Shown here in pieces: positions 1 to 64,000 of a stretch of 64,000 nucleotides of DNA. The notes beneath the pieces are model-generated. The model was not told the origin of the DNA, did not search any database, and saw nothing but the letters and a program-made list of their open reading frames with translations. This DNA is from Phycicoccus sp. CSK15P-2. Lineage in GTDB: Bacteria > Actinomycetota > Actinomycetes > Actinomycetales > Dermatophilaceae. The stretch covers positions 62,001-126,000 of the forward strand of contig NZ_JAFDVE010000014.1 in NCBI RefSeq assembly GCF_016888005.1, read 5' to 3'. The position numbers were made by a program, and so were the translations under genes. Position 1 is the stretch's first letter. The number at the start of each line of letters is the position of its first letter.

Positions 1-169
1 CCAGCTGTGTGGCGCGCTTCCCTCTCGCCAAGAAACGCGCGTCCGATGGTCCCCTGCGACCTCGACCGCAGGGCCCATCGTGCAATGCCGGATGAGGACC
101 GTGCGACACTTGGATGCCAATGGCAGTAAATGGCCAGAGCGACGACCAGGCATGACGGGAGATTGTCCG

Positions 170-949
170 GTGGATCAACGGTCACCCGATGACGACGGCG
201 CCCTCCTCGTCCTCGAGGAGCACCTGCGCCGCGAGCACGCGCGCCTCGAGGACCGGCGCCGCGAGCTCGAGGCGGCACGGGCGCTCATCGCCCGGGTCAC
301 GAGCCGTTCGCTCGGCGCCCGGGACTCGACGAGCGAGCAGATCCCCGAGACCATCGCCCCGTCGGTGGTCAACCAGCTCCTCACCGAGAGCTCGGGGATG
401 GTGCGCAACTTCGTGCTCACCGTCGACGAGGGCCCGGCGCTCGACGAGTCGACGATGCGGGCGAACCGGGCACGCATCGAACGCGGGGACGCCCAGCGTG
501 CGGTGTACCCCGCCGACGTCCTCACGACCTCGCGCGGGCAGCGATGGCTCGCCATCTGGGCCGAGGCCGGCGAGGACCAGCGCATCGTGCCGGCGACGAG
601 CACGGAGTTCGCGGTCTTCGGCGACAGCGCCGTCATCGCCCTTGCCGGGTGGGACGACCTCGGGTCCGGCTACGTGGTCCTGCGCGACCCGCTCGTCGTG
701 CGGCTGTACACCTCGTACTTCGACCTCGCCTGGAAGAGCGGAGTGCCCGCTCCCACGGTCGAGAACGAGGGCAGCAACGACCCGCGTCTCGTCGAGCTGC
801 TCGAGCTCGGCCTCAAGGACGAGTCGATCGCCCGCCACCTCGGGGTGAGCCTGCGCACGGTGCGCCGCCGGGTGGCGCGGCTCATGGCGGTCAACGGCGT
901 CGACACCCGCTTCCAGCTCGGCTGGGTGCTCGCGAGCCGACGGCAGTGA
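170..949 (+). CDS. LuxR-type HTH transcriptional regulator
   Basis: Encodes about 259 aa with a C-terminal LuxR/GerE-like helix-turn-helix (roughly residues 200-250: LGLKDESIARHLGVSLRTVR). The N-terminal third is charged and probably helical; the middle resembles the sensor part of actinobacterial TrmB/LuxR-like regulators. The usual N-terminal TrmB winged helix is not evident. I chose GTG 170 because GGGAG at 157-161 lies 8 nt upstream; ATG 152 or the in-frame codons at 80 are alternatives, since the frame is open to the window edge. It is probably a DNA-binding regulator, but its ligand and targets cannot be read from the sequence. It is transcribed toward purA with a 116-bp gap. Confidence 0.75.
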   Translation: MDQRSPDDDGALLVLEEHLRREHARLEDRRRELEAARALIARVTSRSLGARDSTSEQIPETIAPSVVNQLLTESSGMVRNFVLTVDEGPALDESTMRANRARIERGDAQRAVYPADVLTTSRGQRWLAIWAEAGEDQRIVPATSTEFAVFGDSAVIALAGWDDLGSGYVVLRDPLVVRLYTSYFDLAWKSGVPAPTVENEGSNDPRLVELLELGLKDESIARHLGVSLRTVRRRVARLMAVNGVDTRFQLGWVLASRRQ

Positions 950-999
950 CCACCCCCTGCCCGGCCAGGGAGGACGCCCCGACGGCGCGGTACGGTTGA

Positions 1000-2367
<1,368 letters not shown>

Positions 2368-2371
2368 ACCT

Positions 2372-2456
2372 CTTTCTCGCCTGGTGCCACAACCTCCGGT
2401 CGGGCACCGGAAGCTTCGGGGTGCGTGAACGAACCTTCCGGCATCAGGCGAGAAAG
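2372..2456. repeat. Long inverted repeat between purA and helR
   Basis: Arms CTTTCTCGCCTGGTGCC (2372-2388) and GGCATCAGGCGAGAAAG (2440-2456) match at 16 of 17 positions. The 51-nt interior holds smaller stems: CCGGT/ACCGG at 2396-2410, and CCGGAAG (2407-2413) with CTTCCGG (2435-2441). It fills almost the whole gap between convergent genes and starts 5 nt after the purA stop. It could act as a bidirectional terminator, but it is longer and more elaborate than needed, and it resembles in style the other long palindromes in this window. Confidence 0.7.
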
Positions 2457-2475
2457 CGGCGACGAAGGCCGGGGG

Positions 2476-4686
2476 TCAGGCGGGGCGGAGGACGTGCATC
2501 CGGTGCGCCGCCCGGGTGAGGACGACGTAGAGCACGCGCACCCCGCCCGGTGACTCCTCGGTGATGGCGTCCGGGTCGACGACCACCGTCGCGTCCCATT
2601 CCAGCCCCTTGGTCGACAACGGGTCGACCACCTGCACCCGGCCGTCCCCGAGGCCGTCGAGGTCGGCGAGCCGGTCGGCCCAGCGCCGTGGCGTGACCAC
2701 CGCGACCGAGCCGTCGACCTCGTGCAGCACCGTGTCGAGGGCTTCGCGCACCCCGGCGGTCAGCGACCCCTCGACGACGCGGTCGACCGGACGGACACCG
2801 GTCTCGCGCACGGCCTCCGGGATGTCGGCGTCCGGCACGAGAGGCAGGACGACGTCACGGGCGTGGTCGAAGATCTCCCGGGCGTTGCGGTAGTTGGTGT
2901 CCATGTGGAACGCCCTGCGCTCGAGCCCGGCGAACGCCTCCTCCCGAGCGCGGGAGGCCTCGACGAGGTCGGGCCAGGATGCCTGCGCGGCGTCGCCGAC
3001 GACGGTCCACGAGGCCGAGCGGCCGCGCCGGGCCACCATCCGCCACTGCATGGGGGAGAGGTCCTGGGCCTCGTCGACGAGGACGTGGGCGTAGCCGGAC
3101 GCGCGCTCGACGCGCCCCGCGAGGAGCCGCTCGCGGGCGTCCGCCGGCGTGACGACCGCCCGCGTCTCGGTGCGCGCCACCCGGCCCAGCCCGGCGCGCA
3201 CGTCCTGGACGCCGTAGGCCGCGAGGTCGTCGAGCTCCTCGATGTCGTAGAACCCCGCGTCCTCGCGCTCGGGCTCCTGGACCGGGCCGAGCCGGGCCAG
3301 GAGGTCGTCGACGAGCGGCACGTCGGCGACCGACCACTCACCGCACCCGAGCGCGTCGCGCACCGACCCGGCGAGCGCCGCGGCCTCCTCGTGCCCGAGC
3401 ACGCCGCGGGACACCGCGTAGGCGTGCTCGGTGTCGGCGAGCCCGAGCAACAGCTCGCGCGGGTCGAGCTGGCGCCACCACGACGCCATGAACTCGTCGA
3501 CGTCCCGCGAGGAGTCGAAGGCGTCGAGGAAGTCGTCGCGCTCGCCCTGGCGGACCGCGCGCCACGCGGCCTCGGCCAGCCCGGCGCGGGCGGCGTCGAC
3601 CGCGAGGTTGTGCTGGTGCCCGCGCAGGACCTCGGCGCGGACCCGCCGCAGGACCTCCTGGTCGAGCCGGACGGCGTGCCCGGAGACGAAGGCGCGGAAG
3701 GCCGTCGGAGCCCCGGCCGGCGGGCGCGCCACGAGCCGGGACAGCAGCCGCCGGATGCGCAGCGACCCCTTGACGGCGGCGACCTCCGGGCTGTCGAGGC
3801 GCACCGCGGTGAAGCCGTCGACGACGTCGCCGAGCGCGCGCAGCGCGACCGACTCCTCGCCGAGGCTCGGCAGCACCCGCTCGATGTACGCCGTGTAGGC
3901 GGCCGAGGGGCCGATGACGAGGATGCCGCCGTGCTCGAAGCGCCGCCGCTCGGCGTACAGGAGGTACGCGGCCCGGTGCAGCGCGACGACGGTCTTGCCG
4001 GTGCCCGGCCCGCCGGTGATCTCGGTGACGCCGCGCGAGGGCGCCCTGATGGCCTCGTCCTGGTGGGCCTGGATGGTCGCGACGATGTCGCGCATCCGCC
4101 GCCCGCGGGTGCGGGTCAGCGCCGCCATGAGCGCGCCGTCCCCGACGACGACGATGTCGTCCGGCGCCTGCGGCACCATGAGGTCGTCCTCGACGCCCAC
4201 GACCTGCGACCCCCGACAGCGCAGCACCCGGCGCCGCACCACGCCCATCGGGTCCACCGGGGTGGCCCGGTAGAAGGCGGCGGCCGCAGGCGCCCGCCAG
4301 TCGACGACGAGCGGCTCGTAGTCGTCGTCGCGCACGCCCAGGCGGCCGATGTGCCGCACCTCGCGCTCGGCGGCCGTCGAGTCCTCCGTGCCGAGGTCCA
4401 GGCGGCCGAACACGAGCCCCTCGTACTGGGTGTCGATCATCGCCCGGCGCCGGGCGGCGGCGTAGACCAGGGCATCGCGCTCGAACAGGCCGGTGAGCTC
4501 CTCGTCGCGGACGTCGCCCGTCCGGTCGGTCCGGCCACGCGCGAGGCCGTCGGCCTCGACCGCGCCGGCACGCGCGGACGCCTTCTCGAGCTCGGTGTAC
4601 ACCCGGTCGACGTGCGCCTGCTCCGCGGCGACCTCGCGGTCGACGTCCGCCGACGCGTCGGGCGGACCCGGGGGTGGGGTGGTCAC
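2476..4686 (-). CDS. helR: HelD/HelR-type RNA polymerase-recycling helicase-like ATPase
   Basis: 736 aa of UvrD/Rep-fold ATPase. After an N-terminal coiled-coil-like region (residues 10-60) come the DWRAP signature (129-133), Walker A GGPGTGKT (225-232), a long insertion, VDEAQDLSPMQW (Walker B) and a C-terminal UvrD helicase motif (STKGLEWD, then LYVVLTRA). This architecture matches actinobacterial HelR/HelD, which displace stalled RNA polymerase and in some species contribute to rifampicin tolerance. The GTG start is preceded by AGGAG at suitable spacing. I see no rifamycin-associated 19-bp inverted repeat upstream. An AGTCTA at 4731-4736 could be the -10 (TAGACT on the minus strand). The helR name is family-based. 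Confidence 0.88.
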   Translation of the reverse strand: MTTPPPGPPDASADVDREVAAEQAHVDRVYTELEKASARAGAVEADGLARGRTDRTGDVRDEELTGLFERDALVYAAARRRAMIDTQYEGLVFGRLDLGTEDSTAAEREVRHIGRLGVRDDDYEPLVVDWRAPAAAAFYRATPVDPMGVVRRRVLRCRGSQVVGVEDDLMVPQAPDDIVVVGDGALMAALTRTRGRRMRDIVATIQAHQDEAIRAPSRGVTEITGGPGTGKTVVALHRAAYLLYAERRRFEHGGILVIGPSAAYTAYIERVLPSLGEESVALRALGDVVDGFTAVRLDSPEVAAVKGSLRIRRLLSRLVARPPAGAPTAFRAFVSGHAVRLDQEVLRRVRAEVLRGHQHNLAVDAARAGLAEAAWRAVRQGERDDFLDAFDSSRDVDEFMASWWRQLDPRELLLGLADTEHAYAVSRGVLGHEEAAALAGSVRDALGCGEWSVADVPLVDDLLARLGPVQEPEREDAGFYDIEELDDLAAYGVQDVRAGLGRVARTETRAVVTPADARERLLAGRVERASGYAHVLVDEAQDLSPMQWRMVARRGRSASWTVVGDAAQASWPDLVEASRAREEAFAGLERRAFHMDTNYRNAREIFDHARDVVLPLVPDADIPEAVRETGVRPVDRVVEGSLTAGVREALDTVLHEVDGSVAVVTPRRWADRLADLDGLGDGRVQVVDPLSTKGLEWDATVVVDPDAITEESPGGVRVLYVVLTRAAHRMHVLRPA

Positions 4687-4911
4687 GGGGTGCGTTCTCC
4701 TCGGCGCGGGGCGCAGGTCACGAACGAACGAGTCTAGCCACCCCGGACGCCGCGTCACGGCGGGGTCGGACGGGCCGCTCGGCAGGTCACAGCACGGACA
4801 CGACCTTTCCCGTGGCTCCTGACGTCGGGGCGCCGCGTCTGATAGACAGGAAAGCCCGACCGCGCTCTCGAGCACGGTGTGGTCGGTCCCCTCTGCATCA
4901 GGGAAGGCCAC
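4687..4911. promoter_or_regulatory. Divergent promoter region, helR / osmoprotectant operon
   Basis: A 225-bp gap between divergent genes. A minus-strand -10-like TAGACT (plus strand AGTCTA, 4731-4736) lies about 45 nt upstream of helR. On the plus strand CTGACG and TAGACA, about 18 nt apart around 4827-4857, could serve the transporter operon. Neither assignment is strong. No gene is evident in the gap. Confidence 0.35.
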
Positions 4912-5571
4912 GTGGACGGCATCATCAGCTGGATCGACTACATCTCCGGACGCCCGGACGAGATCCTCGAGACGACGTGGGACCACGCGAAGATCACCCT
5001 GATCGTCGTCGTGTCCGCGACGGTCTTCTCGGTCCTCCTCGGCCTCTTCGTCCAGAGCCGGCCCACGCTGCGTGCGCTGTCGCTCAGCCTCGCGGGGATC
5101 TTCCTCACGATCCCGTCGCTCGCGCTCTTCGCGATCTTCATCCCCATCGTCGGCATCGGTAACGAGCCCGCCATCTACGCGCTGTTCCTCTACGCGATCC
5201 TCCCGATCCTGCGGAACACCGTGACCGGGCTGGACTCCGTGCCTTCGGCCGTCGTCGAGTCCGCCAAGGGCATGGGGATGAACACCACGCGCCAGCTGCT
5301 GCAGATCCGGATCCCGCTCGCCTGGCCGGTCATCATGGCCGGCGTGCGCATCTCGAGCCTGATCACCGTCGGCATCGCCGCCATCGCGGTCCTCGTCGGT
5401 GGCGACGGCCTGGGCACCTACATCCAGGGCGGTCTGACGCGTCTCGGCCTGCCGAACAGCCTCGAGTCGGTCTGGACGGGAACGGTCTTCACCGTCCTGC
5501 TGGGCCTCGTCCTCGACCTCGTGCTCGCCACGTTCCAACGCTTCACGACGACCAAGGGGCAGCGCCTGTGA
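4912..5571 (+). CDS. Osmoprotectant ABC transporter permease (OpuCB-like)
   Basis: 219 aa with about six hydrophobic segments and the binding-protein-dependent permease EAA-like loop (SAVVESAKGMGM...LLQIRIPLAWPVIMAGVR, near residues 110-145). It resembles the single-domain permeases of OpuC/YehYW-type uptake systems for glycine betaine, choline or carnitine. GTG 4912 is chosen over an upstream GTG at 4879 because GGGAAGG lies just ahead of it and the first transmembrane segment follows at normal distance. It is the first gene of a permease-ATPase-permease run, with the binding protein encoded convergently at 7843-8793. The substrate is inferred from family, not demonstrated. Confidence 0.88.
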   Translation: MDGIISWIDYISGRPDEILETTWDHAKITLIVVVSATVFSVLLGLFVQSRPTLRALSLSLAGIFLTIPSLALFAIFIPIVGIGNEPAIYALFLYAILPILRNTVTGLDSVPSAVVESAKGMGMNTTRQLLQIRIPLAWPVIMAGVRISSLITVGIAAIAVLVGGDGLGTYIQGGLTRLGLPNSLESVWTGTVFTVLLGLVLDLVLATFQRFTTTKGQRL

Positions 5572-5653
5572 CGCCGGGACGGCCATGGCCCGCCCACCGG
5601 ACCGCTCCGCCCGCACGGCCCTCCCGACCCGGGACCGAACGAGAGACAGACGT

Positions 5654-6886
5654 ATGAGCGAGAACGCCGACACGACCCTCGAGCAGAACGAGTCCACGAC
5701 CGGTGGCGCACCCTCCCCCGGGGACCGGCTGCGCAAGATCCGGCTCGAGGAGGTCGAGAAGCGCTACCCAGGGACCAAGCAGCCTGCTGTCGCCAGCCTG
5801 ACCCTCGACGTCCACGAGGGCGAGATCCTGGTCCTCGTCGGCCCGTCCGGGTGCGGCAAGAGCACGACGCTGCGCCTCATCAACCGGATGATCGAGCCCA
5901 CCGGGGGCAGGATCTTCCTCGACGACGAGGACGTCACGAAGGCCAACCCGGACAAGCTGCGGCGCCGCATCGGCTACGTCATCCAGCAGATCGGGCTGTT
6001 CCCGCACCAGACGATCGCGCAGAACATCGCGACGGTCCCGAAGATGCTCGGCTGGGACAAGAACAGGATCACCGGGCGCATCGACGAGCTGCTCTCCGTG
6101 GTCGGCCTCGACCCGGACACCTACCGCGGCCGCTACCCGAAGGAGCTCTCGGGCGGCCAGGCGCAGCGCGTCGGCGTCGCCCGCGCGCTCGGGGCCGACC
6201 CGGAGATCATGCTCATGGACGAGCCGTTCGGCGCGATCGACCCGATCACCCGCGACCGGCTGCAGAACGAGTTCCTGCGGGTGCAGGAGGACCTGCGCAA
6301 GACGATCGTCTTCGTCACCCACGACATCGACGAGGCGATCAAGATGGGGGACCGGATCGCGATCCTCGGCGAGCAGAGCGTCATCCGCCAGGTCGACACC
6401 CCGGAGCGGATCCTCGCCTTCCCGGTCGACGACTTCGTGCGGGACTTCATCGGCGAGGGCTCGACCCTCAAGGGCCTGCACTTCGAGACCGTCGACGAGC
6501 ACGTGAAGCTCGAGCCCTACCCGACGATGCACGTCGGCGACACGCCCACCGACGCCGCGGCGCGGGCGAGCGAGGCCAACACGGACTGGATCCTGCTCCT
6601 CGACGAGCAGGACCACCCGATCCGGTGGGTGGCCGTCGGTGACCTCGAGCGCGGCGAGGCGGTGACCGCGGAGTCGGGCTCGGAGGTGGCGGCCAAGGTC
6701 TCGCTCGGCGCGACCCTCTTCGAGGCGCTGGAGCAGATGCTCATCAGCGAGGCCGCCGTCTCGCCCGTGGTGCGCGACGACGGCTCCTTCTACGGCGTCG
6801 TCCGGCTCACCCACCTCAACCGGGCCATCCGCCGCGCCCGGCTCGAGGCCCGGGAGCACTACGAGAGCCTGGAGGCCACCTCATGA
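5654..6886 (+). CDS. Osmoprotectant ABC transporter ATP-binding protein with CBS domains (OpuCA-like)
   Basis: 410 aa. The ABC domain shows Walker A GPSGCGKST (63-71), a Q-loop around residues 111-113, signature LSGGQ (165-169), Walker B IMLMDEP and the THD switch histidine. The last ~120 residues form a CBS-pair-like region, typical of OpuA/OpuC ATPases in which CBS domains sense ionic strength. ATG 5654 gives a plausible N terminus; its Shine-Dalgarno sequence (GAGAGA) is weak. The stop codon overlaps the next permease start as ATGA, indicating translational coupling. It energises import with the two permeases at 4912 and 6883. Confidence 0.92.
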   Translation: MSENADTTLEQNESTTGGAPSPGDRLRKIRLEEVEKRYPGTKQPAVASLTLDVHEGEILVLVGPSGCGKSTTLRLINRMIEPTGGRIFLDDEDVTKANPDKLRRRIGYVIQQIGLFPHQTIAQNIATVPKMLGWDKNRITGRIDELLSVVGLDPDTYRGRYPKELSGGQAQRVGVARALGADPEIMLMDEPFGAIDPITRDRLQNEFLRVQEDLRKTIVFVTHDIDEAIKMGDRIAILGEQSVIRQVDTPERILAFPVDDFVRDFIGEGSTLKGLHFETVDEHVKLEPYPTMHVGDTPTDAAARASEANTDWILLLDEQDHPIRWVAVGDLERGEAVTAESGSEVAAKVSLGATLFEALEQMLISEAAVSPVVRDDGSFYGVVRLTHLNRAIRRARLEAREHYESLEATS

Positions 6887-7749
6887 GTGTCGCGACCACC
6901 GGCGCCCAGGGGCGCATCGGGTACGAGGGCCAGGACGCCGACAACCCCGACCTCCAGCCGGACAAGCGGCCGAGCGGCGACAACCCGCAGGAGGCCTCGT
7001 GGCTGCGTCGCGCGCGGGCCAACCACCTGGGACTCAAGACGGCGCCGCTCGGCATCGGCCTGCTCGCGCTCGTCGTCTTCCTCTACTACCGCAGCCTCGG
7101 GCTCGGCGACTCCGTCATCCAGCTCTCGTCTCCCCTGCAGTGGGACACCAAGCTGTGGCCGCAGACCGTGCAGCACCTGACGATCGCGTTCTGGTCCACG
7201 GTGCTCGTCGTGCTCGTCGCCATCCCGCTCGGCATCGCGCTCACGCGCCCACCGCTGCGCCGCTTCGGCCCGGCGATCGTCGCGGTCGCGAACTCCGGTC
7301 AGGCGCTGCCAGCGTACGGTCTGCTCATCATCTTCCTGTCGATCATGGGTCAGGGGCTCAACACCGTCGTCGTGGCGCTCGTGGTGTACGCGATCCTGCC
7401 CGTCCTGCGGAACACGATGGTCGGGCTCGACGGTGTCGACCGCAGCGTCATCGAGGCCGGCCGGGGCATGGGGATGACGCGCCGCCAGGTGCTCACCCGC
7501 ATCGAGCTGCCGCTCGCCGTCCCGGTCATCCTCGCCGGTGTGCGGGTCGCGATGATCCTCAACATCGGCATGGCCACCCTGGCCTTCCTCATCGGCGGTG
7601 GCGGCCTCGGCGTGACCATCTCGACCGGCCTGAAGCTCCAGCAGGACCCCGTCCTCATCATCGGTGCCTCGATCGTCGCGATCGTCGCCCTCACCTTCGA
7701 CTGGATCGGTGCGCTCGCCGAGACCTACCTGCGCCCCAAGGGCGTCTGA
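6883..7749 (+). CDS. Osmoprotectant ABC transporter permease, second subunit
   Basis: 288 aa. A hydrophilic N-terminal extension of about 45 residues precedes six predicted membrane segments. The permease loop reads SVIEAGRGMGMTRRQVLTRIELPLAVPVILAGVRV, parallel to the loop in the first permease, so the two are paralogues forming a heterodimeric channel. The start overlaps the ATPase stop by 4 bp (ATGA). A strong inverted repeat downstream probably ends the operon. The separate binding protein on the opposite strand completes the system. Confidence 0.9.
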   Translation: MSVATTGAQGRIGYEGQDADNPDLQPDKRPSGDNPQEASWLRRARANHLGLKTAPLGIGLLALVVFLYYRSLGLGDSVIQLSSPLQWDTKLWPQTVQHLTIAFWSTVLVVLVAIPLGIALTRPPLRRFGPAIVAVANSGQALPAYGLLIIFLSIMGQGLNTVVVALVVYAILPVLRNTMVGLDGVDRSVIEAGRGMGMTRRQVLTRIELPLAVPVILAGVRVAMILNIGMATLAFLIGGGGLGVTISTGLKLQQDPVLIIGASIVAIVALTFDWIGALAETYLRPKGV

Positions 7750-7784
7750 GCACCCGGCGCGCACCCGCGCACCCCGGCACGAGA

Positions 7785-7818
7785 ACGGCGGCGGACCCCC
7801 GAGGGGATCCGCCGCCGT
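7785..7818. terminator. Bidirectional terminator hairpin
   Basis: ACGGCGGCGGACCCCC (7785-7800) and GGGGATCCGCCGCCGT (7803-7818) pair at 15 of 16 positions, with two bases between the arms. It lies in the 93-bp gap between the convergent permease and binding-protein genes, so it can stop transcripts from both sides. No clear U-tract is present, as is common for such GC-rich genomes. Confidence 0.75.
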
Positions 7819-7842
7819 CGTCGTGCGTGGTGGGGAGGGGCG

Positions 7843-8793
7843 TCAGTCCAGCCCGATCTCCTCGAGGTAGTCCTCGGCCACCATGTCCGCCGAGTCGCCC
7901 TCGACGTCGACCCGCGCGTTGAGCTCGGCCATCTTGTCGTTGTCGAGCGGCTTCAGGATCTGCGCGGCCAGGTCTTCGTACACCTCGCCGTTGGGCTCGT
8001 ACACCGAGTTCTGGAAGACGAACGAGACGTTGTAGAGGATGAACACGCCCGGGTCCTCGACGAGCTCGAGGTTCAGGGCCGTGATGCGGCCGTCGGTGGT
8101 GAACACCTCACCGAACTGGCAGGCGCCCTTGTCGGTCTCGGTGTAGATGAGGCCGGTGTCGAGGATCTTCTGCTGGCTCTGCGGCACCTCGTAGCCCGTG
8201 GCCTCCTCGAACAGCACGAGGCCGTCGGGGCGGTCCGGGAACTCGGTCTCCATGCAGACGGTGGCGTCCGGGTTGGCCTCGAGGTAGTCGGCCATCTTCT
8301 GGAGGTCGAAGCCGCCCTCCTGCTGGGCGAGGTCACCGTTGGCGGCGAAGCCGTAGGTGTCGTTGAACGGGGACGTGCCGACCCACTTGAGGTCGTTCTT
8401 CTCGAGGTCCTCCGACGCGGTCTTCTCGTACAGCGCCTGCGGGTCGTTGCCCGGGTCGTCGTGGCCGAGGTACACCGTCCAGCCGGTGCCGTTGTACTCC
8501 GGGGAGACGTTGACCTCGCCGGCCAGGAGCGCCTCCCGGTTGACGGCGGAGCCGCCGAGGTTGGTCTGGTCGGTGACGCTGGCACCCTCGGCCTCGAGGG
8601 CCTTGACGAGGATCTTGCCGAGCAGGATGTTCTCGGTGAAGTCCTTGCTGCCGACGGTGATGCTCACGCCGTCGAGGCGGGCGTCGTCGCCGCCGTCGCC
8701 ACCCGAGCCGCCGTCGTCGCTGCCACAGGCAGTGAGGGCCAGGCTCGCGGAGAGGCCCAGTGCGAGGGCCAGTGAGGTCTTGCGCAGTCGCAT
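7843..8793 (-). CDS. Osmoprotectant-binding lipoprotein (OpuCC/OpuAC-like)
   Basis: 316 aa with a type II signal peptide ending in LTACGS, predicting lipid anchoring at the cysteine. The mature protein begins with a Gly/Asp/Ser linker, then GVSITVGSKDFTENILLGKI, characteristic of the quaternary-amine (QAT) binding-protein family. NLGGSAVNREALLAGEVNVSPEYNGTGW is also family-typical. ATG 8793 has AAGGTG upstream; a GTG three codons earlier is possible. It is encoded convergently to the matching permease/ATPase operon, an arrangement that allows separate control of receptor and channel. The ligand (betaine, choline or similar) is a family-level inference. Confidence 0.92.
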   Translation of the reverse strand: MRLRKTSLALALGLSASLALTACGSDDGGSGGDGGDDARLDGVSITVGSKDFTENILLGKILVKALEAEGASVTDQTNLGGSAVNREALLAGEVNVSPEYNGTGWTVYLGHDDPGNDPQALYEKTASEDLEKNDLKWVGTSPFNDTYGFAANGDLAQQEGGFDLQKMADYLEANPDATVCMETEFPDRPDGLVLFEEATGYEVPQSQQKILDTGLIYTETDKGACQFGEVFTTDGRITALNLELVEDPGVFILYNVSFVFQNSVYEPNGEVYEDLAAQILKPLDNDKMAELNARVDVEGDSADMVAEDYLEEIGLD

Positions 8794-9081
8794 GTGTGTC
8801 ACCTTCGGTGTCGTCGGGAGTCGTGCGTATCGAGAGTTCGCGATGCGTACGCGGCACCCGGGTCACCGTGGCGGGTCGGCCAGCCGAGTCACGATCCACG
8901 ACGGCGCGGCCGGTCGCCCACGGCGGCCGGGTTGCCACCCCCACCTTGACCGTTGGGCAGGTGTATGGCCAATTCCGGCCCCAGGTCGTGACGCATTTGT
9001 GACTCCTCACGCCCTTCGTCCCATCAGGTGGACGTCACTCCGGACTCTGAGACGGTTACGCTCCGGCCCTAGGCTGGGCTC
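8794..9081. other. Intergenic region upstream of binding protein and purD
   Basis: 288 bp between divergent genes. The only element I can support is TAGGCT at 9070-9075, six bases before the purD GTG, as a leaderless -10. A TTGACC is present at 8954-8959 but lacks a properly spaced -10. A GCGTACGC palindrome lies near 8846. No gene or strong palindrome is visible. Confidence 0.5.
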
Positions 9082-10368
9082 GTGAAGGTCCTCGTCATCG
9101 GCTCCGGTGCCCGTGAGCACGCCCTCGTCCGCGCCCTGGCGCTCGACCCCGTCGTCGACGCCGTCATCGCCGCTCCCGGCAACCCGGGCATCGCCGAGGT
9201 GGCCCTCGTCGAGCCCGTCGCCGCCGGCGGGTCCGACCCCGACGACGTCGTGCGGCTCGCCACCCGGCTCGCGGCCGACCTCGTCGTCGTGGGCCCGGAG
9301 GCCCCGCTCGTCGCCGGCGTCGCGGACGTCGTGCGCGCGGCCGGCATCCCGTGCTTCGGCCCCTCGGCGGCGGCGGCCCGGCTCGAGGGCAGCAAGGCCT
9401 TCGCCAAGGAGGTCATGTCGGCCGCCGACGTGCCGACCGGGATGGCGCACGTCTGTTCCCGGACCGAGGAGGTCGAGGAGGCGCTCGACGCCCTCGGCGC
9501 ACCGCACGTCGTCAAGGAGGACGGGCTCGCGGCCGGCAAGGGCGTCGTCGTCACCGACGACCGGGACACCGCGCTCGAGCACGCCCGGGCCTGCCTCGAC
9601 AAGCCGAACGGCCGGGTCGTCGTCGAGGAGTACCTCGACGGCCCCGAGGCCTCGCTGTTCTGCGTGTGCGACGGCGAGACCGTCGTGCCGCTCAGCCTCG
9701 CCCAGGACTTCAAGCGCGTGGGGGACGGCGACACCGGGCCGAACACCGGGGGGATGGGCGCCTACTGCCCGCTCGACTGGGCACCGGAGGGCCTCGTCGA
9801 CGACGTCGTCGCCCGGATCGCCCAGCCCGTCGTCGACGAGATGGCCCGGCGCGGCACCCCCTTCGCCGGCGTCCTCTACGTCGGCCTCGCCCTCACCGCC
9901 CGCGGGCCGCGGGTCATCGAGTTCAACGTCCGCTTCGGCGACCCCGAGACCCAGGTCGTCCTGGCTCGCCTACGCACCCCGCTCGCCCAGCTGCTCCTCG
10001 CCGCCGCCGAGGGCCGGCTCGCCGAGGCCGAGCCGCTGCGGTGGAGCGAGGAGCACGCCGTGACGGTCGTCGTCGCGTCCGAGGGCTACCCCGGGACGCC
10101 GCGCACCGGCGACGCGGTGGGCGGGCTCGACGCCCTGCCCGGCGCGCCGGAGGTCTACGCCCTCCACGCGGGGACGGGCACCGACGACGACGGGCTCCTC
10201 GTCTCGTCCGGGGGTCGGGTGCTGTCCGTCGTCGCCACCGGCACCTCCCTGGCCGAGGCCCGCGACCGCGTCTACGCGGCCGTCGGCACCGTGGAGCTCG
10301 CCGGCTCGCACCACCGCCGGGACATCGCCGCGGCGGCCGAGCGCGGCGAGGTGACCGTCCCGGTCTGA
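9082..10368 (+). CDS. purD: Phosphoribosylamine--glycine ligase
   Basis: 428 aa, normal for PurD. It carries out ATP-dependent joining of phosphoribosylamine and glycine to GAR, the second step of IMP synthesis. Signatures are the N-terminal MKVLVIGSGAREHAL, KEDGLAAGKGVVV of the ATP-grasp loop, the GPNTGGMGAYCP motif, and IEFNVRFGDPETQVVL carrying metal-binding Glu/Asn residues. The GTG start has no Shine-Dalgarno sequence but follows TAGGCT by six bases, consistent with a leaderless mRNA. The downstream gene is convergent, so purD is probably monocistronic. Confidence 0.97.
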   Translation: MKVLVIGSGAREHALVRALALDPVVDAVIAAPGNPGIAEVALVEPVAAGGSDPDDVVRLATRLAADLVVVGPEAPLVAGVADVVRAAGIPCFGPSAAAARLEGSKAFAKEVMSAADVPTGMAHVCSRTEEVEEALDALGAPHVVKEDGLAAGKGVVVTDDRDTALEHARACLDKPNGRVVVEEYLDGPEASLFCVCDGETVVPLSLAQDFKRVGDGDTGPNTGGMGAYCPLDWAPEGLVDDVVARIAQPVVDEMARRGTPFAGVLYVGLALTARGPRVIEFNVRFGDPETQVVLARLRTPLAQLLLAAAEGRLAEAEPLRWSEEHAVTVVVASEGYPGTPRTGDAVGGLDALPGAPEVYALHAGTGTDDDGLLVSSGGRVLSVVATGTSLAEARDRVYAAVGTVELAGSHHRRDIAAAAERGEVTVPV

Positions 10369-10375
10369 GCCGCGC

Positions 10376-11293
10376 TCAGGCCAGGGCCTCCCGGACGTCG
10401 GCCAGATGGTCGAGGTCGTGCAGGTCGAGCACCTGGAGGTACAGCCGGGCCACCCCGGCCTCGGCGAGCCGCCCGACCCGTTCGCGGACCTCCTCCGGGG
10501 TGCCGGCGACGCCGTTCGCCCGGAGCTCGTCGGCGTCGCGCCCGATGGCCGCCGCGCGCCGCCGGACCGCCGCGTCGTCCGGGCCGACGCACACGACCTG
10601 CCCGGCGCTGTGGACGAGCGACAGCGGGTCGCGGCCGTGCTCGTCGCACACCTCGTCGACCCGCGCGAAGAGGCGTGCGGTGTCCTCCGGAGAGGCGAAG
10701 GGGGCGTTGAACTCGGCCGCGTAGCGGGCGGCGAGCGACGGCGTCCGCCGCTTCCCCGAGCCGCCGACGATGATCGGGACGCCGCCGTCCTGGACCGGCT
10801 TGGCGAGCGCCGGGGAGTCGCTCACCGGGTAGTGCGAGCCGTCGTGCTCGTACGTCGTGCCCGCCGGCGCCGACCACAGCCCCGTGACGACGGCCAGCTG
10901 CTCCTCGAGGCGGTCGAACCGCTCGCCCAGCGGCGGGAGCGGGATGCCGTACGCCGCGTGCTCGGCGGCGAACCATCCGGCGCCGAGGCCGAGCTCGACC
11001 CGTCCGCCGCTCATCGCGTCGACGTTCGCCACCGTGACCGCGAGCGGGCCGGGGAGCCGGAAGGTGGCCGAGGACACGAGCGTGCCGAGGCGGATCCGGC
11101 TCGTCTCGCGGGCCAGGCCGGCGAGCGTCGTCCAGGCGTCGGTGGGACCGGGGTGCCCGTCGCCGGACATGTGGAGGTAGTGGTCGGAGCGGAAGAAGGC
11201 GTCGTAGCCGAGGTCCTCCGCGGCCCGCGCGACGGCGAGCAGGTCCTCGTAGGTGGCCCCCTGCTGGGGTTCGGTGAAGATCCGCAGGTCCAT
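10376..11293 (-). CDS. F420-type LLM-class oxidoreductase
   Basis: 305 aa with the luciferase-like monooxygenase TIM-barrel pattern: MDLRIFTEPQQGATYEDLL, FRSDHYL, RIRLGTLVSS, GLGAGWFAAEHAAYGI and PIIVGGSGKR. Actinobacterial members with these motifs generally use cofactor F420, though FMN cannot be excluded. Substrate unknown. The ATG follows a minus-strand TAGCGT (plus 11300-11305) by six bases, so it is likely leaderless. It is convergent with purD (7-bp gap) and lies just downstream of the MFS exporter gene on the same strand, with only 9 bp between them. Confidence 0.88.
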   Translation of the reverse strand: MDLRIFTEPQQGATYEDLLAVARAAEDLGYDAFFRSDHYLHMSGDGHPGPTDAWTTLAGLARETSRIRLGTLVSSATFRLPGPLAVTVANVDAMSGGRVELGLGAGWFAAEHAAYGIPLPPLGERFDRLEEQLAVVTGLWSAPAGTTYEHDGSHYPVSDSPALAKPVQDGGVPIIVGGSGKRRTPSLAARYAAEFNAPFASPEDTARLFARVDEVCDEHGRDPLSLVHSAGQVVCVGPDDAAVRRRAAAIGRDADELRANGVAGTPEEVRERVGRLAEAGVARLYLQVLDLHDLDHLADVREALA

Positions 11294-11302
11294 GCCCCCA
11301 CG

Positions 11303-12718
11303 CTACGGGCGGAGCACGTCCGCCGTCGTCCCACGGATACGTCCCGCGCCGAGGGAGACCATCCCGGCGAGCGTGGCGCCGCCGAGCATGAGTGCGGCGA
11401 AGGGCCGGCCGCCGATGCCGGCACCGGACCAGGCGACGAGGGTCCCGACCGCCCCGGTCTGCAGTGCGACGCCGGTGCTCACGGCCAGCCCCTGGGCGGC
11501 GCTCGCGCGACCCTGCTCGGCTCGCGGGGCGAGTGCGAGGAGCTCGGTCGAGAGCGTGGGGGAGAGCACGCCCATCCCCGTCGCGGCGAGGGCCCAGCCG
11601 AGCATCCCCGGGACGAGACCGACGACGTCGAGGGCGAGCAGGGCCGGGCCGAGGGCGCCGACCGCGATGAGCACGCCCCCGGCCCGGGTCCTGGTGGTGG
11701 GGCCGAGGCGGGACTGGACGGGCCCGGTGCTGTTCACCCAGGACCCGACGGCCCACATGACCCCCGTCACGGACAGCGAGACGCCGGCGAGCACGGCGGA
11801 CGCGTCGTGGACCGTGACGAGCATCAGGGGGATCGCGGCGCCGACCCCGGAGAACGACGCCGCCACGAGGAGCCGGAGCCCGACGACCGCGGGGACGCCC
11901 GGTGCGAGGCGCGCCGTCCCTCGCGGGAGTGCCCTGGCGGCTGCGGCCACGGCCACGACGAGACCCGTGAGGACGAGCCCGACCCCCGCCGTCCGGGTCC
12001 GGGTGTCCTCCAGGAGCGGCGCCGAGAACGTGGCGAGGTCCAGGGCCGCGGCGAGGACGAGCGCGGCGGTCGTCCGACCCCGGGCGCCGTCGTCTCCCGG
12101 GGCCGAGCCGGGCCGGGGGCCGGTACCGCGGAGCGCCGGGTGCAGGAGCACCAGGGCGGGGAGAGCGACCGCGAGCGGGGCGGCGAAGACGGGGCGCCAT
12201 CCGGCCACGGCCTCGATGCCGCCCGCGAGGCCGGGGCCGAGCAGCGAGGGCAGCACCCACGCCGCCGCGAAGCCCGCGAACACCTTGGCGCGCAGCGCCT
12301 CCGGCAGCGCCTGGGCGACGACGACCATGAGGGCGGTGTCGACGAGTGCCTCGGCTGCGCCGGAGAGCGCGCGCCCCGCGACGAACACGGCCATCGTCGG
12401 GGCCAGGGCGGCGACGACCTGGGCGCCGGCGAACGTGCCGAGGCCGGCGAGGAGCACCGGCCGGGGGCCGAGCCGGTCGGTCCACGCGCCGGCGAAGGCC
12501 AGGGCGACCGTGAACGCGACGAGGGACGCGCCGGTCGAGGCGCCGAACAGGCCCCATCCGTCGAGGTCGGCGACGACGACCGGGAGGACCGTCTGCACGG
12601 CACGGTTCTCGAAGGCCGCGAGGGTCACGAGGGCGAGCGCTCCGGTCACCGTCGGGAGGTGGTGGCGGTCGAGCAGCCGTGGCTCGCGGGCCCGGCGGGA
12701 CGTGTCGGTGGTCGTCAT
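11303..12718 (-). CDS. MFS drug/metabolite exporter under probable SoxR control
   Basis: 471 aa, strongly hydrophobic, with about 12-14 membrane segments. Motif A-like WTDRLGPRPVLLAG follows the second helix. The size suits DHA1/DHA2-type exporters. ATG 12718 is preferred over an upstream GTG-like start because it places the first helix normally. The gene diverges from soxR across an 18-bp SoxR-box-like palindrome (12734-12751). On the minus strand TTGACC (plus 12750-12755) and a -10 near the start have the long spacer typical of MerR-family targets. Export of redox-active compounds is the natural inference. Confidence 0.85.
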   Translation of the reverse strand: MTTTDTSRRAREPRLLDRHHLPTVTGALALVTLAAFENRAVQTVLPVVVADLDGWGLFGASTGASLVAFTVALAFAGAWTDRLGPRPVLLAGLGTFAGAQVVAALAPTMAVFVAGRALSGAAEALVDTALMVVVAQALPEALRAKVFAGFAAAWVLPSLLGPGLAGGIEAVAGWRPVFAAPLAVALPALVLLHPALRGTGPRPGSAPGDDGARGRTTAALVLAAALDLATFSAPLLEDTRTRTAGVGLVLTGLVVAVAAAARALPRGTARLAPGVPAVVGLRLLVAASFSGVGAAIPLMLVTVHDASAVLAGVSLSVTGVMWAVGSWVNSTGPVQSRLGPTTRTRAGGVLIAVGALGPALLALDVVGLVPGMLGWALAATGMGVLSPTLSTELLALAPRAEQGRASAAQGLAVSTGVALQTGAVGTLVAWSGAGIGGRPFAALMLGGATLAGMVSLGAGRIRGTTADVLRP

Positions 12719-12733
12719 CCGGACAGGCTCGTA

Positions 12734-12751
12734 CCTCAAGTCCACATGAGG
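12734..12751. promoter_or_regulatory. SoxR box
   Basis: CCTCAAGTCCACATGAGG is a dyad differing at few positions from the enterobacterial SoxR operator CCTCAAGTTAACTTGAGG. It lies in the 55-bp gap between soxR and the MFS gene and spans the spacer of the MFS promoter, where MerR-family activators bind. The adjacent protein carries the SoxR iron-sulfur motif, so operator and regulator agree. Confidence 0.85.
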
Positions 12752-12773
12752 TCAACCGGGCTATGCTGCAGGC

Positions 12774-13229
12774 GTGGACCGACACGACCTGCTGGCCGTC
12801 GGCGAGGTGGCCGAGCGTTCGGGCGTCAGCGTCCCCACCGTGCGCTTCTACGAGGAGAAGGGTCTCGTCACGTCGGTGCGCACGGCGGGCAACCAGCGCC
12901 GGTTCGAGCGGCACGTGCTCCGGCGGATCGCCGTCGTCCGCGCGGGGCAGCGGTTCGGTCTCACCCTCGCCGAGATCGCCGAGGCGCTCGCGGCGCTGCC
13001 GGAGGACCGCCCGCCGACCAAGCGTGACTGGGCCCGGATGTCGCGGCGCTGGCACGACGCCCTGAGCGCGCGGATCGAGGCGATGACGCGCGTCCGGGAC
13101 GGCCTCAGCTCGTGCATCGGCTGCGGGTGCCTGTCGCTGCGGACCTGCCCGGTCTACAACGAGGACGACGAGCTCTCGGCGGAGGGTCCCGGTCCGCGCC
13201 GATGGCCCCCTGCGACCCGGGGCGACTGA
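12774..13229 (+). CDS. soxR: Redox-sensitive MerR-family regulator SoxR
   Basis: 151 aa. The N-terminal MerR winged helix (LAVGEVAERSGVSVPTVRFY) is followed by the dimerisation helix. The diagnostic [2Fe-2S] motif CIGCGCLSLRTC places cysteines at 114, 117, 119 and 125 with the SoxR spacing CxxCxCxxxxxC. SoxR is activated by oxidation of its cluster, by redox-cycling drugs in many bacteria and by endogenous pigments or antibiotics in Streptomyces. GTG 12774 follows a -10 TATGCT (12762-12767) by six bases, suggesting a leaderless transcript. The C-terminal tail after CPVYN is disordered. The likely target is the divergent MFS gene. Confidence 0.95.
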   Translation: MDRHDLLAVGEVAERSGVSVPTVRFYEEKGLVTSVRTAGNQRRFERHVLRRIAVVRAGQRFGLTLAEIAEALAALPEDRPPTKRDWARMSRRWHDALSARIEAMTRVRDGLSSCIGCGCLSLRTCPVYNEDDELSAEGPGPRRWPPATRGD

Positions 13230-13268
13230 GGTGCGGGGCAGCGCCCGGGGGGCTGGAAGGATGGCGGC

Positions 13269-14192
13269 ATGGCCGACACGCCCGTCATCCCGCCCCACGC
13301 CGCGCCCGAGCTGCCCGGCTACGCGCACGTCTACTCCGGCAAGGTCCGTGACCTCTACGCTCCGCGGGGCGACACCGGGGCCCCGCGGGACGACCAGCTC
13401 CTCCTCGTCGCCTCCGACCGCATCTCGGCGTTCGACTTCGTCCTCGAGACCCCGGTGCCGGACAAGGGCGAGGTGCTCACCCGGATGTCGCTGTGGTGGT
13501 TCGAGCAGCTCGCCGACCTCGTGCCGAACCACGTCGTCTCCACCGACGTGCCGGACGCCGTGCGGGGCCGGGCCGTGCTCGTCCGGCGGCTGGACATGCT
13601 GCCCGTCGAGTGCGTCGCCCGGGCCTACCTCACCGGCGGTGGGCTGCGGGAGTACCGGGCCGACGGGCAGGTCAGCGGCATCGCGCTCCCGGACGGGCTG
13701 GTCGACGGCTCGCGCTTCCCGGAGCCGATCTTCACGCCGTCGACGAAGGCGCCGGACGGGGAGCACGACGAGCCGATGTCCTACGCCGAGGTCGAGGCGG
13801 CCGTGGGGTCCGACCTCGCCGCCCGGGCCCGTGACCTCACCGTGCGCATCCTCACCCGCGGCGGCGAGATCGCGGCCGAGCGCGGCATCATCGTCGCCGA
13901 CACGAAGGTCGAGTTCGGGGTCGAGGACGGAGTGCTCGTCCTCGCCGACGAGGTGCTGACGCCGGACTCCTCGCGGTTCTGGCCGGCCGACCGGTGGGAG
14001 CCCGGTCACCCGCAGCCGAGCTTCGACAAGGAGTTCGTCCGGGAGTGGCTGCTCTCCCCGGCGAGCGGCTGGGACAAGGGCTCGGGGACGCCTCCGCCAC
14101 CGTTGCCGGACGAGGTCCTCGAGCGCACCCGCGCCAAGTACGTCGAGGCCTACGAGCGCCTCACCGGCGGCACCTTCACGCCCGGCCGCTGA
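13269..14192 (+). CDS. purC: Phosphoribosylaminoimidazole-succinocarboxamide synthase
   Basis: 307 aa, the longer PurC form. It ligates CAIR and aspartate to SAICAR using ATP in purine synthesis. Recognisable motifs are YSGKVRDLY (near residue 22), LLLVASDRISAFDFVL, PVECVARAYLTGGGLREY, and DTKVEFGV with EVLTPDSSRFWP (residues ~205-240). ATG 13269 follows AAGGA. It is downstream of soxR on the same strand with a 39-bp gap, but no functional link is evident. A 170-bp gap follows. Confidence 0.97.
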   Translation: MADTPVIPPHAAPELPGYAHVYSGKVRDLYAPRGDTGAPRDDQLLLVASDRISAFDFVLETPVPDKGEVLTRMSLWWFEQLADLVPNHVVSTDVPDAVRGRAVLVRRLDMLPVECVARAYLTGGGLREYRADGQVSGIALPDGLVDGSRFPEPIFTPSTKAPDGEHDEPMSYAEVEAAVGSDLAARARDLTVRILTRGGEIAAERGIIVADTKVEFGVEDGVLVLADEVLTPDSSRFWPADRWEPGHPQPSFDKEFVREWLLSPASGWDKGSGTPPPPLPDEVLERTRAKYVEAYERLTGGTFTPGR

Positions 14193-14308
14193 GCTCGCCC
14201 CGGACACGGTGACGGGGGCAGGCCCGAGCGCGGGCCCACCGGCCGGTGGTTCGCGACCCCACGACCGTGTCCCCGGTGGCACCCGGCCGATGTCGGGCGA
14301 GCGGACCG

Positions 14309-14340
14309 AATCTTTCTGTCGGACGGTTGACGGAAAAATT
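14309..14340. promoter_or_regulatory. Candidate ROK-regulator operator and promoter
   Basis: An AT-rich dyad, AATCTTTCTGTC (14309-14320) and GACGGAAAAATT (14329-14340), matches at 10 of 12 positions and stands out from its GC-rich surroundings. TTGACG at 14327-14332 falls inside it and is 17 bp from CACGGT (14350-14355), which lies 7 nt before the regulator's ATG. A repressor bound here would block the promoter. Autoregulation by the adjacent ROK protein is inferred. Confidence 0.6.
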
Positions 14341-14362
14341 CACGTTCCGCACGGTATGTCCC

Positions 14363-15619
14363 ATGGTGCCCGACGGAGTGCACGCCATCGTGCGACAGAC
14401 CCACGAGGACCGCGTGCTGCGCGCCCTCCGCAGCGGAGGGGTGATGAGCCGCGGCCAGATCGCCCGGGCGGTCGGGCTCTCGCGGACCACCCTGTCCGAG
14501 ATCACCGGCGACCTGCTGAGGCGCGGCGCCATCGTCGTCGTCGACACGGACGCGGACCGGCGCACCGGCAGCGGTCGGCCCGCCGAGCGTCTGGCCCTGG
14601 ACCCGCGCTCGGGCCAGTTCCTCGGCGTCGACTTCGGCCACCGCCGTGTCCAGGTCGCCGTCGCCGACGCGGCCCACGAGATCGTCGCGGTCGGCGCCCG
14701 CACCTACCCCGAGGCCTGCCCGTGGACCGACCGGGTCGAGCGCGCGTTCGCCCTCGCCGACGATCTCGCGGCGGAGCACGACCTGCACTTCGGGGCGCTC
14801 CAAGGGGTGGGCATCGGGGTCACCGGCCCCCTCTCGGCCGAGGCGCCGCACGCGACGGCGGCGGCCTCCTTCCGCGATGCCGCCGTCGACCTGGCCTTCG
14901 AACGGCGGTTCGGCACTCGGGTCGTCGTCGACAACAACAGCCGGCTCGCGGGTCTGGCCGAGGCGCTCCTCGCGCGTCCGACGCGCGAGCATGTCGCGGA
15001 CCTCGTCTTCGTGCGCCTCTCCGACGGCGTCGGGGGCGCTCTCGTCGTCTCCGGCCGTCTCGTCCCGGGGCGCCACGGTCTCGCCGGAGAGATGGGCCAC
15101 GTCACCGTCGACCCCGACGGCGCTCCGTGCCGATGCGGCAAGACGGGCTGTCTGGAGACGGTCGCCTCCGCCCGTGCGGTGCTGGACGCCTGCCGCTCCC
15201 GCGGGCTCGACCTCGCCGACCTGCCCGGGCTCGGCGCGGCCCTGTCCCGTGGCGAGCCCGTCGCGGTCGACGTCGTCCGCGCGGTCGGTGCGGCCGTCGG
15301 TCGCGTCCTCGGTGCCGTCGCGATGGCCGCCGACCCGGCCGAGATCGTCATCGGCGGGTCCGTGGCCCGGGTCGCTCCGGCGCTCGTCGACGAGGCAGCC
15401 CGCGTCGTCGCCGGCGAGGTGTTCCCCGGCAGCGAGCCCCCTCGGGTCCGCACGGCCACCCTGAGCGACGACGACGGCGCGATGGGCGCCCTCGCCGCCC
15501 TGTTCCACAGCTCTCCCCTCCTCACCGACTACCCCCAGGTGCCTCGGATGCCGACCGGCCCCGGCGCCGGCCCCCGACCCCCGGTCACGTCTGGAGCCAT
15601 GCATGTCCGTGTCCACTGA
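14363..15619 (+). CDS. ROK-family transcriptional regulator
   Basis: 418 aa. The N-terminal winged helix ([31 protein letters not shown]) precedes a ROK sugar-kinase-like domain. Present are the zinc-binding [10 protein letters not shown], the preceding GHVTVD, and a [13 protein letters not shown] segment. ROK repressors usually respond to sugars or sugar phosphates. ATG 14363 is consistent with a leaderless start; GTG 14366 is possible. The 3' end overlaps the ABC permease gene by 17 bp, so regulator, importer and sulfatase form one operon. Its probable job is substrate-dependent control of that operon. Confidence 0.88.
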
Positions 15620-16454
15620 ACCGTCCACGTCCGAGCCCGAGCGGACGACGCGGGCCACGGACGACGACAAGGCCGACGACACAGGCCGGTCCAGGGCCGT
15701 CGCCGGTCCCGGGCGCGGCCGGGCACTGCTCCTCAACCTGCTGTCCGTCCTCCTCGGCATCGCCGCGTGGTGGGGTCTGGCCGCCGCCGGCTTCCAGCTG
15801 CCCACGCCGCCGGAGGTCGCCGAGCAGGCCTGGACGCTGGCCCGCGACGGCACCCTCGCGGACGCCACGCTCGCGAGCCTCCTGCGGGTCCTCGCCGGGT
15901 TCGCCCTCGGGACCGCCGTCGCCATCCCGGTCGGCTTCCTCATGGGGTGGTACACCGTGGCGCGCAACCTGGTCGAACCGTGGATCCAGTTCTTCCGGAC
16001 CATCCCGCCGCTCGCGATCCTGCCGCTCGCGATCGTCCTCCTCGGGATCGACGAGACACCGAAGATCTTCGTCATCTTCCTCGCGGCCTTCCTCACCTGC
16101 GTCATCTCGACGTTCCAGGGGGTCGTGAGCGTGGACCGGACCCTCATCAACGCCGCCCGCGTGCTCGGCGCGGGCGACGCCGAGATCTTCGCGCGCGTCG
16201 TCGTCCCCGCCTCGACCCCCTTCATCCTCGTCGGCATGCGGGTCGGCCTCGGCTCGTCCTGGGCCACCCTCGTCGCCGCCGAGCTCATCGCCGCCCAGAA
16301 GGGGCTGGGCAAGCTCATGCAGGACGCGCAGCTGTACTACGACCTGCCGACGATCTTCGTCGGTCTGATCGCCATCGGCGTCCTCGGGCTCCTCATGGAC
16401 CGGCTGCTCCTGCTCGCCGAAGCACGACTCACCGGATGGCAGGAGCGCCGCTGA
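15603..16454 (+). CDS. ABC transporter permease, Ssu/Tau/nitrate type
   Basis: 283 aa. A polar N-terminal region of about 40 residues precedes six membrane segments. The permease loop ([42 protein letters not shown]) is characteristic of SsuC/TauC permeases. It overlaps the upstream regulator gene, and its stop TGA overlaps the next ATG. The family imports sulfonates, taurine, nitrate, thiamine precursors and similar small anions. Given the sulfatase two genes downstream, an organosulfur substrate is likely but unproven. Confidence 0.9.
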
Positions 16455-17275
16455 TGACCACCACCACGTCGACGAGGCCGCAGACGGGGACGGCCAAGAT
16501 CTCCGTCCGTGAGGTGACCAAGGAGTTCGACCTCGGGAAGGAGACGTTCACGGCGCTCGACCGGGTCAGCCTCGACGTCGCCGACAACGAGTTCGTCACC
16601 GTCGTCGGACCCTCCGGCTGCGGGAAGTCGACCCTGATGAACATCCTCGCGGGTCTGGAGGAGCCGACCTCGGGTGAGGCCCTGGTGGACGGCGCGACCG
16701 TCACCGGCCCCGGTCCCGAGCGCGGCGTGATCTTCCAGCAGTACGCGCTCTTCCCGTGGCTCACGGTGCGCAAGAACGTCGAGTTCGGACTGCGGACGGC
16801 CAAGATGTCGAAGGGCGAGCGTCGCGAGAAGGCGGACCACTTCATCGAGATGGTCGGCCTCACCCAGTTCGCCGACGCGCTGCCCAAGATGCTCTCCGGC
16901 GGCATGCGCCAGCGCTGCGCCATCGCCCGGGCCTACGCGGTCGACCCCTCGATCCTCCTCATGGACGAGCCGTTCGGTGCCCTCGACGCCCTGACCCGGG
17001 TCAACCTCCAGGATCAGCTCCTCGAGACGTGGAGCCGCGAGAAGCGCACCGTCGTGTTCATCACCCACGACGTCGACGAGGCGGTCTACCTCGCGAACCG
17101 CGTCGTCGTCATGGCCGCCCGTCCCGGCCGCATCTACGACGTCGTCGACGTCGACCTACCCTACCCCCGGACGGAGGAGTTCCGTCTCTCGCACGAGTTC
17201 GCCGAGCTGCGTAACCGCGTGTGGAACTCCGTCTACCACCAGACCGGACCCGACGCCGAGCGGACCGGTGACTGA
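16454..17275 (+). CDS. ABC transporter ATP-binding protein, SsuB/TauB type
   Basis: 273 aa, normal for SsuB/TauB. Walker A GPSGCGKST (near residue 56), Q-loop FQQYALFPW, signature LSGGMRQRCAIARA, Walker B ILLMDEPFGALD and switch histidine THDVDEA are all intact. The ATG overlaps the permease stop (TGATGA at 16452-16457), implying tight coupling. It supplies energy to the permease at 15603 together with the lipoprotein at 17347. Confidence 0.93.
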   Translation: MTTTTSTRPQTGTAKISVREVTKEFDLGKETFTALDRVSLDVADNEFVTVVGPSGCGKSTLMNILAGLEEPTSGEALVDGATVTGPGPERGVIFQQYALFPWLTVRKNVEFGLRTAKMSKGERREKADHFIEMVGLTQFADALPKMLSGGMRQRCAIARAYAVDPSILLMDEPFGALDALTRVNLQDQLLETWSREKRTVVFITHDVDEAVYLANRVVVMAARPGRIYDVVDVDLPYPRTEEFRLSHEFAELRNRVWNSVYHQTGPDAERTGD

Positions 17276-17346
17276 GCAGCACCCAGCACGACCCGGCACC
17301 ACGACGCCGTCACCGTCGACGGCCCGACCGAAGGACACCAGCCACC

Positions 17347-18339
17347 ATGCGCACGACCCGACGCACTCTCCTCGCGACCGCCCTGACCGCCTCGCTCGGC
17401 CTCGGCCTGGCCGCCTGCGGATCCGACGAGTCCGGATCCGGCGGTGACGCCGTCGAGACCGTGAAGTTCGGCTACATCGCCGACTACAACGGCACGAGCC
17501 TGCTGGCCATCGCCAACGACCAGGGGCTGTGGGAGAAGCACGGCCTCGAGGCCGAGACCCCCGTCTTCACGAACGGTCCGCTCCAGATCCAGGCCCTCGG
17601 GGCCGGCGACCTCGACTTCGGCTACATCGGCCCCGGTGCCATGTGGCTGCCGGCCAGCGGCCAGGCCAAGGTCATCGCCATCAACACCCTCGGGAACTCC
17701 GACCGCGTCATCGCCCAGCAGGGCATTACCTCCCTCGAGCAGCTCGAGGGCAAGAAGGTCGGCGTCCCCGAGGGCACCTCCGGGGACATGATCCTCAGCC
17801 TGGCCCTCGAGAAGGCCGGGCTGACCAAGGACGACGTCGAGCTCACCCCGATGGACCCGTCGACGATCGTCTCGGCGTTCTCCAGCGGGCAGATCGACGC
17901 GGCCGGCTTCTGGTACCCGGCGATCGCGACCATCAAGGAGCAGGACCCCGACCTCGTCGAGCTCGCGAAGAACTCCGACTTCACCGACGTGCAGTTCCCG
18001 ACGGCGTTCGTCGCCGGCAACGACGTGGTCGACCAGGAGAAGACGACGAAGACCATCGCGGTGCTGCGTGAGGCGATGGCCTTCCGCGCCGAGAACCCCG
18101 AGGAGGCCGTCGAGGTCACCGCGAAGATGCTGGGCAGGCCGGTCGAGGACGTCCAGGCCGATGCCGACAACAACACGGTCCTCACCGTCGAGGAGCTCGA
18201 CCAGGACACGCAGGACGGCACGGTCGACTCCTGGCTCGACGGGATGCAGACGTTCTTCGTCGACAACGGCAAGCTCGACGCCCCCGCCGACCCGAAGACC
18301 TGGTACACCGGCGACCTCTTCACCGGGGCCGCCCAGTGA
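17347..18339 (+). CDS. ABC transporter substrate-binding lipoprotein, sulfonate/NMT1-like
   Basis: 330 aa with a lipoprotein signal peptide (lipobox LAACGS, cysteine near residue 25). The mature protein begins with KFGYIADYNGTSLLAIANDQGLWEKHGLE, then LGAGDLDFGYIGPGAMWLPA and KKVGVPEGTSGDMIL, the fold signature of SsuA/NMT1-type binding proteins. It is preceded by AAGGA. Its stop overlaps the sulfatase start (GTGA), so capture and hydrolysis genes are coupled. The ligand is unknown; a sulfated small molecule is inferred from context. Confidence 0.9.
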   Translation: MRTTRRTLLATALTASLGLGLAACGSDESGSGGDAVETVKFGYIADYNGTSLLAIANDQGLWEKHGLEAETPVFTNGPLQIQALGAGDLDFGYIGPGAMWLPASGQAKVIAINTLGNSDRVIAQQGITSLEQLEGKKVGVPEGTSGDMILSLALEKAGLTKDDVELTPMDPSTIVSAFSSGQIDAAGFWYPAIATIKEQDPDLVELAKNSDFTDVQFPTAFVAGNDVVDQEKTTKTIAVLREAMAFRAENPEEAVEVTAKMLGRPVEDVQADADNNTVLTVEELDQDTQDGTVDSWLDGMQTFFVDNGKLDAPADPKTWYTGDLFTGAAQ

Positions 18340-19835
18340 GCCGGAGCAACATCCTCTTCCTCATGACCGACCAGCACCGGGTCGACACCCTCGGTGCGTA
18401 CGGGAACGGGGCGGACACGACCCCGGTCCTCGACGAGCTGGCCCGCACGGGGACGCGGTTCGACCGCTGGTACACCCCGACGGCGATCTGCACGCCGGCT
18501 CGGGCCAGCCTCCTCACCGGCCAGGCGCCGTTCCGGCACAAGGTGCTCGCCAACCACGAGCGCAACGTCGGGTACCGGGAGGACCTGCCGACCGACGCCT
18601 TCACGTTCTCGGAGGCGCTCAAGGAGGACGGGTACAACTGCGGGCTCGTCGGGAAGTGGCACGTCGGGACCGAGCGGACCGCTCCGGACTTCGGCTTCGA
18701 CGGCCCGGACCTGCCGGGCTGGCACAACCCGGTCGAGCACCCGGACTACCTCGCCTACCTCGACGAGCACGGGCTGCCGCCCTACGAGATCTCCGACCAC
18801 GTGCGCGGGACGCTGCCGAACGGGGGGCCGGGCAACCTGCTCGCCGCCCGGTTGCACCAGCCGGTGGAGGCCACCTTCGAGCACTACCTCGCGACCCGCA
18901 CGATCGAGATGCTCGAGCGGTACGCGGCCGACGCACGCGAGGGGACGCCGTTCTTCCTCCAGCTCAACTTCTTCGGTCCGCACCTGCCGTACATCCTCCC
19001 GGACGAGTACTTCGACCTCGTGGACCCGGAGACGGTCGAGCTGCCGAGGTCGGTGGCCGAGACCTTCCAGGGCAAGCCGCCGGTCCAGCGGAACTACAGC
19101 GCGCACTGGACCTTCGACACGATGCCGATCGAGGTGACCCGCAAGCTCATCGCGGTCTACCGGGGCTACGTCGCGCTCATCGACACGGAGATCGGCCGGG
19201 TCATGGACGCCCTCGCCCGGCTCGGTCTCGTCGACGACACGGCGGTCTTCTTCACCTGCGACCACGGGGAGTTCACCGGCGCCCACCGGCTCCACGACAA
19301 GGGCCCGGCCATGTACGAGGACATCTACCGGACGCCGGGCCTCCTGCGGCTGCCCGGCCAGCAGCCCGGGGTGGAGCGTGGCGAGTTCGTCAGCCTCCTG
19401 GACTGCACGGCGACGATCCTCGACATCGCCGGCCTGGACCCCAAGCTGGCCGTCGACTCCCGCAGCCTGCTGCCGCTCACGAGGACCGGCGAGGTCGAGT
19501 GGGAGGACGACATCGTCTGCGAGTTCCACGGGCACCACTTCCCGTACCCGCAGCGGATGCTCCGCGAGGACCGCTACAAGCTGGTCGTCAACCCCGACTC
19601 GGTCAACGAGCTCTACGACCTGCACGTCGACCCCGACGAGCTGCTCAACGTCCACGACCACCCCGAGATGCGGGAGGTGCGCGACCGGATGATGCGGCGG
19701 CTCTACGAGGTCCTGCGTGAGCGCGGCGACAACTTCTACCACTGGATGACGTCGATGTACGACGTCGGTGAGGTGGCCTACGACCCGACCCTGAGCGGGC
19801 TCGACGAGTCGACCTACCGGCGGGCGAGGGGCTGA
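18336..19835 (+). CDS. Type I sulfatase (formylglycine-dependent)
   Basis: 499 aa. The alkaline-phosphatase-like sulfatase fold shows metal-binding MTDQHR (residues 10-15), the core motif CTPAR with cysteine 52 that is converted to formylglycine, GKWHVG, and CDHGEFTGAH. No signal peptide is present, so it acts in the cytoplasm, probably on sulfate esters brought in by the upstream ABC importer. A formylglycine-generating enzyme would be required but is not in this window. GTG 18336 overlaps the previous stop. The substrate, sulfated sugar or aryl/alkyl sulfate, cannot be resolved; a ROK regulator favours a sugar. Confidence 0.92.
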   Translation: MSRSNILFLMTDQHRVDTLGAYGNGADTTPVLDELARTGTRFDRWYTPTAICTPARASLLTGQAPFRHKVLANHERNVGYREDLPTDAFTFSEALKEDGYNCGLVGKWHVGTERTAPDFGFDGPDLPGWHNPVEHPDYLAYLDEHGLPPYEISDHVRGTLPNGGPGNLLAARLHQPVEATFEHYLATRTIEMLERYAADAREGTPFFLQLNFFGPHLPYILPDEYFDLVDPETVELPRSVAETFQGKPPVQRNYSAHWTFDTMPIEVTRKLIAVYRGYVALIDTEIGRVMDALARLGLVDDTAVFFTCDHGEFTGAHRLHDKGPAMYEDIYRTPGLLRLPGQQPGVERGEFVSLLDCTATILDIAGLDPKLAVDSRSLLPLTRTGEVEWEDDIVCEFHGHHFPYPQRMLREDRYKLVVNPDSVNELYDLHVDPDELLNVHDHPEMREVRDRMMRRLYEVLRERGDNFYHWMTSMYDVGEVAYDPTLSGLDESTYRRARG

Positions 19836-19873
19836 GCCCGCTCGCCCGCCGGTAGGTGGGCGAGCGGGCTCAG
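19812..19873. terminator. Two alternative hairpins between convergent genes
   Basis: Hairpin 1 pairs ACCTACCGGCGGGCGAG (19812-19828) with CTCGCCCGCCGGTAGGT (19841-19857), 17 of 17. Hairpin 2 pairs CTGAGCCCGCTCGCCC (19832-19847) with GGGCGAGCGGGCTCAG (19858-19873), 16 of 16. They share bases and cannot form together. Hairpin 1 uses the last sulfatase codons. The pair sits at the junction of convergent genes and probably terminates both transcripts. Confidence 0.8.
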
Positions 19874-21204
19874 GAGCGTCGACGCCGGGGGCGGGCGACG
19901 TACAGGCGGTCGCTGCGCGGGCCGGTCCACTCCATCCGGACGACTCCGGGGACCGCGGCGTCGTCGATCCGGGAGGGGTCCGACCAGTAGCCCGCGTTCG
20001 GGTTCCGGAAGAAGGTGGCCCAGACCGTCCCCCTGCGGTCCTCGAAGAGGTTGTTGTGCCCGGCCCCGACGCCTGCCGTCCAGCGCGGCGAGTACGGGCC
20101 CTCGAAGCGGTCCGCGACGGCGAGGACCATGTCGTACTGGTACTGCGTGCGGCCGGGCCCGGGGTTGTCGTACCGGTACACCTGCTCGCCGTCCACGGTC
20201 CACGTGCGGTCCCACACGGCCCCGACGAGGTAGTACGCGCCGGCCTTCTCGAACACGTACGCGCCCTCGATGTACGGCTCCGGGTCGTACGGGACCTCGT
20301 CGAAGGTCGGCAGGTCGGTCTGCGGGACGATGTCCTCCATGTCGTCGCGGAAGCGCGCGTACAGGTGGTTGTGGAGGACGAGCCACGCGCTGCCGCGCTC
20401 GCTGAACATGCTGCCGTCGATGTGGTGGTACGCGCCCGGCTCGACGAACGCGGGGCCGCCGACGAACGGCTCGCCGAAGGGCTTGTCGTGGTTGCCCTCG
20501 GCGAGCCGGTACGGGCCCTCGATACCGCCCTCGCTGCGCAGCAGGAACGACCCGACCTTCTGTGCGTGGTCCCCCATGCACGCGACGATGAACCAGGTGT
20601 CCTGGAACCGGTGGATCTCCGGTGCCCACACCTGGCCGCGCTTCCCGAACCGCTCGTCCTCCCAGTACTCCTGCCACGGGGCGACGACGACCCGGTCGGC
20701 GGTGTTCTCGTCGACGAACTCCGGGGACCAGACCTTGCCCCGCTCGGCGCCGGGGCGGATACCCGTGGTGTCGGCCAGCGACCACGGCCCGCGCAGCGAC
20801 GGGGCGGTCCACACGAAGATCCCGTCGTTCCAGGGGGCGGCCCTGTCCAGTCCGGGCACGCGGCTGGTCCCGGTGCACACGTACACCGAGCGGCCGCGAA
20901 CGACGACGTGGTTGACGTAGGTGTCCCGCATCCAGACCCGGCCCAGCTCCTCGTCACGAGGGCGGAGCTCGAGCGGGAGGACGAAGGAGTTGTCGTCCCG
21001 CGGCCACAGCTCGGGGCGGGTGTCGGCGGTGCCGTACGGCTCCAGGGTGGGCCAGGGCCCGGGGTAGCGGCCGAGGCGTCCGTGAGGCGCCGTGGGGGCG
21101 ACGGCCCGTGCGGACCCTCCGGACGCGAGGGCCAGGGCGCCGGCTCCGGACCCGGCCAGCAGGGTCCGGCGGCCAAGCATCTCGGGACGGGGATCTGTCG
21201 TCAT
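19870..21204 (-). CDS. Secreted glycoside hydrolase family 43-like protein
   Basis: 444 aa. An N-terminal twin-arginine-like signal (GRRTLLAGSGAGALALASGG, then ARA) predicts export. The mature region looks like a five-bladed beta-propeller of the GH43/GH117 type: VWSPEFVD, QVWAPEIHRFQDTWFIVACM, EGAYVFEKAGAYYLVGAVW and AGVGAGHNNLFED. Acidic residues in the Trp-x-Pro-Glu segments are the likely catalytic or modulating groups. Start supported by GAGGAG. It is convergent with the sulfatase, and their proximity suggests use of a sulfated glycan, though they are separate transcripts. Exact specificity unknown. Confidence 0.78.
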   Translation of the reverse strand: MTTDPRPEMLGRRTLLAGSGAGALALASGGSARAVAPTAPHGRLGRYPGPWPTLEPYGTADTRPELWPRDDNSFVLPLELRPRDEELGRVWMRDTYVNHVVVRGRSVYVCTGTSRVPGLDRAAPWNDGIFVWTAPSLRGPWSLADTTGIRPGAERGKVWSPEFVDENTADRVVVAPWQEYWEDERFGKRGQVWAPEIHRFQDTWFIVACMGDHAQKVGSFLLRSEGGIEGPYRLAEGNHDKPFGEPFVGGPAFVEPGAYHHIDGSMFSERGSAWLVLHNHLYARFRDDMEDIVPQTDLPTFDEVPYDPEPYIEGAYVFEKAGAYYLVGAVWDRTWTVDGEQVYRYDNPGPGRTQYQYDMVLAVADRFEGPYSPRWTAGVGAGHNNLFEDRRGTVWATFFRNPNAGYWSDPSRIDDAAVPGVVRMEWTGPRSDRLYVARPRRRRS

Positions 21205-21335
21205 GGGGCGTCGCTCCTCGCATGCTCGAGGGGCCTCGTCGCCCCTTCGACCAGCACGCTAGCCAGGGGAATTCTGACGCTGAACAGGCGGCGGAAAACA
21301 TTCTGGGCCCGCCCCGTGCCCCTCCCGGCACCCGG

Positions 21336-22949
21336 TCACGGCCTCGTCACGTCCGTGCAGTAGACCTCGCCGTGCGCCAGCCGGCCGGCTGTCAGGAAGT
21401 TCACGGTGGCGTCGTCCGCGCAGGCCGACCCCTGGCCGTAGACGTAGTGACCCCCGTTGTCGACGCCGACGAGCGCCGAGCGGTCACCGAGTGCCCGGTG
21501 CAGCCCGAGCGCTCCCTCCCAGGGGGTGGCGTTGTCGCGGCGGTTCTGGAGGATCAGGACGTTGCGCGCCCCCTCGGCCCCGACGGCGACCGGCGGCTCG
21601 GTCGGTGCACTCCAGAAGGCGCAGGCCCAGATGCTCGCCGGCATGCCGGCGCTGAGCGGCCACGCCCGGCGGTCCGCGGCGCTGCGCTCCGCGTATCCGG
21701 CGACGTCGCGCGGCCACGCGGCGTCACCGCACATGAGCGCCAGGAACATGGTGGTCTGGTTGTCCGCCGGGATGCCCGGCGGCAAGGGTGCCTCGGTGAG
21801 GAGCTGGTCGAGAACCTCCGCGTCGGCCTCCGTGGCCGTGCCGTCGGCGAGTGCCGAAGCGGCCGCCCAGAACTGCGTGAGCGGAGCGAGTGTGTCGTCG
21901 TGCAGCAGCAGGGCGTACGTGACGTTGCGCAGCAGCGCTCCGTCCAGGCGTTCGCCGGTCCCTGGAAGAGCGGCGGGTTCGCGGTCGAGCCGGTCGGCAA
22001 GGGACAGGTAGCTCCGGGTGACCTCGGCGGCGCTCTCGCCGAGACCGAGCTCCTCGGACCGGGCGGCCGCAACGACCGCGGCGTCTGGGAACCGGTCGGC
22101 CAGGCCCTGACCCCACGTGGCGGCCATGCCGTCGTACCAGACCGTCGTGGGGTCGACGTTGCCTTCGAGGACCATCCGGTCGGTGCGCTCCTGGAACATC
22201 GCGCGGTAGACCGCGCCGAGATAGGTGCCGTAGGACTGCCCCCAGTACGAGACCCGCTCCTCCCCGAGAGCCTGCCGGATGCGGTCCATGTCCCGCGCCG
22301 TGTTGGCGGTGGTGAAGTGCCGCAGGTCCGCGCCGACGGCCTCGGCACAGGTCTGCGCGTCGGCACGGGCGAGGTCGACGGCGTCGTCGATCGACCCGTC
22401 CGCAGCGGGGTAGGGAAAGCGGTCGGCCAGCCCGGGGTTCTCGAAGCCACAGCTCTGCGGCGTGCTGTGCTCGACACCGCGGGGGTCGAAACCGACGAGG
22501 TCGTAGCGCTCCAGCACGGACGTCGGCAGCGTGGTTGCCATCGTCGAGGGCATGTCCAGGCCCCCGAGGCCGGGTCCTCCCGGGTTGAGCAGCAGGACGC
22601 CCCGCCTGGTACCCGGGGCGGCAGTGGCCAGCCGGGACACTGCCAGCTCCAGTGTCGGGCCGTGCGGGTCCCGGTAGCTCAGGGGTACGCGCAGCGTTCC
22701 GCAGGTCTGCCGTGGGTCGCGGGTGACGCCCTCAGCGGGCTCGGGGCAGACGCCCCAGGTGACCTCTCCGGAGCCACCGCCTCTCGAGGCCGCCTCGGCC
22801 CGGCGGGTCTCCGTGTGGACCGCGCCGGATCCGGTGCTCGCGCCGCAGGCTGCCAACCCCAGGAGAGGCGCGGTCGCCGCCGCGACCGACGCCACCAGGC
22901 GACGCGTCCTCGGCGGCTGGGGTGCTCTCGAGGTGTGCTGTGTCCTCAT
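21336..22949 (-). CDS. Secreted alpha/beta-hydrolase lipoprotein, tripeptidyl-aminopeptidase-like
   Basis: 537 aa with a lipoprotein signal (LAACGA). The alpha/beta-hydrolase domain has oxyanion-region LLLNPGGPGLGG, nucleophile elbow GQSYGTYLG, and in the C-terminal TAP-like domain an Asp (NRRDNATPW) and a His (GGHYVYGQ). This is the layout of Streptomyces SlpD/SlpE and tripeptidyl aminopeptidases. It is probably an extracellular peptidase releasing short peptides. GGAG precedes the ATG. An inverted repeat around 23000-23013 lies about 50 bp upstream, and the adjacent two-component genes on the same strand could control it. Confidence 0.87.
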   Translation of the reverse strand: MRTQHTSRAPQPPRTRRLVASVAAATAPLLGLAACGASTGSGAVHTETRRAEAASRGGGSGEVTWGVCPEPAEGVTRDPRQTCGTLRVPLSYRDPHGPTLELAVSRLATAAPGTRRGVLLLNPGGPGLGGLDMPSTMATTLPTSVLERYDLVGFDPRGVEHSTPQSCGFENPGLADRFPYPAADGSIDDAVDLARADAQTCAEAVGADLRHFTTANTARDMDRIRQALGEERVSYWGQSYGTYLGAVYRAMFQERTDRMVLEGNVDPTTVWYDGMAATWGQGLADRFPDAAVVAAARSEELGLGESAAEVTRSYLSLADRLDREPAALPGTGERLDGALLRNVTYALLLHDDTLAPLTQFWAAASALADGTATEADAEVLDQLLTEAPLPPGIPADNQTTMFLALMCGDAAWPRDVAGYAERSAADRRAWPLSAGMPASIWACAFWSAPTEPPVAVGAEGARNVLILQNRRDNATPWEGALGLHRALGDRSALVGVDNGGHYVYGQGSACADDATVNFLTAGRLAHGEVYCTDVTRP

Positions 22950-22999
22950 GTCGGGTGCTCCTCGACTCGGGTGGCCGGCCTCGGCCGGACCGTCGGTGT

Positions 23000-23013
23000 C
23001 TCGTCCCGACGAG
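23000..23013. promoter_or_regulatory. Inverted repeat upstream of the secreted peptidase
   Basis: CTCGTC-CC-GACGAG is a perfect 6-2-6 dyad, with further imperfect symmetry to about 22994-23019. It lies 51 bp upstream of the peptidase start, a normal operator distance. The response-regulator gene ends 120 bp further upstream. The same gap also holds a GC-rich GGCCGGCCTCGGCC stem near 22970-22985. Confidence 0.4.
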
Positions 23014-23132
23014 TCAACCGGTGAGAACGGGTCGGGCGCGTCACCCCGGCGTGGACAGTCGGGGTACCCCGCTCGGGGGACACCGAGGTGTGGCCGGGGC
23101 TGTGCTGCGTCGACGTGCCGTGCCTGCGGCGC

Positions 23133-23837
23133 TCACTCGGTGCGGCGGTCGCCGGGCCCGTCCAGCACACCGGTCCGGTAGCCGAGGATCACCGCCTGCA
23201 CACGGTCGCGGAGGTCGAGCTTGGTGAGCATCCGCGAGACATACGTCTTGACGGTCTCCGGGCTGACCACGAGCCGCGCGGCGATCTCCGCGTTGGAGAG
23301 GCCCTGGCCCACCAGCAGGAAGACCTCGTACTCGCGGGTGGTCAGGGCCCCGAGCCGCTCGCGCTCGGGGGAGCGGGCCCCCGGGTCAGGGCGCACGCGC
23401 TCGGCGAACCGGCCGACGAGGGAGCGGGTGACCGATGGAGCCAGCAGCGCCTCCCCTCGCGCCACGTGGCGTACCGCGTCGGCCAGCTCGGACGGCCGGG
23501 CGTCCTTGAGCAGGAACCCGCTGGCCCCGGCGCGCAGCGCCTCGTACACGTACTCGTCGACGTTGAAGGTCGTGACCACGAGCACTGTGAGCGGTGCGCG
23601 CGCGCCGGGCCCCGCGAGCCGCCGGGTGGCCTCGATCCCGTCCAGCAGAGGCATGCGGACGTCCATGACGACGACGTCGGGTTCCAGCCGTTGCGCGACG
23701 GCGACCGCCGACCTGCCGTCGGCGGCCTCGCCGACGACGTCGATGTCCGCCTGGGCCGACAGGATCGTCACGAACCCGGCGCGTACCACGGCCTGGTCCT
23801 CGCAGACGACCACCCTGATGGCAGGCGTGTCGTTCAC
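23133..23837 (-). CDS. NarL-type response regulator
   Basis: 234 aa. The receiver domain has acidic pair ED (residues 13-14), phosphoacceptor Asp59 (VVVMDVRMP), conserved T in VVTTF, and K in FLLKDA. A C-terminal LuxR-type HTH follows (LTTREYEVFLLVGQGLSNAEIAARLVVSPETVKTYVSRML). The GTG start overlaps the kinase stop codon (GTGA), so the pair is co-translated. Phosphorylation by the upstream kinase should trigger dimerisation and DNA binding. The secreted peptidase gene next door is a plausible target. Confidence 0.94.
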   Translation of the reverse strand: MNDTPAIRVVVCEDQAVVRAGFVTILSAQADIDVVGEAADGRSAVAVAQRLEPDVVVMDVRMPLLDGIEATRRLAGPGARAPLTVLVVTTFNVDEYVYEALRAGASGFLLKDARPSELADAVRHVARGEALLAPSVTRSLVGRFAERVRPDPGARSPERERLGALTTREYEVFLLVGQGLSNAEIAARLVVSPETVKTYVSRMLTKLDLRDRVQAVILGYRTGVLDGPGDRRTE

Positions 23838-25042
23838 GTGTCACCGCGCGCGGGAATGCGGGCGTGGACCCGAAAGCCGCCATCCCCGTGAGGCCCCGCC
23901 GTGAAGTCGCCCCCCACCGTCTCCACTCGCTCGCGCATACCGGCCAGGCCCCGACCACGGGGGGCGGAGACGCCGTCCGCCACGGCGCCGGACGTGCTCG
24001 GACCGGTGATGACGTGCACGTCGGCCCAGCAGGGTGAGTACGTGAGGTGCACGGTCGTCGGCCGTCCCGGTGAATGCTTGACGACGTTCGTCAAGGACTC
24101 CTGCACTGTTCGGTACAGCGTGAGGAGGGACGCCGCGCCCATCTCCGGCTCCTCTCCCCGTCGGACCAGCTCCACCGGCTGGCCCCCGGCCCGCACTCGC
24201 TCCACCAGCTCGGTGACGTCTCCCGGCGCCGAGATGCCGGCCGGGGCCGTTCCCGGTGTCGCGTCCTCGCCGGTCGCCTCCAGCACTCCCAGCAGAGAGC
24301 GGAGCTCGGTGAGCGCGCGGCGGCCGCTGTCGTCGATGGTCGCGAGGGCGTCGTCGACGCGGGTCGACATCTCCGGCAGGTGCCGCGCGGCTCCGGCCTG
24401 GACGACCATCGCGGTCACGTGGTGGGTCACGACGTCGTGCAGCTCGGCGGCCAGGCGGTGCCGCTCCTCGGCAGCAGCCGCCCGCTCCGCGGACCGACGT
24501 CGCTCGGCATCGTGCGCCCGGCGCTCGCGGACGAGCACGCCGAGGGCGTACACCGCCGTCAGCGCGAGATAGAAGACGAGGATGTCTGGCGCCCCGTTGG
24601 GAGACCCCAGCCGGGACAGGACGACGCCGAGGACCGCGTAGGCGGCGGTAGCCGCCCCGAGGACCACCCGCCGCAGGTACACGGGGTGGGCGCCCACCGA
24701 GTACAGCGCGGCGTAGAGACCGATGCTGCCCAGGGTCGGGGGGTATCCGAGCGTCTGGTGGAAGGCGAACGCGGCTCCGATGACGCCGAGAGCGAGCGCG
24801 GGGCATCGGGTGCGGACGGCGAGCGGCAGCGTCTGGCCCAGGACGAGCAGCACGCCGACGACGGGCGGGCCGCCCGTGTCGAGGCCTCCGAGCCGCGCCC
24901 CGATCTCGGACAGTGGGGGGACGAACGAGGACGCCGCGAGGACGAGTGCCACGGCGAGGTCCCGCAGGCCTGCGGGCAGCCGCCCCCACCGCGTCATGCC
25001 GTGTGGCACCGTGAGGACGCGGTCCGCTGCCATCCCGCGCAC
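23834..25042 (-). CDS. Two-component sensor histidine kinase, NarX/DesK-like
   Basis: About 402 aa. Four to five membrane segments (residues 28-170) are followed by a HisKA_3 box, ERHRLAAELHDVVTHHVTAMVVQAG with His202. The degenerate ATPase domain ends in GRGLAGMRERVETVGGDF. This is the common actinobacterial membrane kinase with no large external sensor domain. GTG 25042 is chosen because AGGAG lies 5 nt upstream; ATG 25033 is an alternative. It partners the overlapping response-regulator gene. The signal is unknown, possibly membrane state or a cell-wall-active compound. Confidence 0.9.
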   Translation of the reverse strand: MRGMAADRVLTVPHGMTRWGRLPAGLRDLAVALVLAASSFVPPLSEIGARLGGLDTGGPPVVGVLLVLGQTLPLAVRTRCPALALGVIGAAFAFHQTLGYPPTLGSIGLYAALYSVGAHPVYLRRVVLGAATAAYAVLGVVLSRLGSPNGAPDILVFYLALTAVYALGVLVRERRAHDAERRRSAERAAAAEERHRLAAELHDVVTHHVTAMVVQAGAARHLPEMSTRVDDALATIDDSGRRALTELRSLLGVLEATGEDATPGTAPAGISAPGDVTELVERVRAGGQPVELVRRGEEPEMGAASLLTLYRTVQESLTNVVKHSPGRPTTVHLTYSPCWADVHVITGPSTSGAVADGVSAPRGRGLAGMRERVETVGGDFTAGPHGDGGFRVHARIPARGDT

Positions 25043-25214
25043 GCGGTCTCCTCTGCTCGGACGGACGGCTGCTGAATCTACCGTCCCCGGTAGCGTGGCT
25101 CCTGGTCGGCCGACCGCCCGCCCCGCCGGGGCGCGCGTCCGGGGTGTCCGGTCCCGCCGGTAGCCTGAGCGCGGCAGTCCGCCACCGCGCCGCACCCGTC
25201 CGGGAGACCCGCAC

Positions 25215-28200
25215 ATGGCCTCGTCGCACGACACCGTGCTGACCACCTTCCCCGGGGGCAACGCCCTCTCCAGCTTCCGCGCCGCGGGGGTCGTCGCACG
25301 GCTGCGGGTCGTCGCCCCGCAGGTCACCGCGGTGGCGGCGCGCCACGTCCACTGGGTCGCGTCCGACGTCGCCCTCGACGACGCGACGTCCGGCACGGTC
25401 GAGCGCCTGCTCACCTACGGAGACCCGGCCGGACCGCTCCCGGAGGCGCCGCACGCCGCGCTGGTCGTCGTCGCCCCGCGGCTCGGCACGCTCTCGCCGT
25501 GGGCCTCGAAGGCCACCGACATCGCGCACAGCTGCGGGGTCGCCGTCCGCCGGGTCGAGCGGGTCACCGAGTACCACCTGGGCTGCGACGCCCCGCTCAC
25601 CGAGACGCAGTGGGCGGCGTGTGCCGAGGCCCTGCACGACCGGATGACCGAGACCGCGCTGCCGACCCGGGAGGCGGCCGCCGCGCTCTTCGACGAGCGC
25701 GACGCCGAGGCGATGGCGCACGTCGACGTCCTCGGCCGCGGCGGCGAGGCGCTCGTCGAGGCCGACCGCGACTTCGGGCTGGCGCTCTCCGACGACGAGG
25801 TCGACTACCTCGCCGAGGCCTTCACCGGCCTGCGCCGCAACCCCACGGACGTCGAGCTCATGATGTTCGCGCAGGCCAACTCCGAGCACTGCCGGCACAA
25901 GATCTTCAACGCCGACTTCGTCGTCGACGGCGAACCGCAGCCGCGCTCGCTGTTCGGGATGATCCGGCACACCGAGGAGGTCGCCGGCGAGGGCACCGTC
26001 GTCGCGTACACGGACAACGCGTCGGTCATGGTGGGCGGCCGGCGCACGCGGTGGCTCCCGGAGCGCACCGACGGGCCGAGCGCCTACCGCGGGCGCGAGG
26101 GCGACGTCCACGTCCTCATGAAGGTCGAGACGCACAACCACCCCACGGCCATCAGCCCGTTCCCCGGCGCGGCGACCGGCGCGGGCGGCGAGATCCGTGA
26201 CGAGGGCGCGACGGGGCGCGGCAGCCAGCCGAAGGCGGGGGTCACCGGGTTCGCGGTCTCCAACCTGCACCTCCCTGGCACCGACGAGCCGTGGGAGCGC
26301 GTCGAGTACGGCGCCCCGGGGCACATCGCGAGCCCGCTCGACATCATGCTCGAGGGCCCGATCGGCGCCGCCGCGTTCAACAACGAGTTCGGCCGGCCGG
26401 GCATCGGCGGCTTCTTCCGGGTGTACGAGCAGACCGTCGACGGCGTCCGCCGCGGCTACCACAAGCCGATCATGTCGGCGGGCGGGCTCGGGACGATCAG
26501 TGCCGACCTCACCGAGAAGGTCGCGTTCCCGGCGGGCACGCTCCTCGTCCAGCTCGGCGGGCCGGGGATGCGGATCGGGATGGGTGGCGGCGCCGCGTCG
26601 TCGATGGCCGCGGGCGCCAACGCCGCCGACCTCGACTTCGACTCCGTCCAGCGCGGTAACCCCGAGATCGAGCGCCGTGCCCAGGAGGTCGTCAACCACT
26701 GCTGGAGCCTCGGCCCGGACGACAACCCGATCCTCGCGATCCACGACGTCGGTGCGGGTGGTCTCTCGAACGCCTTCCCCGAGCTCGTCGACGGTGCAGG
26801 CCTCGGCGCCCGGTTCGACCTCTCCGCGGTGCCGCTCGAGGAGTCCGGCCTCGCACCGAAGGAGGTGTGGTGCAACGAGTCCCAGGAGCGGTACGTCGTC
26901 GCCCTCGCCCCGGAGTCGCTGGCCCGCTTCGCGGCGCTCTGTGAGCGCGAGCGCTGCCCCTACGCCGTCGTCGGTGTCGCGCGGGACGACGGGCAGCTCG
27001 TCCTCGGCGACGGCCCGGAGGACGTCCCGGGCGAGGACCGGCCCATCGACATGCCGATGGAGACCCTCCTCGGCAAGCCGCCGCGGATGACCCGCGACGT
27101 CGCCCGGGTCGCGTGGCAGGGCGACGACGTCGACCTCGCCACGCTGGACGTCCGCGAGGCCGCCTACGCCGTGCTTCGGCATCCGACCGTGGCGTCCAAG
27201 CGCTTCCTCGTGACGATCGCCGACCGCACCGTCGGCGGGCTGACGCACCGCGACCAGATGGTCGGGCCCTGGCAGGTGCCGGTGGCCGACGTCGCCGTGA
27301 CCCTCGCCGACCACGTCGGCTTCGCGGGCGAGGCGATGGCGAGCGGTGAGCGGATGCCGCTGGCCTCCGTCGACGCCCCGGCGTCGGGCCGCATGGCGGT
27401 CGGCGAGGCACTGACCAACCTGCTCGCGGCACCGGTCCCGGCGCTCTCCGGCGTCAAACTGTCGTGCAACTGGATGGCTGCGTGCGGCGAGGACGGCGAG
27501 GACGCCGCGCTCTACGACACCGTCCGGGCCGTCGGCATGGAGCTCTGCCCGGCCCTCGGCGTCTCGGTGCCGGTCGGCAAGGACTCGCTCTCGATGCGCA
27601 CCCGCTGGGAGGACCCGGGAACGGGGGAGGCCCGGCAGGTCACGTCACCGGTCTCGCTCGTCGTCACGGCGTTCGCGTCGCTGCCCGACGTGCGCGGCAC
27701 CTGGACCCCGCAGCTGCGCGGCGGCTCCGAGCTGCTCCTCCTCGACCTCGGTGCCGGGCGGGACCGCCTCGGCGGCTCGATGCTCGCCCAGGTGTCCGGC
27801 GCGTTCGGCCGCGAGGTGCCCGACCTCGACGACCCGCAGCGGCTCGTCGCGCTCGCCGCCGCGCTGCGCGACCTGCGCGGGCGAGGGCACGTCACGGCGT
27901 ACCACGACCGCTCCGACGGTGGACTGTGGGCGGTCCTCTGCGAGATGGCCTTCGCCGGGGGCATGGGGGTCGAGGTCGAGGTCCCCTCCGTCGCAGCCCT
28001 GTTCACCGAGGAGCTCGGGGCCGTCGTCGAGATCCCGGCCGGTCGCGTCGAGGAAGCGCTCGACGTGCTCGCCGGGCACGGCCTGCGCGACCTCGCTGTG
28101 CGGCTCGGTGCCCCGACGGCCGAGCGGCGGGTGCGGGTGTCGGCCGCGGGGGAACAGGTGCTCGACGAGCCCGTCCGCGACCTCGCGCAGGCGTGGGACG

Positions 28201-29117
28201 AGGTCTCGTGGCGGATCAGCGTGCTGCGCGACAACCCCGGTGCCGCCGACGAGGAGCACGCCGCAGTCGGTGCCGACGACGACCCGGGGCTGCACGTCGC
28301 GCCGGTCTTCGACCCCACGGACGACGTCGCCGCCCCGTACATCTCCACCGGTGTGCGCCCCAGGGTCGCGGTGCTGCGGGAGCAGGGCGTCAACAGCCAC
28401 GTCGAGACCGCGTTCATGCTCGACCGGGCCGGCTTCGACGCCTACGACGTGCACATGACCGACCTGCAGTCCGGCCGCGCCGACCTGGCGGACTTCCAGG
28501 GGCTCGTCGCGGCCGGCGGGTTCTCCTACGGCGACACGCTCGGCGCCGGTGAGGGCTGGGCACGCTCGGTGCTCTTCAACACCGCGCTCACCGACGCCTT
28601 CCACGACTTCTTCCACCGGGACGACACCTTCGGCCTCGGCATCTGCAACGGCTGCCAGATGTTCGCGGCGCTCGCCGACCTCGTCCCGGGCGCCGAGGCG
28701 TGGCCGCGCTTCACCCGCAACCGGTCCGAGCAGTACGAGGCACGGCTGACGCTCGTCGAGGTGCTCGACTCCCCGTCCGTCCTCACCGCCGGGATGGCCG
28801 GCAGCCGCATCCCGATCGCGGTGGCACACGGCGAGGGTTTCGCGGACTTCTCGGCCCGGGGCGACGCGGCCGCCGTCCACGCCGTGGCCCGCTTCGTCGA
28901 CCACCACGGCGATCCCGCGACGACCCATCCGTACAACCCGAACGGATCCCCCGGAGGCCTCACGGCGGTGACCACCTCCGACGGCCGGTTCACCGCGATG
29001 ATGCCCCACCCCGAGCGGGTGTCGCGTAACGTCCAGCTGTCGTGGACCTCCGGCCGCGCCGAGGACGAGAGTCCGTGGCTGCGGATGTTCCGCAACGCCC
29101 GCGTCGTCGTGGGCTGA
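25215..29117 (+). CDS. purL: Phosphoribosylformylglycinamidine synthase, large single-chain type
   Basis: 1300 aa containing all parts of the large FGAM synthase: N-terminal PurS-like domain, two AIRS-type synthase halves ([28 protein letters not shown] is diagnostic), and a C-terminal glutamine amidotransferase domain with GICNGCQ (Cys ~1144) and His/Glu in MMPHPERV. It converts FGAR, glutamine and ATP to FGAM. Most actinobacteria use three polypeptides (PurS, PurL, PurQ), so this fused Proteobacteria/eukaryote-type enzyme is notable. ATG 25215 is preceded by GGGAG. It is divergent from the histidine kinase and followed by the aldehyde oxidoreductase genes. Confidence 0.97.
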
Positions 29118-29170
29118 GCGGGGCTCCCCGGTCCGCGTGACCGCGGCCGCCACCGGGTAAGGGGCGGGAC

Positions 29171-29677
29171 ATGGACGCGACGATCAGGCTCACCGTCGAC
29201 GGGACCGCGCACGAGGTCACCGTCGACACGCGCACCACCGTGCTGGACGCCCTCCGGGAACGGCTCGGCGTCACCACCGTGAAGAAGGGCTGCGACCACG
29301 GGCAGTGCGGCTCGTGCACCGTCCTGCTCGACGGCCGGCGCCACCTGACCTGCCTGACCCTCGCCGTCGCCCAGGACGGCGCCGAGGTGGTCACGGCCGG
29401 CGGGCTCGGCGAGGGCGAGGGCCTCCATCCGGTCCAGCAGGCGTTCCTCGACCACGACGGGTACCAGTGCGGCTACTGCACCCCGGGCCAGGTCTGCTCG
29501 GCGGTCGGGATGCTCGACGAGGCCAAGCAGGGCCACCCGAGTCACGTGACGGAGGACCTCGAGGGCGACACCGACCTCACCGACGACGAGATCCGTGAGC
29601 GGATGAGCGGCAACCTCTGCCGGTGTGGCGCGTACGCCGGCATCCTCGCGGCGGTGCGGGAGGCGGCGCAGGCATGA
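29171..29677 (+). CDS. Aldehyde/xanthine oxidoreductase iron-sulfur subunit (PaoA/YagT-like)
   Basis: 168 aa of the xanthine oxidase family small subunit. The plant-type [2Fe-2S] motif appears as GCDHGQCGSCTVLLDG plus a later Cys (LTCLTL). The second cluster motif is CGYCTPGQVCS together with CRCGAY. No twin-arginine signal is seen, unlike E. coli PaoA, so the complex is probably cytoplasmic. The stop overlaps the next start (ATGA), and three subunits follow in the order small, medium, large. It passes electrons from the molybdenum site to FAD. Confidence 0.92.
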   Translation: MDATIRLTVDGTAHEVTVDTRTTVLDALRERLGVTTVKKGCDHGQCGSCTVLLDGRRHLTCLTLAVAQDGAEVVTAGGLGEGEGLHPVQQAFLDHDGYQCGYCTPGQVCSAVGMLDEAKQGHPSHVTEDLEGDTDLTDDEIRERMSGNLCRCGAYAGILAAVREAAQA

Positions 29678-30675
29678 GGGAGCTCACCTACGTGCGGGCC
29701 TCGAGCGCCCAGGAGGCGGTCGAGGCGGTCACCGCCGACGCCGACGCGATGTTCCTCGGCGGGGGCACCAACCTCGTCGACCACCTCAAGCTGGGGGTCG
29801 CCCGGCCCGGCCGGCTCGTCGACGTCAGCCGGCTGCCGCTGGACGAGGTGGAGACCCGCGAGACGCCGGACGGACCGGTGCTGCGCGTCGGGGCCGCGGT
29901 CCGCAACGCCGACCTCGCCGCCCACCCGCTCGTCCGCTCCGGGCTGCCCGCCCTCTCGCGGGCCCTGCTGGCCGGCGCGTCGGGGCAGATCCGCCAGCAG
30001 GCGAGCACGGCCGGCAACCTGCTCCAGCGGACCCGATGCGTGTACTTCCAGGACGTGACGACGCCGTGCAACAAGCGCGAGCCGGGCTCGGGCTGCTCGG
30101 CTCTGGAGGGCTACGACCGGTACAACGCGGTGCTCGGCGCGAGCGAGCACTGCGTCGCCGTGCATCCCTCGGACATGGCGGTCGCGATGGTGGCGCTCGA
30201 CGCCGTCGTCGTCGTGCTGGGACCCGAGGGCGAGCGGCGGCTCCCGGTCGCCGACCTGCACCGCCTGCCGGGCGACGCGCCGCAGCGCGACACGACGCTG
30301 GCCCGCGACGAGCTCGTCACCGCCGTCGAGCTCCCCCTGACCGACCTGGCCGCCCGCTCGACGTACCGCAAGGTGCGCGACCGGGCGTCCTACGCCTTCG
30401 CCCTCGTGTCGGTGGCCGCCGCGCTGCGGATGGACGGCGACACCGTCGCCGACGTGCGCATCGTGTGGGGCGGCGCGGCGCACAAGCCCTGGCGGGCCGA
30501 GCTGGCCGAGCGGGCCCTGGTCGGGCAGGCGCTCGACGAGGACACGGTCGCCGCGGCGGTCGACACCGAGCTGGCGACCGCGCGCACGAGCGAGGGGACG
30601 GCGTACAAGCTCCCGATGCTGCGCGGGACCACGGCGCACACCCTGACGACCCTGGCGACGACGGAGGACGCATGA
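29674..30675 (+). CDS. Aldehyde oxidoreductase FAD/[4Fe-4S] subunit (PaoB/YagS-like)
   Basis: 333 aa. The FAD-binding domain has FLGGGTNLVDHLK and GASGQIRQQASTAGNLLQR. The segment RCVYFQDVTTPCNKREPGSG then C, with C122, C132, C141 and C160, matches the extra [4Fe-4S]-binding insert known from E. coli PaoB, distinguishing it from ordinary CO-dehydrogenase medium chains. ATG 29674 overlaps the small-subunit stop, and its own stop overlaps the large-subunit start. It is the site where electrons leave to the acceptor. Confidence 0.92.
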   Translation: MRELTYVRASSAQEAVEAVTADADAMFLGGGTNLVDHLKLGVARPGRLVDVSRLPLDEVETRETPDGPVLRVGAAVRNADLAAHPLVRSGLPALSRALLAGASGQIRQQASTAGNLLQRTRCVYFQDVTTPCNKREPGSGCSALEGYDRYNAVLGASEHCVAVHPSDMAVAMVALDAVVVVLGPEGERRLPVADLHRLPGDAPQRDTTLARDELVTAVELPLTDLAARSTYRKVRDRASYAFALVSVAAALRMDGDTVADVRIVWGGAAHKPWRAELAERALVGQALDEDTVAAAVDTELATARTSEGTAYKLPMLRGTTAHTLTTLATTEDA

Positions 30676-32810
30676 GCACCGAGACGGTGGAGCAGACCCC
30701 GACCCCCATCACCCCGCGCTCGGTCGGCACCGCCCTGGGCCGGGTCGACGGCCCCGAGAAGGTCACCGGCGCCGCCCGCTACGGCGTGGAGCACCACGGC
30801 GAGGACGGGCTGGCCGACCCGCTGTACGCGTGGCTCGTCCAGTCGACCGTGGCCAAGGGCGCGGTCGACGCGGTCGACCCCGCCGCCGCCCTGGCCCACC
30901 CCGGGGTCGTCGCGGTGCTGGACCACACGAGCGCGCCCCGCCTCGAGGACACCGACGACGGCGAGCTCGCCGTCCTCCAGGACGCCCGCGTCCACTTCCG
31001 CGGGCAGGTCGTCGCGCTCGTGCTCGCCGAGTCCGTGGAGGCCGCCCGCGAGGGCGCGGCGCTGGTCGAGGTCGGCTACGCCGCCGAGGACCACGACGCC
31101 CGCTTCTCCGCCGACGGCGCCACCTACCGCCCCGACTCGGTCAACCCCGCCTTCGACACCGACTCCGACCAGGGCGACGTCGACGCCGCGCTCGAGGCGG
31201 CGGCGGTCGTCGTCGAGGGCGAGTACTCCACGCCGCACGAGCACAACAACCCGATGGAGCCGCACGCCACGCTCGCCCGCTGGAGCGACGGCGACGGCGA
31301 CGAGGTGCTGCGCCTCGTCGACTCGACCCAGGCGGTCCACGGCGTGGCGAGCACGGTGGCGCCGCTCTTCGGGCTCGAGCCGGGGCAGGTGCGGGTCACC
31401 GCGCCCTACGTCGGCGGGGGGTTCGGCAGCAAGGGGATGCCGCACGCGTCCACGGTCGCGGCCGCGCTCGCCGCCCGGGCCGTCGCACCCCGGCCGGTGT
31501 CCCTGGCCGTCACCCGGCAGCAGATGTTCGCGCTCACGGGCTACCGCACGGCGACGGTCTCCCGGTTCCGGCTCGGCGCCGACACCGACGGGCGGCTCAC
31601 CGCCGTGGAGCACCGGGCCTACGAGCAGACCTCCGCGGTCAAGGAGTTCGCCGAGCAGACCGCCGTCGCGACCCGGATGATGTACGCCGCGCCGAACCGG
31701 CGGACATCGCACCGGCTCGCCGTCCTCGACGTCGCCGTCCCGTCGTGGATGCGCGCCCCGGGGGAGATGCCCGGGATCTTCGCGCACGAGGTCGCGATGG
31801 ACGAGCTGGCCGAGGCGTGCGGGCTCGACCCCGTCGAGCTGCGGCTGCGCAACGAGCCGGACGTCGACCCCGAGTCCGGCAAGCCGTTCAGCATCCGCCG
31901 GCTGCCGGAGTGCCTGGAGCGCGGCGCGGAACGGTTCGGCTGGGCGGAGCGCTCGGCGCAGCCGCGCAGCACCGTCGACGGCGACTGGTGGGTCGGCACG
32001 GGCGTCGCCGCCGCCACGTACCCGGGCTACCGGATGCCCGGCAACGCCGCGCGGGTGACGGCCCTCGAGGGCGGCCGGTACGACGTGGCCATCGGGTGCG
32101 TCGACATCGGCACCGGCGCCCGCACGGTGCTCACCCAGATCGCCGCCGACGCGCTCGCCGTCGAGCCGGCGGACGTCGACCTGCACATCGCGGACACGTC
32201 CCTGCCGTCGGCGTCCGTGGCCGGTGGCTCGTCGGGCACGAGCTCCTGGGGGGCCACCGTCGTCGCGGCCGCGCAGGCCTTCGCCGCCGCCCACGGGGAC
32301 GCCCCGGAGCCGGGTGCCGAGGTCGTCGCCTCCGCGGACGACGACCCGCTGTCCGGCGAGCACGTCTTCCACTCCTTCGGCGCGGTGTTCGCGCAGGTAC
32401 GGGTGCACCGGTGGACCGGCGAGATCCGGGTGCCGCGGCTGCTCGGCGTCTACTCCGTCGGCCGGGTCGTCAACCCGACGACGGCGCGCAGCCAGCTCCT
32501 CGGGGGGCTCGTCATGGGCCTGTCCGCGGCCCTGCACGAGGAGTCGGTGCGCGACCCGCGGTTCGGCCACGTCGTCACCCAGGACCTCGCCAGCTACCAC
32601 GTCGCGTCGCACGCCGACGTGCTCGACGTCGACGCCGAGTGGCTCGAGGAGAGCGACGACGAGTTCACCCCGATGGGTTCGCGCGGTATCGGGGAGATCG
32701 GCATCGTGGGGACCGCCGCGGCGGTGGCCAACGCCGCCTACCACGCGACGGGGGTGCGGGTTCGGTCCCTGCCCGTGACGGCCGACCGCTTCCTCGAGGT
32801 GGACCGCTGA
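30672..32810 (+). CDS. Aldehyde oxidoreductase molybdenum-binding subunit (PaoC/YagR-like)
   Basis: 712 aa. The large subunit binds molybdenum cofactor and performs substrate hydroxylation. Visible are GGGFGSKG (molybdopterin contact), SWMRAPGEMPGIFAHEVAMDELAEACGLDPVELRLRN, and the catalytic glutamate in GSRGIGEIGI (Glu675). Close resemblance to PaoC suggests oxidation of aromatic or other aldehydes rather than xanthine. The gene overlaps the FAD subunit gene by 4 bp. The maturation factor that usually accompanies this enzyme (PaoD/XdhC family) is not in the window, so it must be elsewhere or not needed. Confidence 0.93.
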   Translation: MSTETVEQTPTPITPRSVGTALGRVDGPEKVTGAARYGVEHHGEDGLADPLYAWLVQSTVAKGAVDAVDPAAALAHPGVVAVLDHTSAPRLEDTDDGELAVLQDARVHFRGQVVALVLAESVEAAREGAALVEVGYAAEDHDARFSADGATYRPDSVNPAFDTDSDQGDVDAALEAAAVVVEGEYSTPHEHNNPMEPHATLARWSDGDGDEVLRLVDSTQAVHGVASTVAPLFGLEPGQVRVTAPYVGGGFGSKGMPHASTVAAALAARAVAPRPVSLAVTRQQMFALTGYRTATVSRFRLGADTDGRLTAVEHRAYEQTSAVKEFAEQTAVATRMMYAAPNRRTSHRLAVLDVAVPSWMRAPGEMPGIFAHEVAMDELAEACGLDPVELRLRNEPDVDPESGKPFSIRRLPECLERGAERFGWAERSAQPRSTVDGDWWVGTGVAAATYPGYRMPGNAARVTALEGGRYDVAIGCVDIGTGARTVLTQIAADALAVEPADVDLHIADTSLPSASVAGGSSGTSSWGATVVAAAQAFAAAHGDAPEPGAEVVASADDDPLSGEHVFHSFGAVFAQVRVHRWTGEIRVPRLLGVYSVGRVVNPTTARSQLLGGLVMGLSAALHEESVRDPRFGHVVTQDLASYHVASHADVLDVDAEWLEESDDEFTPMGSRGIGEIGIVGTAAAVANAAYHATGVRVRSLPVTADRFLEVDR

Positions 32811-32827
32811 CCACCGGCGGCGTGACG

Positions 32828-33625
32828 TCAGCGGCGCCAGCCGTCGCGGTCCGGTGGCTCCGGTGACGGCTCGGCGTCGTCGGCCGTGAAGGGAAGGCTG
32901 CCTGGTGCCTTCCGGGCCAGCTCGGCGCCGGTGAGGACGCCGGTCGGCAGCGCGGCCGAGGCGCACGCCCGCCGGAGGTCGAACAGGCGCAGCGGCCGGA
33001 CGGACGCCACGAGCACGACGTTGCCGAACCGGCGACCCTTGAGCACCTCGTGCAGCCCGACGAGCGCGACGTGACCGAACGTCTCCTGCGCCCCGGCACC
33101 GACCCTGGCCACGTAGCGTAGCCCCCGGTCGTCCGCGAGGTTGGCCAGCAGCAGGCCGGCGTCCCCGAGGACGCGGCAGGCGTCCCTCAGCCACTCCCGG
33201 GTGGTCAGGCCGGCGGGCACCCGGCCGCCCGCGTAGGCGTCGAGGACGACGAGGTCGGCGCTCGCGTCCCGCAGGGCTGCCATCCCGTCCTCCCCCGTGA
33301 CCGGCCGCACCCGGATGCGGTGGCCGCGGGGCAACGGCAGCTCGCGGCGCACCGCCTCGGTGAGCCCGGTGTCCGGCTCGAGGACGACCTGCGGCGACCC
33401 GGGCCGGGTGTGCTGCAGCCATCGGGCCAGGGTCAGCCCCGCCCCGCCGACGTGCGTCGTCCGCAGCGGTCCGCCGCCGGCGAGCGCCTCGACGCACAGG
33501 GCGAGGTGCTGGACGTACTCGAAGGTCAGCAGCGTCGGGTCGCCGAGGTCGACGGCCGACTGCGGATGGTCGTCGAGGACGACGGTGACGACCGTCCCGT
33601 CCGTCTCGAAGCGCGGCTCACCCAC
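32828..33625 (-). CDS. Spermidine-synthase-like methyltransferase-fold protein
   Basis: 265 aa with a Rossmann core like spermidine synthases: HVGGAGLTLARWLQHTRPGSPQVVLEPDTGLTEAVRREL, then DLVVLDAYAGGRVPAGLTT. The polyamine synthase Asp/Gln set is not complete, so calling it a true spermidine synthase is unsafe. Many actinobacteria carry such SpeE-like proteins of unknown role. GTG 33625 follows a minus-strand TAGCCT (plus 33633-33638) by seven bases. It diverges from the SCP2-like gene with only 37 bp between start codons. Confidence 0.75.
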   Translation of the reverse strand: MGEPRFETDGTVVTVVLDDHPQSAVDLGDPTLLTFEYVQHLALCVEALAGGGPLRTTHVGGAGLTLARWLQHTRPGSPQVVLEPDTGLTEAVRRELPLPRGHRIRVRPVTGEDGMAALRDASADLVVLDAYAGGRVPAGLTTREWLRDACRVLGDAGLLLANLADDRGLRYVARVGAGAQETFGHVALVGLHEVLKGRRFGNVVLVASVRPLRLFDLRRACASAALPTGVLTGAELARKAPGSLPFTADDAEPSPEPPDRDGWRR

Positions 33626-33662
33626 GGCCGGAAGGCTACGGCGTCCCGGTAGCGTCTGCGGC
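33626..33662. promoter_or_regulatory. Compact divergent leaderless promoters
   Basis: Thirty-seven bases separate the start codons of two divergent genes. The minus-strand -10 TAGCCT (plus 33633-33638) is 7 nt from GTG 33625, and the plus-strand -10 TAGCGT (33650-33655) is 7 nt from ATG 33663. Each -35 region must therefore lie inside the opposite gene or over the opposite -10. Confidence 0.6.
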
Positions 33663-34040
33663 ATGCCACCGCGTCGCCGGACGAGCCCGGACCAGGGCCG
33701 TGCCGCCCTCGCCGCCTGGGTCGCCGAGAGCGACTCCCTCGACCGAGCCACCCGTGGCACGGCCGTCCGCTTCACCCTCGAGGAGCTCGCCGAGCGGGCC
33801 CCGGGCAACAGCGTGGAGGTCCGGGTGCCGCCGTTCGGCGTCGTGCAGTGCGTCGAGGGCCCCCGCCACACCCGTGGCACGCCGCCCAACGTCGTCGAGA
33901 CCGACGCCGAGACCTGGCTCTGCCTGACGACCGGCCGGATGACCTGGGCCGCGGCACTGGCCGACGGCGTGCTCCGGGTCAGCGGCACGCGGGCCGACCT
34001 CTCCGGGCTGCTGCCGCTCACCGACGGGCACACGCGATGA
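33663..34040 (+). CDS. Sterol-carrier-like (SCP2-type) small protein
   Basis: 125 aa, matching the bacterial SCP2-like family seen near purine genes in actinobacteria: RFTLEELAERAPGNSVEVRVPPFGVVQCVEGPRHTRGTPPNVVETDAETWLCLTTGRMTWAAALADGVLRVSGTRADL. It probably binds a hydrophobic ligand; no enzyme motif is visible. The start is leaderless in appearance (TAGCGT 7 nt upstream). Its stop overlaps the oxidoreductase start (ATGA), suggesting co-function or at least co-expression. Confidence 0.8.
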   Translation: MPPRRRTSPDQGRAALAAWVAESDSLDRATRGTAVRFTLEELAERAPGNSVEVRVPPFGVVQCVEGPRHTRGTPPNVVETDAETWLCLTTGRMTWAAALADGVLRVSGTRADLSGLLPLTDGHTR

Positions 34041-34888
34041 GGCACGGCGTCGTCCTCCTCACCGACGAGCCGTGGGCCGAGGCCGCACCCCGCTGGCGGA
34101 CGGTGGAGGAGCTGGGCTTCGACCACGCGTGGACCTACGACCACCTCGTGTGGGGAGGGCTGCCGGACAGCCCCTGGCGCAGCGCCATGCCCACCCTCGC
34201 CGCCGCGGCCGGCGTCACCGAGCGCATCGGGCTCGGCACGTTCGTGTCCTCCCCGAACCAGAACCACCCCTACACGTACGCCCGGGACGTCATCACCCTC
34301 GACGACCTGAGCGGCGGGCGGTTCCTCTGCGGCGTGGGCACGGGAGGTGACCTGGACGCACGGTTGCTCGGCAGCGACCTCACGCTGCGCGACCGGGTCG
34401 CGCGCTTCCACGAGTTCGTGCCGCTGCTCGACCGTCTGCTGCGCGAGGACCACGTCGACCACGACGGCGAGTGGTTCACGACGCGGGACGCCCGCACGCT
34501 GCCCGGGCCGGTACGCCACCGCGTCCCTCTGCTCGTTGCGGCGAACGGGCCACGGTCGGTCCGCGTCGCCGGCACGTACGGGGACGGCTGGGTCACGTAC
34601 GGCGGACGCGGCGACACGCTCGATGCCTGGTTCGGCCACGTCGCCGGGCTCGTCGAACGCTTCGACGAGGCGCGCACGGCGGCCGGGCGCGGGGCCGCCG
34701 ACCGCTACCTCTCGCTCGACTCCTCGCCGCGCTACAGCCTGGAGTCGGCCGGGCTGCACGCCGAGATGTCCGGCCGGGCGGCCGAGCTCGGCTTCACCGA
34801 CGTCGTGTGCCACTGGCCGCGGGCGGAGGGGCCGTACGCGGGCGACCCCGCCGTCCTCGAGGAGGTGGCGGGGTCGCTCGTGCGGTGA
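34037..34888 (+). CDS. F420-type LLM-class oxidoreductase
   Basis: 283 aa luciferase-like TIM barrel: WTYDHLVWGG, RIGLGTFVSSPNQNHP, RFLCGVGTGGDLDARLLG and VPLLVAANGPRSVRVAGTYGDGWVTYG. It belongs to the group commonly annotated as F420-dependent; the substrate is unknown. It is translationally coupled to the SCP2-like gene. It is convergent with the anti-sigma gene, with only 5 bp between stop codons. It is a paralogue of the protein at 10376-11293 only at fold level. Confidence 0.87.
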   Translation: MRHGVVLLTDEPWAEAAPRWRTVEELGFDHAWTYDHLVWGGLPDSPWRSAMPTLAAAAGVTERIGLGTFVSSPNQNHPYTYARDVITLDDLSGGRFLCGVGTGGDLDARLLGSDLTLRDRVARFHEFVPLLDRLLREDHVDHDGEWFTTRDARTLPGPVRHRVPLLVAANGPRSVRVAGTYGDGWVTYGGRGDTLDAWFGHVAGLVERFDEARTAAGRGAADRYLSLDSSPRYSLESAGLHAEMSGRAAELGFTDVVCHWPRAEGPYAGDPAVLEEVAGSLVR

Positions 34889-34893
34889 GGCGG

Positions 34894-35643
34894 TCAGGCC
34901 ACGGCCATGACCATGATCGGGTCGCTCGTCGGGGACGACGAGCCCCCGGCCGGCTCGACCGTCACGCCCACCGCGGTCGCGGCCGACACGCTGCCCTGGA
35001 GCAGCGCCTCGCCCCGACCGTCGCTCGGCGTGAGGAACCCGGCGGGCCGGGCGACCTCGTCGGTGCCGACGTACCAGAGCTGGTAGGTCATCCCCTCGGG
35101 CGCCGGCGCCAGGCCGGAGACGGTGAGCACGGACTGGTCCAGCTCACGGCTGTACGCGAGGGTCGCGCTCGTCCCCTCCTTCTCGCTCGTCACGGTCGCC
35201 GCGTCTCCGGCGCCCTGGACCTGCTGGGCGGCGGTGAGCGCCGGCTCGGGGGTGGTCCAGGCGTTGACCGCGACGCCGCCGACGACGACCGCGGCCGCGG
35301 CTGCGGCTGCCGCGACCCAGCTGCGCGGTCGGCGCAGGAGCGGGACCACCGGGGCGAGCTGCTCGGACTCGGCCGGGGCCGGTGCCGTGTGCTCCTCCGG
35401 TTCGGGCCCGACCGGGGGCAGCGGGCGCACGTGGGCGATGCCACTGAGCACGGACGTGCGCAGCGAGGCAGGTGGAGCGACGTCGCTCAGGGAGGACAGC
35501 GCGTGCGCCGCCCCTTGGAGCTCGGCGACCTCCGCCCGGCAGGCCGGGCACGCCGTGAGGTGGCGTTCGAAGGACGAGCGCTCGTCGATGTCGAGGGCGT
35601 CGACCGCGTATGCACCGCTCAGGTGGTGCAGATCGGGGCTCAT
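34894..35643 (-). CDS. rskA: Anti-sigma-K factor RskA
   Basis: 249 aa. The N-terminal zinc-associated anti-sigma domain carries His28, Cys32 and Cys35 (FERHLTACPAC). One membrane segment follows (SWVAAAAAAAAVVVGGVAV), then an extracytoplasmic RskA domain (ELDQSVLTVSGLAPAPEGMTYQLWYVGTDEV). It sequesters SigK until regulated proteolysis. The ATG overlaps the sigma-factor stop (ATGA). The neighbours sigK and a fasciclin lipoprotein make the assignment firm. Confidence 0.94.
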   Translation of the reverse strand: MSPDLHHLSGAYAVDALDIDERSSFERHLTACPACRAEVAELQGAAHALSSLSDVAPPASLRTSVLSGIAHVRPLPPVGPEPEEHTAPAPAESEQLAPVVPLLRRPRSWVAAAAAAAAVVVGGVAVNAWTTPEPALTAAQQVQGAGDAATVTSEKEGTSATLAYSRELDQSVLTVSGLAPAPEGMTYQLWYVGTDEVARPAGFLTPSDGRGEALLQGSVSAATAVGVTVEPAGGSSSPTSDPIMVMAVA

Positions 35644-36251
35644 GCCGGTACTCCCAACGTGTCCCGGAGACGGATGAGACCGTCCCGGATCCTGGTCTTC
35701 GCTGTGCCGAGGGGTAGGTCGAGCAGGGACGCGACCTCGGTGTGCGTGTAACCGCCGAGGTAGGCGAGCTCGACGGCGCTGCGTTGTGCTTCGGTGAGGC
35801 TCTCGAGGGCCTTGCGGACCCGCTGTGCCTCGATGGACGTGTGCGCCGCCTCCGCGGTCTGGTCGAAGTCGACCTCCTGAGTGGCCGTGGCGTGGGCGTC
35901 GTCGCGTCGGCGCGACGCCTCGCTCGACCTGACCCGGTCGACCGCGGTGCGGTGGGCGATGGTCATGAGCCACGAGATCGCGCTGCCCTTCGCCCCGTCG
36001 AACCGTGCGCTGGTCCGCCAGACGTCGAGGTACACCTCCTGGGTGACCTCCTCCGACATGGCGGGGTCGCGCACGATGCGCAGGACGAGCCCGTAGATGC
36101 GCCGGCAGGTGGCGTCGTAGAGCTCGGCGAACGCGGACTCGTCGCCCCGGGCGGACCGGCGGAGCATCCCGCCGAGGTCGGGACCGCGTGCAGCCGCCTC
36201 CCCGGGTTCGCTGGTGGGCGGGTCCGAGGAGGCGGCCGTCATGCGATCCAT
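35640..36251 (-). CDS. sigK: ECF RNA polymerase sigma factor SigK
   Basis: 203 aa. Sigma region 2 (AFAELYDATCRRIYGLVLRIVRDPAMSEEVTQEVYLDVWRTSARFD) and region 4 (LTEAQRSAVELAYLGGYTHTEVASLLDLPLGTAKTRIRDGLIRLR) are both present. Operon position with rskA and a fasciclin gene matches mycobacterial SigK. ATG 36251 is given; ATG 36242 is equally possible. It lies 10 bp behind the fasciclin gene and should be transcribed from that gene's SigK-like promoter, giving positive autoregulation. Confidence 0.94.
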   Translation of the reverse strand: MDRMTAASSDPPTSEPGEAAARGPDLGGMLRRSARGDESAFAELYDATCRRIYGLVLRIVRDPAMSEEVTQEVYLDVWRTSARFDGAKGSAISWLMTIAHRTAVDRVRSSEASRRRDDAHATATQEVDFDQTAEAAHTSIEAQRVRKALESLTEAQRSAVELAYLGGYTHTEVASLLDLPLGTAKTRIRDGLIRLRDTLGVPA

Positions 36252-36261
36252 TGTGGACGAC

Positions 36262-36903
36262 TCAGCCCTCGGGGACGAGCACCTGGTCGATGATGTACAC
36301 GGTGGCGTTGGCGGTCTGCACGTTGCCGCAGACGACCTTGGCGTCGCCCGGGGTCACGGTGAAGTCCTCGCCGGAGCCCTCGACGGTGATGGTGCCGCCA
36401 CCGAGGGTCTCGTGCTCACCGGCCACGTCCTCGGGCGACAGGCGGCCCTCGACGACGTGGTTGGTGAGGACGTCGGTGAGCAGACCCTCCGGGTCGGCCA
36501 TCGCGGCGTCCATGGTCTCCTTCGGGAGGGCCTCGAAGGCGCTGTTCGCCGGCGCGAAGACCGTGATGTCCTCGGCCGAGTTCAGCGTGTCGGCCAGGCC
36601 GGCCTCGCCGACCGCGGTGACGAGGGTGGACAGCGCCGGGTTGTTGCTCGCGGCGGTGGCCACGGGATCCTGGGCCATGCCGTCGAACGAGCCGGCGCCG
36701 TCGGCCGGGACGTCCGCGCAGGCGGCACCGAAGGGCTCGCCGCCCATGGCGTCGCTCATCGACTCCGAGGGGCTGGCGGACGGGGCGGCCGAGCTGGTCA
36801 TCGTGTCGCTCGAGCCGGAGGTCGAGTCGTCCGAGCCGCAGGCGGCGAGGGACAGGGGGAGGGCGAGCGCAAGGGCTGCGATCGTGGTTCGGGTGGTGCG
36901 CAT
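36262..36903 (-). CDS. Fasciclin-domain lipoprotein (MPT70/MPT83-like)
   Basis: 213 aa. A lipobox (LAACGS) and a Ser/Thr-rich linker precede one fasciclin (FAS1) domain: NPALSTLVTAVGEAGLADTLNSAEDITVFAPANSAFEALP, then NHVVEGRLSPEDV. In mycobacteria such proteins (MPT70, MPT83) are major SigK targets displayed at the cell surface. ATG 36903 has AAGGAG upstream. A SigK-like promoter, CCAATC-N16-CCGAAC, lies about 50-75 bp upstream on the minus strand. It probably leads the operon with sigK and rskA. Confidence 0.92.
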   Translation of the reverse strand: MRTTRTTIAALALALPLSLAACGSDDSTSGSSDTMTSSAAPSASPSESMSDAMGGEPFGAACADVPADGAGSFDGMAQDPVATAASNNPALSTLVTAVGEAGLADTLNSAEDITVFAPANSAFEALPKETMDAAMADPEGLLTDVLTNHVVEGRLSPEDVAGEHETLGGGTITVEGSGEDFTVTPGDAKVVCGNVQTANATVYIIDQVLVPEG

Positions 36904-36951
36904 CGGAGGGACTCCTTCAGCGGGTGGGTTTTCCTTCGTCGTACACCAGGG

Positions 36952-36979
36952 GTTCGGCACCGGGCAGCAGGTGGATTGG
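36952..36979 (-). promoter_or_regulatory. SigK-type promoter of the fasciclin-sigK-rskA operon
   Basis: Read on the minus strand, CCAATC (plus 36974-36979), a 16-bp spacer, then CCGAAC (plus 36952-36957). The mycobacterial SigK consensus is close to CCATCC-N16/17-CCGAAT. The -10 is identical to that found before the molybdoenzyme gene. The start codon is 48 bp downstream, with its own Shine-Dalgarno sequence. Confidence 0.7.
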
Positions 36980-37080
36980 CTGTGGTCCAGCGATTCTCAC
37001 GATCTCCGGGTCACGGTTCGGTCACGACGACGCCGCCCGCACGCGAGGTGCGGACGGCGGACGGCGGACAGGGCAGGGGC

Positions 37081-38661
37081 TCACTCGGCCGAGACGACCA
37101 CCGAGTGCCACCCGGTGGCACCCTCGGGGAAGGGCTCCTGCCGGTCCTCGGTCTGGGTCCGTCCGTCCTCGTCGGTGGCGCGGGCGCGCACGGTGTGGCG
37201 GCCGGGCTCGATGTCGGCGCGCAGGGACCACTGGCGCCAGTAGTCGATGCCGGCGTCGGGGCCGAGCTCGGCCTCCTGCCAGTCGCCGTCGTCGACCTGC
37301 ACCTCGACCTTCGCGATGCCCCGCTGCTGGGCCCAGGCGACCCCGCCGACGACGACCTCGCCCGCGGTCTGGGTGCTGAGCGGCTTCGGGGTGTCGATCC
37401 GGGCCTGCGTGAAGATCGGGGCGTCGATGGCCCAGTCCCGCTCGGTCCAGTAGGCCTCGTCCTTCGCGTACGTCGTGGCCGTCATCTGCGTCAGCCACTT
37501 CGTCGCACCGACGAACCCGTAGAGGCCGGGCGTGACGAGCCGGGCCGGGAAGCCGTGGACCGCGGGGAGCGGCTCGCCGTTCATCCCGACGGCCACGAGC
37601 GCGTCGCGGTCGTCGGTCAGCGCCTGCACCGGTGTCGAGATCGTCATGCCGTCCGTGGAGCGGCTGAGGATCTGGTCGACGCCGTCGCGCACCCCGACCT
37701 GCTCCAGGAGGGTACGGACCGGCACGCCGATCCAGCGTGCGGCACCGACGTAGGGACCGCCGACCGGGTTGGAGACGCACGTCATCGTGATGTCCTTCTC
37801 GATCATCGGCATCGCGAGGAGCTCGTCGTAGGAGATCGTCAGGGGCGACTCGACGTCCCCGTCGATCGTGAGCTCCCAGGACCCGGCGTCGACGCGCGGG
37901 ATGACGAGGGCGGTGTCGATCCGGTAGAAGGAGTCGTTCGGCGTGCGAAACGAGCTGATCCCGCGGACCGACTCCTCCAGACCCCGCGGCAGCGGCTCGA
38001 GGGTGTTCGTGGCACTCGGGAGGACGACGTCCGACGGTGCGCCGCGGCGGGCCAGCACCTGCCCGACGCCACCCCCGGTCGCGGCGACGGCGCCGAGGCC
38101 CGCCGCGACGGCGAGCACCGTGCGGCGTCCGCTCGTGCCGTCCGTGTGGGCGGTGTGGTCCGGACCGGCGCCGGACGCCGGGTCCGTGGCCGCGTCGCCC
38201 TCGCGGTCCAGCAGACCGTAGACCCACTGCGCGGCGAGGACCCCGACGACGACCGTGACCAGCCCCGGCACGAGGTCGACGGGCTGGGTGGTCGGGCGGG
38301 TCGCCGCGGCGACGATGGCGAGGAAGGCCAGCACCGCGAGGAGCACGACACCGAGGGTCCGGCGCGTGCGGGCCACGACACCGGTGCCGGCGGCGAGCAG
38401 CAGGGTCACGAGGGACACCGAGCCGACGAGGATCGGCTTGTCGGCGGTGCCGAACGTCGAGACGGCCCACTCCTTGACCGGCGTCGGGGTGGCGTCGATG
38501 ACGGTCGAGCCGACCGCGAGGACCGGTGAGGCGTCCGGTGAGACGAGTCCCGCCACGAGATGCCCGAGACCGGCACCGGCGGCGGCGGCGAGCAGGGCGG
38601 TGGCGGCGTACCAGACCCGTCCGGGCCGGTACGCGGCGATGGGGCGCTGGGTCGTGGTCAT
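37081..38661 (-). CDS. Membrane-anchored molybdopterin oxidoreductase, sulfite-oxidase fold
   Basis: 526 aa. Four membrane segments in the first 150 residues are followed by a fifth hydrophobic stretch after an RR pair (SGRRTVLAVAAGLGAVAATGGG). An extracytoplasmic SUOX-fold molybdenum domain with ligand Cys295 (ITMTCVSNPVGG) and a Mo-co dimerisation domain (GVAWAQQRGIAKVEVQVDDGDWQEA) complete it. This resembles a mycobacterial membrane family, with unknown electron acceptor; sulfite or sulfoxides are possible substrates. A SigK-like promoter directly precedes it, ending 7 nt before the ATG, so it belongs to the SigK regulon. Confidence 0.9.
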   Translation of the reverse strand: MTTTQRPIAAYRPGRVWYAATALLAAAAGAGLGHLVAGLVSPDASPVLAVGSTVIDATPTPVKEWAVSTFGTADKPILVGSVSLVTLLLAAGTGVVARTRRTLGVVLLAVLAFLAIVAAATRPTTQPVDLVPGLVTVVVGVLAAQWVYGLLDREGDAATDPASGAGPDHTAHTDGTSGRRTVLAVAAGLGAVAATGGGVGQVLARRGAPSDVVLPSATNTLEPLPRGLEESVRGISSFRTPNDSFYRIDTALVIPRVDAGSWELTIDGDVESPLTISYDELLAMPMIEKDITMTCVSNPVGGPYVGAARWIGVPVRTLLEQVGVRDGVDQILSRSTDGMTISTPVQALTDDRDALVAVGMNGEPLPAVHGFPARLVTPGLYGFVGATKWLTQMTATTYAKDEAYWTERDWAIDAPIFTQARIDTPKPLSTQTAGEVVVGGVAWAQQRGIAKVEVQVDDGDWQEAELGPDAGIDYWRQWSLRADIEPGRHTVRARATDEDGRTQTEDRQEPFPEGATGWHSVVVSAE

Positions 38662-38668
38662 GACAGGC

Positions 38669-38696
38669 GTTCGGAACGGGCGGCCGTCACGGATGG
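38669..38696 (-). promoter_or_regulatory. SigK-type promoter of the molybdoenzyme gene
   Basis: On the minus strand CCATCC (plus 38691-38696) is separated by exactly 16 bp from CCGAAC (plus 38669-38674). The -35 is a perfect match to the reported mycobacterial SigK consensus and the -10 differs in its last base. The ATG follows the -10 by 7 bp, so the transcript should be leaderless. Confidence 0.82.
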
Positions 38697-38781
38697 CGTC
38701 GTCGGGGTACGGCGGTGCACCGGACCATCGTCGGCCGTCCCGGTTCCCGGCGGGGCCGGTCGGTCGCCTACCGTAAGGAAC

Positions 38782-39024
38782 GTGTCACGTGTCCGACGCC
38801 CGCGCTTCCTGCCGTTCATCCTCACCGGGGCGGTCCTCGGCTTCGCCGTCGGGGGCTGGGTCGCGTCGAGCGGCCGGTGGGAGGACACGAGCACGGCCCT
38901 GGCCCAGCAGGCGTACTCGCCCACCGCGGCCGTCGGCTACCTCGGCCTCCTCGGGGCGGCACTGTTCGCCCTGGTCGCCGCTCTCGTGGCGCTCGCGCTC
39001 GACGGCTGGTCGCGCCGGTCCTGA
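38782..39024 (+). CDS. Small two-span membrane protein
   Basis: 80 aa with two hydrophobic segments (FLPFILTGAVLGFAVGGWVA and AVGYLGLLGAALFALVAALVALAL), consistent with a small inner-membrane hairpin protein. Function unknown. Homologues of similar shape are found upstream of purF in many actinobacteria. GTG 38782 follows TACCGT (38769-38774) by seven bases; AAGG is also nearby. purF starts 27 bp downstream, so co-transcription is likely. Confidence 0.75.
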   Translation: MSRVRRPRFLPFILTGAVLGFAVGGWVASSGRWEDTSTALAQQAYSPTAAVGYLGLLGAALFALVAALVALALDGWSRRS

Positions 39025-39051
39025 CCCGGCCCCTGTGGGAGACTGGAGCAC

Positions 39052-40668
39052 GTGCCACGCGGAGACGGACGCCTCAGCCACGACCTCTTCCCCGGCGAGA
39101 GGGGCCCGCAGGACGCCTGCGGGGTCTTCGGTGTCTGGGCCCCCGGCGAGGACGTCGCCAAGCTGACGTACTACGGGCTCTACGCGCTGCAGCACCGCGG
39201 TCAGGAGTCGGCCGGCATCGCCACCTCCGACGGCCAGCGTCTCCTCGTCTACAAGGACATGGGGCTCGTGTCCCAGGTCTTCGACGAGCGTTCGCTCGCC
39301 TCGCTGCGCGGCCACCTCGCCGTCGGGCACTGCCGCTACTCCACGACCGGCGGCTCCACGTGGGAGAACGCCCAGCCGACGCTCGACGGCCACTCCGGCT
39401 CCACCGTGGCGCTGGCCCACAACGGCAACCTCATCAACTCCGCCGAGCTGCGGGACGTCGTCGCGGGCCACCACGTCGACGGCCACCGCGGTGAGCTCGC
39501 CCGCGGCAACACCACCGACACCGCGCTCGTCACGGCGCTGCTGACCTCCGACCCGGACCGCACCGTCGAGGCCGCCGCGCTCGAGGTCCTCCCGATGCTG
39601 CGCGGAGCCTTCTGCTTCGTGTTCATGGACGAGCACACGCTCTACGCCGCGCGGGACCCGCAGGGCATCCGCCCGCTCGTCATCGGCCGTCTCGAGCGGG
39701 GGTGGGTGGTCGCGTCCGAGACCGCGGCCCTGGACATCGTCGGCGCCTCGTTCGTCCGCGAGGTCGAGCCGGGCGAGCTCGTCGCCATCGACGAGGACGG
39801 GCTGCGCTCGCAGCGGTTCGCCGAGGCCTCGCCGAAGGGCTGCGTCTTCGAGTACGTCTACCTCGCCCGGCCGGACACCACGATCGCCGGGCGCATCGTC
39901 CACGAGTCACGGGTCGAGATGGGCCGGGCCCTGGCCCGTGAGCACCCCGTGGACGCCGACCTCGTCATGCCCACCCCCGAGTCGGGGACGCCGGCCGCCA
40001 TCGGCTACGCGCAGGAGTCGGGCATCCCGTTCGGGCACGGGCTCGTCAAGAACTCCTACGTGGGGCGCACCTTCATCGCGCCCTCGCAGACCATCCGCCA
40101 GCTCGGCATCCGGCTCAAGCTCAACCCACTGCGCGAGGTCATCCGCGGCAAGCGGCTCGTCGTCGTCGACGACTCGATCGTGCGGGGCAACACCCAGCGC
40201 GCCCTCGTGCGGATGCTCCGCGAGGCGGGCGCGGCCGAGGTGCACGTGCGGATCTCCTCGCCGCCGGTGCGCTGGCCGTGCTTCTACGGCATCGACTTCG
40301 CGACCCGCGCCGAGCTCATCGCCACCGGCCTCGGGGTCGACGAGGTGTGCAACTCGATCGGCGCCGACTCGCTCGGGTACATCTCCGAGGACGGGATGAT
40401 CGAGGCGTCCGGGCAGCCCCGCGACCGGCTGTGCACGGCGTGCTTCTCGGGGCACTATCCCGTGGCGCTGCCCGAGGACGGCCGGCTCGGCAAGGGGGTC
40501 CTCGAGCTCGAGCTGCCGCTCGAGACCGACGGCGGGCCGGACGGTCGCGTGGTCGGGGAGCGCCACCCCCAGCGACAGGCCCCGTTGGTCGACACGCCGG
40601 TGCTCGACGTCGAGGGCGTCCCCACGTCCGCGGGCGGCGGTGCGCACGAGGCCGTCCTGCGTCCCTGA
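39052..40668 (+). CDS. purF: Amidophosphoribosyltransferase
   Basis: 538 aa. It catalyses the first step of purine synthesis, PRPP plus glutamine to phosphoribosylamine. After a short propeptide-like N terminus the catalytic Cys23 lies in DACGVFGV. The glutaminase domain shows LQHRGQESAGI, GHCRYSTTG and HNGNLIN. The PRPP site is VVVDDSIVRGNTQRALVRML. Cysteines in PCFYG/CTACFSG resemble those coordinating the [4Fe-4S] cluster of the Bacillus-type enzyme. GGAG precedes the GTG. purM, its usual downstream partner in actinobacteria, is absent here; a palindrome-flanked nuclease-like gene follows instead. Confidence 0.97.
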   Translation: MPRGDGRLSHDLFPGERGPQDACGVFGVWAPGEDVAKLTYYGLYALQHRGQESAGIATSDGQRLLVYKDMGLVSQVFDERSLASLRGHLAVGHCRYSTTGGSTWENAQPTLDGHSGSTVALAHNGNLINSAELRDVVAGHHVDGHRGELARGNTTDTALVTALLTSDPDRTVEAAALEVLPMLRGAFCFVFMDEHTLYAARDPQGIRPLVIGRLERGWVVASETAALDIVGASFVREVEPGELVAIDEDGLRSQRFAEASPKGCVFEYVYLARPDTTIAGRIVHESRVEMGRALAREHPVDADLVMPTPESGTPAAIGYAQESGIPFGHGLVKNSYVGRTFIAPSQTIRQLGIRLKLNPLREVIRGKRLVVVDDSIVRGNTQRALVRMLREAGAAEVHVRISSPPVRWPCFYGIDFATRAELIATGLGVDEVCNSIGADSLGYISEDGMIEASGQPRDRLCTACFSGHYPVALPEDGRLGKGVLELELPLETDGGPDGRVVGERHPQRQAPLVDTPVLDVEGVPTSAGGGAHEAVLRP

Positions 40669-40685
40669 GGGCCGGCTGTCCTGCC

Positions 40686-40736
40686 CGGTTCGAGGTGAGA
40701 CGAGACCTTCTGGAGGTCGGGTTTCACCTCGAACCG
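40686..40736. repeat. Palindromic element A1, 3' side of the DUF559 gene
   Basis: Arm 40686-40708 (starts CGGTTCGAGGTGAG) pairs with 40714-40736 (ends TTTCACCTCGAACCG) at 20 of 23 positions around a 5-nt loop. A second copy, A2, in the same orientation lies at 41762-41811, beyond the start of the intervening gene. The DUF559 stop codon (40724-40726) falls inside the right arm. It begins 18 bp after the purF stop and may also end purF transcription. Confidence 0.85.
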
Positions 40737-41671
40737 AGAGCCAGCCGGCTGCGGTAGGCGTCGCAGATCTGGTCGAGGTACGCATCAGGGGTCAGCCGCC
40801 AGCCGATGACCGGGACCCGGAGCACGAGCTCGTCACCCAGGAGCACGGCGTTCTGACGCAAGGCATCGTCGTGTGGTGCGAGGCCCCACGTGTGGCCCGC
40901 GCCGTCGACCTCAACGGCGAGCTTCGCCTCCGGCCACGCCATGTCCAGGTAGGCGCGCCCGTTCGGCAGATGGCGCACCTGCTGGCGCGCCGGTGCGGGC
41001 AGGCCCCGCCGACGGCACGCCGCGACGACATCGAGCTCGCCCAGCGAGTGCGACCCGCCCGCGATGTCGCCGGCCAGGAGCGGGATGAGTGCCCGGCGCG
41101 TGCGGCCACGGACCTCCCGCGCTGCCGCGACCAGCTGCTCGCCCGTGCAGAGGCGTTGCTGTACCGGCATCGCGAGGAGCAGCGCGGCCTGCCGGTCACT
41201 CACCGCCCAGTGCGCCGCGCGCACCGCAGCCACCGCCGGCCGGGTGCGGGGCAGGCCCGCCCGCACGACCTCGTCGCCGCCCCTCCGAGCGACCTTGTGG
41301 ATGGTCACCCCCTCGACCGGGACGACCTCGGTCGTGTGCCTGACGGAGACGTGCACCTGCTCGTCGTCGTAGCCGACCATCCCGGCGTGCTGGAGAGCCG
41401 TCACCCCGTCGACCGCCGTGACGCCGGCGGCGACCTCCCAGACCCCGCGCCAGCGCCGGGCGAGGTCCCCGAGCGGGCCCGTGGTCATGGCCACGGTCTG
41501 GACCCCATGGAGGGCCCACCGTTCGGCGGCGACCTCGCGGCGCACCATCCGGTGGTCGACACCGACCGACCGCAGGAGCGAGCGGGACAGCACGCCGTCG
41601 TGGTCCGACGCCAGGCCCCGGGCGCGACGGCGGCGCTCGGCCACGGACACGGGCGGCGACGGGGTGCGCAT
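40724..41671 (-). CDS. AbiEi-like HTH plus DUF559 nuclease-like protein, palindrome-flanked
   Basis: 315 aa. The N-terminal AbiEi-type HTH region is HDGVLSRSLLRSVGVDHRMVRREVAAERWALHGV (residues ~24-57). The C-terminal DUF559 region resembles Vsr/PD-(D/E)XK nucleases, with Glu212, Asp243, Glu254, Asp256 and His260 (AVEVDGAGH). The middle region is typical of the AbiEi antitoxin-like family. No AbiEii toxin partner is adjacent. ATG 41671 gives a normal N terminus; the frame is open further, into palindrome A2. It is the only gene between two copies of palindrome family A. The function is unknown; a nuclease acting on, or mobilising, the palindromes is a hypothesis. Confidence 0.78.
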   Translation of the reverse strand: MRTPSPPVSVAERRRRARGLASDHDGVLSRSLLRSVGVDHRMVRREVAAERWALHGVQTVAMTTGPLGDLARRWRGVWEVAAGVTAVDGVTALQHAGMVGYDDEQVHVSVRHTTEVVPVEGVTIHKVARRGGDEVVRAGLPRTRPAVAAVRAAHWAVSDRQAALLLAMPVQQRLCTGEQLVAAAREVRGRTRRALIPLLAGDIAGGSHSLGELDVVAACRRRGLPAPARQQVRHLPNGRAYLDMAWPEAKLAVEVDGAGHTWGLAPHDDALRQNAVLLGDELVLRVPVIGWRLTPDAYLDQICDAYRSRLALGSR

Positions 41672-41761
41672 CACCTCACGATCGGTGCGCGGAGTGGGTC
41701 GTCGACATCTCGGCGTGCTCCGCTGTGGACGGTCGGTCGGGACAGGCGGCCTGTGGACTGC

Positions 41762-41811
41762 CGGTTCGAGGTGAGACGAGACCGTCACGAGGTCGGTTTT
41801 CACCTCGACCC
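41762..41811. repeat. Palindromic element A2, 5' side of the DUF559 gene
   Basis: Arms CGGTTCGAGGTGAGACGAGA continuing to 41783, and 41791-41811 (ends TTTCACCTCGACCC). It shares the whole left arm with A1 and nearly all of the right arm, while the loop differs (GTCACGA against TCTGG). It has the same orientation as A1, 1.08 kb away. It lies between the DUF559 start and the PH-domain gene stop (41840). Confidence 0.85.
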
Positions 41812-41839
41812 ACGCGGAGGCAGGGCTCGCGCAGCCGCG

Positions 41840-42847
41840 TCAGCGGGTGCGGTCGACCCAGTCGCGCGGCGGGTAGAGCGGGATCTCGCGCACCTCGTCG
41901 CCACCGTCGGCCGCCCAGTCGTGCTCGGCCGCCGGCTCGGACCACCGGCGGAAGGGGTCGGCATCCTGGGTGTGCGGGGTGTCGGCGGCGGAGCGCTGCG
42001 CCTGCCACGCCTCGACGTCCTCGGCGCGGACGACCGGGATCTCGCCGGTGTCGCCGAGCCGGGCCGGCCCGCCGCGGTTCGAGCTGCGGTACCACGTCTC
42101 GGGCTGGGTCCGCGGGGGCGGTGGGTGCCCGGCCGGTGAGATGTCGACTCCTCCGGTGCCGGGGTCGCTCGGCTGCGGACCGCCGCCGGACCCTCCGCCG
42201 CGGGGCCCGTCGTCCTCGCCGTCGTCACCCCGGCGCTGGCGCCGGGAGAGCAGGGGCCAGCTGCGACCGGTGCGGGGCGGCTTCGTGCGCGGCCGCTCCC
42301 CGAAGATCTCGGAGTTGAGCGCGGCGTTGACCTCGTCCGGGTCGGGGATGTAGACGAGCTCGCGGATGGCCTGCTTCTGGCCGGCGCTCTCGATGACGAT
42401 CGTCCCGTAGTTCCAGATCTCTCCGCCGAGCGAGCGGTGGTAGGTCATGTCGGTCACCTTGGTCAGCCGCATCATCGGCACCTTGCGGGTGAAGATCCCC
42501 TCGTGCTTGAGGATGCGCTTGTTCGTCGCGACGAACCACGTGTACTGGCGCTCGAGCTCCTTCCAGCCGAGCCGTCCCAGCGCGACGAGGAAGCCGAGGA
42601 ACACGAGGTCGATGAGCCGGGGGGCGGCCTTGACGTCGACGACGAGCCACCACCAGAGCCATCCGGTGAGCACCGGCCACAGGGCGTCGCGGGCCAGGAC
42701 CAGCGGGCTCTGCCGGGTGCGGATGACGATGCGCTCGCCCTCGGCGAGCTGCCGGACCAGGCTGTGGCGCACCCGGTACGGCATGACCGAGAGGTCGTGT
42801 TCGACGGTCTCCGGGGTTCCGTCCGTGACGGCGTGAACCCGCGCCAC
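41840..42847 (-). CDS. Bacterial PH-domain membrane protein
   Basis: 335 aa. Two hydrophobic segments (ALWPVLTGWLWWWLVVDV and LIDLVFLGFLVALGRLGW) precede a bPH_2-type domain (TWFVATNKRILKHEGIFTRKVPMMRLTKVTDMTYHRSLGGEIWNYGTIVIESAG). The C-terminal 150 residues are Pro/Gly/Asp-rich and disordered. Function unknown; a membrane scaffold is likely. The GTG start is 3 bp after a tiny membrane protein gene on the same strand, so the two form an operon. ATG 42784 is an alternative start. Confidence 0.8.
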   Translation of the reverse strand: MARVHAVTDGTPETVEHDLSVMPYRVRHSLVRQLAEGERIVIRTRQSPLVLARDALWPVLTGWLWWWLVVDVKAAPRLIDLVFLGFLVALGRLGWKELERQYTWFVATNKRILKHEGIFTRKVPMMRLTKVTDMTYHRSLGGEIWNYGTIVIESAGQKQAIRELVYIPDPDEVNAALNSEIFGERPRTKPPRTGRSWPLLSRRQRRGDDGEDDGPRGGGSGGGPQPSDPGTGGVDISPAGHPPPPRTQPETWYRSSNRGGPARLGDTGEIPVVRAEDVEAWQAQRSAADTPHTQDADPFRRWSEPAAEHDWAADGGDEVREIPLYPPRDWVDRTR

Positions 42848-42850
42848 GGG

Positions 42851-43018
42851 TCAGCCCCGCAGCAGGCTGTCGAAGAACTCCGCGATGTTGCGGACCCCGT
42901 TGGAGAGGACGTCCCAGGCCGAGCCGAAGATGTCGGCGGCGGACTGCGGGGAGGTGAGGATGGCGTAGAGGAGGAAGACCACGACGAGCCACATCACGAT
43001 CTTCTTGACCGGGGGCAT
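42851..43018 (-). CDS. Very small single-span membrane protein
   Basis: 55 aa: a short basic N terminus (MPPVKKI), one membrane segment (VMWLVVVFLLYAIL), then an amphipathic stretch (AADIFGSAWDVLSNGVRNIAEFFDSLLRG). A strong GGAGG lies at proper distance upstream of ATG 43018. It is followed after 3 bp by the PH-domain gene. Small partners of this type occur next to PH-domain genes in other actinobacteria, but the function is unknown. Confidence 0.72.
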   Translation of the reverse strand: MPPVKKIVMWLVVVFLLYAILTSPQSAADIFGSAWDVLSNGVRNIAEFFDSLLRG

Positions 43019-43153
43019 GCTGAACCGTCCTCCTGCAGCGGGGCGCACCCTGTGCACGCCTCGAGCACCGATCGTCGCAGAAGTGACCTGTGTGACGGAT
43101 GAGGCTCGATGTCCCGGCGTGTCGGCCGAACGGCCGATGTGCCCGGGCCGAGA

Positions 43154-43795
43154 CTACTGTGCGACGCCGTACAGACGGTCCCCCGCGTCGCCCAGACCCG
43201 GGACGATGTAGCCGACGTCGTTGAGCCGTTCGTCGATGGCTCCGGTCACGAGCGTCACCGGGCACTCGATCCCGGCCACCGACGTCTCGAGGTTGGCGAT
43301 GCCCTCGGGGGCGGACAGCAGGCACACGGCGGTGATGTCGTCGGCGCCGCGGTCGACGAGGTAATGGATGGCGTCCGCCATCGAGCCGCCGGTCGCGAGC
43401 ATGGGGTCGAGGACGTAGACCTGGCGCCCGGACAGGTCGTCCGGCAGCCGGTTGGCGTACGTCATGGGCTCGAGGGTCTCCTCGTCGCGCTGCATCCCGA
43501 GGAAACCGACCTCGGCGCTCGGCAGCAGCCGGACCATCCCCTCGAGCATCCCGAGGCCGGCCCGCAAGATGGGGACGACGAGCGGCTTGGGGTTGGACAG
43601 CTTGATGCCGGTCGTGGGTGCGACCGGGGTGCGGATCTCGAACGGCTCGACCCGCACGTCGCGGGTGGCCTCGTAGGCGAGGAGGGTCATCAGCTCCTCG
43701 GCGAGCCGCCGGAACGTGGGGGAGTCGGTGCGCTCGTCCCGGAGGTAGGTCAGCTTGTGGGCGATGAGCCGGTGGTCCGGGTTGATCACGCGCAT
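43154..43795 (-). CDS. upp: Uracil phosphoribosyltransferase
   Basis: 213 aa. A salvage enzyme making UMP from uracil and PRPP. The PRPP-binding loop is [13 protein letters not shown], and the uracil-binding C-terminal segment [16 protein letters not shown] is intact. The ATG is preceded six bases earlier by TAAGTT on the minus strand and has no Shine-Dalgarno sequence. It is divergent from tadA with only 16 bp between start codons. Confidence 0.97.
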
Positions 43796-43811
43796 GGGTG
43801 AAACTTAGCGC
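43796..43811. promoter_or_regulatory. Overlapping opposite -10 elements, upp / tadA
   Basis: The whole gap between divergent start codons is 16 bp. The minus-strand -10 TAAGTT (plus 43802-43807) is 6 nt from the upp ATG. The plus-strand GAAACT (43800-43805) is 6 nt from the tadA GTG. The two hexamers overlap, so both genes appear to fire leaderless transcripts from one shared melted region. Confidence 0.65.
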
Positions 43812-44282
43812 GTGCCCCTTCCCCCCGATCCGCGCGACGTCGAGCGGATGCGCCGTGCCCTGGCGCTCGCCGACCGCGCCGCTGCGGCGGGGGACGTCCC
43901 CGTCGGGGCGGTCGTCGTCGGGCCGGACGGGACCGTCCTCGGCGAGGGGTGGAACGTCCGCGAGGCCCAGGGGGACCCGACCGGGCACGCCGAGGTCGTG
44001 GCGCTGCGAGCGGCCGCTGCGGCGTCCGGCTCGTGGCGGCTCGAGGGATGCGACCTCGTCGTGACGATGGAGCCCTGCCCGATGTGTGCCGGCGCCCTCG
44101 TCCTGGCTCGGGTCGCCCGGGTCGTCCTCGGCGCCTGGGACCCCAAGCTCGGGGCCTGCGGGTCGGTGTGGGACGTCCCGCGCGACCGTCGGGTGACGCA
44201 CCGCGTGGAGGTCGTCGGCGGGGTGCTCGAGGACGAGTGCGGCGAGGTCGTGCGCCGCTTCTTCGCCGGCCACCGGGGCTGA
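43812..44282 (+). CDS. tadA: tRNA-specific adenosine deaminase
   Basis: 156 aa of the cytidine-deaminase fold. Zinc and catalytic residues lie in TGHAEVVAL (His59, Glu61) and EPCPMCAGAL (Cys89, Cys92). It converts A34 to inosine in tRNA-Arg(ACG), an essential step. The GTG start has no Shine-Dalgarno sequence and is 16 bp from the upp start. tRNA-Ser(CGA) follows 80 bp downstream on the same strand, a common actinobacterial neighbour. Confidence 0.96.
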   Translation: MPLPPDPRDVERMRRALALADRAAAAGDVPVGAVVVGPDGTVLGEGWNVREAQGDPTGHAEVVALRAAAAASGSWRLEGCDLVVTMEPCPMCAGALVLARVARVVLGAWDPKLGACGSVWDVPRDRRVTHRVEVVGGVLEDECGEVVRRFFAGHRG

Positions 44283-44362
44283 CCTGCCGGGCCGAGGGCG
44301 GCCCGCCGCCCACCCCCGTCCCGATTTCGGGCGCGGCGACGGCCTCGGGTACCCTCTCCGGC

Positions 44363-44452
44363 GGTGGCGTGTCCGAGCGGCCTAAGGAGCACGCCTCGAA
44401 AGCGTGTGAGGGTTCACGCCCTCCGTGGGTTCAAATCCCACCGCCACCGCCA
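44363..44452 (+). tRNA. tRNA-Ser(CGA)
   Basis: The acceptor stem GGTGGCG (44363-44369) pairs with CGCCACC (44442-44448). The anticodon stem CACGC/GCGTG encloses loop CTCGAAA with anticodon CGA. A long variable arm (GTGAGGGTTCACGCCCTCC region) marks it as class II, as for Ser. The 3' CCA is encoded (44450-44452). TACCCT at 44350-44355 is a suitable -10. Confidence 0.97.
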
Positions 44453-44489
44453 ACCGAAAACGCCCCGCGGCAGCGGGGCGTTTTCGGTT
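44452..44489. terminator. Terminator after tRNA-Ser(CGA), bidirectional
   Basis: AACCGAAAACGCCCCG (44452-44467) and CGGGGCGTTTTCGGTT (44474-44489) pair perfectly over 16 bp with a 6-nt loop. T-rich sequence within the right arm and its mirror on the other strand allow termination both of the tRNA and of the convergent LytR_C gene (stop at 44514). Confidence 0.92.
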
Positions 44490-44513
44490 CTCGGGTGGCG
44501 GTGGATGCTGGTC

Positions 44514-45059
44514 TCAGCCCTCCTCCGTCGGGGGCGGGCAGGTCGGCAGGCCCGACGGTGTGGCGGCGGGGGCAAGGTTCTTGAACTTCGTGCCGACGGC
44601 CACGGCGACCCCGTTGCCCTTGCGGTCGACCGCCACGAGCTCCGTGCCCTCGGGCATGACGGTCATGACGAGCTTCGCCTGCGCCTCGCCCGCCGGCCCG
44701 TGGCGGACCTCCGCGACGGCGGGCGCCTTCCCGTCGCGGGGGTCGTTGGCGATCTTGCCGATGGCGAAGCCGCGGCCCTCGATGGCCTTGGCCGTGGACG
44801 CCGCGAGCCCGTTGCGCTTCGTCGAGTTGAAGACGTCGACGGTGACGTCCTCGGGCAGGAGGACGTCAGGGTCGAACGGCTGGCACGTGGGGGCGGCCAC
44901 GCGGGAGTCCCGGCGCTGCTCGTCGGCCTGGTAGTAGGAGAGCCCGTACCAGAACGCGAAGAACAGACCGAGAAGCACGACCCCGATCGTGATGAGGGCC
45001 CGACGGCGTCGCTGGCGCGCGGCCACCGACCGTGGTGACTCCGTCGTGTACTCGCTCAT
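44514..45059 (-). CDS. LytR C-terminal-domain membrane protein
   Basis: 181 aa. A basic N terminus and one membrane segment (ALITIGVVLLGLFFAFWYGL) are followed by an extracytoplasmic LytR_C domain: VTVDVFNSTKRNGLAASTAKAIEGRGFAIGKIANDP. This domain occurs alone in actinobacterial cell-envelope proteins and is linked to wall-polymer assembly. It lies 7 bp behind the small gene at 45067-45357 and should be co-transcribed with it. Its substrate is unknown. Confidence 0.86.
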   Translation of the reverse strand: MSEYTTESPRSVAARQRRRRALITIGVVLLGLFFAFWYGLSYYQADEQRRDSRVAAPTCQPFDPDVLLPEDVTVDVFNSTKRNGLAASTAKAIEGRGFAIGKIANDPRDGKAPAVAEVRHGPAGEAQAKLVMTVMPEGTELVAVDRKGNGVAVAVGTKFKNLAPAATPSGLPTCPPPTEEG

Positions 45060-45066
45060 CTCGGGC

Positions 45067-45357
45067 TCAGAGGGACAGGACCCTGGCGTGGAGGGTCGGA
45101 CGCTGCTGCAGCGCGGCGCGCAGGGCGCGGTGCAGACCGTCCTCGAGGTAGAGCGTCCCCTCCCACTCGACGACGTGGGCGAAGAGGTCGCCGTAGAACG
45201 TGGAGTCCTCGGCGAGCAGCTGGTGGAGGTCGAGCTCGCGCTTGGTGGTCACGAGCTCGTCGAGCCGGACCAGCCGCGGGGGCACCTCGGACCACTGCCG
45301 CCCCGTGTACCCGTGGTCGGGGTAGGGGCGAGAGTCGCCGACGGCCTTGAAGATCAC
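45067..45357 (-). CDS. Conserved small actinobacterial protein with ParB-like DGxHR motif
   Basis: 96 aa: PRLVRLDELVTTKRELDLHQLLAEDSTFYGDLF, then VEWEGTLYLEDGLHRALRAALQQR. The LEDGLHRALRAAL segment resembles the DGxHR motif of the ParB/sulfiredoxin fold. Homologues are widespread in actinobacteria and often sit next to LytR_C genes; some databases call them VapB-like antitoxins, which I cannot support since no toxin is adjacent. GTG 45357 follows TAGAGT (plus ACTCTA 45364-45369) by six bases. It is the first gene of an operon with the LytR_C protein. Confidence 0.75.
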   Translation of the reverse strand: MIFKAVGDSRPYPDHGYTGRQWSEVPPRLVRLDELVTTKRELDLHQLLAEDSTFYGDLFAHVVEWEGTLYLEDGLHRALRAALQQRPTLHARVLSL

Positions 45358-45427
45358 GGGCTCACTCTATGGCCGCGGAGTGTCCGAGCCTCGAAGCGAA
45401 ACCCGGTGCCGGGCTAGATTGGCCGAC

Positions 45428-47077
45428 GTGAGCGAGAGCGAGAGCACGACCCTCATCGACGAGATCCGCACCGACTACTCCTTCGACGAGCCGTCCCTCG
45501 AGCTCGGCGCGGCGGTCGCGGACGGCACCGCGCATCCCGATGCCGTCGTCCGCATCCCGCTCGGGGTGCTCAACCGGCACGGCCTGGTCGCGGGTGCCAC
45601 GGGCACCGGGAAGACGAAGACCCTGCAGCTCATGGCCGAGCAGCTCGTGGAGCAGGGGGTGCCCGTCTTCCTCGCCGACGTCAAGGGCGACCTCTCCGGG
45701 ATGGCGACTCCCGGTACCGCCAACGAGCGCATCGACGCCCGGATGCAGGACGTCGGCCTCACCTGGGAGCCCACCGCGTACCCCGTCGAGTTCTACGCGC
45801 TCGGGGGCCAGGGCACCGGCGTGCCGGTGCGTGCCGCGGTGTCGACCTTCGGGCCGACGCTGCTCGCGAAGGTGCTCGGCCTCAACGCCACGCAGGAGTC
45901 CAGCCTGGGCCTGGTCTTCCACTACGCCGACAAGCACGGCCTCTACCTCGACACCATCGCCGACCTCCGGGCCGTCGTGCAGCACCTGACGTCCGAGGAG
46001 GGCAAGGCCGACCTCAAGGAGCTCGGTGGCCTGTCGTCGGCCACGGCCGGCGTCATCCTCCGCGAGCTCATCGCCTTCTCGGACCAGGGCGCCGACGCCT
46101 TCTTCGGGCTGCCCGAGCTCGACACCTCGCACTTCCTGCGCACCGCCGAGGACGGCCGCGGCATCCTCTCGATGCTCGAGCTGCCCGCCGTGCGTGACCG
46201 TCCGCAGCTGTTCTCGACCTTCCTCATGTGGCTGCTCGCCGACCTCTTCCACGACCTGCCCGAGGTGGGCGACCCGGACAAGCCGAAGCTCGTCTTCTTC
46301 TTCGACGAGGCACACCTGCTCTTCGACGGCGCGAGCAAGGACTTCCAGGACGCCATCGAGCAGACCGTCCGGCTCATCCGCTCCAAGGGTGTCGGCATCT
46401 TCTTCGTCACCCAGTCCCCGAAGGACGTCCCGCCGGACGTCCTCGGCCAGCTCGGCAACCGGGTGCAGCACGCGCTGCGCGCCTTCACGCCCGACGACGC
46501 CAAGGCGTTGCGGGCGGCCGTCAAGACCTACCCGCACACCGCGTACGACCTCGAGGAGCTGCTCACCTCGCTCGGTACCGGGGAGGCGGTCGTCACCGTG
46601 CTCTCCGAGAAGGGCGCGCCGACCCCGGTCGCCTGGACACGGATGCGCGCGCCCGAGTCGAGCATGGACCCCTCGCCGGAGGAGACCGTGGCTGCGGCGG
46701 TCGCGGCCTCGCCCCTGATGGCCGAGTACGGCGAGGCGCAGGAGCGCGACTCCGCGCTCGAGATGCTCGACAAGGCCTCCGTGGAGCGGGTGAAGGCCGA
46801 GGAGGCCGCGGCCGCCGCCAAGGCCCGGGCCGAGGCGGACGCCGCTGCTGCGGAGGAGGCCGAGAAGGCCCGTGTCGCGGCGGAGAAGGCCGCCGAGAAG
46901 GAGCGCCTCGCCGCCGAGAAGGCCGCCGCGAAGGAGGAGGCCCGCAAGGCGAAGGAGCCGGGCATGGTCGAGCAGGTCGTCAAGTCGTCGGCGTTCCGGT
47001 CGATGCTGCGGTCGGCCGGGACGGTGATCGGCCGCGAGATCACCCGCTCGGTCTTCGGCACGTCCAAGCGCCGCTGA
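45428..47077 (+). CDS. HerA-like helicase C-terminal-domain ATPase (DUF853 family)
   Basis: 549 aa. Walker A GATGTGKT (near residue 56), Walker B LVFFFDEAHLLF and a sensor segment (VGIFFVTQSPKDVPPDVLGQLGNRVQHALRAFT) match the HerA/FtsK superfamily DUF853 group. Residues ~440-525 form an Ala/Glu/Lys-rich coiled coil, and a short basic C terminus follows. The molecular role is unresolved; the family is related to DNA-translocating ATPases. The start is leaderless (TAGATT 45415-45420, GTG 45428). No NurA partner is nearby. Confidence 0.86.
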   Translation: MSESESTTLIDEIRTDYSFDEPSLELGAAVADGTAHPDAVVRIPLGVLNRHGLVAGATGTGKTKTLQLMAEQLVEQGVPVFLADVKGDLSGMATPGTANERIDARMQDVGLTWEPTAYPVEFYALGGQGTGVPVRAAVSTFGPTLLAKVLGLNATQESSLGLVFHYADKHGLYLDTIADLRAVVQHLTSEEGKADLKELGGLSSATAGVILRELIAFSDQGADAFFGLPELDTSHFLRTAEDGRGILSMLELPAVRDRPQLFSTFLMWLLADLFHDLPEVGDPDKPKLVFFFDEAHLLFDGASKDFQDAIEQTVRLIRSKGVGIFFVTQSPKDVPPDVLGQLGNRVQHALRAFTPDDAKALRAAVKTYPHTAYDLEELLTSLGTGEAVVTVLSEKGAPTPVAWTRMRAPESSMDPSPEETVAAAVAASPLMAEYGEAQERDSALEMLDKASVERVKAEEAAAAAKARAEADAAAAEEAEKARVAAEKAAEKERLAAEKAAAKEEARKAKEPGMVEQVVKSSAFRSMLRSAGTVIGREITRSVFGTSKRR

Positions 47078-47126
47078 CCAGGCCCGCTGCCTCGCCACCG
47101 GGGGGTCGCCCCCGGCGTTCGCTGAC

Positions 47127-47210
47127 GGGCGGGATACATCCGGGTGGGATGCGCCGACGGTTCCGTGTGTGGCGCGGGGGCCGTCCGTTCGTCGGTGTAT
47201 CCGGCCCGCC
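47127..47210. repeat. Palindromic element B1
   Basis: The left arm starts GGGCGGGATACATCC and the right arm ends GGTGTATCCGGCCCGCC, giving an 84-bp element with imperfect terminal inverted repeats. About 91% identical over 87 bp to B2, 113 bp downstream, in the same orientation. It lies between the HerA-like gene stop and the DUF559 gene stop. Confidence 0.85.
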
Positions 47211-47239
47211 GGGCGAGGGTCCCGCGCCGGGGTGGTGGC

Positions 47240-47323
47240 GGGCGGGATACATCCGGGCGGGATGTGCCGAGGGTTCCGTGTGTGGCCCGGGGGCCGGTCA
47301 TCCGTCGGTGTATCCGGCCCGCC
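47240..47323. repeat. Palindromic element B2
   Basis: A tandem near-copy of B1; the two differ at about 8 of 87 bases, mainly in the interior. The terminal arms are identical to those of B1. It ends 14 bp before the stop codon of the AbiEi/DUF559 gene at 47337. Same orientation as B1, B3 and B4. Confidence 0.85.
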
Positions 47324-47336
47324 GGGGGCGGCCGCG

Positions 47337-48212
47337 TCAGCCGGGACGTCCGTCCAGCCGCAGCGCCACCGCGCGCTCCAGCCACTGCCTGAGTCGCTCG
47401 GGGTGGTGCATCGCCACGACCCACGGAACCCGGACGACGAGCCATCCGGCGACCGTGAGCCGTGAGTAGCGCTCGCAGTCGCGGGCGAAGTCGGCGCGGC
47501 CGGCGTGGAACTCGCTACTGTCGGCCTCGACGACGATGCGCAGCCGCTCGTCGGCGAGGTCGACCCGCCCCACGACGCCGTCCGCGTCCCGGATGGTCAC
47601 CTGCGGCCGGAGGCCCAGACCGGCGACGTCGAGCGCGACCGCCCGCACCACGGTCTCGAACGGGCCACCGGACCGCTGCGTGCCCTGCTCGACCACGGGC
47701 AGCACCTTCGCCCGGACCCGCGGGGGGAGGTGCGCGACGTCGGCCAGCATCCGCGGGCTCACCCGTCCCTCTGCCAGGGCTGCGTCGACGACGCACAGCG
47801 CCTCGTCGAAGGGCAGGAGCGCGCAGCAGTCGTGCACGGTCCGGACCCGCGAGGCGAGCCAGCCGTCGACCCGCTGGTCGTGCGGCACCGCACGCCATCG
47901 GACGTCGTACTTCTCCCGGACGGCAGGCTCGACGGTTCGGCCCGGCGGTACGGCGACCTGCGGCCGTGCGGCGGGCCACTTCGTGGGCCAGCCCCACGCG
48001 GACGCGGCGCTGAGCAGAATGGCGGTGCCGGTGAGCTGCAGTGCCGCGTCCCGGGCGGCGTCGGCGAGGGGCAGGGCGTAGCGACCCCGGGCGACCCGGA
48101 CGACCGCACCCGATGCCACGGCCTCCTCGAGCGCCCGCCGACCCGTGACCTCCTCGATCTCGTGGCGCCGCGCGACGCCACCGAGGCGGTGCAGCTGCTG
48201 GGCGACGTCCAT
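47337..48212 (-). CDS. AbiEi-like HTH plus DUF559 nuclease-like protein, flanked by four palindromes
   Basis: 291 aa. The N-terminal AbiEi_4-like HTH is LHRLGGVARRHEIEEVTGRRALEEAVASGAVVRVARGRYAL (residues 8-48). The C-terminal DUF559 region carries Glu186, Asp218, Glu229, Asp231 and His236 (VVEADSSEFH), the same order and nearly the same spacing as in the protein at 40724-41671. No cognate toxin gene is adjacent. ATG 48212 is chosen; ATG 48257 is possible. The gene is bracketed by B1/B2 on its 3' side and B3/B4 on its 5' side and is the only gene between them. Function unknown. Confidence 0.78.
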   Translation of the reverse strand: MDVAQQLHRLGGVARRHEIEEVTGRRALEEAVASGAVVRVARGRYALPLADAARDAALQLTGTAILLSAASAWGWPTKWPAARPQVAVPPGRTVEPAVREKYDVRWRAVPHDQRVDGWLASRVRTVHDCCALLPFDEALCVVDAALAEGRVSPRMLADVAHLPPRVRAKVLPVVEQGTQRSGGPFETVVRAVALDVAGLGLRPQVTIRDADGVVGRVDLADERLRIVVEADSSEFHAGRADFARDCERYSRLTVAGWLVVRVPWVVAMHHPERLRQWLERAVALRLDGRPG

Positions 48213-48320
48213 GGGTCCGGAGTCTGCCCGCGAACGGAAGGCGGCCCGGCGCGTCATCCACAGGCTGCGAGCGGGTGCGGGGTGGGGGGTGAGTGGCGGA
48301 TGGCGAGGGTGGTGGCGAGC

Positions 48321-48400
48321 GGGCGGGATACATCGAGACACGGCGGGTGCCGGGCCGGTGCGGTGTTCGCCGGCGCACGCGGTGTCGGTGTATCCCGCCC
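48321..48400. repeat. Palindromic element B3
   Basis: Arms GGGCGGGATACATCGAGACA at the left and GGTGTCGGTGTATCCCGCCC at the right; the outer 12 bp pair perfectly. The interior is unrelated to B1/B2, so only the termini are conserved. It lies about 110 bp upstream of the AbiEi/DUF559 start. Confidence 0.82.
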
Positions 48401-48463
48401 GTCGTCGCGGTGGTGGGCGTCCTCGGACTAGCGCGGAGCTGCCCGGATCCGCGGGGTGGCAAC

Positions 48464-48546
48464 GGGCGGGATACATCCTCGTGGGCTGGGGTGCTGGTGG
48501 CGTGCGTGTCGTGTCCGCCGGTGGGATCTCGGTGTATCCGGCCCGC
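48464..48546. repeat. Palindromic element B4
   Basis: Left arm GGGCGGGATACATCC and right arm GGTGTATCCGGCCCGC, the same termini as B1/B2, with a different interior. It lies 63 bp beyond B3 in the same orientation. It is 82 bp from the stop codon of the next gene. Confidence 0.82.
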
Positions 48547-48627
48547 AGGCGGTAGCGGCGGACGTGGTGTCGCGCTGTTCCGGCTGGCGGACGGGAGCGG
48601 CAGGGCTCGCCCCGAGCGCCGGGAGGG

Positions 48628-49020
48628 TCAGAGGGCCAGGACGGCCCGGGCGTAGGCGCACTCGAGGTCGGCGTCCTCGACCGCGTGCAGCTCGCCGGGT
48701 GCCGTCGCGTACTCGACGCGCCATCCGTCGGCCGTGCGCACGACGGCCGTCAGCCGGTCACCGAGCAGCTCGCGCAGCTGGTCCTCCCGCGGCAGCCAGA
48801 GCGCCTGGTCGAGGGTCACGGAGTCGAGTGCCCACTCCGTCGTCCCGTTGAACCCGAGCAGCGGCTGCCCGTTGTGGGTGTGGACCTCGACGGTGAGGTC
48901 GGACACCCAGAACACCTCGTCGGTCAGCAGCTCGGCGTCGACGACGAACCGGTCGCCGGCGGCCGGCTCCCACAGCACCCCGACACCGAGCAGGTCGCGG
49001 GCGAGCTCGACGGTGATCAC
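48628..49020 (-). CDS. Conserved actinobacterial hypothetical protein
   Basis: 130 aa: VITVELARDLLGVGVLWEPAAGDRFVVDAELLTDEVFWVSDLTVEVHTHNGQPLLGFNGTTEWALDSVTLDQALWLPREDQLRELLG. No signal peptide, membrane segment or catalytic motif is visible. Similar proteins are common in actinobacteria and are sometimes annotated as CpaE-like pilus proteins, without visible support here. GTG 49020 is preceded by a GAGGAT-like -10 six bases earlier. It lies downstream of the VOC protein gene on the same strand, with a 32-bp gap. Confidence 0.72.
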   Translation of the reverse strand: MITVELARDLLGVGVLWEPAAGDRFVVDAELLTDEVFWVSDLTVEVHTHNGQPLLGFNGTTEWALDSVTLDQALWLPREDQLRELLGDRLTAVVRTADGWRVEYATAPGELHAVEDADLECAYARAVLAL

Positions 49021-49052
49021 CGCCCCATCCTCGCCCGCCGTGGCGCCCGGCG

Positions 49053-49424
49053 TCAGCCCCAGCTCTCGGCCCGGGTCAGGCAGAACGGATGGCCGCTCGG
49101 GTCGAGGACGACGGTCCAGGTCTCGCCGGGCTGGTCGTCGGGGACGGTGCCGCCTGCCTCGGCGCAGGCCACGGCGGCGGCCTCGAGGTCGTCGACGGCG
49201 AGGTCGAGATGGAACTGCTTGCTGCCCTGCTCGTTCGGCCAGCCCGGGGCGACGTGGTCGGCGACCAGGCCGAGGCCGAGGGCGAGGCCGTCCGGGCCGA
49301 CGAGCATCGCGTACTCCTCCTGCTCGTGGGCCACGCCCCACCCGAGGACGGTGGCCCAGAAGAGGGCGTCCCGTCGGACGTCGGAGCTGTCGAGGGTCAC
49401 CATCTTCAACGCGGCGATCGCCAT
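49053..49424 (-). CDS. VOC-fold (glyoxalase/bleomycin-resistance-like) protein
   Basis: 123 aa. Two beta-alpha-beta-beta-beta units typical of the vicinal oxygen chelate fold: IAALKMVTLDSSDVRRDALFWATVLGWGV at the start and KQFHLDLAVDDLEAAAVACAEAGGTVP...VVLDPSGHPFCLTR in the second half. Metal-ligand positions (His in FHLDL, final acidic residue) are only partly conserved. The substrate is unknown. ATG 49424 has AAGGAA upstream. It diverges from the AraC-family regulator. Confidence 0.82.
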   Translation of the reverse strand: MAIAALKMVTLDSSDVRRDALFWATVLGWGVAHEQEEYAMLVGPDGLALGLGLVADHVAPGWPNEQGSKQFHLDLAVDDLEAAAVACAEAGGTVPDDQPGETWTVVLDPSGHPFCLTRAESWG

Positions 49425-49475
49425 CGGGTTCCTTCCGGAGAGGGGATGTCCGGCCATCGTCCTACGCTGGGCGGC

Positions 49476-50378
49476 GTGGCGGATTGGAAGAACGCGACGG
49501 CCACCACCGGCGGCGTGCTGCGCCCCGAGGAGCTCGCCCGCCACGTGTCTCTCAAGCGGCACCCGGCGGGCGATGTCGCCGCATCCTGGGTCGAGAACCG
49601 CTGGTCGCTGCGCTGGGGCCTCCCCGAGGGCCGCTGGTTCGCGAGCGAGGTGCTGCCGCACCCCACCTGCTCCCTCACGCTCGAGCACCTGAGCCATCCC
49701 CGGCCGGAGCAGCCGCGCGGCGAGACCCTGCTCGTCACCGGTGTGTGCACCCGGCGCTTCGACGTCGAGGTCCGCGGGCGTGGTCTCGTCAACGGTCTGA
49801 GGTTCCGGCCGGGTGGGCTGGTCGCGGTCTCCGGGGTCCCCGCCGGCGCCTGGGTCGACCACACGGTCGCCGCGTCCGAGGTGCTGCCCGCGACGCTCGT
49901 GGCCTCCCTGGCCGACCCGGCCCTCGCCGAGGACGCCGATGCCTGGGCGTCCGTCGCCGAGGAGGGGGTGGCCGACCTGGCGCGGTCCCGCGGTCCGGAC
50001 GAGCGCTACGTCCGGCTGCTCGAGGTGGTGGCCGACATGCTCGAGGAGCCCTCGCTCCTCACCGTGGGGGACGTCGCGGAGCGGCACGGGACGACGCCGC
50101 GCAGCCTCCAGCGGCTCTTCGAGCGCTACCTCGGCGTCGGGCCGAAGTGGGTCCTCGCCCGGTACCGGATGCACGACGTCGTCTCGGCGCTCGACGCCGG
50201 GGACGACGGCTCGATCACGGACCTCGCGCACCGCTACGGCTGGTACGACCAGGCCCACTTCACGAGGGAGTTCACCGCGCTCGTGGGGGTTCCGCCGGCC
50301 CGCTACCGCGACCGTGGGCGAAGCCGCTCGGGCGGGCCGGAGCAGGCTCACACCCGCACCCCCGCGGGTATGGAGTAG
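49476..50378 (+). CDS. AraC-family transcriptional regulator
   Basis: 300 aa. The N-terminal ligand domain (WSLRWGLPEGRWFASEVLPHPTCSLTLEHL, then RRFDVEVRGRGLVNGLRFRPGG) precedes a C-terminal double HTH: LLTVGDVAERHGTTPRSLQRLFERYLGVGPKWVLARYRMHDVV and DLAHRYGWYDQAHFTREFTALVGVPPARYR. This is the DUF6597-type regulator common in actinobacteria, often paired with glyoxalase-like genes. GTG 49476 follows TACGCT (49463-49468) by seven bases. The divergent VOC gene is a plausible target. Confidence 0.88.
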   Translation: MADWKNATATTGGVLRPEELARHVSLKRHPAGDVAASWVENRWSLRWGLPEGRWFASEVLPHPTCSLTLEHLSHPRPEQPRGETLLVTGVCTRRFDVEVRGRGLVNGLRFRPGGLVAVSGVPAGAWVDHTVAASEVLPATLVASLADPALAEDADAWASVAEEGVADLARSRGPDERYVRLLEVVADMLEEPSLLTVGDVAERHGTTPRSLQRLFERYLGVGPKWVLARYRMHDVVSALDAGDDGSITDLAHRYGWYDQAHFTREFTALVGVPPARYRDRGRSRSGGPEQAHTRTPAGME

Positions 50379-50403
50379 GGGTGCCGTGTCGACGTCCGGC
50401 CGC

Positions 50404-52311
50404 TCAGGCCCTCGGGGCGAGCACGGGGGCGAGCCGGTCGAGGACCGAGGCGTCCTCGATGGTGCCGGGCACGGTGGGGGTCCTCCCGTCGGCCATCTCG
50501 CGCATCGTCTTGCGCAGGATCTTCCCGGAGCGCGTCTTGGGCAGGGCCGGCACGACGTCCACCTGCTTGAGGCTGGCCACCGCCCCGACCTCGTCACGGA
50601 CCCGCTGGACGAGCTCGGCCCGGATGCGCTCGCCGTCCGCCTCCTCGTCGACCCCGCCCTTGAGGACGACGAGCCCGCGCGGGACCTGGCCCTTGACGTC
50701 GTCCGCGACTCCGATCACGGCGCACTCCGCGACCGCCGGATGCCCGGCGAGCGCCGCCTCGATCGAGCCGGTCGAGAGCCGGTGCCCGGCGACGTTGAGG
50801 ACGTCGTCGGTGCGGCCCATGACGAACACGTAGCCGTCCTCGTCGACCATCCCGCCGTCCCCGGTGAGGTAGTAGCCGTCGTACACCGACAGGTACTCCG
50901 AGACGTAGCGGTCGTCGTCCCCCCACAGCGTGGGCAGGGTGCCCGGCGGCAGTGGCAGCTCGATGGCGATGGCTCCCTCGGTGCCGGGCGGTACCTGCCG
51001 TGCGTTCTCGTCGAGGACCTGGACGTCGTAGCCGGGGCACGGCACGGACGGCGACCCGGGCTTGATCGGCATCGGCTCCAGGCCGCGCAGGTTCGCCGCG
51101 ACGGGCCACCCGGTCTCGGTCTGCCACCAGTTGTCGACGACGGGCACGCCGAGCATCCGCGTCGCCCACTCGTAGGTGTCGGGGTCGAGCCGCTCGCCCG
51201 CGAGGAAGACGGTCTCGAGCGAGGACAGGTCGTACCCGGCCATGAGCTCGCCGGCGGAGTCCTCGCGCTTGATGGCGCGGTAGGCGGTCGGTGCCGTGAA
51301 CATCGCCTTGGCTCCATAGGCGGAGACCACCCGCCAGAACGCGCCCGCGTCCGGGGTGCCGACCGGCTTGCCCTCGTAGAGCACCGTCGTCGCGCCGGTG
51401 AGCAACGGGGCGTACACGATGTACGAGTGGCCGACGACCCATCCCACGTCGGACGCCGTGAACCAGACGTCGCCCGGGCCGACGCCGTAGACGTTCGTCA
51501 TCGACCAGCGCAGCGCCACGGCATGCCCGCCGTTGTCGCGGACGATGCCCTTGGGGCGGCCGGTCGTGCCGGAGGTGTAGAGGACGTAGAGCGGGTCCGT
51601 GGCCTCGATGTCGACGCAGTCGGCCGGCTGGGCCCCCTCGACGCACTCGTCCCAGGTCATCTCCTCCCACGGGGTGGAGCGCTCGCCCACCTCGGCCGGC
51701 GACTGCTCGCGCTGGAGGACGACGACCGTCTCGGGTGTGTGCTCGCTGCGGTCGAGGGCTCCGTGCAGCATCGGCATGTAGTCGACGACCCGGGTCGGCT
51801 CGATGCCGCACGACGCCGCGAGCACGACCTTCGGCCGGGCGTCCTCGATCCGGGCCGCGAGCTCGGCGGGGGCGAACCCACCGAACACGACCGAGTGGAT
51901 CGCCCCGAGCCGGGCGCAGGCGAGCATCGCGACGACGGCCTCCGGGACCATCGGCATGTAGACGACGACGCGGTCGCCCTTCTCGACGCCCAGATCCGCG
52001 AGCGCCCCCGCAAAGGTGGCGACCCGGTCGAGGAGCTGGGCGTAGGTGAACGTCTCGCGCGTGTCGGTGACGGGGGAGTCGTAGTGCAGCGCCGGCTGGT
52101 CGCCACGGCCGTCGCGCACGTGCCGGTCGAGGGCGTTGAAGCAGGTGTTGAGCCTGCCTCCGCGGAACCACCGGTAGAAGGGTGGGTCGCTGTCGTCGAG
52201 GACGGTGGCCGGCTCGGTCGTCCACTCGACCGCCCGTGCCGCCTCGCCCCAGAACGCCGTGGGGTCGGCGAGCGACTGCTCGTGTGCTGCTGCGTAGGCG
52301 CCGTTGCTCAT
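50404..52311 (-). CDS. prpE: Propionyl/acetyl-CoA synthetase-like AMP-forming ligase (PrpE-like)
   Basis: 635 aa of the ANL superfamily. The AMP-binding motif is YTSGTTGRPKG, acyl-binding WWQTETGWP, adenylation TGDGGMVDEDGYVFVMGRTDDVLNVAGHRLSTGSIEAAL, and the regulatory acetyl-lysine segment LPKTRSGKILRK near the C terminus. The N terminus (AAHEQSLADPTAFWGEAARAVEWTTEP...WFRGGRLNTCFNALDRHV) favours PrpE over Acs. It activates short-chain acids, probably propionate. ATG 52311 is the likely start. It is convergent with the AraC gene (25-bp gap). Confidence 0.9.
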   Translation of the reverse strand: MSNGAYAAAHEQSLADPTAFWGEAARAVEWTTEPATVLDDSDPPFYRWFRGGRLNTCFNALDRHVRDGRGDQPALHYDSPVTDTRETFTYAQLLDRVATFAGALADLGVEKGDRVVVYMPMVPEAVVAMLACARLGAIHSVVFGGFAPAELAARIEDARPKVVLAASCGIEPTRVVDYMPMLHGALDRSEHTPETVVVLQREQSPAEVGERSTPWEEMTWDECVEGAQPADCVDIEATDPLYVLYTSGTTGRPKGIVRDNGGHAVALRWSMTNVYGVGPGDVWFTASDVGWVVGHSYIVYAPLLTGATTVLYEGKPVGTPDAGAFWRVVSAYGAKAMFTAPTAYRAIKREDSAGELMAGYDLSSLETVFLAGERLDPDTYEWATRMLGVPVVDNWWQTETGWPVAANLRGLEPMPIKPGSPSVPCPGYDVQVLDENARQVPPGTEGAIAIELPLPPGTLPTLWGDDDRYVSEYLSVYDGYYLTGDGGMVDEDGYVFVMGRTDDVLNVAGHRLSTGSIEAALAGHPAVAECAVIGVADDVKGQVPRGLVVLKGGVDEEADGERIRAELVQRVRDEVGAVASLKQVDVVPALPKTRSGKILRKTMREMADGRTPTVPGTIEDASVLDRLAPVLAPRA

Positions 52312-52385
52312 GGGCCCATCGTGACGGGGCACGGCCGTCCGGACCAGGGAGCGGGCGGGGACGTCCGTCAGCGGGCGGACGACGC

Positions 52386-52419
52386 GGCGGCCGGACGTCA
52401 CGGAGGACGACCGGCCGCC
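52386..52419 (-). terminator. Terminator-like stem after the secreted repeat protein
   Basis: GGCGGCCGG (52386-52394) pairs perfectly with CCGGCCGCC (52411-52419). It lies about 20 bp beyond the stop codon (52440) of the minus-strand secreted protein gene. No T-tract is present. Confidence 0.5.
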
Positions 52420-52439
52420 ACGTCGTGGGGCCCGGGCTC

Positions 52440-54566
52440 TCAGCCGGCGCGGACCACCCCGTGCCGGCCCGGCGTCGGCGACGGCCGGTCGGAACCCTTC
52501 GGGGCGGAGTCGCCGGTCGGGGCGTCGCCCTCGCCGCCGGCTGCCGCGAGCCGGGCACCAGGGGTCGGGAACGACGGGTAGTACTCCATCGTGCCGGCGG
52601 CGTCCATCACGATCGGGGTCGTCCCGGACAGGTTGTGCACCCGGATGTCGTTCTGGCTCCAGACATCGGTCATCGTCATGTTCGAGACGACCTGGCCCGG
52701 GTACGGGTTGAGGTTGCTCACGTTCGGTCGTGCCGATCCGTCGTTCCGCCAGAGGGTGATGACGGTGCGGTTCTTGGGCTGCGCCACGGTCGTGTTCGAC
52801 ACGACGGCCGTCGTGTTGTACCCGGCGATCGGTGACGGCACCTTGACGGCGCGGGACTGGTTGTGCCCGAGGTCCGAGAACAGGCCCTGGCCGATGCGGG
52901 AGTCGACGAAGCGCGTCGGCGTCTCGAGGCTCCGGTAGCGCCAGCCGTAGTCCTCGTCCGAGTCACGGAAGTAGACGCCCACGACGTCGACGACGATGTG
53001 CGCGGTTCCGAGCGAGGCGTTGTAGATGCCGATCCGGGGGATGGGGACCTCCGGGTAGTCGCATTCGGCCCGGCAGCGACCGGCCTTGATGATCGACATG
53101 TTCGGCACCGTCTTGCCGGCGTCGAAGTTCAGGGTCGAGGTCTTCGACAGCTCGGACCTGTCGGAGCCGTCGAACGCCGTCAGGTGGCCGGACCGGCTGG
53201 GCTGGGTCACCGTGACGTTGACCGCGTAGGCCATGACGCGTGGGTCGAACTCGGGGCCGAAGCTCACGGTGGTCCAGAGCCAGGACTTCGGGCCGAGGGG
53301 CTCCTTGCCCCAGTCCGCCGTCCGGGTGTCGACGACGCGGGTGGGCTCGATCGAGTTGAACCCGGCCAGCTCGGTGGTCTCGGACCGTGCCGTGCTGGTC
53401 GGCGAGTGGTAGTACCCGACGACGTCGGCCGCGACGTGGGTGGAGCCCGCCCTGTTGTAGATGCGCACCTTGCCGGTCGAGGACACCGGGATGGTCACGA
53501 GGTTCGCGCCCACCCAGCCCGCGTTGAAGTTCACCGACGACGCGGTGGGGCGCGAGCGGTTCGTCGGGTAGACCGTGAGGTAGCCGCGCTTCGTCGGCTT
53601 GATCGCGGTGATGTTGAGAACGACGGCGGAGACCCCTGCCGACGGGACGCCGCCGCGGCCGACGACCTTGACGTCCTTGAACGCGCGCTGGCCGATGGGC
53701 GTCGTCGTCGAGACCCCGACCTTGCGGCGGGTGTCGAGCAGCCGCGCCGCGGGCAGCGGGGTGTAGGTGCCGCCGGCCCGCACGGTGGCGACGAGGGTGA
53801 GGCTGACGACGCGGTCGCCGCTGTCGCTCGGGAGCGTCAGCCAGGCGGTCGTCCCGCCGGCGGTCCGCGGGTGGGCGGCGATGTCTACCGTGCAGGACCC
53901 GCCGGCCGGGACGGTCTTCGACGAGCAGGTGTCGTTCCTGGTGACCCACACCCCGTCGCCCGGCACGGCGAGAGCGCCGAAGGTCGTCTCCTCCTCCGCC
54001 GACACGGTGACCGTGCGGTAGTCCGTGGTCTCGCCGAGGGCCACGTCACCGAACCGCTCGTAGTCCACCGTGGAGTCGTAGCGGAGCTCGCCGACGTTGG
54101 CGGGCTCACCCTCCTCGCAGCTCAGCGAGTAGGTGGCGGCGAGGGAGTCGATGACGCCCTCCCCGTCGCGGCTGACCTCGTGGATGGTCACGGTGCCTCC
54201 GCCTCCGCCACAGGTGCTGCCGTCCCCCTGGACGTCGAGGCCCACGGTGCCGGCCCCGGACGACCGGGCGACCGAGAACGTGCCGGGCGTGAGGTCGCCG
54301 TCGGCCGGGCCGCTGATGGTCGCGGTCCACGGGTCGAGGACCGCCGAGAACGTCACGGAGTCCTTCGCCGGGGTGACGGTGAGGTTCGAGCTCCCGACGG
54401 ACGAGTAGCCCCCGGCGTCGAGCAGGGAAGAGCCCTCGACCCCTTCTGTGGTGAAGGCGGAGAAGGCCTCCCGGGGCGAGACGCCGGCCCCGGCGGCGGG
54501 AACGGTGAGCAGTGGTGCGACGAGCGCGGCGAGGGAGAGTGCTCCCGTGATGATGCGGCGTGACAT
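52440..54566 (-). CDS. Large secreted protein with three beta-rich cell-surface repeats
   Basis: 708 aa. A signal peptide (ITGALSLAALVAPLLTVPAAGA) is followed by an N-terminal region with a choice-of-anchor/HYDIN-like module (RYDSTVDYERFGDVALGETTDYRTVTVS...CTVDIAAHP). Three ~130-residue repeats begin PAARLLDTR, EPTRVVDTR and TPTRFVDSR, and end near DVVGYYHS, DVVGVYFR and DAAGTMEYY. Such repeats occur in actinobacterial surface proteins and may bind carbohydrate. No membrane anchor or sorting signal is visible, so it is probably released. Function unknown. Confidence 0.82.
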   Translation of the reverse strand: MSRRIITGALSLAALVAPLLTVPAAGAGVSPREAFSAFTTEGVEGSSLLDAGGYSSVGSSNLTVTPAKDSVTFSAVLDPWTATISGPADGDLTPGTFSVARSSGAGTVGLDVQGDGSTCGGGGGTVTIHEVSRDGEGVIDSLAATYSLSCEEGEPANVGELRYDSTVDYERFGDVALGETTDYRTVTVSAEEETTFGALAVPGDGVWVTRNDTCSSKTVPAGGSCTVDIAAHPRTAGGTTAWLTLPSDSGDRVVSLTLVATVRAGGTYTPLPAARLLDTRRKVGVSTTTPIGQRAFKDVKVVGRGGVPSAGVSAVVLNITAIKPTKRGYLTVYPTNRSRPTASSVNFNAGWVGANLVTIPVSSTGKVRIYNRAGSTHVAADVVGYYHSPTSTARSETTELAGFNSIEPTRVVDTRTADWGKEPLGPKSWLWTTVSFGPEFDPRVMAYAVNVTVTQPSRSGHLTAFDGSDRSELSKTSTLNFDAGKTVPNMSIIKAGRCRAECDYPEVPIPRIGIYNASLGTAHIVVDVVGVYFRDSDEDYGWRYRSLETPTRFVDSRIGQGLFSDLGHNQSRAVKVPSPIAGYNTTAVVSNTTVAQPKNRTVITLWRNDGSARPNVSNLNPYPGQVVSNMTMTDVWSQNDIRVHNLSGTTPIVMDAAGTMEYYPSFPTPGARLAAAGGEGDAPTGDSAPKGSDRPSPTPGRHGVVRAG

Positions 54567-54737
54567 CGGTGTGTCGAACCCCCAGATGAGCGGATGGTGG
54601 AGCCGGGCGAACGGAGCATACGGTGGTGCGGCCGCCGTGCTCACGGGCTTCGGGAATGTTGCGAGAACTCGCAACCCGGAGGGCGTCGAGGGGCCCGATG
54701 ACGCGGTGCTCCGACGCCGCGCTGCCAGAATCCCGGC

Positions 54738-55781
54738 ATGGAGGTTCCCCAGCACTGGGTCCGGGTCGACGGGCACAGCCCGCACCTGGGCCGTCGCGGC
54801 GGCCGGGTCTCGGTGTGGGGCTGGTCCTCGGAGTCCGACGCCGGGGCCGAGGAGGTGGGCCGTCGACGGCTCGCGGAGACCCTGGAGCGCATCGAGCGTG
54901 AGGGCGGGCTGCCCCCGGGGCATGGCTACTACCCGAGGACGCCGCTGCGGGAGCCGCTCCTCGAGGAGGTGGCCGGAGCGGACGGTCGTCGCCTCGGAGT
55001 CGTCACCCGGAACCGGATGGGATGCGAGGTGCTGTGCACCGACGTCCTCTTCGTCGCGGACGTCGACGTCCCCGAGCTCGCCGACGAGCCGCGGCCGGAA
55101 CGTGGTGCCGAGCGGCGGTCGTCCGGTGGGGTGGGGCGGTTCATCCGCCGGGTCGTCCTCGGGCGGCCCGACCCGACGCCGATGGCGCCGGGTGCACAGG
55201 ACGCCTCCGGCCTCGACGCACCGGCCGAGCCGGTCTCGTCGGTCGCGGCCGGGTACGCGGCGTACCCGTCGCTTCCGGGTGAGGGGGCGCGGGTCACCGC
55301 GACCGGCCCGTCGACGCCCTCGGTCGCCGAGAGCCTCGCGTGCGAGCCCGCGTGGGAGTTCGCCCGGCTACACCCCGACCTCGGGGTGCGGGTGTACCGC
55401 ACGGCGGCGGGGCTGCGGGTGCTCGTCACGGGCGCGGACGCGGGGCCGGCGTCGGACACCGCCCGAGCGCTGCTCACCGAGCTGCGCTCGGACCCGCTGT
55501 ACGTCGAGCTCTGCTCGACCCACGACAGCTACCGGGCGCGTCTGACCCCCAAGCCGTTCCGCGTCGGCGTGCCGGCCCTGGGCGTGCGGTGGCCGTGCCC
55601 GGACGACGCCGCCGAGCGCGGCTGGCTGCGGTGGGTCGACCGGTACGACGAGGCGTCGGCGGGGGCGTCGGTGTGCCGCCTGCTCAGCGCGTCCGGGCCG
55701 GTGCCCTCCGCCGACGAGCAGGCGCTCGTCGAGCTGCACGACGAGCGCACGGGGGTCGGCAGCCGGCTCCCGCTGGCCTGA
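54738..55781 (+). CDS. Conserved protein of unknown function
   Basis: 347 aa, cytoplasmic by appearance. The N terminus (MEVPQHWVRVDGHSPHLGRRGGRVSVWGWSSESDAGAEEVGRRRLAETLERIERE) and C-terminal part (GVRVYRTAAGLRVLVTG...DPLYVELCSTHDSYRARLTPKPFRVGVPALGVRWP) are ordered; the middle is Pro/Ala-rich. The YRTAAGLR...RARLTPKP...RWP pattern recurs in proteins from unrelated bacteria, but I know of no assigned function. The ATG follows CAGAAT (54726-54731) by six bases. A long palindrome starts 12 bp after the stop. Confidence 0.7.
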   Translation: MEVPQHWVRVDGHSPHLGRRGGRVSVWGWSSESDAGAEEVGRRRLAETLERIEREGGLPPGHGYYPRTPLREPLLEEVAGADGRRLGVVTRNRMGCEVLCTDVLFVADVDVPELADEPRPERGAERRSSGGVGRFIRRVVLGRPDPTPMAPGAQDASGLDAPAEPVSSVAAGYAAYPSLPGEGARVTATGPSTPSVAESLACEPAWEFARLHPDLGVRVYRTAAGLRVLVTGADAGPASDTARALLTELRSDPLYVELCSTHDSYRARLTPKPFRVGVPALGVRWPCPDDAAERGWLRWVDRYDEASAGASVCRLLSASGPVPSADEQALVELHDERTGVGSRLPLA

Positions 55782-55793
55782 CGCGAGGCGCAT

Positions 55794-55861
55794 CCGGACG
55801 AGGATGCGCGACACGCGGACCAGCGGCGCCGCGCATCCGCGTGTCGCGCACCCTCGTCCGG
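55794..55861. repeat. 26-bp-arm near-perfect palindrome
   Basis: The arm at 55794-55819 (starts CCGGACGAGGATGCGCGACA) pairs at 25 of 26 positions with 55836-55861. The 16-nt loop contains the small palindrome GCGGCGCCGC. It lies 12 bp after the 347-aa gene and 15 bp before the tRNA terminator. A normal terminator is separately present, so this element is something else. Confidence 0.85.
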
Positions 55862-55875
55862 CGGCGCAGACGACG

Positions 55876-55903
55876 AAGGCCCCCTCGCACGCTCGGGGGC
55901 CTT
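55876..55903. terminator. Terminator of tRNA-Ser(GGA), bidirectional
   Basis: AAGGCCCCC (55876-55884) pairs perfectly with GGGGGCCTT (55895-55903). It begins 6 nt beyond the encoded CCA of the minus-strand tRNA. It can also stop plus-strand transcription from the 347-aa gene. Confidence 0.8.
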
Positions 55904-55909
55904 GTCGGA

Positions 55910-55999
55910 TGGCGGAGGATGCGGGATTTGAACCCGCGAGGGGTTTCATCCCCAACACGATTTCCAATCGTGCGCACTAGGCCACTATGCGAATCCTCC
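55910..55999 (-). tRNA. tRNA-Ser(GGA)
   Basis: On the minus strand, acceptor GGAGGAT (5' end at 55999) pairs with ATCCTCC (plus 55914-55920). The anticodon stem CACGA/TCGTG encloses loop TTGGAAA with anticodon GGA. A long variable arm and encoded CCA (ending at 55910) are present. It is the second Ser tRNA in the window. Confidence 0.97.
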
Positions 56000-56130
56000 G
56001 CCGAGGAGGGTACCCGAGCCCGCGGGCCGCGCCGAAATCGTGGGGGCGGGGGCGAGGTGCTGCCGTGGTCCGCGATCGGCCGGGGGCGGGGTGATTTCCG
56101 CGCCCGGGCGCTCACCCGTACCATCGTCTG

Positions 56131-56221
56131 CGGCACCCCGCGTGGTGGTACCCCGCTGAACTCCCCCAGGGCAGGAATGCAGCAAGGGCAGGTGGGCTCT
56201 TCCAGGTACGCGGGGTGTCCT
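56131..56221 (+). ncRNA. ffs: Signal recognition particle RNA, small bacterial type
   Basis: The outer stem GGCACCCCGCGT pairs with ACGCGGGGTGTCC near 56208-56220. The conserved Ffh-binding helix is GGCAGGAATGCAGCAAGGGC (56170-56189), with the symmetric and asymmetric loops and a GNAR-type apical loop region. The length is about 90 nt. TACCAT at 56119-56124 is a good -10. It is convergent with the FrnE-like gene, and dnaX lies beyond, a usual actinobacterial setting. Confidence 0.92.
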
Positions 56222-56232
56222 CGTGTCCGGGG

Positions 56233-57051
56233 TCAGGAGGTGACCGGAGCCTCCGCGCGCTCCTCCGGCGCGCACACGCCGCCGCAGCCGCCGGCTCCGC
56301 ATCCGCAGCCGGATGGGGACGCCTCGGCCGCCGGCTGCTCGGCGGCTCCGGAGCCGCAGGCGTCGCCACAGCACCCACCGCCGCAGCCACCCCCGGTGGG
56401 GAGCTCCTCGTCGGTGCCCTGGAGGTCCCAGACCTGACGGATGACCTGGAGCAGCGTCTCGACCGGCTGGGCGCCGGTGACGCCGTACTTCTGGTCGAGA
56501 ACGAACATCGGGACCGACGTGATGCCGATCTGCGAGGCCAGCGCCTCGTCGGTGCGGACGTCGATGCCGAAGTCGTCGGACGTCAGCAGCTCGTGGACGG
56601 CGCTCTCCTCGAGACCGGCCTCGACGGCGAGCCGGACGAGGGTGTCGTGGTCGCCGATCGCGGCGCCCTCGGAGTACCAGGCCCGCAGCACGCGGTCGGT
56701 GACGTCGGCCTCGCGGTCGAGCGAGCGCGCGTAGTGGAGCAGCCGGTGCGCGTCGTAGGAGTTGCCGCCGACGAGCTGCTCCCACTGGAAGTCGAGCCCG
56801 ACGGCCGCGGCGTCGCGCGCCATCTGCTCGTGCTGGGCGCGCATGTTCTCCTCGGTCGTGCCGTACTTGGCGGCGAGACGTTCGAGGTGCGGGGTGTGGT
56901 CGACGGCCTCGGCTCCGCGGTCGAGCTGGAAGGAGCGCCAGACCACGCCGATCTCGTCGCGGTGCTCGAACTGCTCGAGGGCGAGCTCGAGGTGACGCCG
57001 CCCGAGGTGGCAGAACGGGCAGAGGATGTCGGACCACACGTCGATACGCAT
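56233..57051 (-). CDS. DsbA-family oxidoreductase, FrnE-like, with Cys/Gly-rich tail
   Basis: 272 aa. A thioredoxin-fold DsbA/FrnE domain starts at once: MRIDVWSDILCPFCHLGRRHLELAL with Cys11-Pro-Phe-Cys14, and later GITSVPMFVLDQKYGVTGAQP with the cis-proline. No signal peptide is seen, so it is cytoplasmic. After residue ~225 comes an unusual tail with eight cysteines in Gly-rich sequence (GGGCGGGCCGDACG, GCGCGAGGCGGVC), which suggests metal binding. The ATG is six bases from TACCCT on the minus strand (plus AGGGTA 57058-57063). Function: thiol-disulfide isomerase; the tail's role is unknown. Confidence 0.88.
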   Translation of the reverse strand: MRIDVWSDILCPFCHLGRRHLELALEQFEHRDEIGVVWRSFQLDRGAEAVDHTPHLERLAAKYGTTEENMRAQHEQMARDAAAVGLDFQWEQLVGGNSYDAHRLLHYARSLDREADVTDRVLRAWYSEGAAIGDHDTLVRLAVEAGLEESAVHELLTSDDFGIDVRTDEALASQIGITSVPMFVLDQKYGVTGAQPVETLLQVIRQVWDLQGTDEELPTGGGCGGGCCGDACGSGAAEQPAAEASPSGCGCGAGGCGGVCAPEERAEAPVTS

Positions 57052-57186
57052 CCGTCGAGGGTACGTGAGCCCGGGGGCGCTCGGTCCGCGCGCCGCGAGC
57101 CCGTCGGGAACCGGGTCACGGAGTGGACGTCCACAGCGCCGGAACGGACGTTCCCGGGTGTCGTCCACGGCGGCTAGGTTGGACCG

Positions 57187-59391
57187 GTGAGCACCGCCCT
57201 GTACCGCCGCTACCGGCCCGAGACCTTCTCGGACGTCATCGGCCAGGAGCACGTGACCGAGCCGCTCATGCAGGCCCTGCGCACCGGACGGGTCGGCCAC
57301 GCCTACCTCTTCTCCGGGCCGCGCGGCTGTGGCAAGACCACGAGCGCTCGCATCCTCGCCCGCTGCCTCAACTGCGAGCAGGGTCCGACCCCCGAGCCCT
57401 GCGGGGCGTGCGACTCGTGTGTGGCGCTGGCCCGCGGCGGGCCCGGGACGGTCGACGTCATCGAGATCGACGCCGCCAGCCACGGCGGTGTCGACGACGC
57501 CCGAGACCTGCGCGAACGCGCGTCCTACGGGCCGGCGCAGAGCCGCTACAAGATCTACATCATCGACGAGGCGCACATGGTGACGCCGCAGGGCTTCAAC
57601 GCGCTGCTCAAGATCGTCGAGGAGCCGCCCGAGCACGTGAAGTTCGTCTTCGCCACGACCGAGCCCGAGAAGGTCATCGGCACCATCCGCTCGCGCACCC
57701 ACCACTACCCCTTCCGGCTCGTGCCACCGGCCAGGCTGCAGACGTACATGGAGGAGCTCTGCGCCAAGGAGGCCGTCACGGTCGCCCCCGGCGTGCTCTC
57801 GTTCGTCGTCCGCTCCGGGGGTGGTTCGGTGCGCGACTCGCTGTCCGTCCTCGACCAGCTGATGGCGGGCTCGGGGGACGCCGGCCTGACGTACGAGTCC
57901 GCCGCTGCCCTGCTCGGGTTCACCGACGGCGAGCTCCTCGACGCCACGGTCGACGCCTTCGCCGCGGCGGACGCCGCCGCCGTGTTCCGCACCATCGACA
58001 AGGTCGTCGAGACCGGCCTCGACCCGCGGCGCTTCGTCGAGGACCTCCTCGAACGGCTGCGCGACCTCATCGTCGTCGAGGCGGTCCGGGAGGGCGCGGG
58101 TCAGGTGCTGCGGCACCTCCCCGAGGACCAGGTCGAGCGGATGCGCCGCCAGGCCGCGTCCTTCGGTGCCGGTGCGCTCTCGCGGGCGGCCGACATCGTC
58201 AACTCCGGGCTCACCGAGATGACCGGCGCCACCGCGCCACGGCTCCAGCTCGAGCTCATCGCCGCCCGTGTCCTCCTGCCGGGGGCCGCGGGGGAGGCCG
58301 GGTACGCCGCCCGGCTCGACCGCCTCGAACGGCGCCTCGAGGTCGGCGGTGTCCCGAGCCCGGCGACCGCGTCCTTCGTCCCCCCGCCGGCGGCGGCCGC
58401 CGCCCCGGCTGCGCCGTCTCCCGCGTCGGCCCCCCCGGCCGCCGGTTCGGACGCGCTGCCGACCGCGCCACGGCCGGAGCCGGAGCGCACCCCCGAGCCC
58501 GCCGTCGCCCCCGAGCCGGCCGTCGCCCCCGAGCCGGAGCGTCCGGCAGCGATGGACGCCGTGGTCGAGCCCGCGCCGTCCGCGCCGCCGGTTCCGGCCG
58601 AGCCGAACGCTCCGGCGGAGCCGGGGCCGGGTGCGCCCGTGGAGCCCGCCGCGGCCGAGCAGGCGGGTCCCGAGTCCCCGGTCGCCCCACCCGAGCCCGT
58701 CGCGTCGGCACCGGCTCCCGCGCCGGCGCCGGCGCCGCAGGCCAAGGGTCCCGGCGGTCTCGACACCGACGCCCTGCGGCGCTCGTGGCCCGACGTCCTC
58801 ACCAAGCTCTTCGAGATGCGCCGCGGCACGTGGACCCTCGTGTCGCAGAACGCCCAGGTCGCCGAGTACGACGGCCAGCGCGTCCTCCTGGCGATCTCCA
58901 CCACCGGGCTCGCCGACACCTTCCGGCGCGGCGCGCACGCCGAGTACGTGCGGCAGGCGCTCATCGACGTCCTCGGCGTCGACGCCCGGGTCGAGGGCGT
59001 CCCCGGAGAGCTGCCGGCCGAACCCGTCGGCGGCACGCGGCCCTCCCCGCAGCAGCCGGCCGACCCGCCCACGCAGTCCGCGCCACCCGGCGGCCCGGTG
59101 CCGTCCCCGGCCGAGCCGGACGCCCCCGAGCCTCCGGAGCCCTCGGCGCAGTCCCCGAGCTGGTCCGACGCCCCGCCCCCGCCCGAGTCCGGGCCCGCGT
59201 GGGCGAGCCCGCTCGAGCAGGCCCGGGCAGCGGTCGCGCAGGAGTCCGACACCCCCCCGCCACCGGCGCACGAGGTCGACGACACCGCGATCAGCGACGA
59301 CGACGAGTCCATCGACGACCTCACCGATGTCGGCGTCCCGGTCGTCGAGCGCATCCTCGGCGGGACGGTCATCCACGAGGAACCCCGGTGA
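57187..59391 (+). CDS. dnaX: DNA polymerase III subunit gamma/tau
   Basis: 734 aa. The AAA+ clamp-loader domain has Walker A GPRGCGKTT (44-52), zinc-binding cysteines around 60-78 (CLNCEQGPTPEPCGACDSC), Walker B IYIIDEAHM and a sensor SRTHHYPFRL. Two long Pro/Ala/Glu-rich linkers (roughly 395-520 and 610-700) surround a C-terminal domain (LRRSWPDVLTKLFEMRRGTWTLVSQNAQV). The GTG follows TAGGTT (57175-57180) by six bases. A perfect GTGGACGTCCAC palindrome lies upstream at 57123-57134. It is coupled to plsC by a 4-bp overlap. Confidence 0.96.
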   Translation: MSTALYRRYRPETFSDVIGQEHVTEPLMQALRTGRVGHAYLFSGPRGCGKTTSARILARCLNCEQGPTPEPCGACDSCVALARGGPGTVDVIEIDAASHGGVDDARDLRERASYGPAQSRYKIYIIDEAHMVTPQGFNALLKIVEEPPEHVKFVFATTEPEKVIGTIRSRTHHYPFRLVPPARLQTYMEELCAKEAVTVAPGVLSFVVRSGGGSVRDSLSVLDQLMAGSGDAGLTYESAAALLGFTDGELLDATVDAFAAADAAAVFRTIDKVVETGLDPRRFVEDLLERLRDLIVVEAVREGAGQVLRHLPEDQVERMRRQAASFGAGALSRAADIVNSGLTEMTGATAPRLQLELIAARVLLPGAAGEAGYAARLDRLERRLEVGGVPSPATASFVPPPAAAAAPAAPSPASAPPAAGSDALPTAPRPEPERTPEPAVAPEPAVAPEPERPAAMDAVVEPAPSAPPVPAEPNAPAEPGPGAPVEPAAAEQAGPESPVAPPEPVASAPAPAPAPAPQAKGPGGLDTDALRRSWPDVLTKLFEMRRGTWTLVSQNAQVAEYDGQRVLLAISTTGLADTFRRGAHAEYVRQALIDVLGVDARVEGVPGELPAEPVGGTRPSPQQPADPPTQSAPPGGPVPSPAEPDAPEPPEPSAQSPSWSDAPPPPESGPAWASPLEQARAAVAQESDTPPPPAHEVDDTAISDDDESIDDLTDVGVPVVERILGGTVIHEEPR

Positions 59392-60083
59392 GCCGAGCGG
59401 CCTACCGGGCGAGCCACCTCGTCGTGGCGCCGCTGGCGAAGGCCGTCTGGCGGCCCACCGTCACCGGGACCGAGAAGGTCCCGCGCAGCGGCGGCGTCAT
59501 CCTCGCGAGCAACCACCTCTCCTTCATCGACTCCTTCGCCATCCCGATCGTCGCCCCGCGGCCGGTCAGCTTCCTCGCGAAGTCCGACTACTTCACGGGC
59601 ACCGGGCTCGGCGGCGCGGTGCGCCGTGGGTTCTTCGAGACGATCGAGGCCATCCCCGTCGACCGGCACTCCTCGCGGGCCGCCCAGGAGTCGCTGGACT
59701 CCGCGCTCGAGGTGCTGAAGCGGGGGCGCGCCTTCGGCATCTACCCCGAGGGCACCCGCTCCCGTGACGGTCGGCTCTACAAGGGCCGCACCGGGGTCGC
59801 CTGGCTCGCGCTGACCGCCGACGTCCCCGTGGTCCCGGTCGGGCTCGTCGGCACCGACCAGGTGCAGCCCGTCGGCAGCAGCTTCCCGCGGCCGGCGAAG
59901 GTCCGGGTGGCCTTCGGGGACCCCATCTCCCCGGAGCCGTACCGCGAGATGCCGGCCGGCAAGGCGCGCCGGCTGCTCACCGACGCCGTCATGGACGCCA
60001 TCGCGGAGCTCACCGGGCAGGAGCGCGCCGACGGCCACAACGAGCTGCCGCCGGAGTCCACCGGCGCTGCCGTCGGCATCTGA
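59388..60083 (+). CDS. plsC: 1-acyl-sn-glycerol-3-phosphate acyltransferase-like protein
   Basis: 231 aa with the PlsC acyltransferase motifs NHLSFIDS (HX4D, near residue 43), SFLAKSDYFTG, FGIYPEGTRSRDGRLYKG and VPVVPVGLVGTD. It transfers an acyl group to lysophosphatidic acid or a similar acceptor at the membrane face. The GTG overlaps the dnaX stop (GTGA). It occupies the position where many actinobacteria carry the YbaB/EbfC nucleoid gene between dnaX and recR. The precise acceptor is not known. Confidence 0.87.
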   Translation: MSRAAYRASHLVVAPLAKAVWRPTVTGTEKVPRSGGVILASNHLSFIDSFAIPIVAPRPVSFLAKSDYFTGTGLGGAVRRGFFETIEAIPVDRHSSRAAQESLDSALEVLKRGRAFGIYPEGTRSRDGRLYKGRTGVAWLALTADVPVVPVGLVGTDQVQPVGSSFPRPAKVRVAFGDPISPEPYREMPAGKARRLLTDAVMDAIAELTGQERADGHNELPPESTGAAVGI

Positions 60084-60148
60084 GGAGCGGTGCCGTCCCT
60101 CGGGGCGCCGCACCTGCCGCGCCGCCTCCGAGGCCGTAGGCTCGGGGT

Positions 60149-60751
60149 GTGTACGAAGGCGCGGTGCAGGACCTCATCGACGAGCTCGGGCGACTGCCGG
60201 GCGTCGGCCCCAAGAGCGCTCAGCGCATCGCCTTCCACCTGCTGCAGGCCGACCCCGCCGACGTCGAACGGCTCACCCACGCGCTGAGCGAGGTCAAGGC
60301 CCGCGTCCGGTTCTGCGAGGTGTGCTTCAACGTCGCCGAGGCCGAGCGGTGCCGCATCTGCTCCGACCCGCGCCGGGACGAGACCTCCATCTGCGTCGTC
60401 GAGGAGCCCAAGGACGTCGTCGCCATCGAGCGCACTCGCGAGTTCCGCGGCCGCTACCACGTGCTCGGCGGCGCCATCAGCCCGATCGACGGCATCGGCC
60501 CACAGGACCTGCGCGTCCGCGAGCTCGTCGCCCGGCTCGGCGACACGAACGTCAGCGAGGTCATCATCGCCACCGACCCCAACCTCGAGGGCGAGGCGAC
60601 GGCCAGCTACCTCTCCCGGATGCTCCGCGACATCGGCGTTCCCCGGATCAGCAGGCTCGCCTCGGGCCTGCCCGTCGGCGGCGACCTCGAGTACGCCGAC
60701 GAGGTCACCCTCGGACGGGCCTTCGAGGGACGGAGGCTGCTCGATGCCTGA
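60149..60751 (+). CDS. recR: Recombination protein RecR
   Basis: 200 aa. The helix-hairpin-helix [20 protein letters not shown] leads to a zinc finger with Cys56, 59, 68 and 71, then a Toprim domain ([33 protein letters not shown]). It acts with RecF/RecO in loading RecA at gaps. GTG 60149 is six bases after TAGGCT (60137-60142). It overlaps the DUF5063 gene by 8 bp. Confidence 0.97.
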
Positions 60752-61331
60752 GACCACGATGCCGGAGACCGCCGAGCCGGTCGCCGCCGACTGGGCCGCC
60801 CTCGCCGACGAGACCGCGGACGACGCCCGCACTTACCTGGGGACCGTCCGCGACGTCGCGGCGGGTGCGGCTCCGGACGCCTCGCTGCCGATGCTGCTGC
60901 TCGCCCTCTCACAGGTGCTCGTGGCGGGGGCACGTCTCGGCGCGGTCGAGGACGTCGTCCCGGAGGAGCGGTTCGAGCCCGATACCCCGGACCACGAGCT
61001 CGCGCCGCTGCGCGAGAACCTCGCCCAGCTCTTCGAGGGCATCGACGAGTACGCCGACGTCGTCGACCCGCTGACCACCCCGGAGCTCGGCGTCGGCTCG
61101 GTGTCCAACGACATCGTCGACGTCGCCGCCGCACTCGCCCACGGGTTGGAGCACGCCGAGGCGGGCCGACCGCTCGAGGCACTGTGGTGGTGGCAGTTCA
61201 GCTACCTGTCGCACTGGGGCGAGCGGGCGGCATCCGCCCTCCGGGTGGTGCAGACGCTCCTCGCGCACGTCCGCCTGGACGCCGACGACGAGGCGGTCTC
61301 CGAGGCGGAGTTCGACGCCCTGCACCCCTGA
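60744..61331 (+). CDS. DUF5063 family protein
   Basis: 195 aa, largely helical, acidic: [51 protein letters not shown]...[14 protein letters not shown]...[31 protein letters not shown]. This matches the actinobacterial DUF5063 family, almost always next to recR. The function is unknown; linkage suggests a role in recombination or replication. The start overlaps recR, so it is translationally coupled. Confidence 0.85.
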
Positions 61332-61497
61332 CGCCCGTCGGCGTCGACGGCCGTCCCCGCTACCCAGGTGCGCGGCACGGCGAGCGGGTCGAGTCGGCCG
61401 AACGCCCATGGCTGCGATGTCTCGGCACATCGGCACATCGGCACGGCCCGAACCCGACGAGCGCCGTGCCCCGGTGGCGCGCTGCGAGAATGGCGTC

Positions 61498-61845
61498 GTG
61501 ACGATGTCCGAGCCCTGGGTCGACCTGCCGGGCCACATCCTCGGGCCGTCGCTGACCGCAGCCGGGCTGGCCGCGTGGGTGCTCAGCGCGAACGGTGAAG
61601 AGGAGGCGGCCGGGGCGACCGTCGAGCTCCAGGACGAGCTCGACGAGGCGCTTCGGGCCGGCATCACCGGGCCTGCGCGCGTGTCGCGCGAGACGGCCGA
61701 GAGGGCCGTCTCGCTCTGGGAGCGTGCGGCTGGCTTGTTGGAGGCCTGGTCGGCGACGGCGGGCGGCGACCCGCACGCGGACCGTGAAGCCGCCCGGCTC
61801 CGGACGAGGGTCGCCAGCCTGCGTCGGGCGCTCGGATCAGCCTGA
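61498..61845 (+). CDS. Small hypothetical helical protein
   Basis: 115 aa with a possible Ala-rich helix near the N terminus (SLTAAGLAAWVLSANG), then an acidic amphipathic region (VELQDELDEALRAGITGPARVSRETAERAVSLWERAAGLLEAW). No recognised motif. GTG 61498 follows GAGAAT (61486-61491) by six bases; ATG 61504 is an alternative. It is followed by a 40-bp perfect palindrome and the convergent flavoprotein gene. Function unknown. Confidence 0.62.
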   Translation: MTMSEPWVDLPGHILGPSLTAAGLAAWVLSANGEEEAAGATVELQDELDEALRAGITGPARVSRETAERAVSLWERAAGLLEAWSATAGGDPHADREAARLRTRVASLRRALGSA

Positions 61846-61933
61846 CGCGGCGAGCCTCCTGCACGCCGAGCATGCGACGGCGGTCAGTGGTCGGGCAGGT
61901 GACGTCGACCGGAGCGGTTCCTGGCGGCGTCGG

Positions 61934-61973
61934 TGGCACCGGAACGGGGGTGATCACCCCCGTTCCGGTGCCA
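61934..61973. repeat. 40-bp perfect palindrome
   Basis: The two halves TGGCACCGGAACGGGGGTGA and TCACCCCCGTTCCGGTGCCA are exact reverse complements with no spacer, centred on 61953/61954 (TGATCA). It lies between the convergent hypothetical and flavoprotein genes. It could terminate both transcripts, yet the absence of any loop is unusual for a terminator and typical of a binding or cleavage site. Confidence 0.9.
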
Positions 61974-62006
61974 GCACGCGCACCACGAACGGGCCGCCGA
62001 CGATCG

Positions 62007-63131
62007 TCAGGGCTCCTCGGGCAGCTCGCCGGACTCGACGGCCTCCTTGATGACGTCGCTCGCGTCCCAGTCGTTGACGTGCATCGCGGCCACGACGTCG
62101 CCGTCGCGCATCCAGTAGGCCCGGAACTCGCGGTCCTCCAGGCTGCCGTGGACGACGACCTCGTCGTCGGCGCTCGCGTGCCCGACGTACTCCATCCCGA
62201 GGTCGTACTGGTCGGTGAAGAAGTACGGCATCTCCTCGTACTCCTCGTCGGCGCCGGCGAGGTTGTGCGCGGCGACCTTGGCCTGCTTGGCCGCGGTGTC
62301 CCAGTGCTCGACCCGGAGGCGGTGCCCGAGCCGTGGATGCGCGTGGTTGGCGATGTCCCCGACCGCGTACACGCTGGGCACGGAGGTCCGCAGCCGCGCG
62401 TCGACGAGCACGCCGTCGTCCACCGCGAGGCCCGCGGCGTGGGCGAGCTCGACCCGCGGCTTGACGCCCACTCCCGCGACGACGACGTCGGCGCCCTCGA
62501 GGTCGGCGGCGGTGACCTCGGCGCCGAGCCGGAGGTCGACGCCGTGCTCACGGTGCAGGTCGGCGAACGTCTCGGCGACGGTAGGCCCGAGGACGCGCTG
62601 CAGCGGCAGGTCGTCCATCTCGAAGAGGACGACGTCCGAGCCGGCCGACCGGGCGGCTGCCGCGGCCTCCAGCCCGATCCAGCCGCCGCCCACGACGACG
62701 ACCTTCCGCCCTTTCCCGAACGCGGCCTTGAGCGCGTCGCTGTCCTCCTTGGTGCGCAGGTAGGACACCGGGACACCGACGTCCTCGGCGATGTCGAGCA
62801 CGCGCGGCTCGGCCCCGGTGGCGAGGAGCAGCCGCTCGTAGGTGATGTCCCCGCCGGACGTCGTGAGGACGTGGGCGTCGGTGTCGAGCGCGGTGGCGGT
62901 GACACCGGTGCGGAGGTCGACCTCGTGATGGGCATACCACTGCGCGGGGTGCACGAGTGCCTTCTCGAAGGGGTCGTCGCCGAGGAGGTAGCCCTTGGAG
63001 AGCGGCGGACGCTCGTACGGCGGATGGTCCTCCGCGCCGACGAGGACGACCTGCCCCTCGTAGCCCTGCTCTCTCAGCTCGGTGGCGGCGGTGGCTCCGG
63101 CGAGCCCGGCTCCGACGATGACGATCGACAT
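62007..63131 (-). CDS. FAD-dependent ferredoxin/rubredoxin reductase-like oxidoreductase
   Basis: 374 aa. Two Rossmann domains: an N-terminal FAD site (VIVGAGLAGATAATELREQGYEGQVVLVG) and an NAD(P)H site (KVVVVGGGWIGLEAAAAARSAG). The second FAD motif is VYAVGDIANHAHP. PPYERPPLSKGYL is typical of the rhodocoxin/putidaredoxin reductase (AIF-like) family. It passes electrons from NAD(P)H to a ferredoxin or similar partner, not encoded nearby. The ATG follows TAGCGT (plus ACGCTA 63139-63144) by seven bases. Confidence 0.9.
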   Translation of the reverse strand: MSIVIVGAGLAGATAATELREQGYEGQVVLVGAEDHPPYERPPLSKGYLLGDDPFEKALVHPAQWYAHHEVDLRTGVTATALDTDAHVLTTSGGDITYERLLLATGAEPRVLDIAEDVGVPVSYLRTKEDSDALKAAFGKGRKVVVVGGGWIGLEAAAAARSAGSDVVLFEMDDLPLQRVLGPTVAETFADLHREHGVDLRLGAEVTAADLEGADVVVAGVGVKPRVELAHAAGLAVDDGVLVDARLRTSVPSVYAVGDIANHAHPRLGHRLRVEHWDTAAKQAKVAAHNLAGADEEYEEMPYFFTDQYDLGMEYVGHASADDEVVVHGSLEDREFRAYWMRDGDVVAAMHVNDWDASDVIKEAVESGELPEEP

Positions 63132-63203
63132 GTCACCAACGCTACGCGGCACCGTCGGCCGGTGGGAGGTCGGCGTCGGGCCCCGGCGGCGCGAGACACG
63201 GGT

Positions 63204-63265
63204 ATGTCCACGAGACACGACCTCGGAACCGGTGTCTCGTGGACATTTCGGGGTCACCCCGAAAT
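63204..63265. repeat. Compound palindromic element upstream of lysC
   Basis: ATGTCCACGAGACAC (63204-63218) and GTGTCTCGTGGACAT (63232-63246) form a perfect 15-bp inverted repeat. Overlapping it, ATTTCGGGGT (63245-63254) and ACCCCGAAAT (63256-63265) form a perfect 10-bp stem with one central base. It looks like two truncated or fused copies of one larger palindrome. It lies in the 241-bp divergent gap between the flavoprotein gene and lysC. Confidence 0.85.
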
Positions 63266-63327
63266 GTTGAGAGGGCGGGGATCGCGTTCGGGGGTGTGGG
63301 CACCCTTCCGGTCCGCGGGGCCCTCGA

Positions 63328-63333
63328 TAGAGT
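63328..63333 (+). promoter_or_regulatory. lysC -10 element
   Basis: TAGAGT lies 39 bp upstream of the lysC GTG. A short leader with GGAG (63362-63365) follows, so lysC, unlike many neighbours, appears to have a normal Shine-Dalgarno leader. Confidence 0.5.
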
Positions 63334-63372
63334 GGTCGGGTCCTCGACGCCTCATCGACCCGGAGTGCCAGC

Positions 63373-64000
63373 GTGCCGATCGTCGTCCAGAAGTACGGCG
63401 GCTCCTCCCTCGCCGACGCCGAGAGCATCAAGCGCGTCGCGAAGCGCATCTCGGAGACCAAGAAGGCCGGCAACGACGTCGTCGTCGCGGTCTCGGCGAT
63501 GGGTGACACCACCGACGAGCTGCTCGACCTCGCGCAGGAGGTCAGCCCCCTGCCGCCGCCGCGCGAGCTCGACATGCTGATGACCGCGGGCGAGCGCATC
63601 TCGATGGCCCTGGTCGCGATGGCCATCACGGACCTGGGGCACAGCGCGCGCAGCTTCACCGGTAGCCAGGCGGGGGTCATCACCGACTCCGTGCACGGCA
63701 AGGCGAAGATCATCGACGTCACACCCGGCCGGATCACCGAGGCCCTCGGCAAGGGGCACGTCGTCATCGTCGCGGGGTTCCAGGGCGTCAGCCAGGACAC
63801 CAAGGAGATCACGACGCTCGGCCGCGGCGGCACCGACACCACCGCGGTCGCGCTCGCGGCCGCCCTCGGCGCCGAGGTCTGTGAGATCTACACCGACGTC
63901 GACGGCGTCTTCACGGCCGACCCCCGCATCGTGCCCGCGGCCCGCAAGATCGACCGCATCTCCGCCGAGGAGATGCTCGAGCTCGCGGCCTGCGGCTCCA
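63373..64000 (+). CDS. lysC: Aspartate kinase, partial at window end
   Basis: The first 209 residues of aspartokinase; the frame continues past the window. It starts [23 protein letters not shown] (kinase motif KYGGSS) and contains [69 protein letters not shown]. It phosphorylates aspartate for Lys/Thr/Met and diaminopimelate synthesis. In actinobacteria lysC is usually followed by asd and lies near dnaX/recR, as here. GTG 63373 has GGAG 8 nt upstream. Confidence 0.97.

Follow-up and report, generated by a model that had tools for sequence, protein, structure and literature searches.

A gene directly behind purF in Phycicoccus sp. CSK15P-2, whose product is predicted from its modelled fold to join an AbiEi-type DNA-binding half to a Vsr/EDxHD-type nuclease half, is enclosed by two palindromes of one sequence type. 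Computation over related genomes showed that most loci of this gene family carry matched flanking palindromes, that cognate copies of the palindromes are dispersed through the genomes and stand mostly between genes, and that palindromes and cassette are present or absent at orthologous sites. We consider it probable that a palindrome-spreading system, one which resembles the REPtron and is run by an unrelated protein, has its founder unit at this locus. The window referred to below is the whole stretch of DNA that was analysed (64,000 nucleotides). Features of the purF site are listed in Table 1.

Table 1. Features at the purF site, with positions in the window.
Feature	Position	Strand	Remarks
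purF	39052..40668	+	host gene left of the insertion site; named by eye and in the preliminary description
Palindrome A1	40686..40736	+	core of 43 bp at 40690-40732; behind purF, overlapping the nuclease gene at its 3' end
Nuclease gene, 315 aa	40724..41671	-	AbiEi-like half and Vsr-like nuclease half (predicted); start at ATG 41671 suggested by homologues
Vsr/EDxHD-like nuclease half, residues 207-311	40739..41053	-	putative; fold matches 3hrl, 3r3p, 1cw0
AbiEi-like half, residues 8-204	41060..41650	-	putative; 6y8q, Foldseek and PADLOC matches
T113 codon	41333..41335	-	column most informative on palindrome type
Palindrome A2	41762..41811	+	core of 43 bp at 41766-41808; oriented like A1; on the upstream side of the nuclease gene
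PH-like gene	41840..42847	-	host gene right of the insertion site; convergent with purF; named by eye

The palindrome-flanked gene behind purF

The preliminary description of this DNA reported two palindromes in the same orientation with shared arms, and the pair proved to be real. Among the direct pairs listed for 38000-45000, that of A1 and A2, aligned over 40685-40735 and 41761-41811, is the longest, at 51 nt with 90% identity. The 21-nt left arm, searched with up to three mismatches, has three matches in the window, namely both left arms and, on the other strand, the right arm of A1; none was expected by chance in 100 shuffles. Chance repetition is ruled out by the 90% identity, by the shuffles and by the controls of the matched-flank test given below. 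Both palindromes follow one 43-bp plan, TCGAGGTGA-n5-GACC-n7-GGTC-n5-TCACCTCGA. The differing loops that had been pointed out correspond to the n7 centre of this plan, which also varies among the copies in relatives. As DNA, A1 forms a hairpin of -20.5 kcal/mol (z -6.7, + strand); that of A2 is weaker (-11.8 kcal/mol, z -2.3). A search of Rfam at the gathering threshold returned the SRP RNA and one tRNA only.

The stop codon of the nuclease gene (40724-40726), correctly placed inside A1 in the preliminary description, is the TGA of the conserved A1 arm. The frame was also said to open into A2. It is indeed open from a GTG at 41803 within A2; however, homologues point to ATG 41671 as the start, some 90 bp away from A2, and the upstream extension was not accepted as belonging to the gene. 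Of 68 matched loci, 45 have a frame that stays open as far as the upstream palindrome and 23 have their stop within the downstream one; therefore neither feature defines the unit.

An AlphaFold2 model of the product was built from 16 sequences (mean pLDDT 88). Residues 8-204 matched the AbiEi antitoxin 6y8q (Z 12.6, rmsd 4.0, 185 aligned; Foldseek E 6.7e-5), and AbiEi models of PADLOC matched the window protein (E 7.5e-5) and 14 of the 16 aligned proteins. The fold of residues 207-311 was matched by 3hrl (Z 9.6), by I-Bth0305I (3r3p, Z 9.4) and by Vsr (1cw0), the last with a Z of 7.9, which falls in the range that the comparison tool calls common; Foldseek gave weak matches only for this half (AbaSI, E 0.036). 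Six residues (E212, D243, E254, D256, H260, and D269) are invariant in the 16 sequences, and E212, D243, H260, and D269 are presumably the catalytic residues of the Vsr/EDxHD type. The gene had been named for DUF559, a name not borne out for the window protein, which matched nothing in Pfam or NCBIfam at E <= 1 and whose nuclease half was recognised by fold. DUF559 (PF04480) was weakly matched by 2 of the 16 aligned proteins (best E 0.0033), and a family member of the same genome, C43, scored above the PF04480 cut-off in the genome search. A single NCBIfam match among the 16 proteins, to one member, was judged spurious.

Comparison of the nuclease gene with three purF-site relatives gave dN of 0.17-0.24 and dS of 0.75-0.87, and the gene is therefore under constraint. 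Members of the nuclease family were found in 135 of the 186 genomes of the taxonomic family, patchily distributed over many sites with 1-7 copies each, and in 113 of 394 genomes sampled from the class. Our analysis suggests a role for this large family of poorly annotated actinobacterial genes.

The preliminary description proposed a comparison of close relatives, to see whether gene and repeats are present or absent behind purF as a block. The cassette was found directly behind purF in 5 of the 12 genomes of the genus. The site is empty in another five, where the matches to purF and to the convergent gene end 13-52 nt apart with no such palindrome; in two (G153 and G156) it could not be judged. 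The distances left in the window, 17 bp from the purF stop to A1 and 28 bp from A2 to the stop of the PH-like gene, are of the size that insertion into so short a spacer should leave. Presence and absence were confirmed, with some features that had not been foreseen. The gene at the purF site of G157 (L115:4341-5458) is inverted, contains an in-frame TGA and is flanked by TCGAGGTAT-type palindromes; its nearest relatives are the other purF-site genes. A permease-like gene (named by eye) lies between the cassette and the PH-like gene in four of the five occupied genomes (L112-L115) and is absent from the window and from the empty sites; a single clean block step is therefore not proven.

Matched flanks and dispersed copies

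Palindromes on both sides of the gene were seen by eye in 10 of the first 16 homologue loci; they varied between loci and were alike within a locus. For an automated test, 86 loci were fetched. Removal of 15 duplicates left 71 distinct genes, five of which had less than 300 bp on one side, so that 66 were testable. A palindrome was found upstream in 52 of these, downstream in 52 and on both sides in 46, and the palindromes of the two sides were matched in sequence in 43. The same test found no pair at 36 other ORFs of the loci or at 881 random placements, and when flanks were exchanged between loci the median similarity was 9, compared with 34 for a gene's own flanks. No matched pair was found at the automated cut-offs in 23 of the 66 loci. 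The window is among these; its pair fails the strict test because A2 is a weak hairpin.

Loci from other taxonomic families of the class passed the matched-flank test in 16 of 25 cases, the control ORFs and placements being those of the 66-locus set. They comprise 13 of 15 loci in one family and 3 of 3 in a second (16/18 together), with none of seven passing over four more; one of these seven, L270, passes the looser cut of the palindrome-protein correlation analysis described below. The palindromes in the other families differ strongly, for example GACGTCATACG..CGTATGACGTC or CGTCCGAAG..CTTCGGACG. At one locus (L022:5679-5945 and 7041-7355), about five palindromes stand in tandem array on each side of a single family gene, 66-74 bp apart.

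The preliminary description treated repeats and gene as one compact unit. They do belong together, but the repeats are dispersed genome-wide and are not private to the cassette. Palindromes of the TCGAGGTGA type were found in 35 of the 186 genomes (0 for the backward-pattern control). The highest numbers were 103 copies in G039, 51 in G171 and 48 in G158; G157, G160, G161, and G177 have 24-26, and the genome of the window has six. The CGTGTGTGA type occurs in nine of the 186 genomes with 4-33 copies, all of them in this genus (9 of its 12 genomes), and the TTCGATGTA type in 15 of the 186.

Genomic context was analysed in 40 regions of G158 and G157 holding 66 TCGAGGTGA copies, with genes defined by a simple GC3 rule. 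The set covers 45 of the 48 copies of G158, the other three being at the cassette, and 21 of the 24 copies of G157. Of the 66 copies, 55 are intergenic; random placement gave 1378 of 7290. The neighbouring genes are convergent for 22 of the 55 and divergent for three. Tandem pairs 63-64 bp apart were common, and several copies follow a predicted stop codon at a distance of no more than about 25 bp. Beyond the 43-bp core, conservation among the 66 copies continues for about 4 bp in each direction.

Orthologous sites were compared for six of the 10 prepared sites. At site L168 a TCGAGGTGA palindrome is present in G158, and eight genomes have no comparable element; an unrelated palindrome family (GAGACCCCGGAAC..GGGGTCTC; L207, L208) occupies the site in both G157 and G161, and G160 has unrelated extra sequence. 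Behind a helicase-like gene (named by eye), two TCGAGGTGA palindromes were found in G158 and one in G160, the palindromes of G154 and G161 are of the CGTGTGTGA subtype present on the flanks of the nuclease of these genomes, G157 has a decayed palindrome, G159 another hairpin and G163 none. No target-site duplication was seen at the compared sites, where the spacers of the relatives are too diverged to show one.

The palindrome type mostly follows the nuclease that a genome carries, the exceptions being G157, G162, G173, and G046. Within the genus, the five genomes with a purF-site gene have 6-48 TCGAGGTGA copies and six others have none; G153 has one match, which is not a hairpin. Copies of the CGTGTGTGA type were found in all eight genus genomes whose nuclease has flanking palindromes of the GTGTGTGA or GTGGGTGA kind, counting G000, in which the downstream flank is cut by the contig end, and in one of the four others. 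G158 has a single gene flanked by the TCGAGGTGA type despite its 48 copies. G157 has 24 such copies, and its interrupted purF-site gene has flanks of another type, as described above; when this genome is counted as one without a cognate gene, TCGAGGTGA copies are present in 4/4 genomes with a cognate and in 1/8 without. No nuclease with flanks of the corresponding type was detected in G162 (11 CGTGTGTGA copies) or G173 (16 TCGAGGTGA copies), and no nuclease family member was detected at E 1e-20 in G046 (4 copies).

Protein variation and palindrome sequence

The palindrome sequence co-diversifies with the AbiEi-like half of the protein and, once this half is accounted for, not with the nuclease half. 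The correlation was computed only over the 68 loci passing as matched. Palindrome similarity followed whole-protein similarity with r 0.59. For the AbiEi-like half r was 0.61, and 0.47 after removal of the nuclease half (0/2000 permutations); for the nuclease half it was 0.44, and 0.03 after removal of the AbiEi-like half (478/2000 permutations). This half-by-half result could be partly due to the larger variation of the AbiEi-like half. Palindrome type labels placed on the protein tree required 22 changes, compared with a mean of 46.8 for shuffled labels.

The alignment column of T113 holds T in 22 and R in 5 of the 27 proteins with TCGAG or TGGAG arms. N is found in 8 of the 10 proteins whose arms are TCGAT-like and in 7 of the 8 whose arms are GTGTGTGA-like, and G in all 10 with ACGTCAT arms. 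N together with TCGAT occurs on separate branches of the tree, with two independent pairs on well-supported branches and five on all branches. Residue 113 may be tied to the palindrome type; we regard this pattern in the alignment as a lead, not as proof.

Within the TCGAGGTGA type, 42 copies of G158 show hardly any variation in the inner GACC and GGTC; the search pattern imposed the outer 9 bp and not these inner motifs. The left spacer and the centre vary without pairing, and maintenance of the hairpin by covariation was rejected, these parts pairing no better than in shuffles. Invariant inner motifs together with unpaired variable spacers point to two inverted half-sites rather than a hairpin that is kept. 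For the CGTGTGTGA type, covariation within subtypes was weak in a set of 48 distinct 42-nt copies from four genomes (18/27, shuffle mean 12.1; second pair 15/19, shuffle mean 8.9). The hairpin of this type may have a structural role.

Proposed spreading of the palindromes and comparison with known systems

In the mechanism that we propose, binding, cutting and dispersal would all be the work of the protein. Probably as a dimer, it would read the two inverted half-sites of the palindrome through its AbiEi-like half, and the Vsr-like half would nick or cut at the palindrome. Breakage and repair, or capture of a strand, might then place palindromes at new sites, and the new copies would survive mainly between genes. 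Several observations stand against the founder-unit reading. Nuclease activity by itself leaves it unexplained how a palindrome gets to a site that offers no homology. Copies are present without a detected cognate nuclease in the four exceptional genomes named above, and 23 of the 66 family loci, together with all seven loci of four other taxonomic families, have no matched pair at the automated cut-offs.

A much smaller share of the probability goes to a homing cassette that leaves scars. Palindrome, gene and palindrome would move together by means of the nuclease, perhaps into existing palindromes, and recombination between the direct palindromes would later remove the gene and leave one palindrome behind. 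Solo LTRs arise by comparable repeat recombination. The direct orientation of A1 and A2, the presence or absence of the cassette at purF with one inversion, the likeness of the nuclease half to a homing endonuclease domain and the patchy occurrence of one to seven family members per genome at many places, in 135 of 186 genomes, agree with such a cassette. It fits poorly with G158, where 48 copies are accompanied by one gene so flanked, and the common tandem copies 63-64 bp apart would need more than one loss.

Slightly less probable, in our judgement, is an autoregulated nuclease, with the palindromes at the gene serving as operators, the other copies as regulon or decoy sites, and no spreading driven by the protein. 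The AbiEi-like fold and the co-diversification of the palindrome with this half of the protein speak for it. So does the account in the accessible text of PMC3985639, where AbiEi binds 11-bp inverted repeats, 27 bp apart, in its own promoter. Regulation accounts poorly for the second palindrome behind the gene in most loci, for the 22 convergent among 55 intergenic copies with only three in the divergent position, where shared promoters would be, or for the differences in copies between orthologous sites of relatives. The excess of copies and their tandem, downstream and convergent positions weigh against both the homing cassette and autoregulation.

It is very improbable that the palindromes have nothing to do with the protein and are terminators of transcription, or structures at mRNA ends, of the ordinary kind: several copies do lie close behind a predicted stop and A1 folds well, but intrinsic terminators were rejected, with no terminator-like site in 40500-42100 and TTTT absent from the 12 nt before and after each of the 66 TCGAGGTGA copies, and flank matching and the link to the protein would be left unexplained.

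With the locus read as a founder unit, its organisation can be set beside that of the REPtron. In the accessible text of the sources, a REPtron is a TnpA-REP (RAYT) gene flanked by REP palindromes, which are dispersed intergenically, each gene having its own family (PMC6006769, PMC8266576, PMC3733652). The window-type gene is likewise flanked by palindromes with dispersed intergenic copies and a gene-specific family. It differs in the protein, which is AbiEi-like and Vsr-like by predicted fold and not an HUH Y1 transposase, and in the palindrome, which is about 51 bp long with two bipartite half-sites. No GTAG foot was seen in the composition of the 12 nt on either side of the 66 copies of the TCGAGGTGA type, the one type examined. 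A RAYT elsewhere in the genome was considered and rejected, since the Y1/RAYT transposase domain (PF01797) was found in none of 12 genomes with these palindromes; the control matched in 5 of 14. With an unrelated protein, no Y1 transposase found in the 12 genomes and no GTAG foot in the type examined, the system is not a REPtron by membership, and we call it a new kind that works like one.

To our knowledge, REP systems with a dedicated gene use a Y1 transposase. A literature search whose coverage was without most subscription papers and bioRxiv found no description of a system of the present kind. In the accessible text of PMC6006769, subclass 1.1 is the only part of the TnpA-Y1 superfamily given for the Actinobacteridae. 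The palindrome families described here, with their REP-like genomic habit, accompany an unrelated protein, and the group in which they occur is reported to be without TnpA-REP. With slightly less assurance than for the founder unit itself, we lean towards a second, independent REP-spreading system in Actinobacteria, in which an AbiEi-Vsr fusion would read duplex half-sites, drive intergenic dispersal and be retargeted through its AbiEi-like half, each nuclease lineage seeding its own repeat family. Judging by the association of gene and palindrome, a small repeat appears to spread through genomes here in a manner not previously described. The gene, its readable target and the natural variation in specificity make both the spread of REP-like repeats and changes of specificity directly testable.

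The two halves of the protein also relate the locus to other systems. Residues 8-204 share the fold of AbiEi from AbiE type IV toxin-antitoxin systems, and the inverted-repeat geometry of the AbiEi target, as far as it is given in the accessible text of PMC3985639, is similar to that of the palindrome half-sites. Unlike AbiEi, the protein here carries a nuclease domain. No gene for an AbiEii nucleotidyltransferase toxin was found in the window cassette, where the nuclease gene is alone between A1 and A2, with purF and the PH-like gene as its nearest neighbours. With the Vsr/EDxHD endonucleases (Vsr, I-Bth0305I, NGO0050) the protein shares the C-terminal fold and the invariant acidic and histidine residues. 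It differs from them in the joined AbiEi-like half and the tie to flanking palindromes, and nothing seen here indicates mismatch repair or intron homing. The CGTC-tagged REPs are dispersed palindromes as well, with no Y1 transposase known in the accessible text of PMC3733652; there they are said to lack a dedicated transposase, whereas the palindromes described here have a cognate gene.

A further palindrome of the window (55794-55861) resembles one in the same genome (L002:1816-1879, contig C29), which is situated directly behind another gene with a DUF559 domain. Upstream of the gene (L002:640-760), G and C occur in long tracts that look like assembly noise, and similar tracts are found on other contigs of this genome, for example L064. 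The two palindromes align with a local score of 39 over about 71 nt and may be a second such pair.
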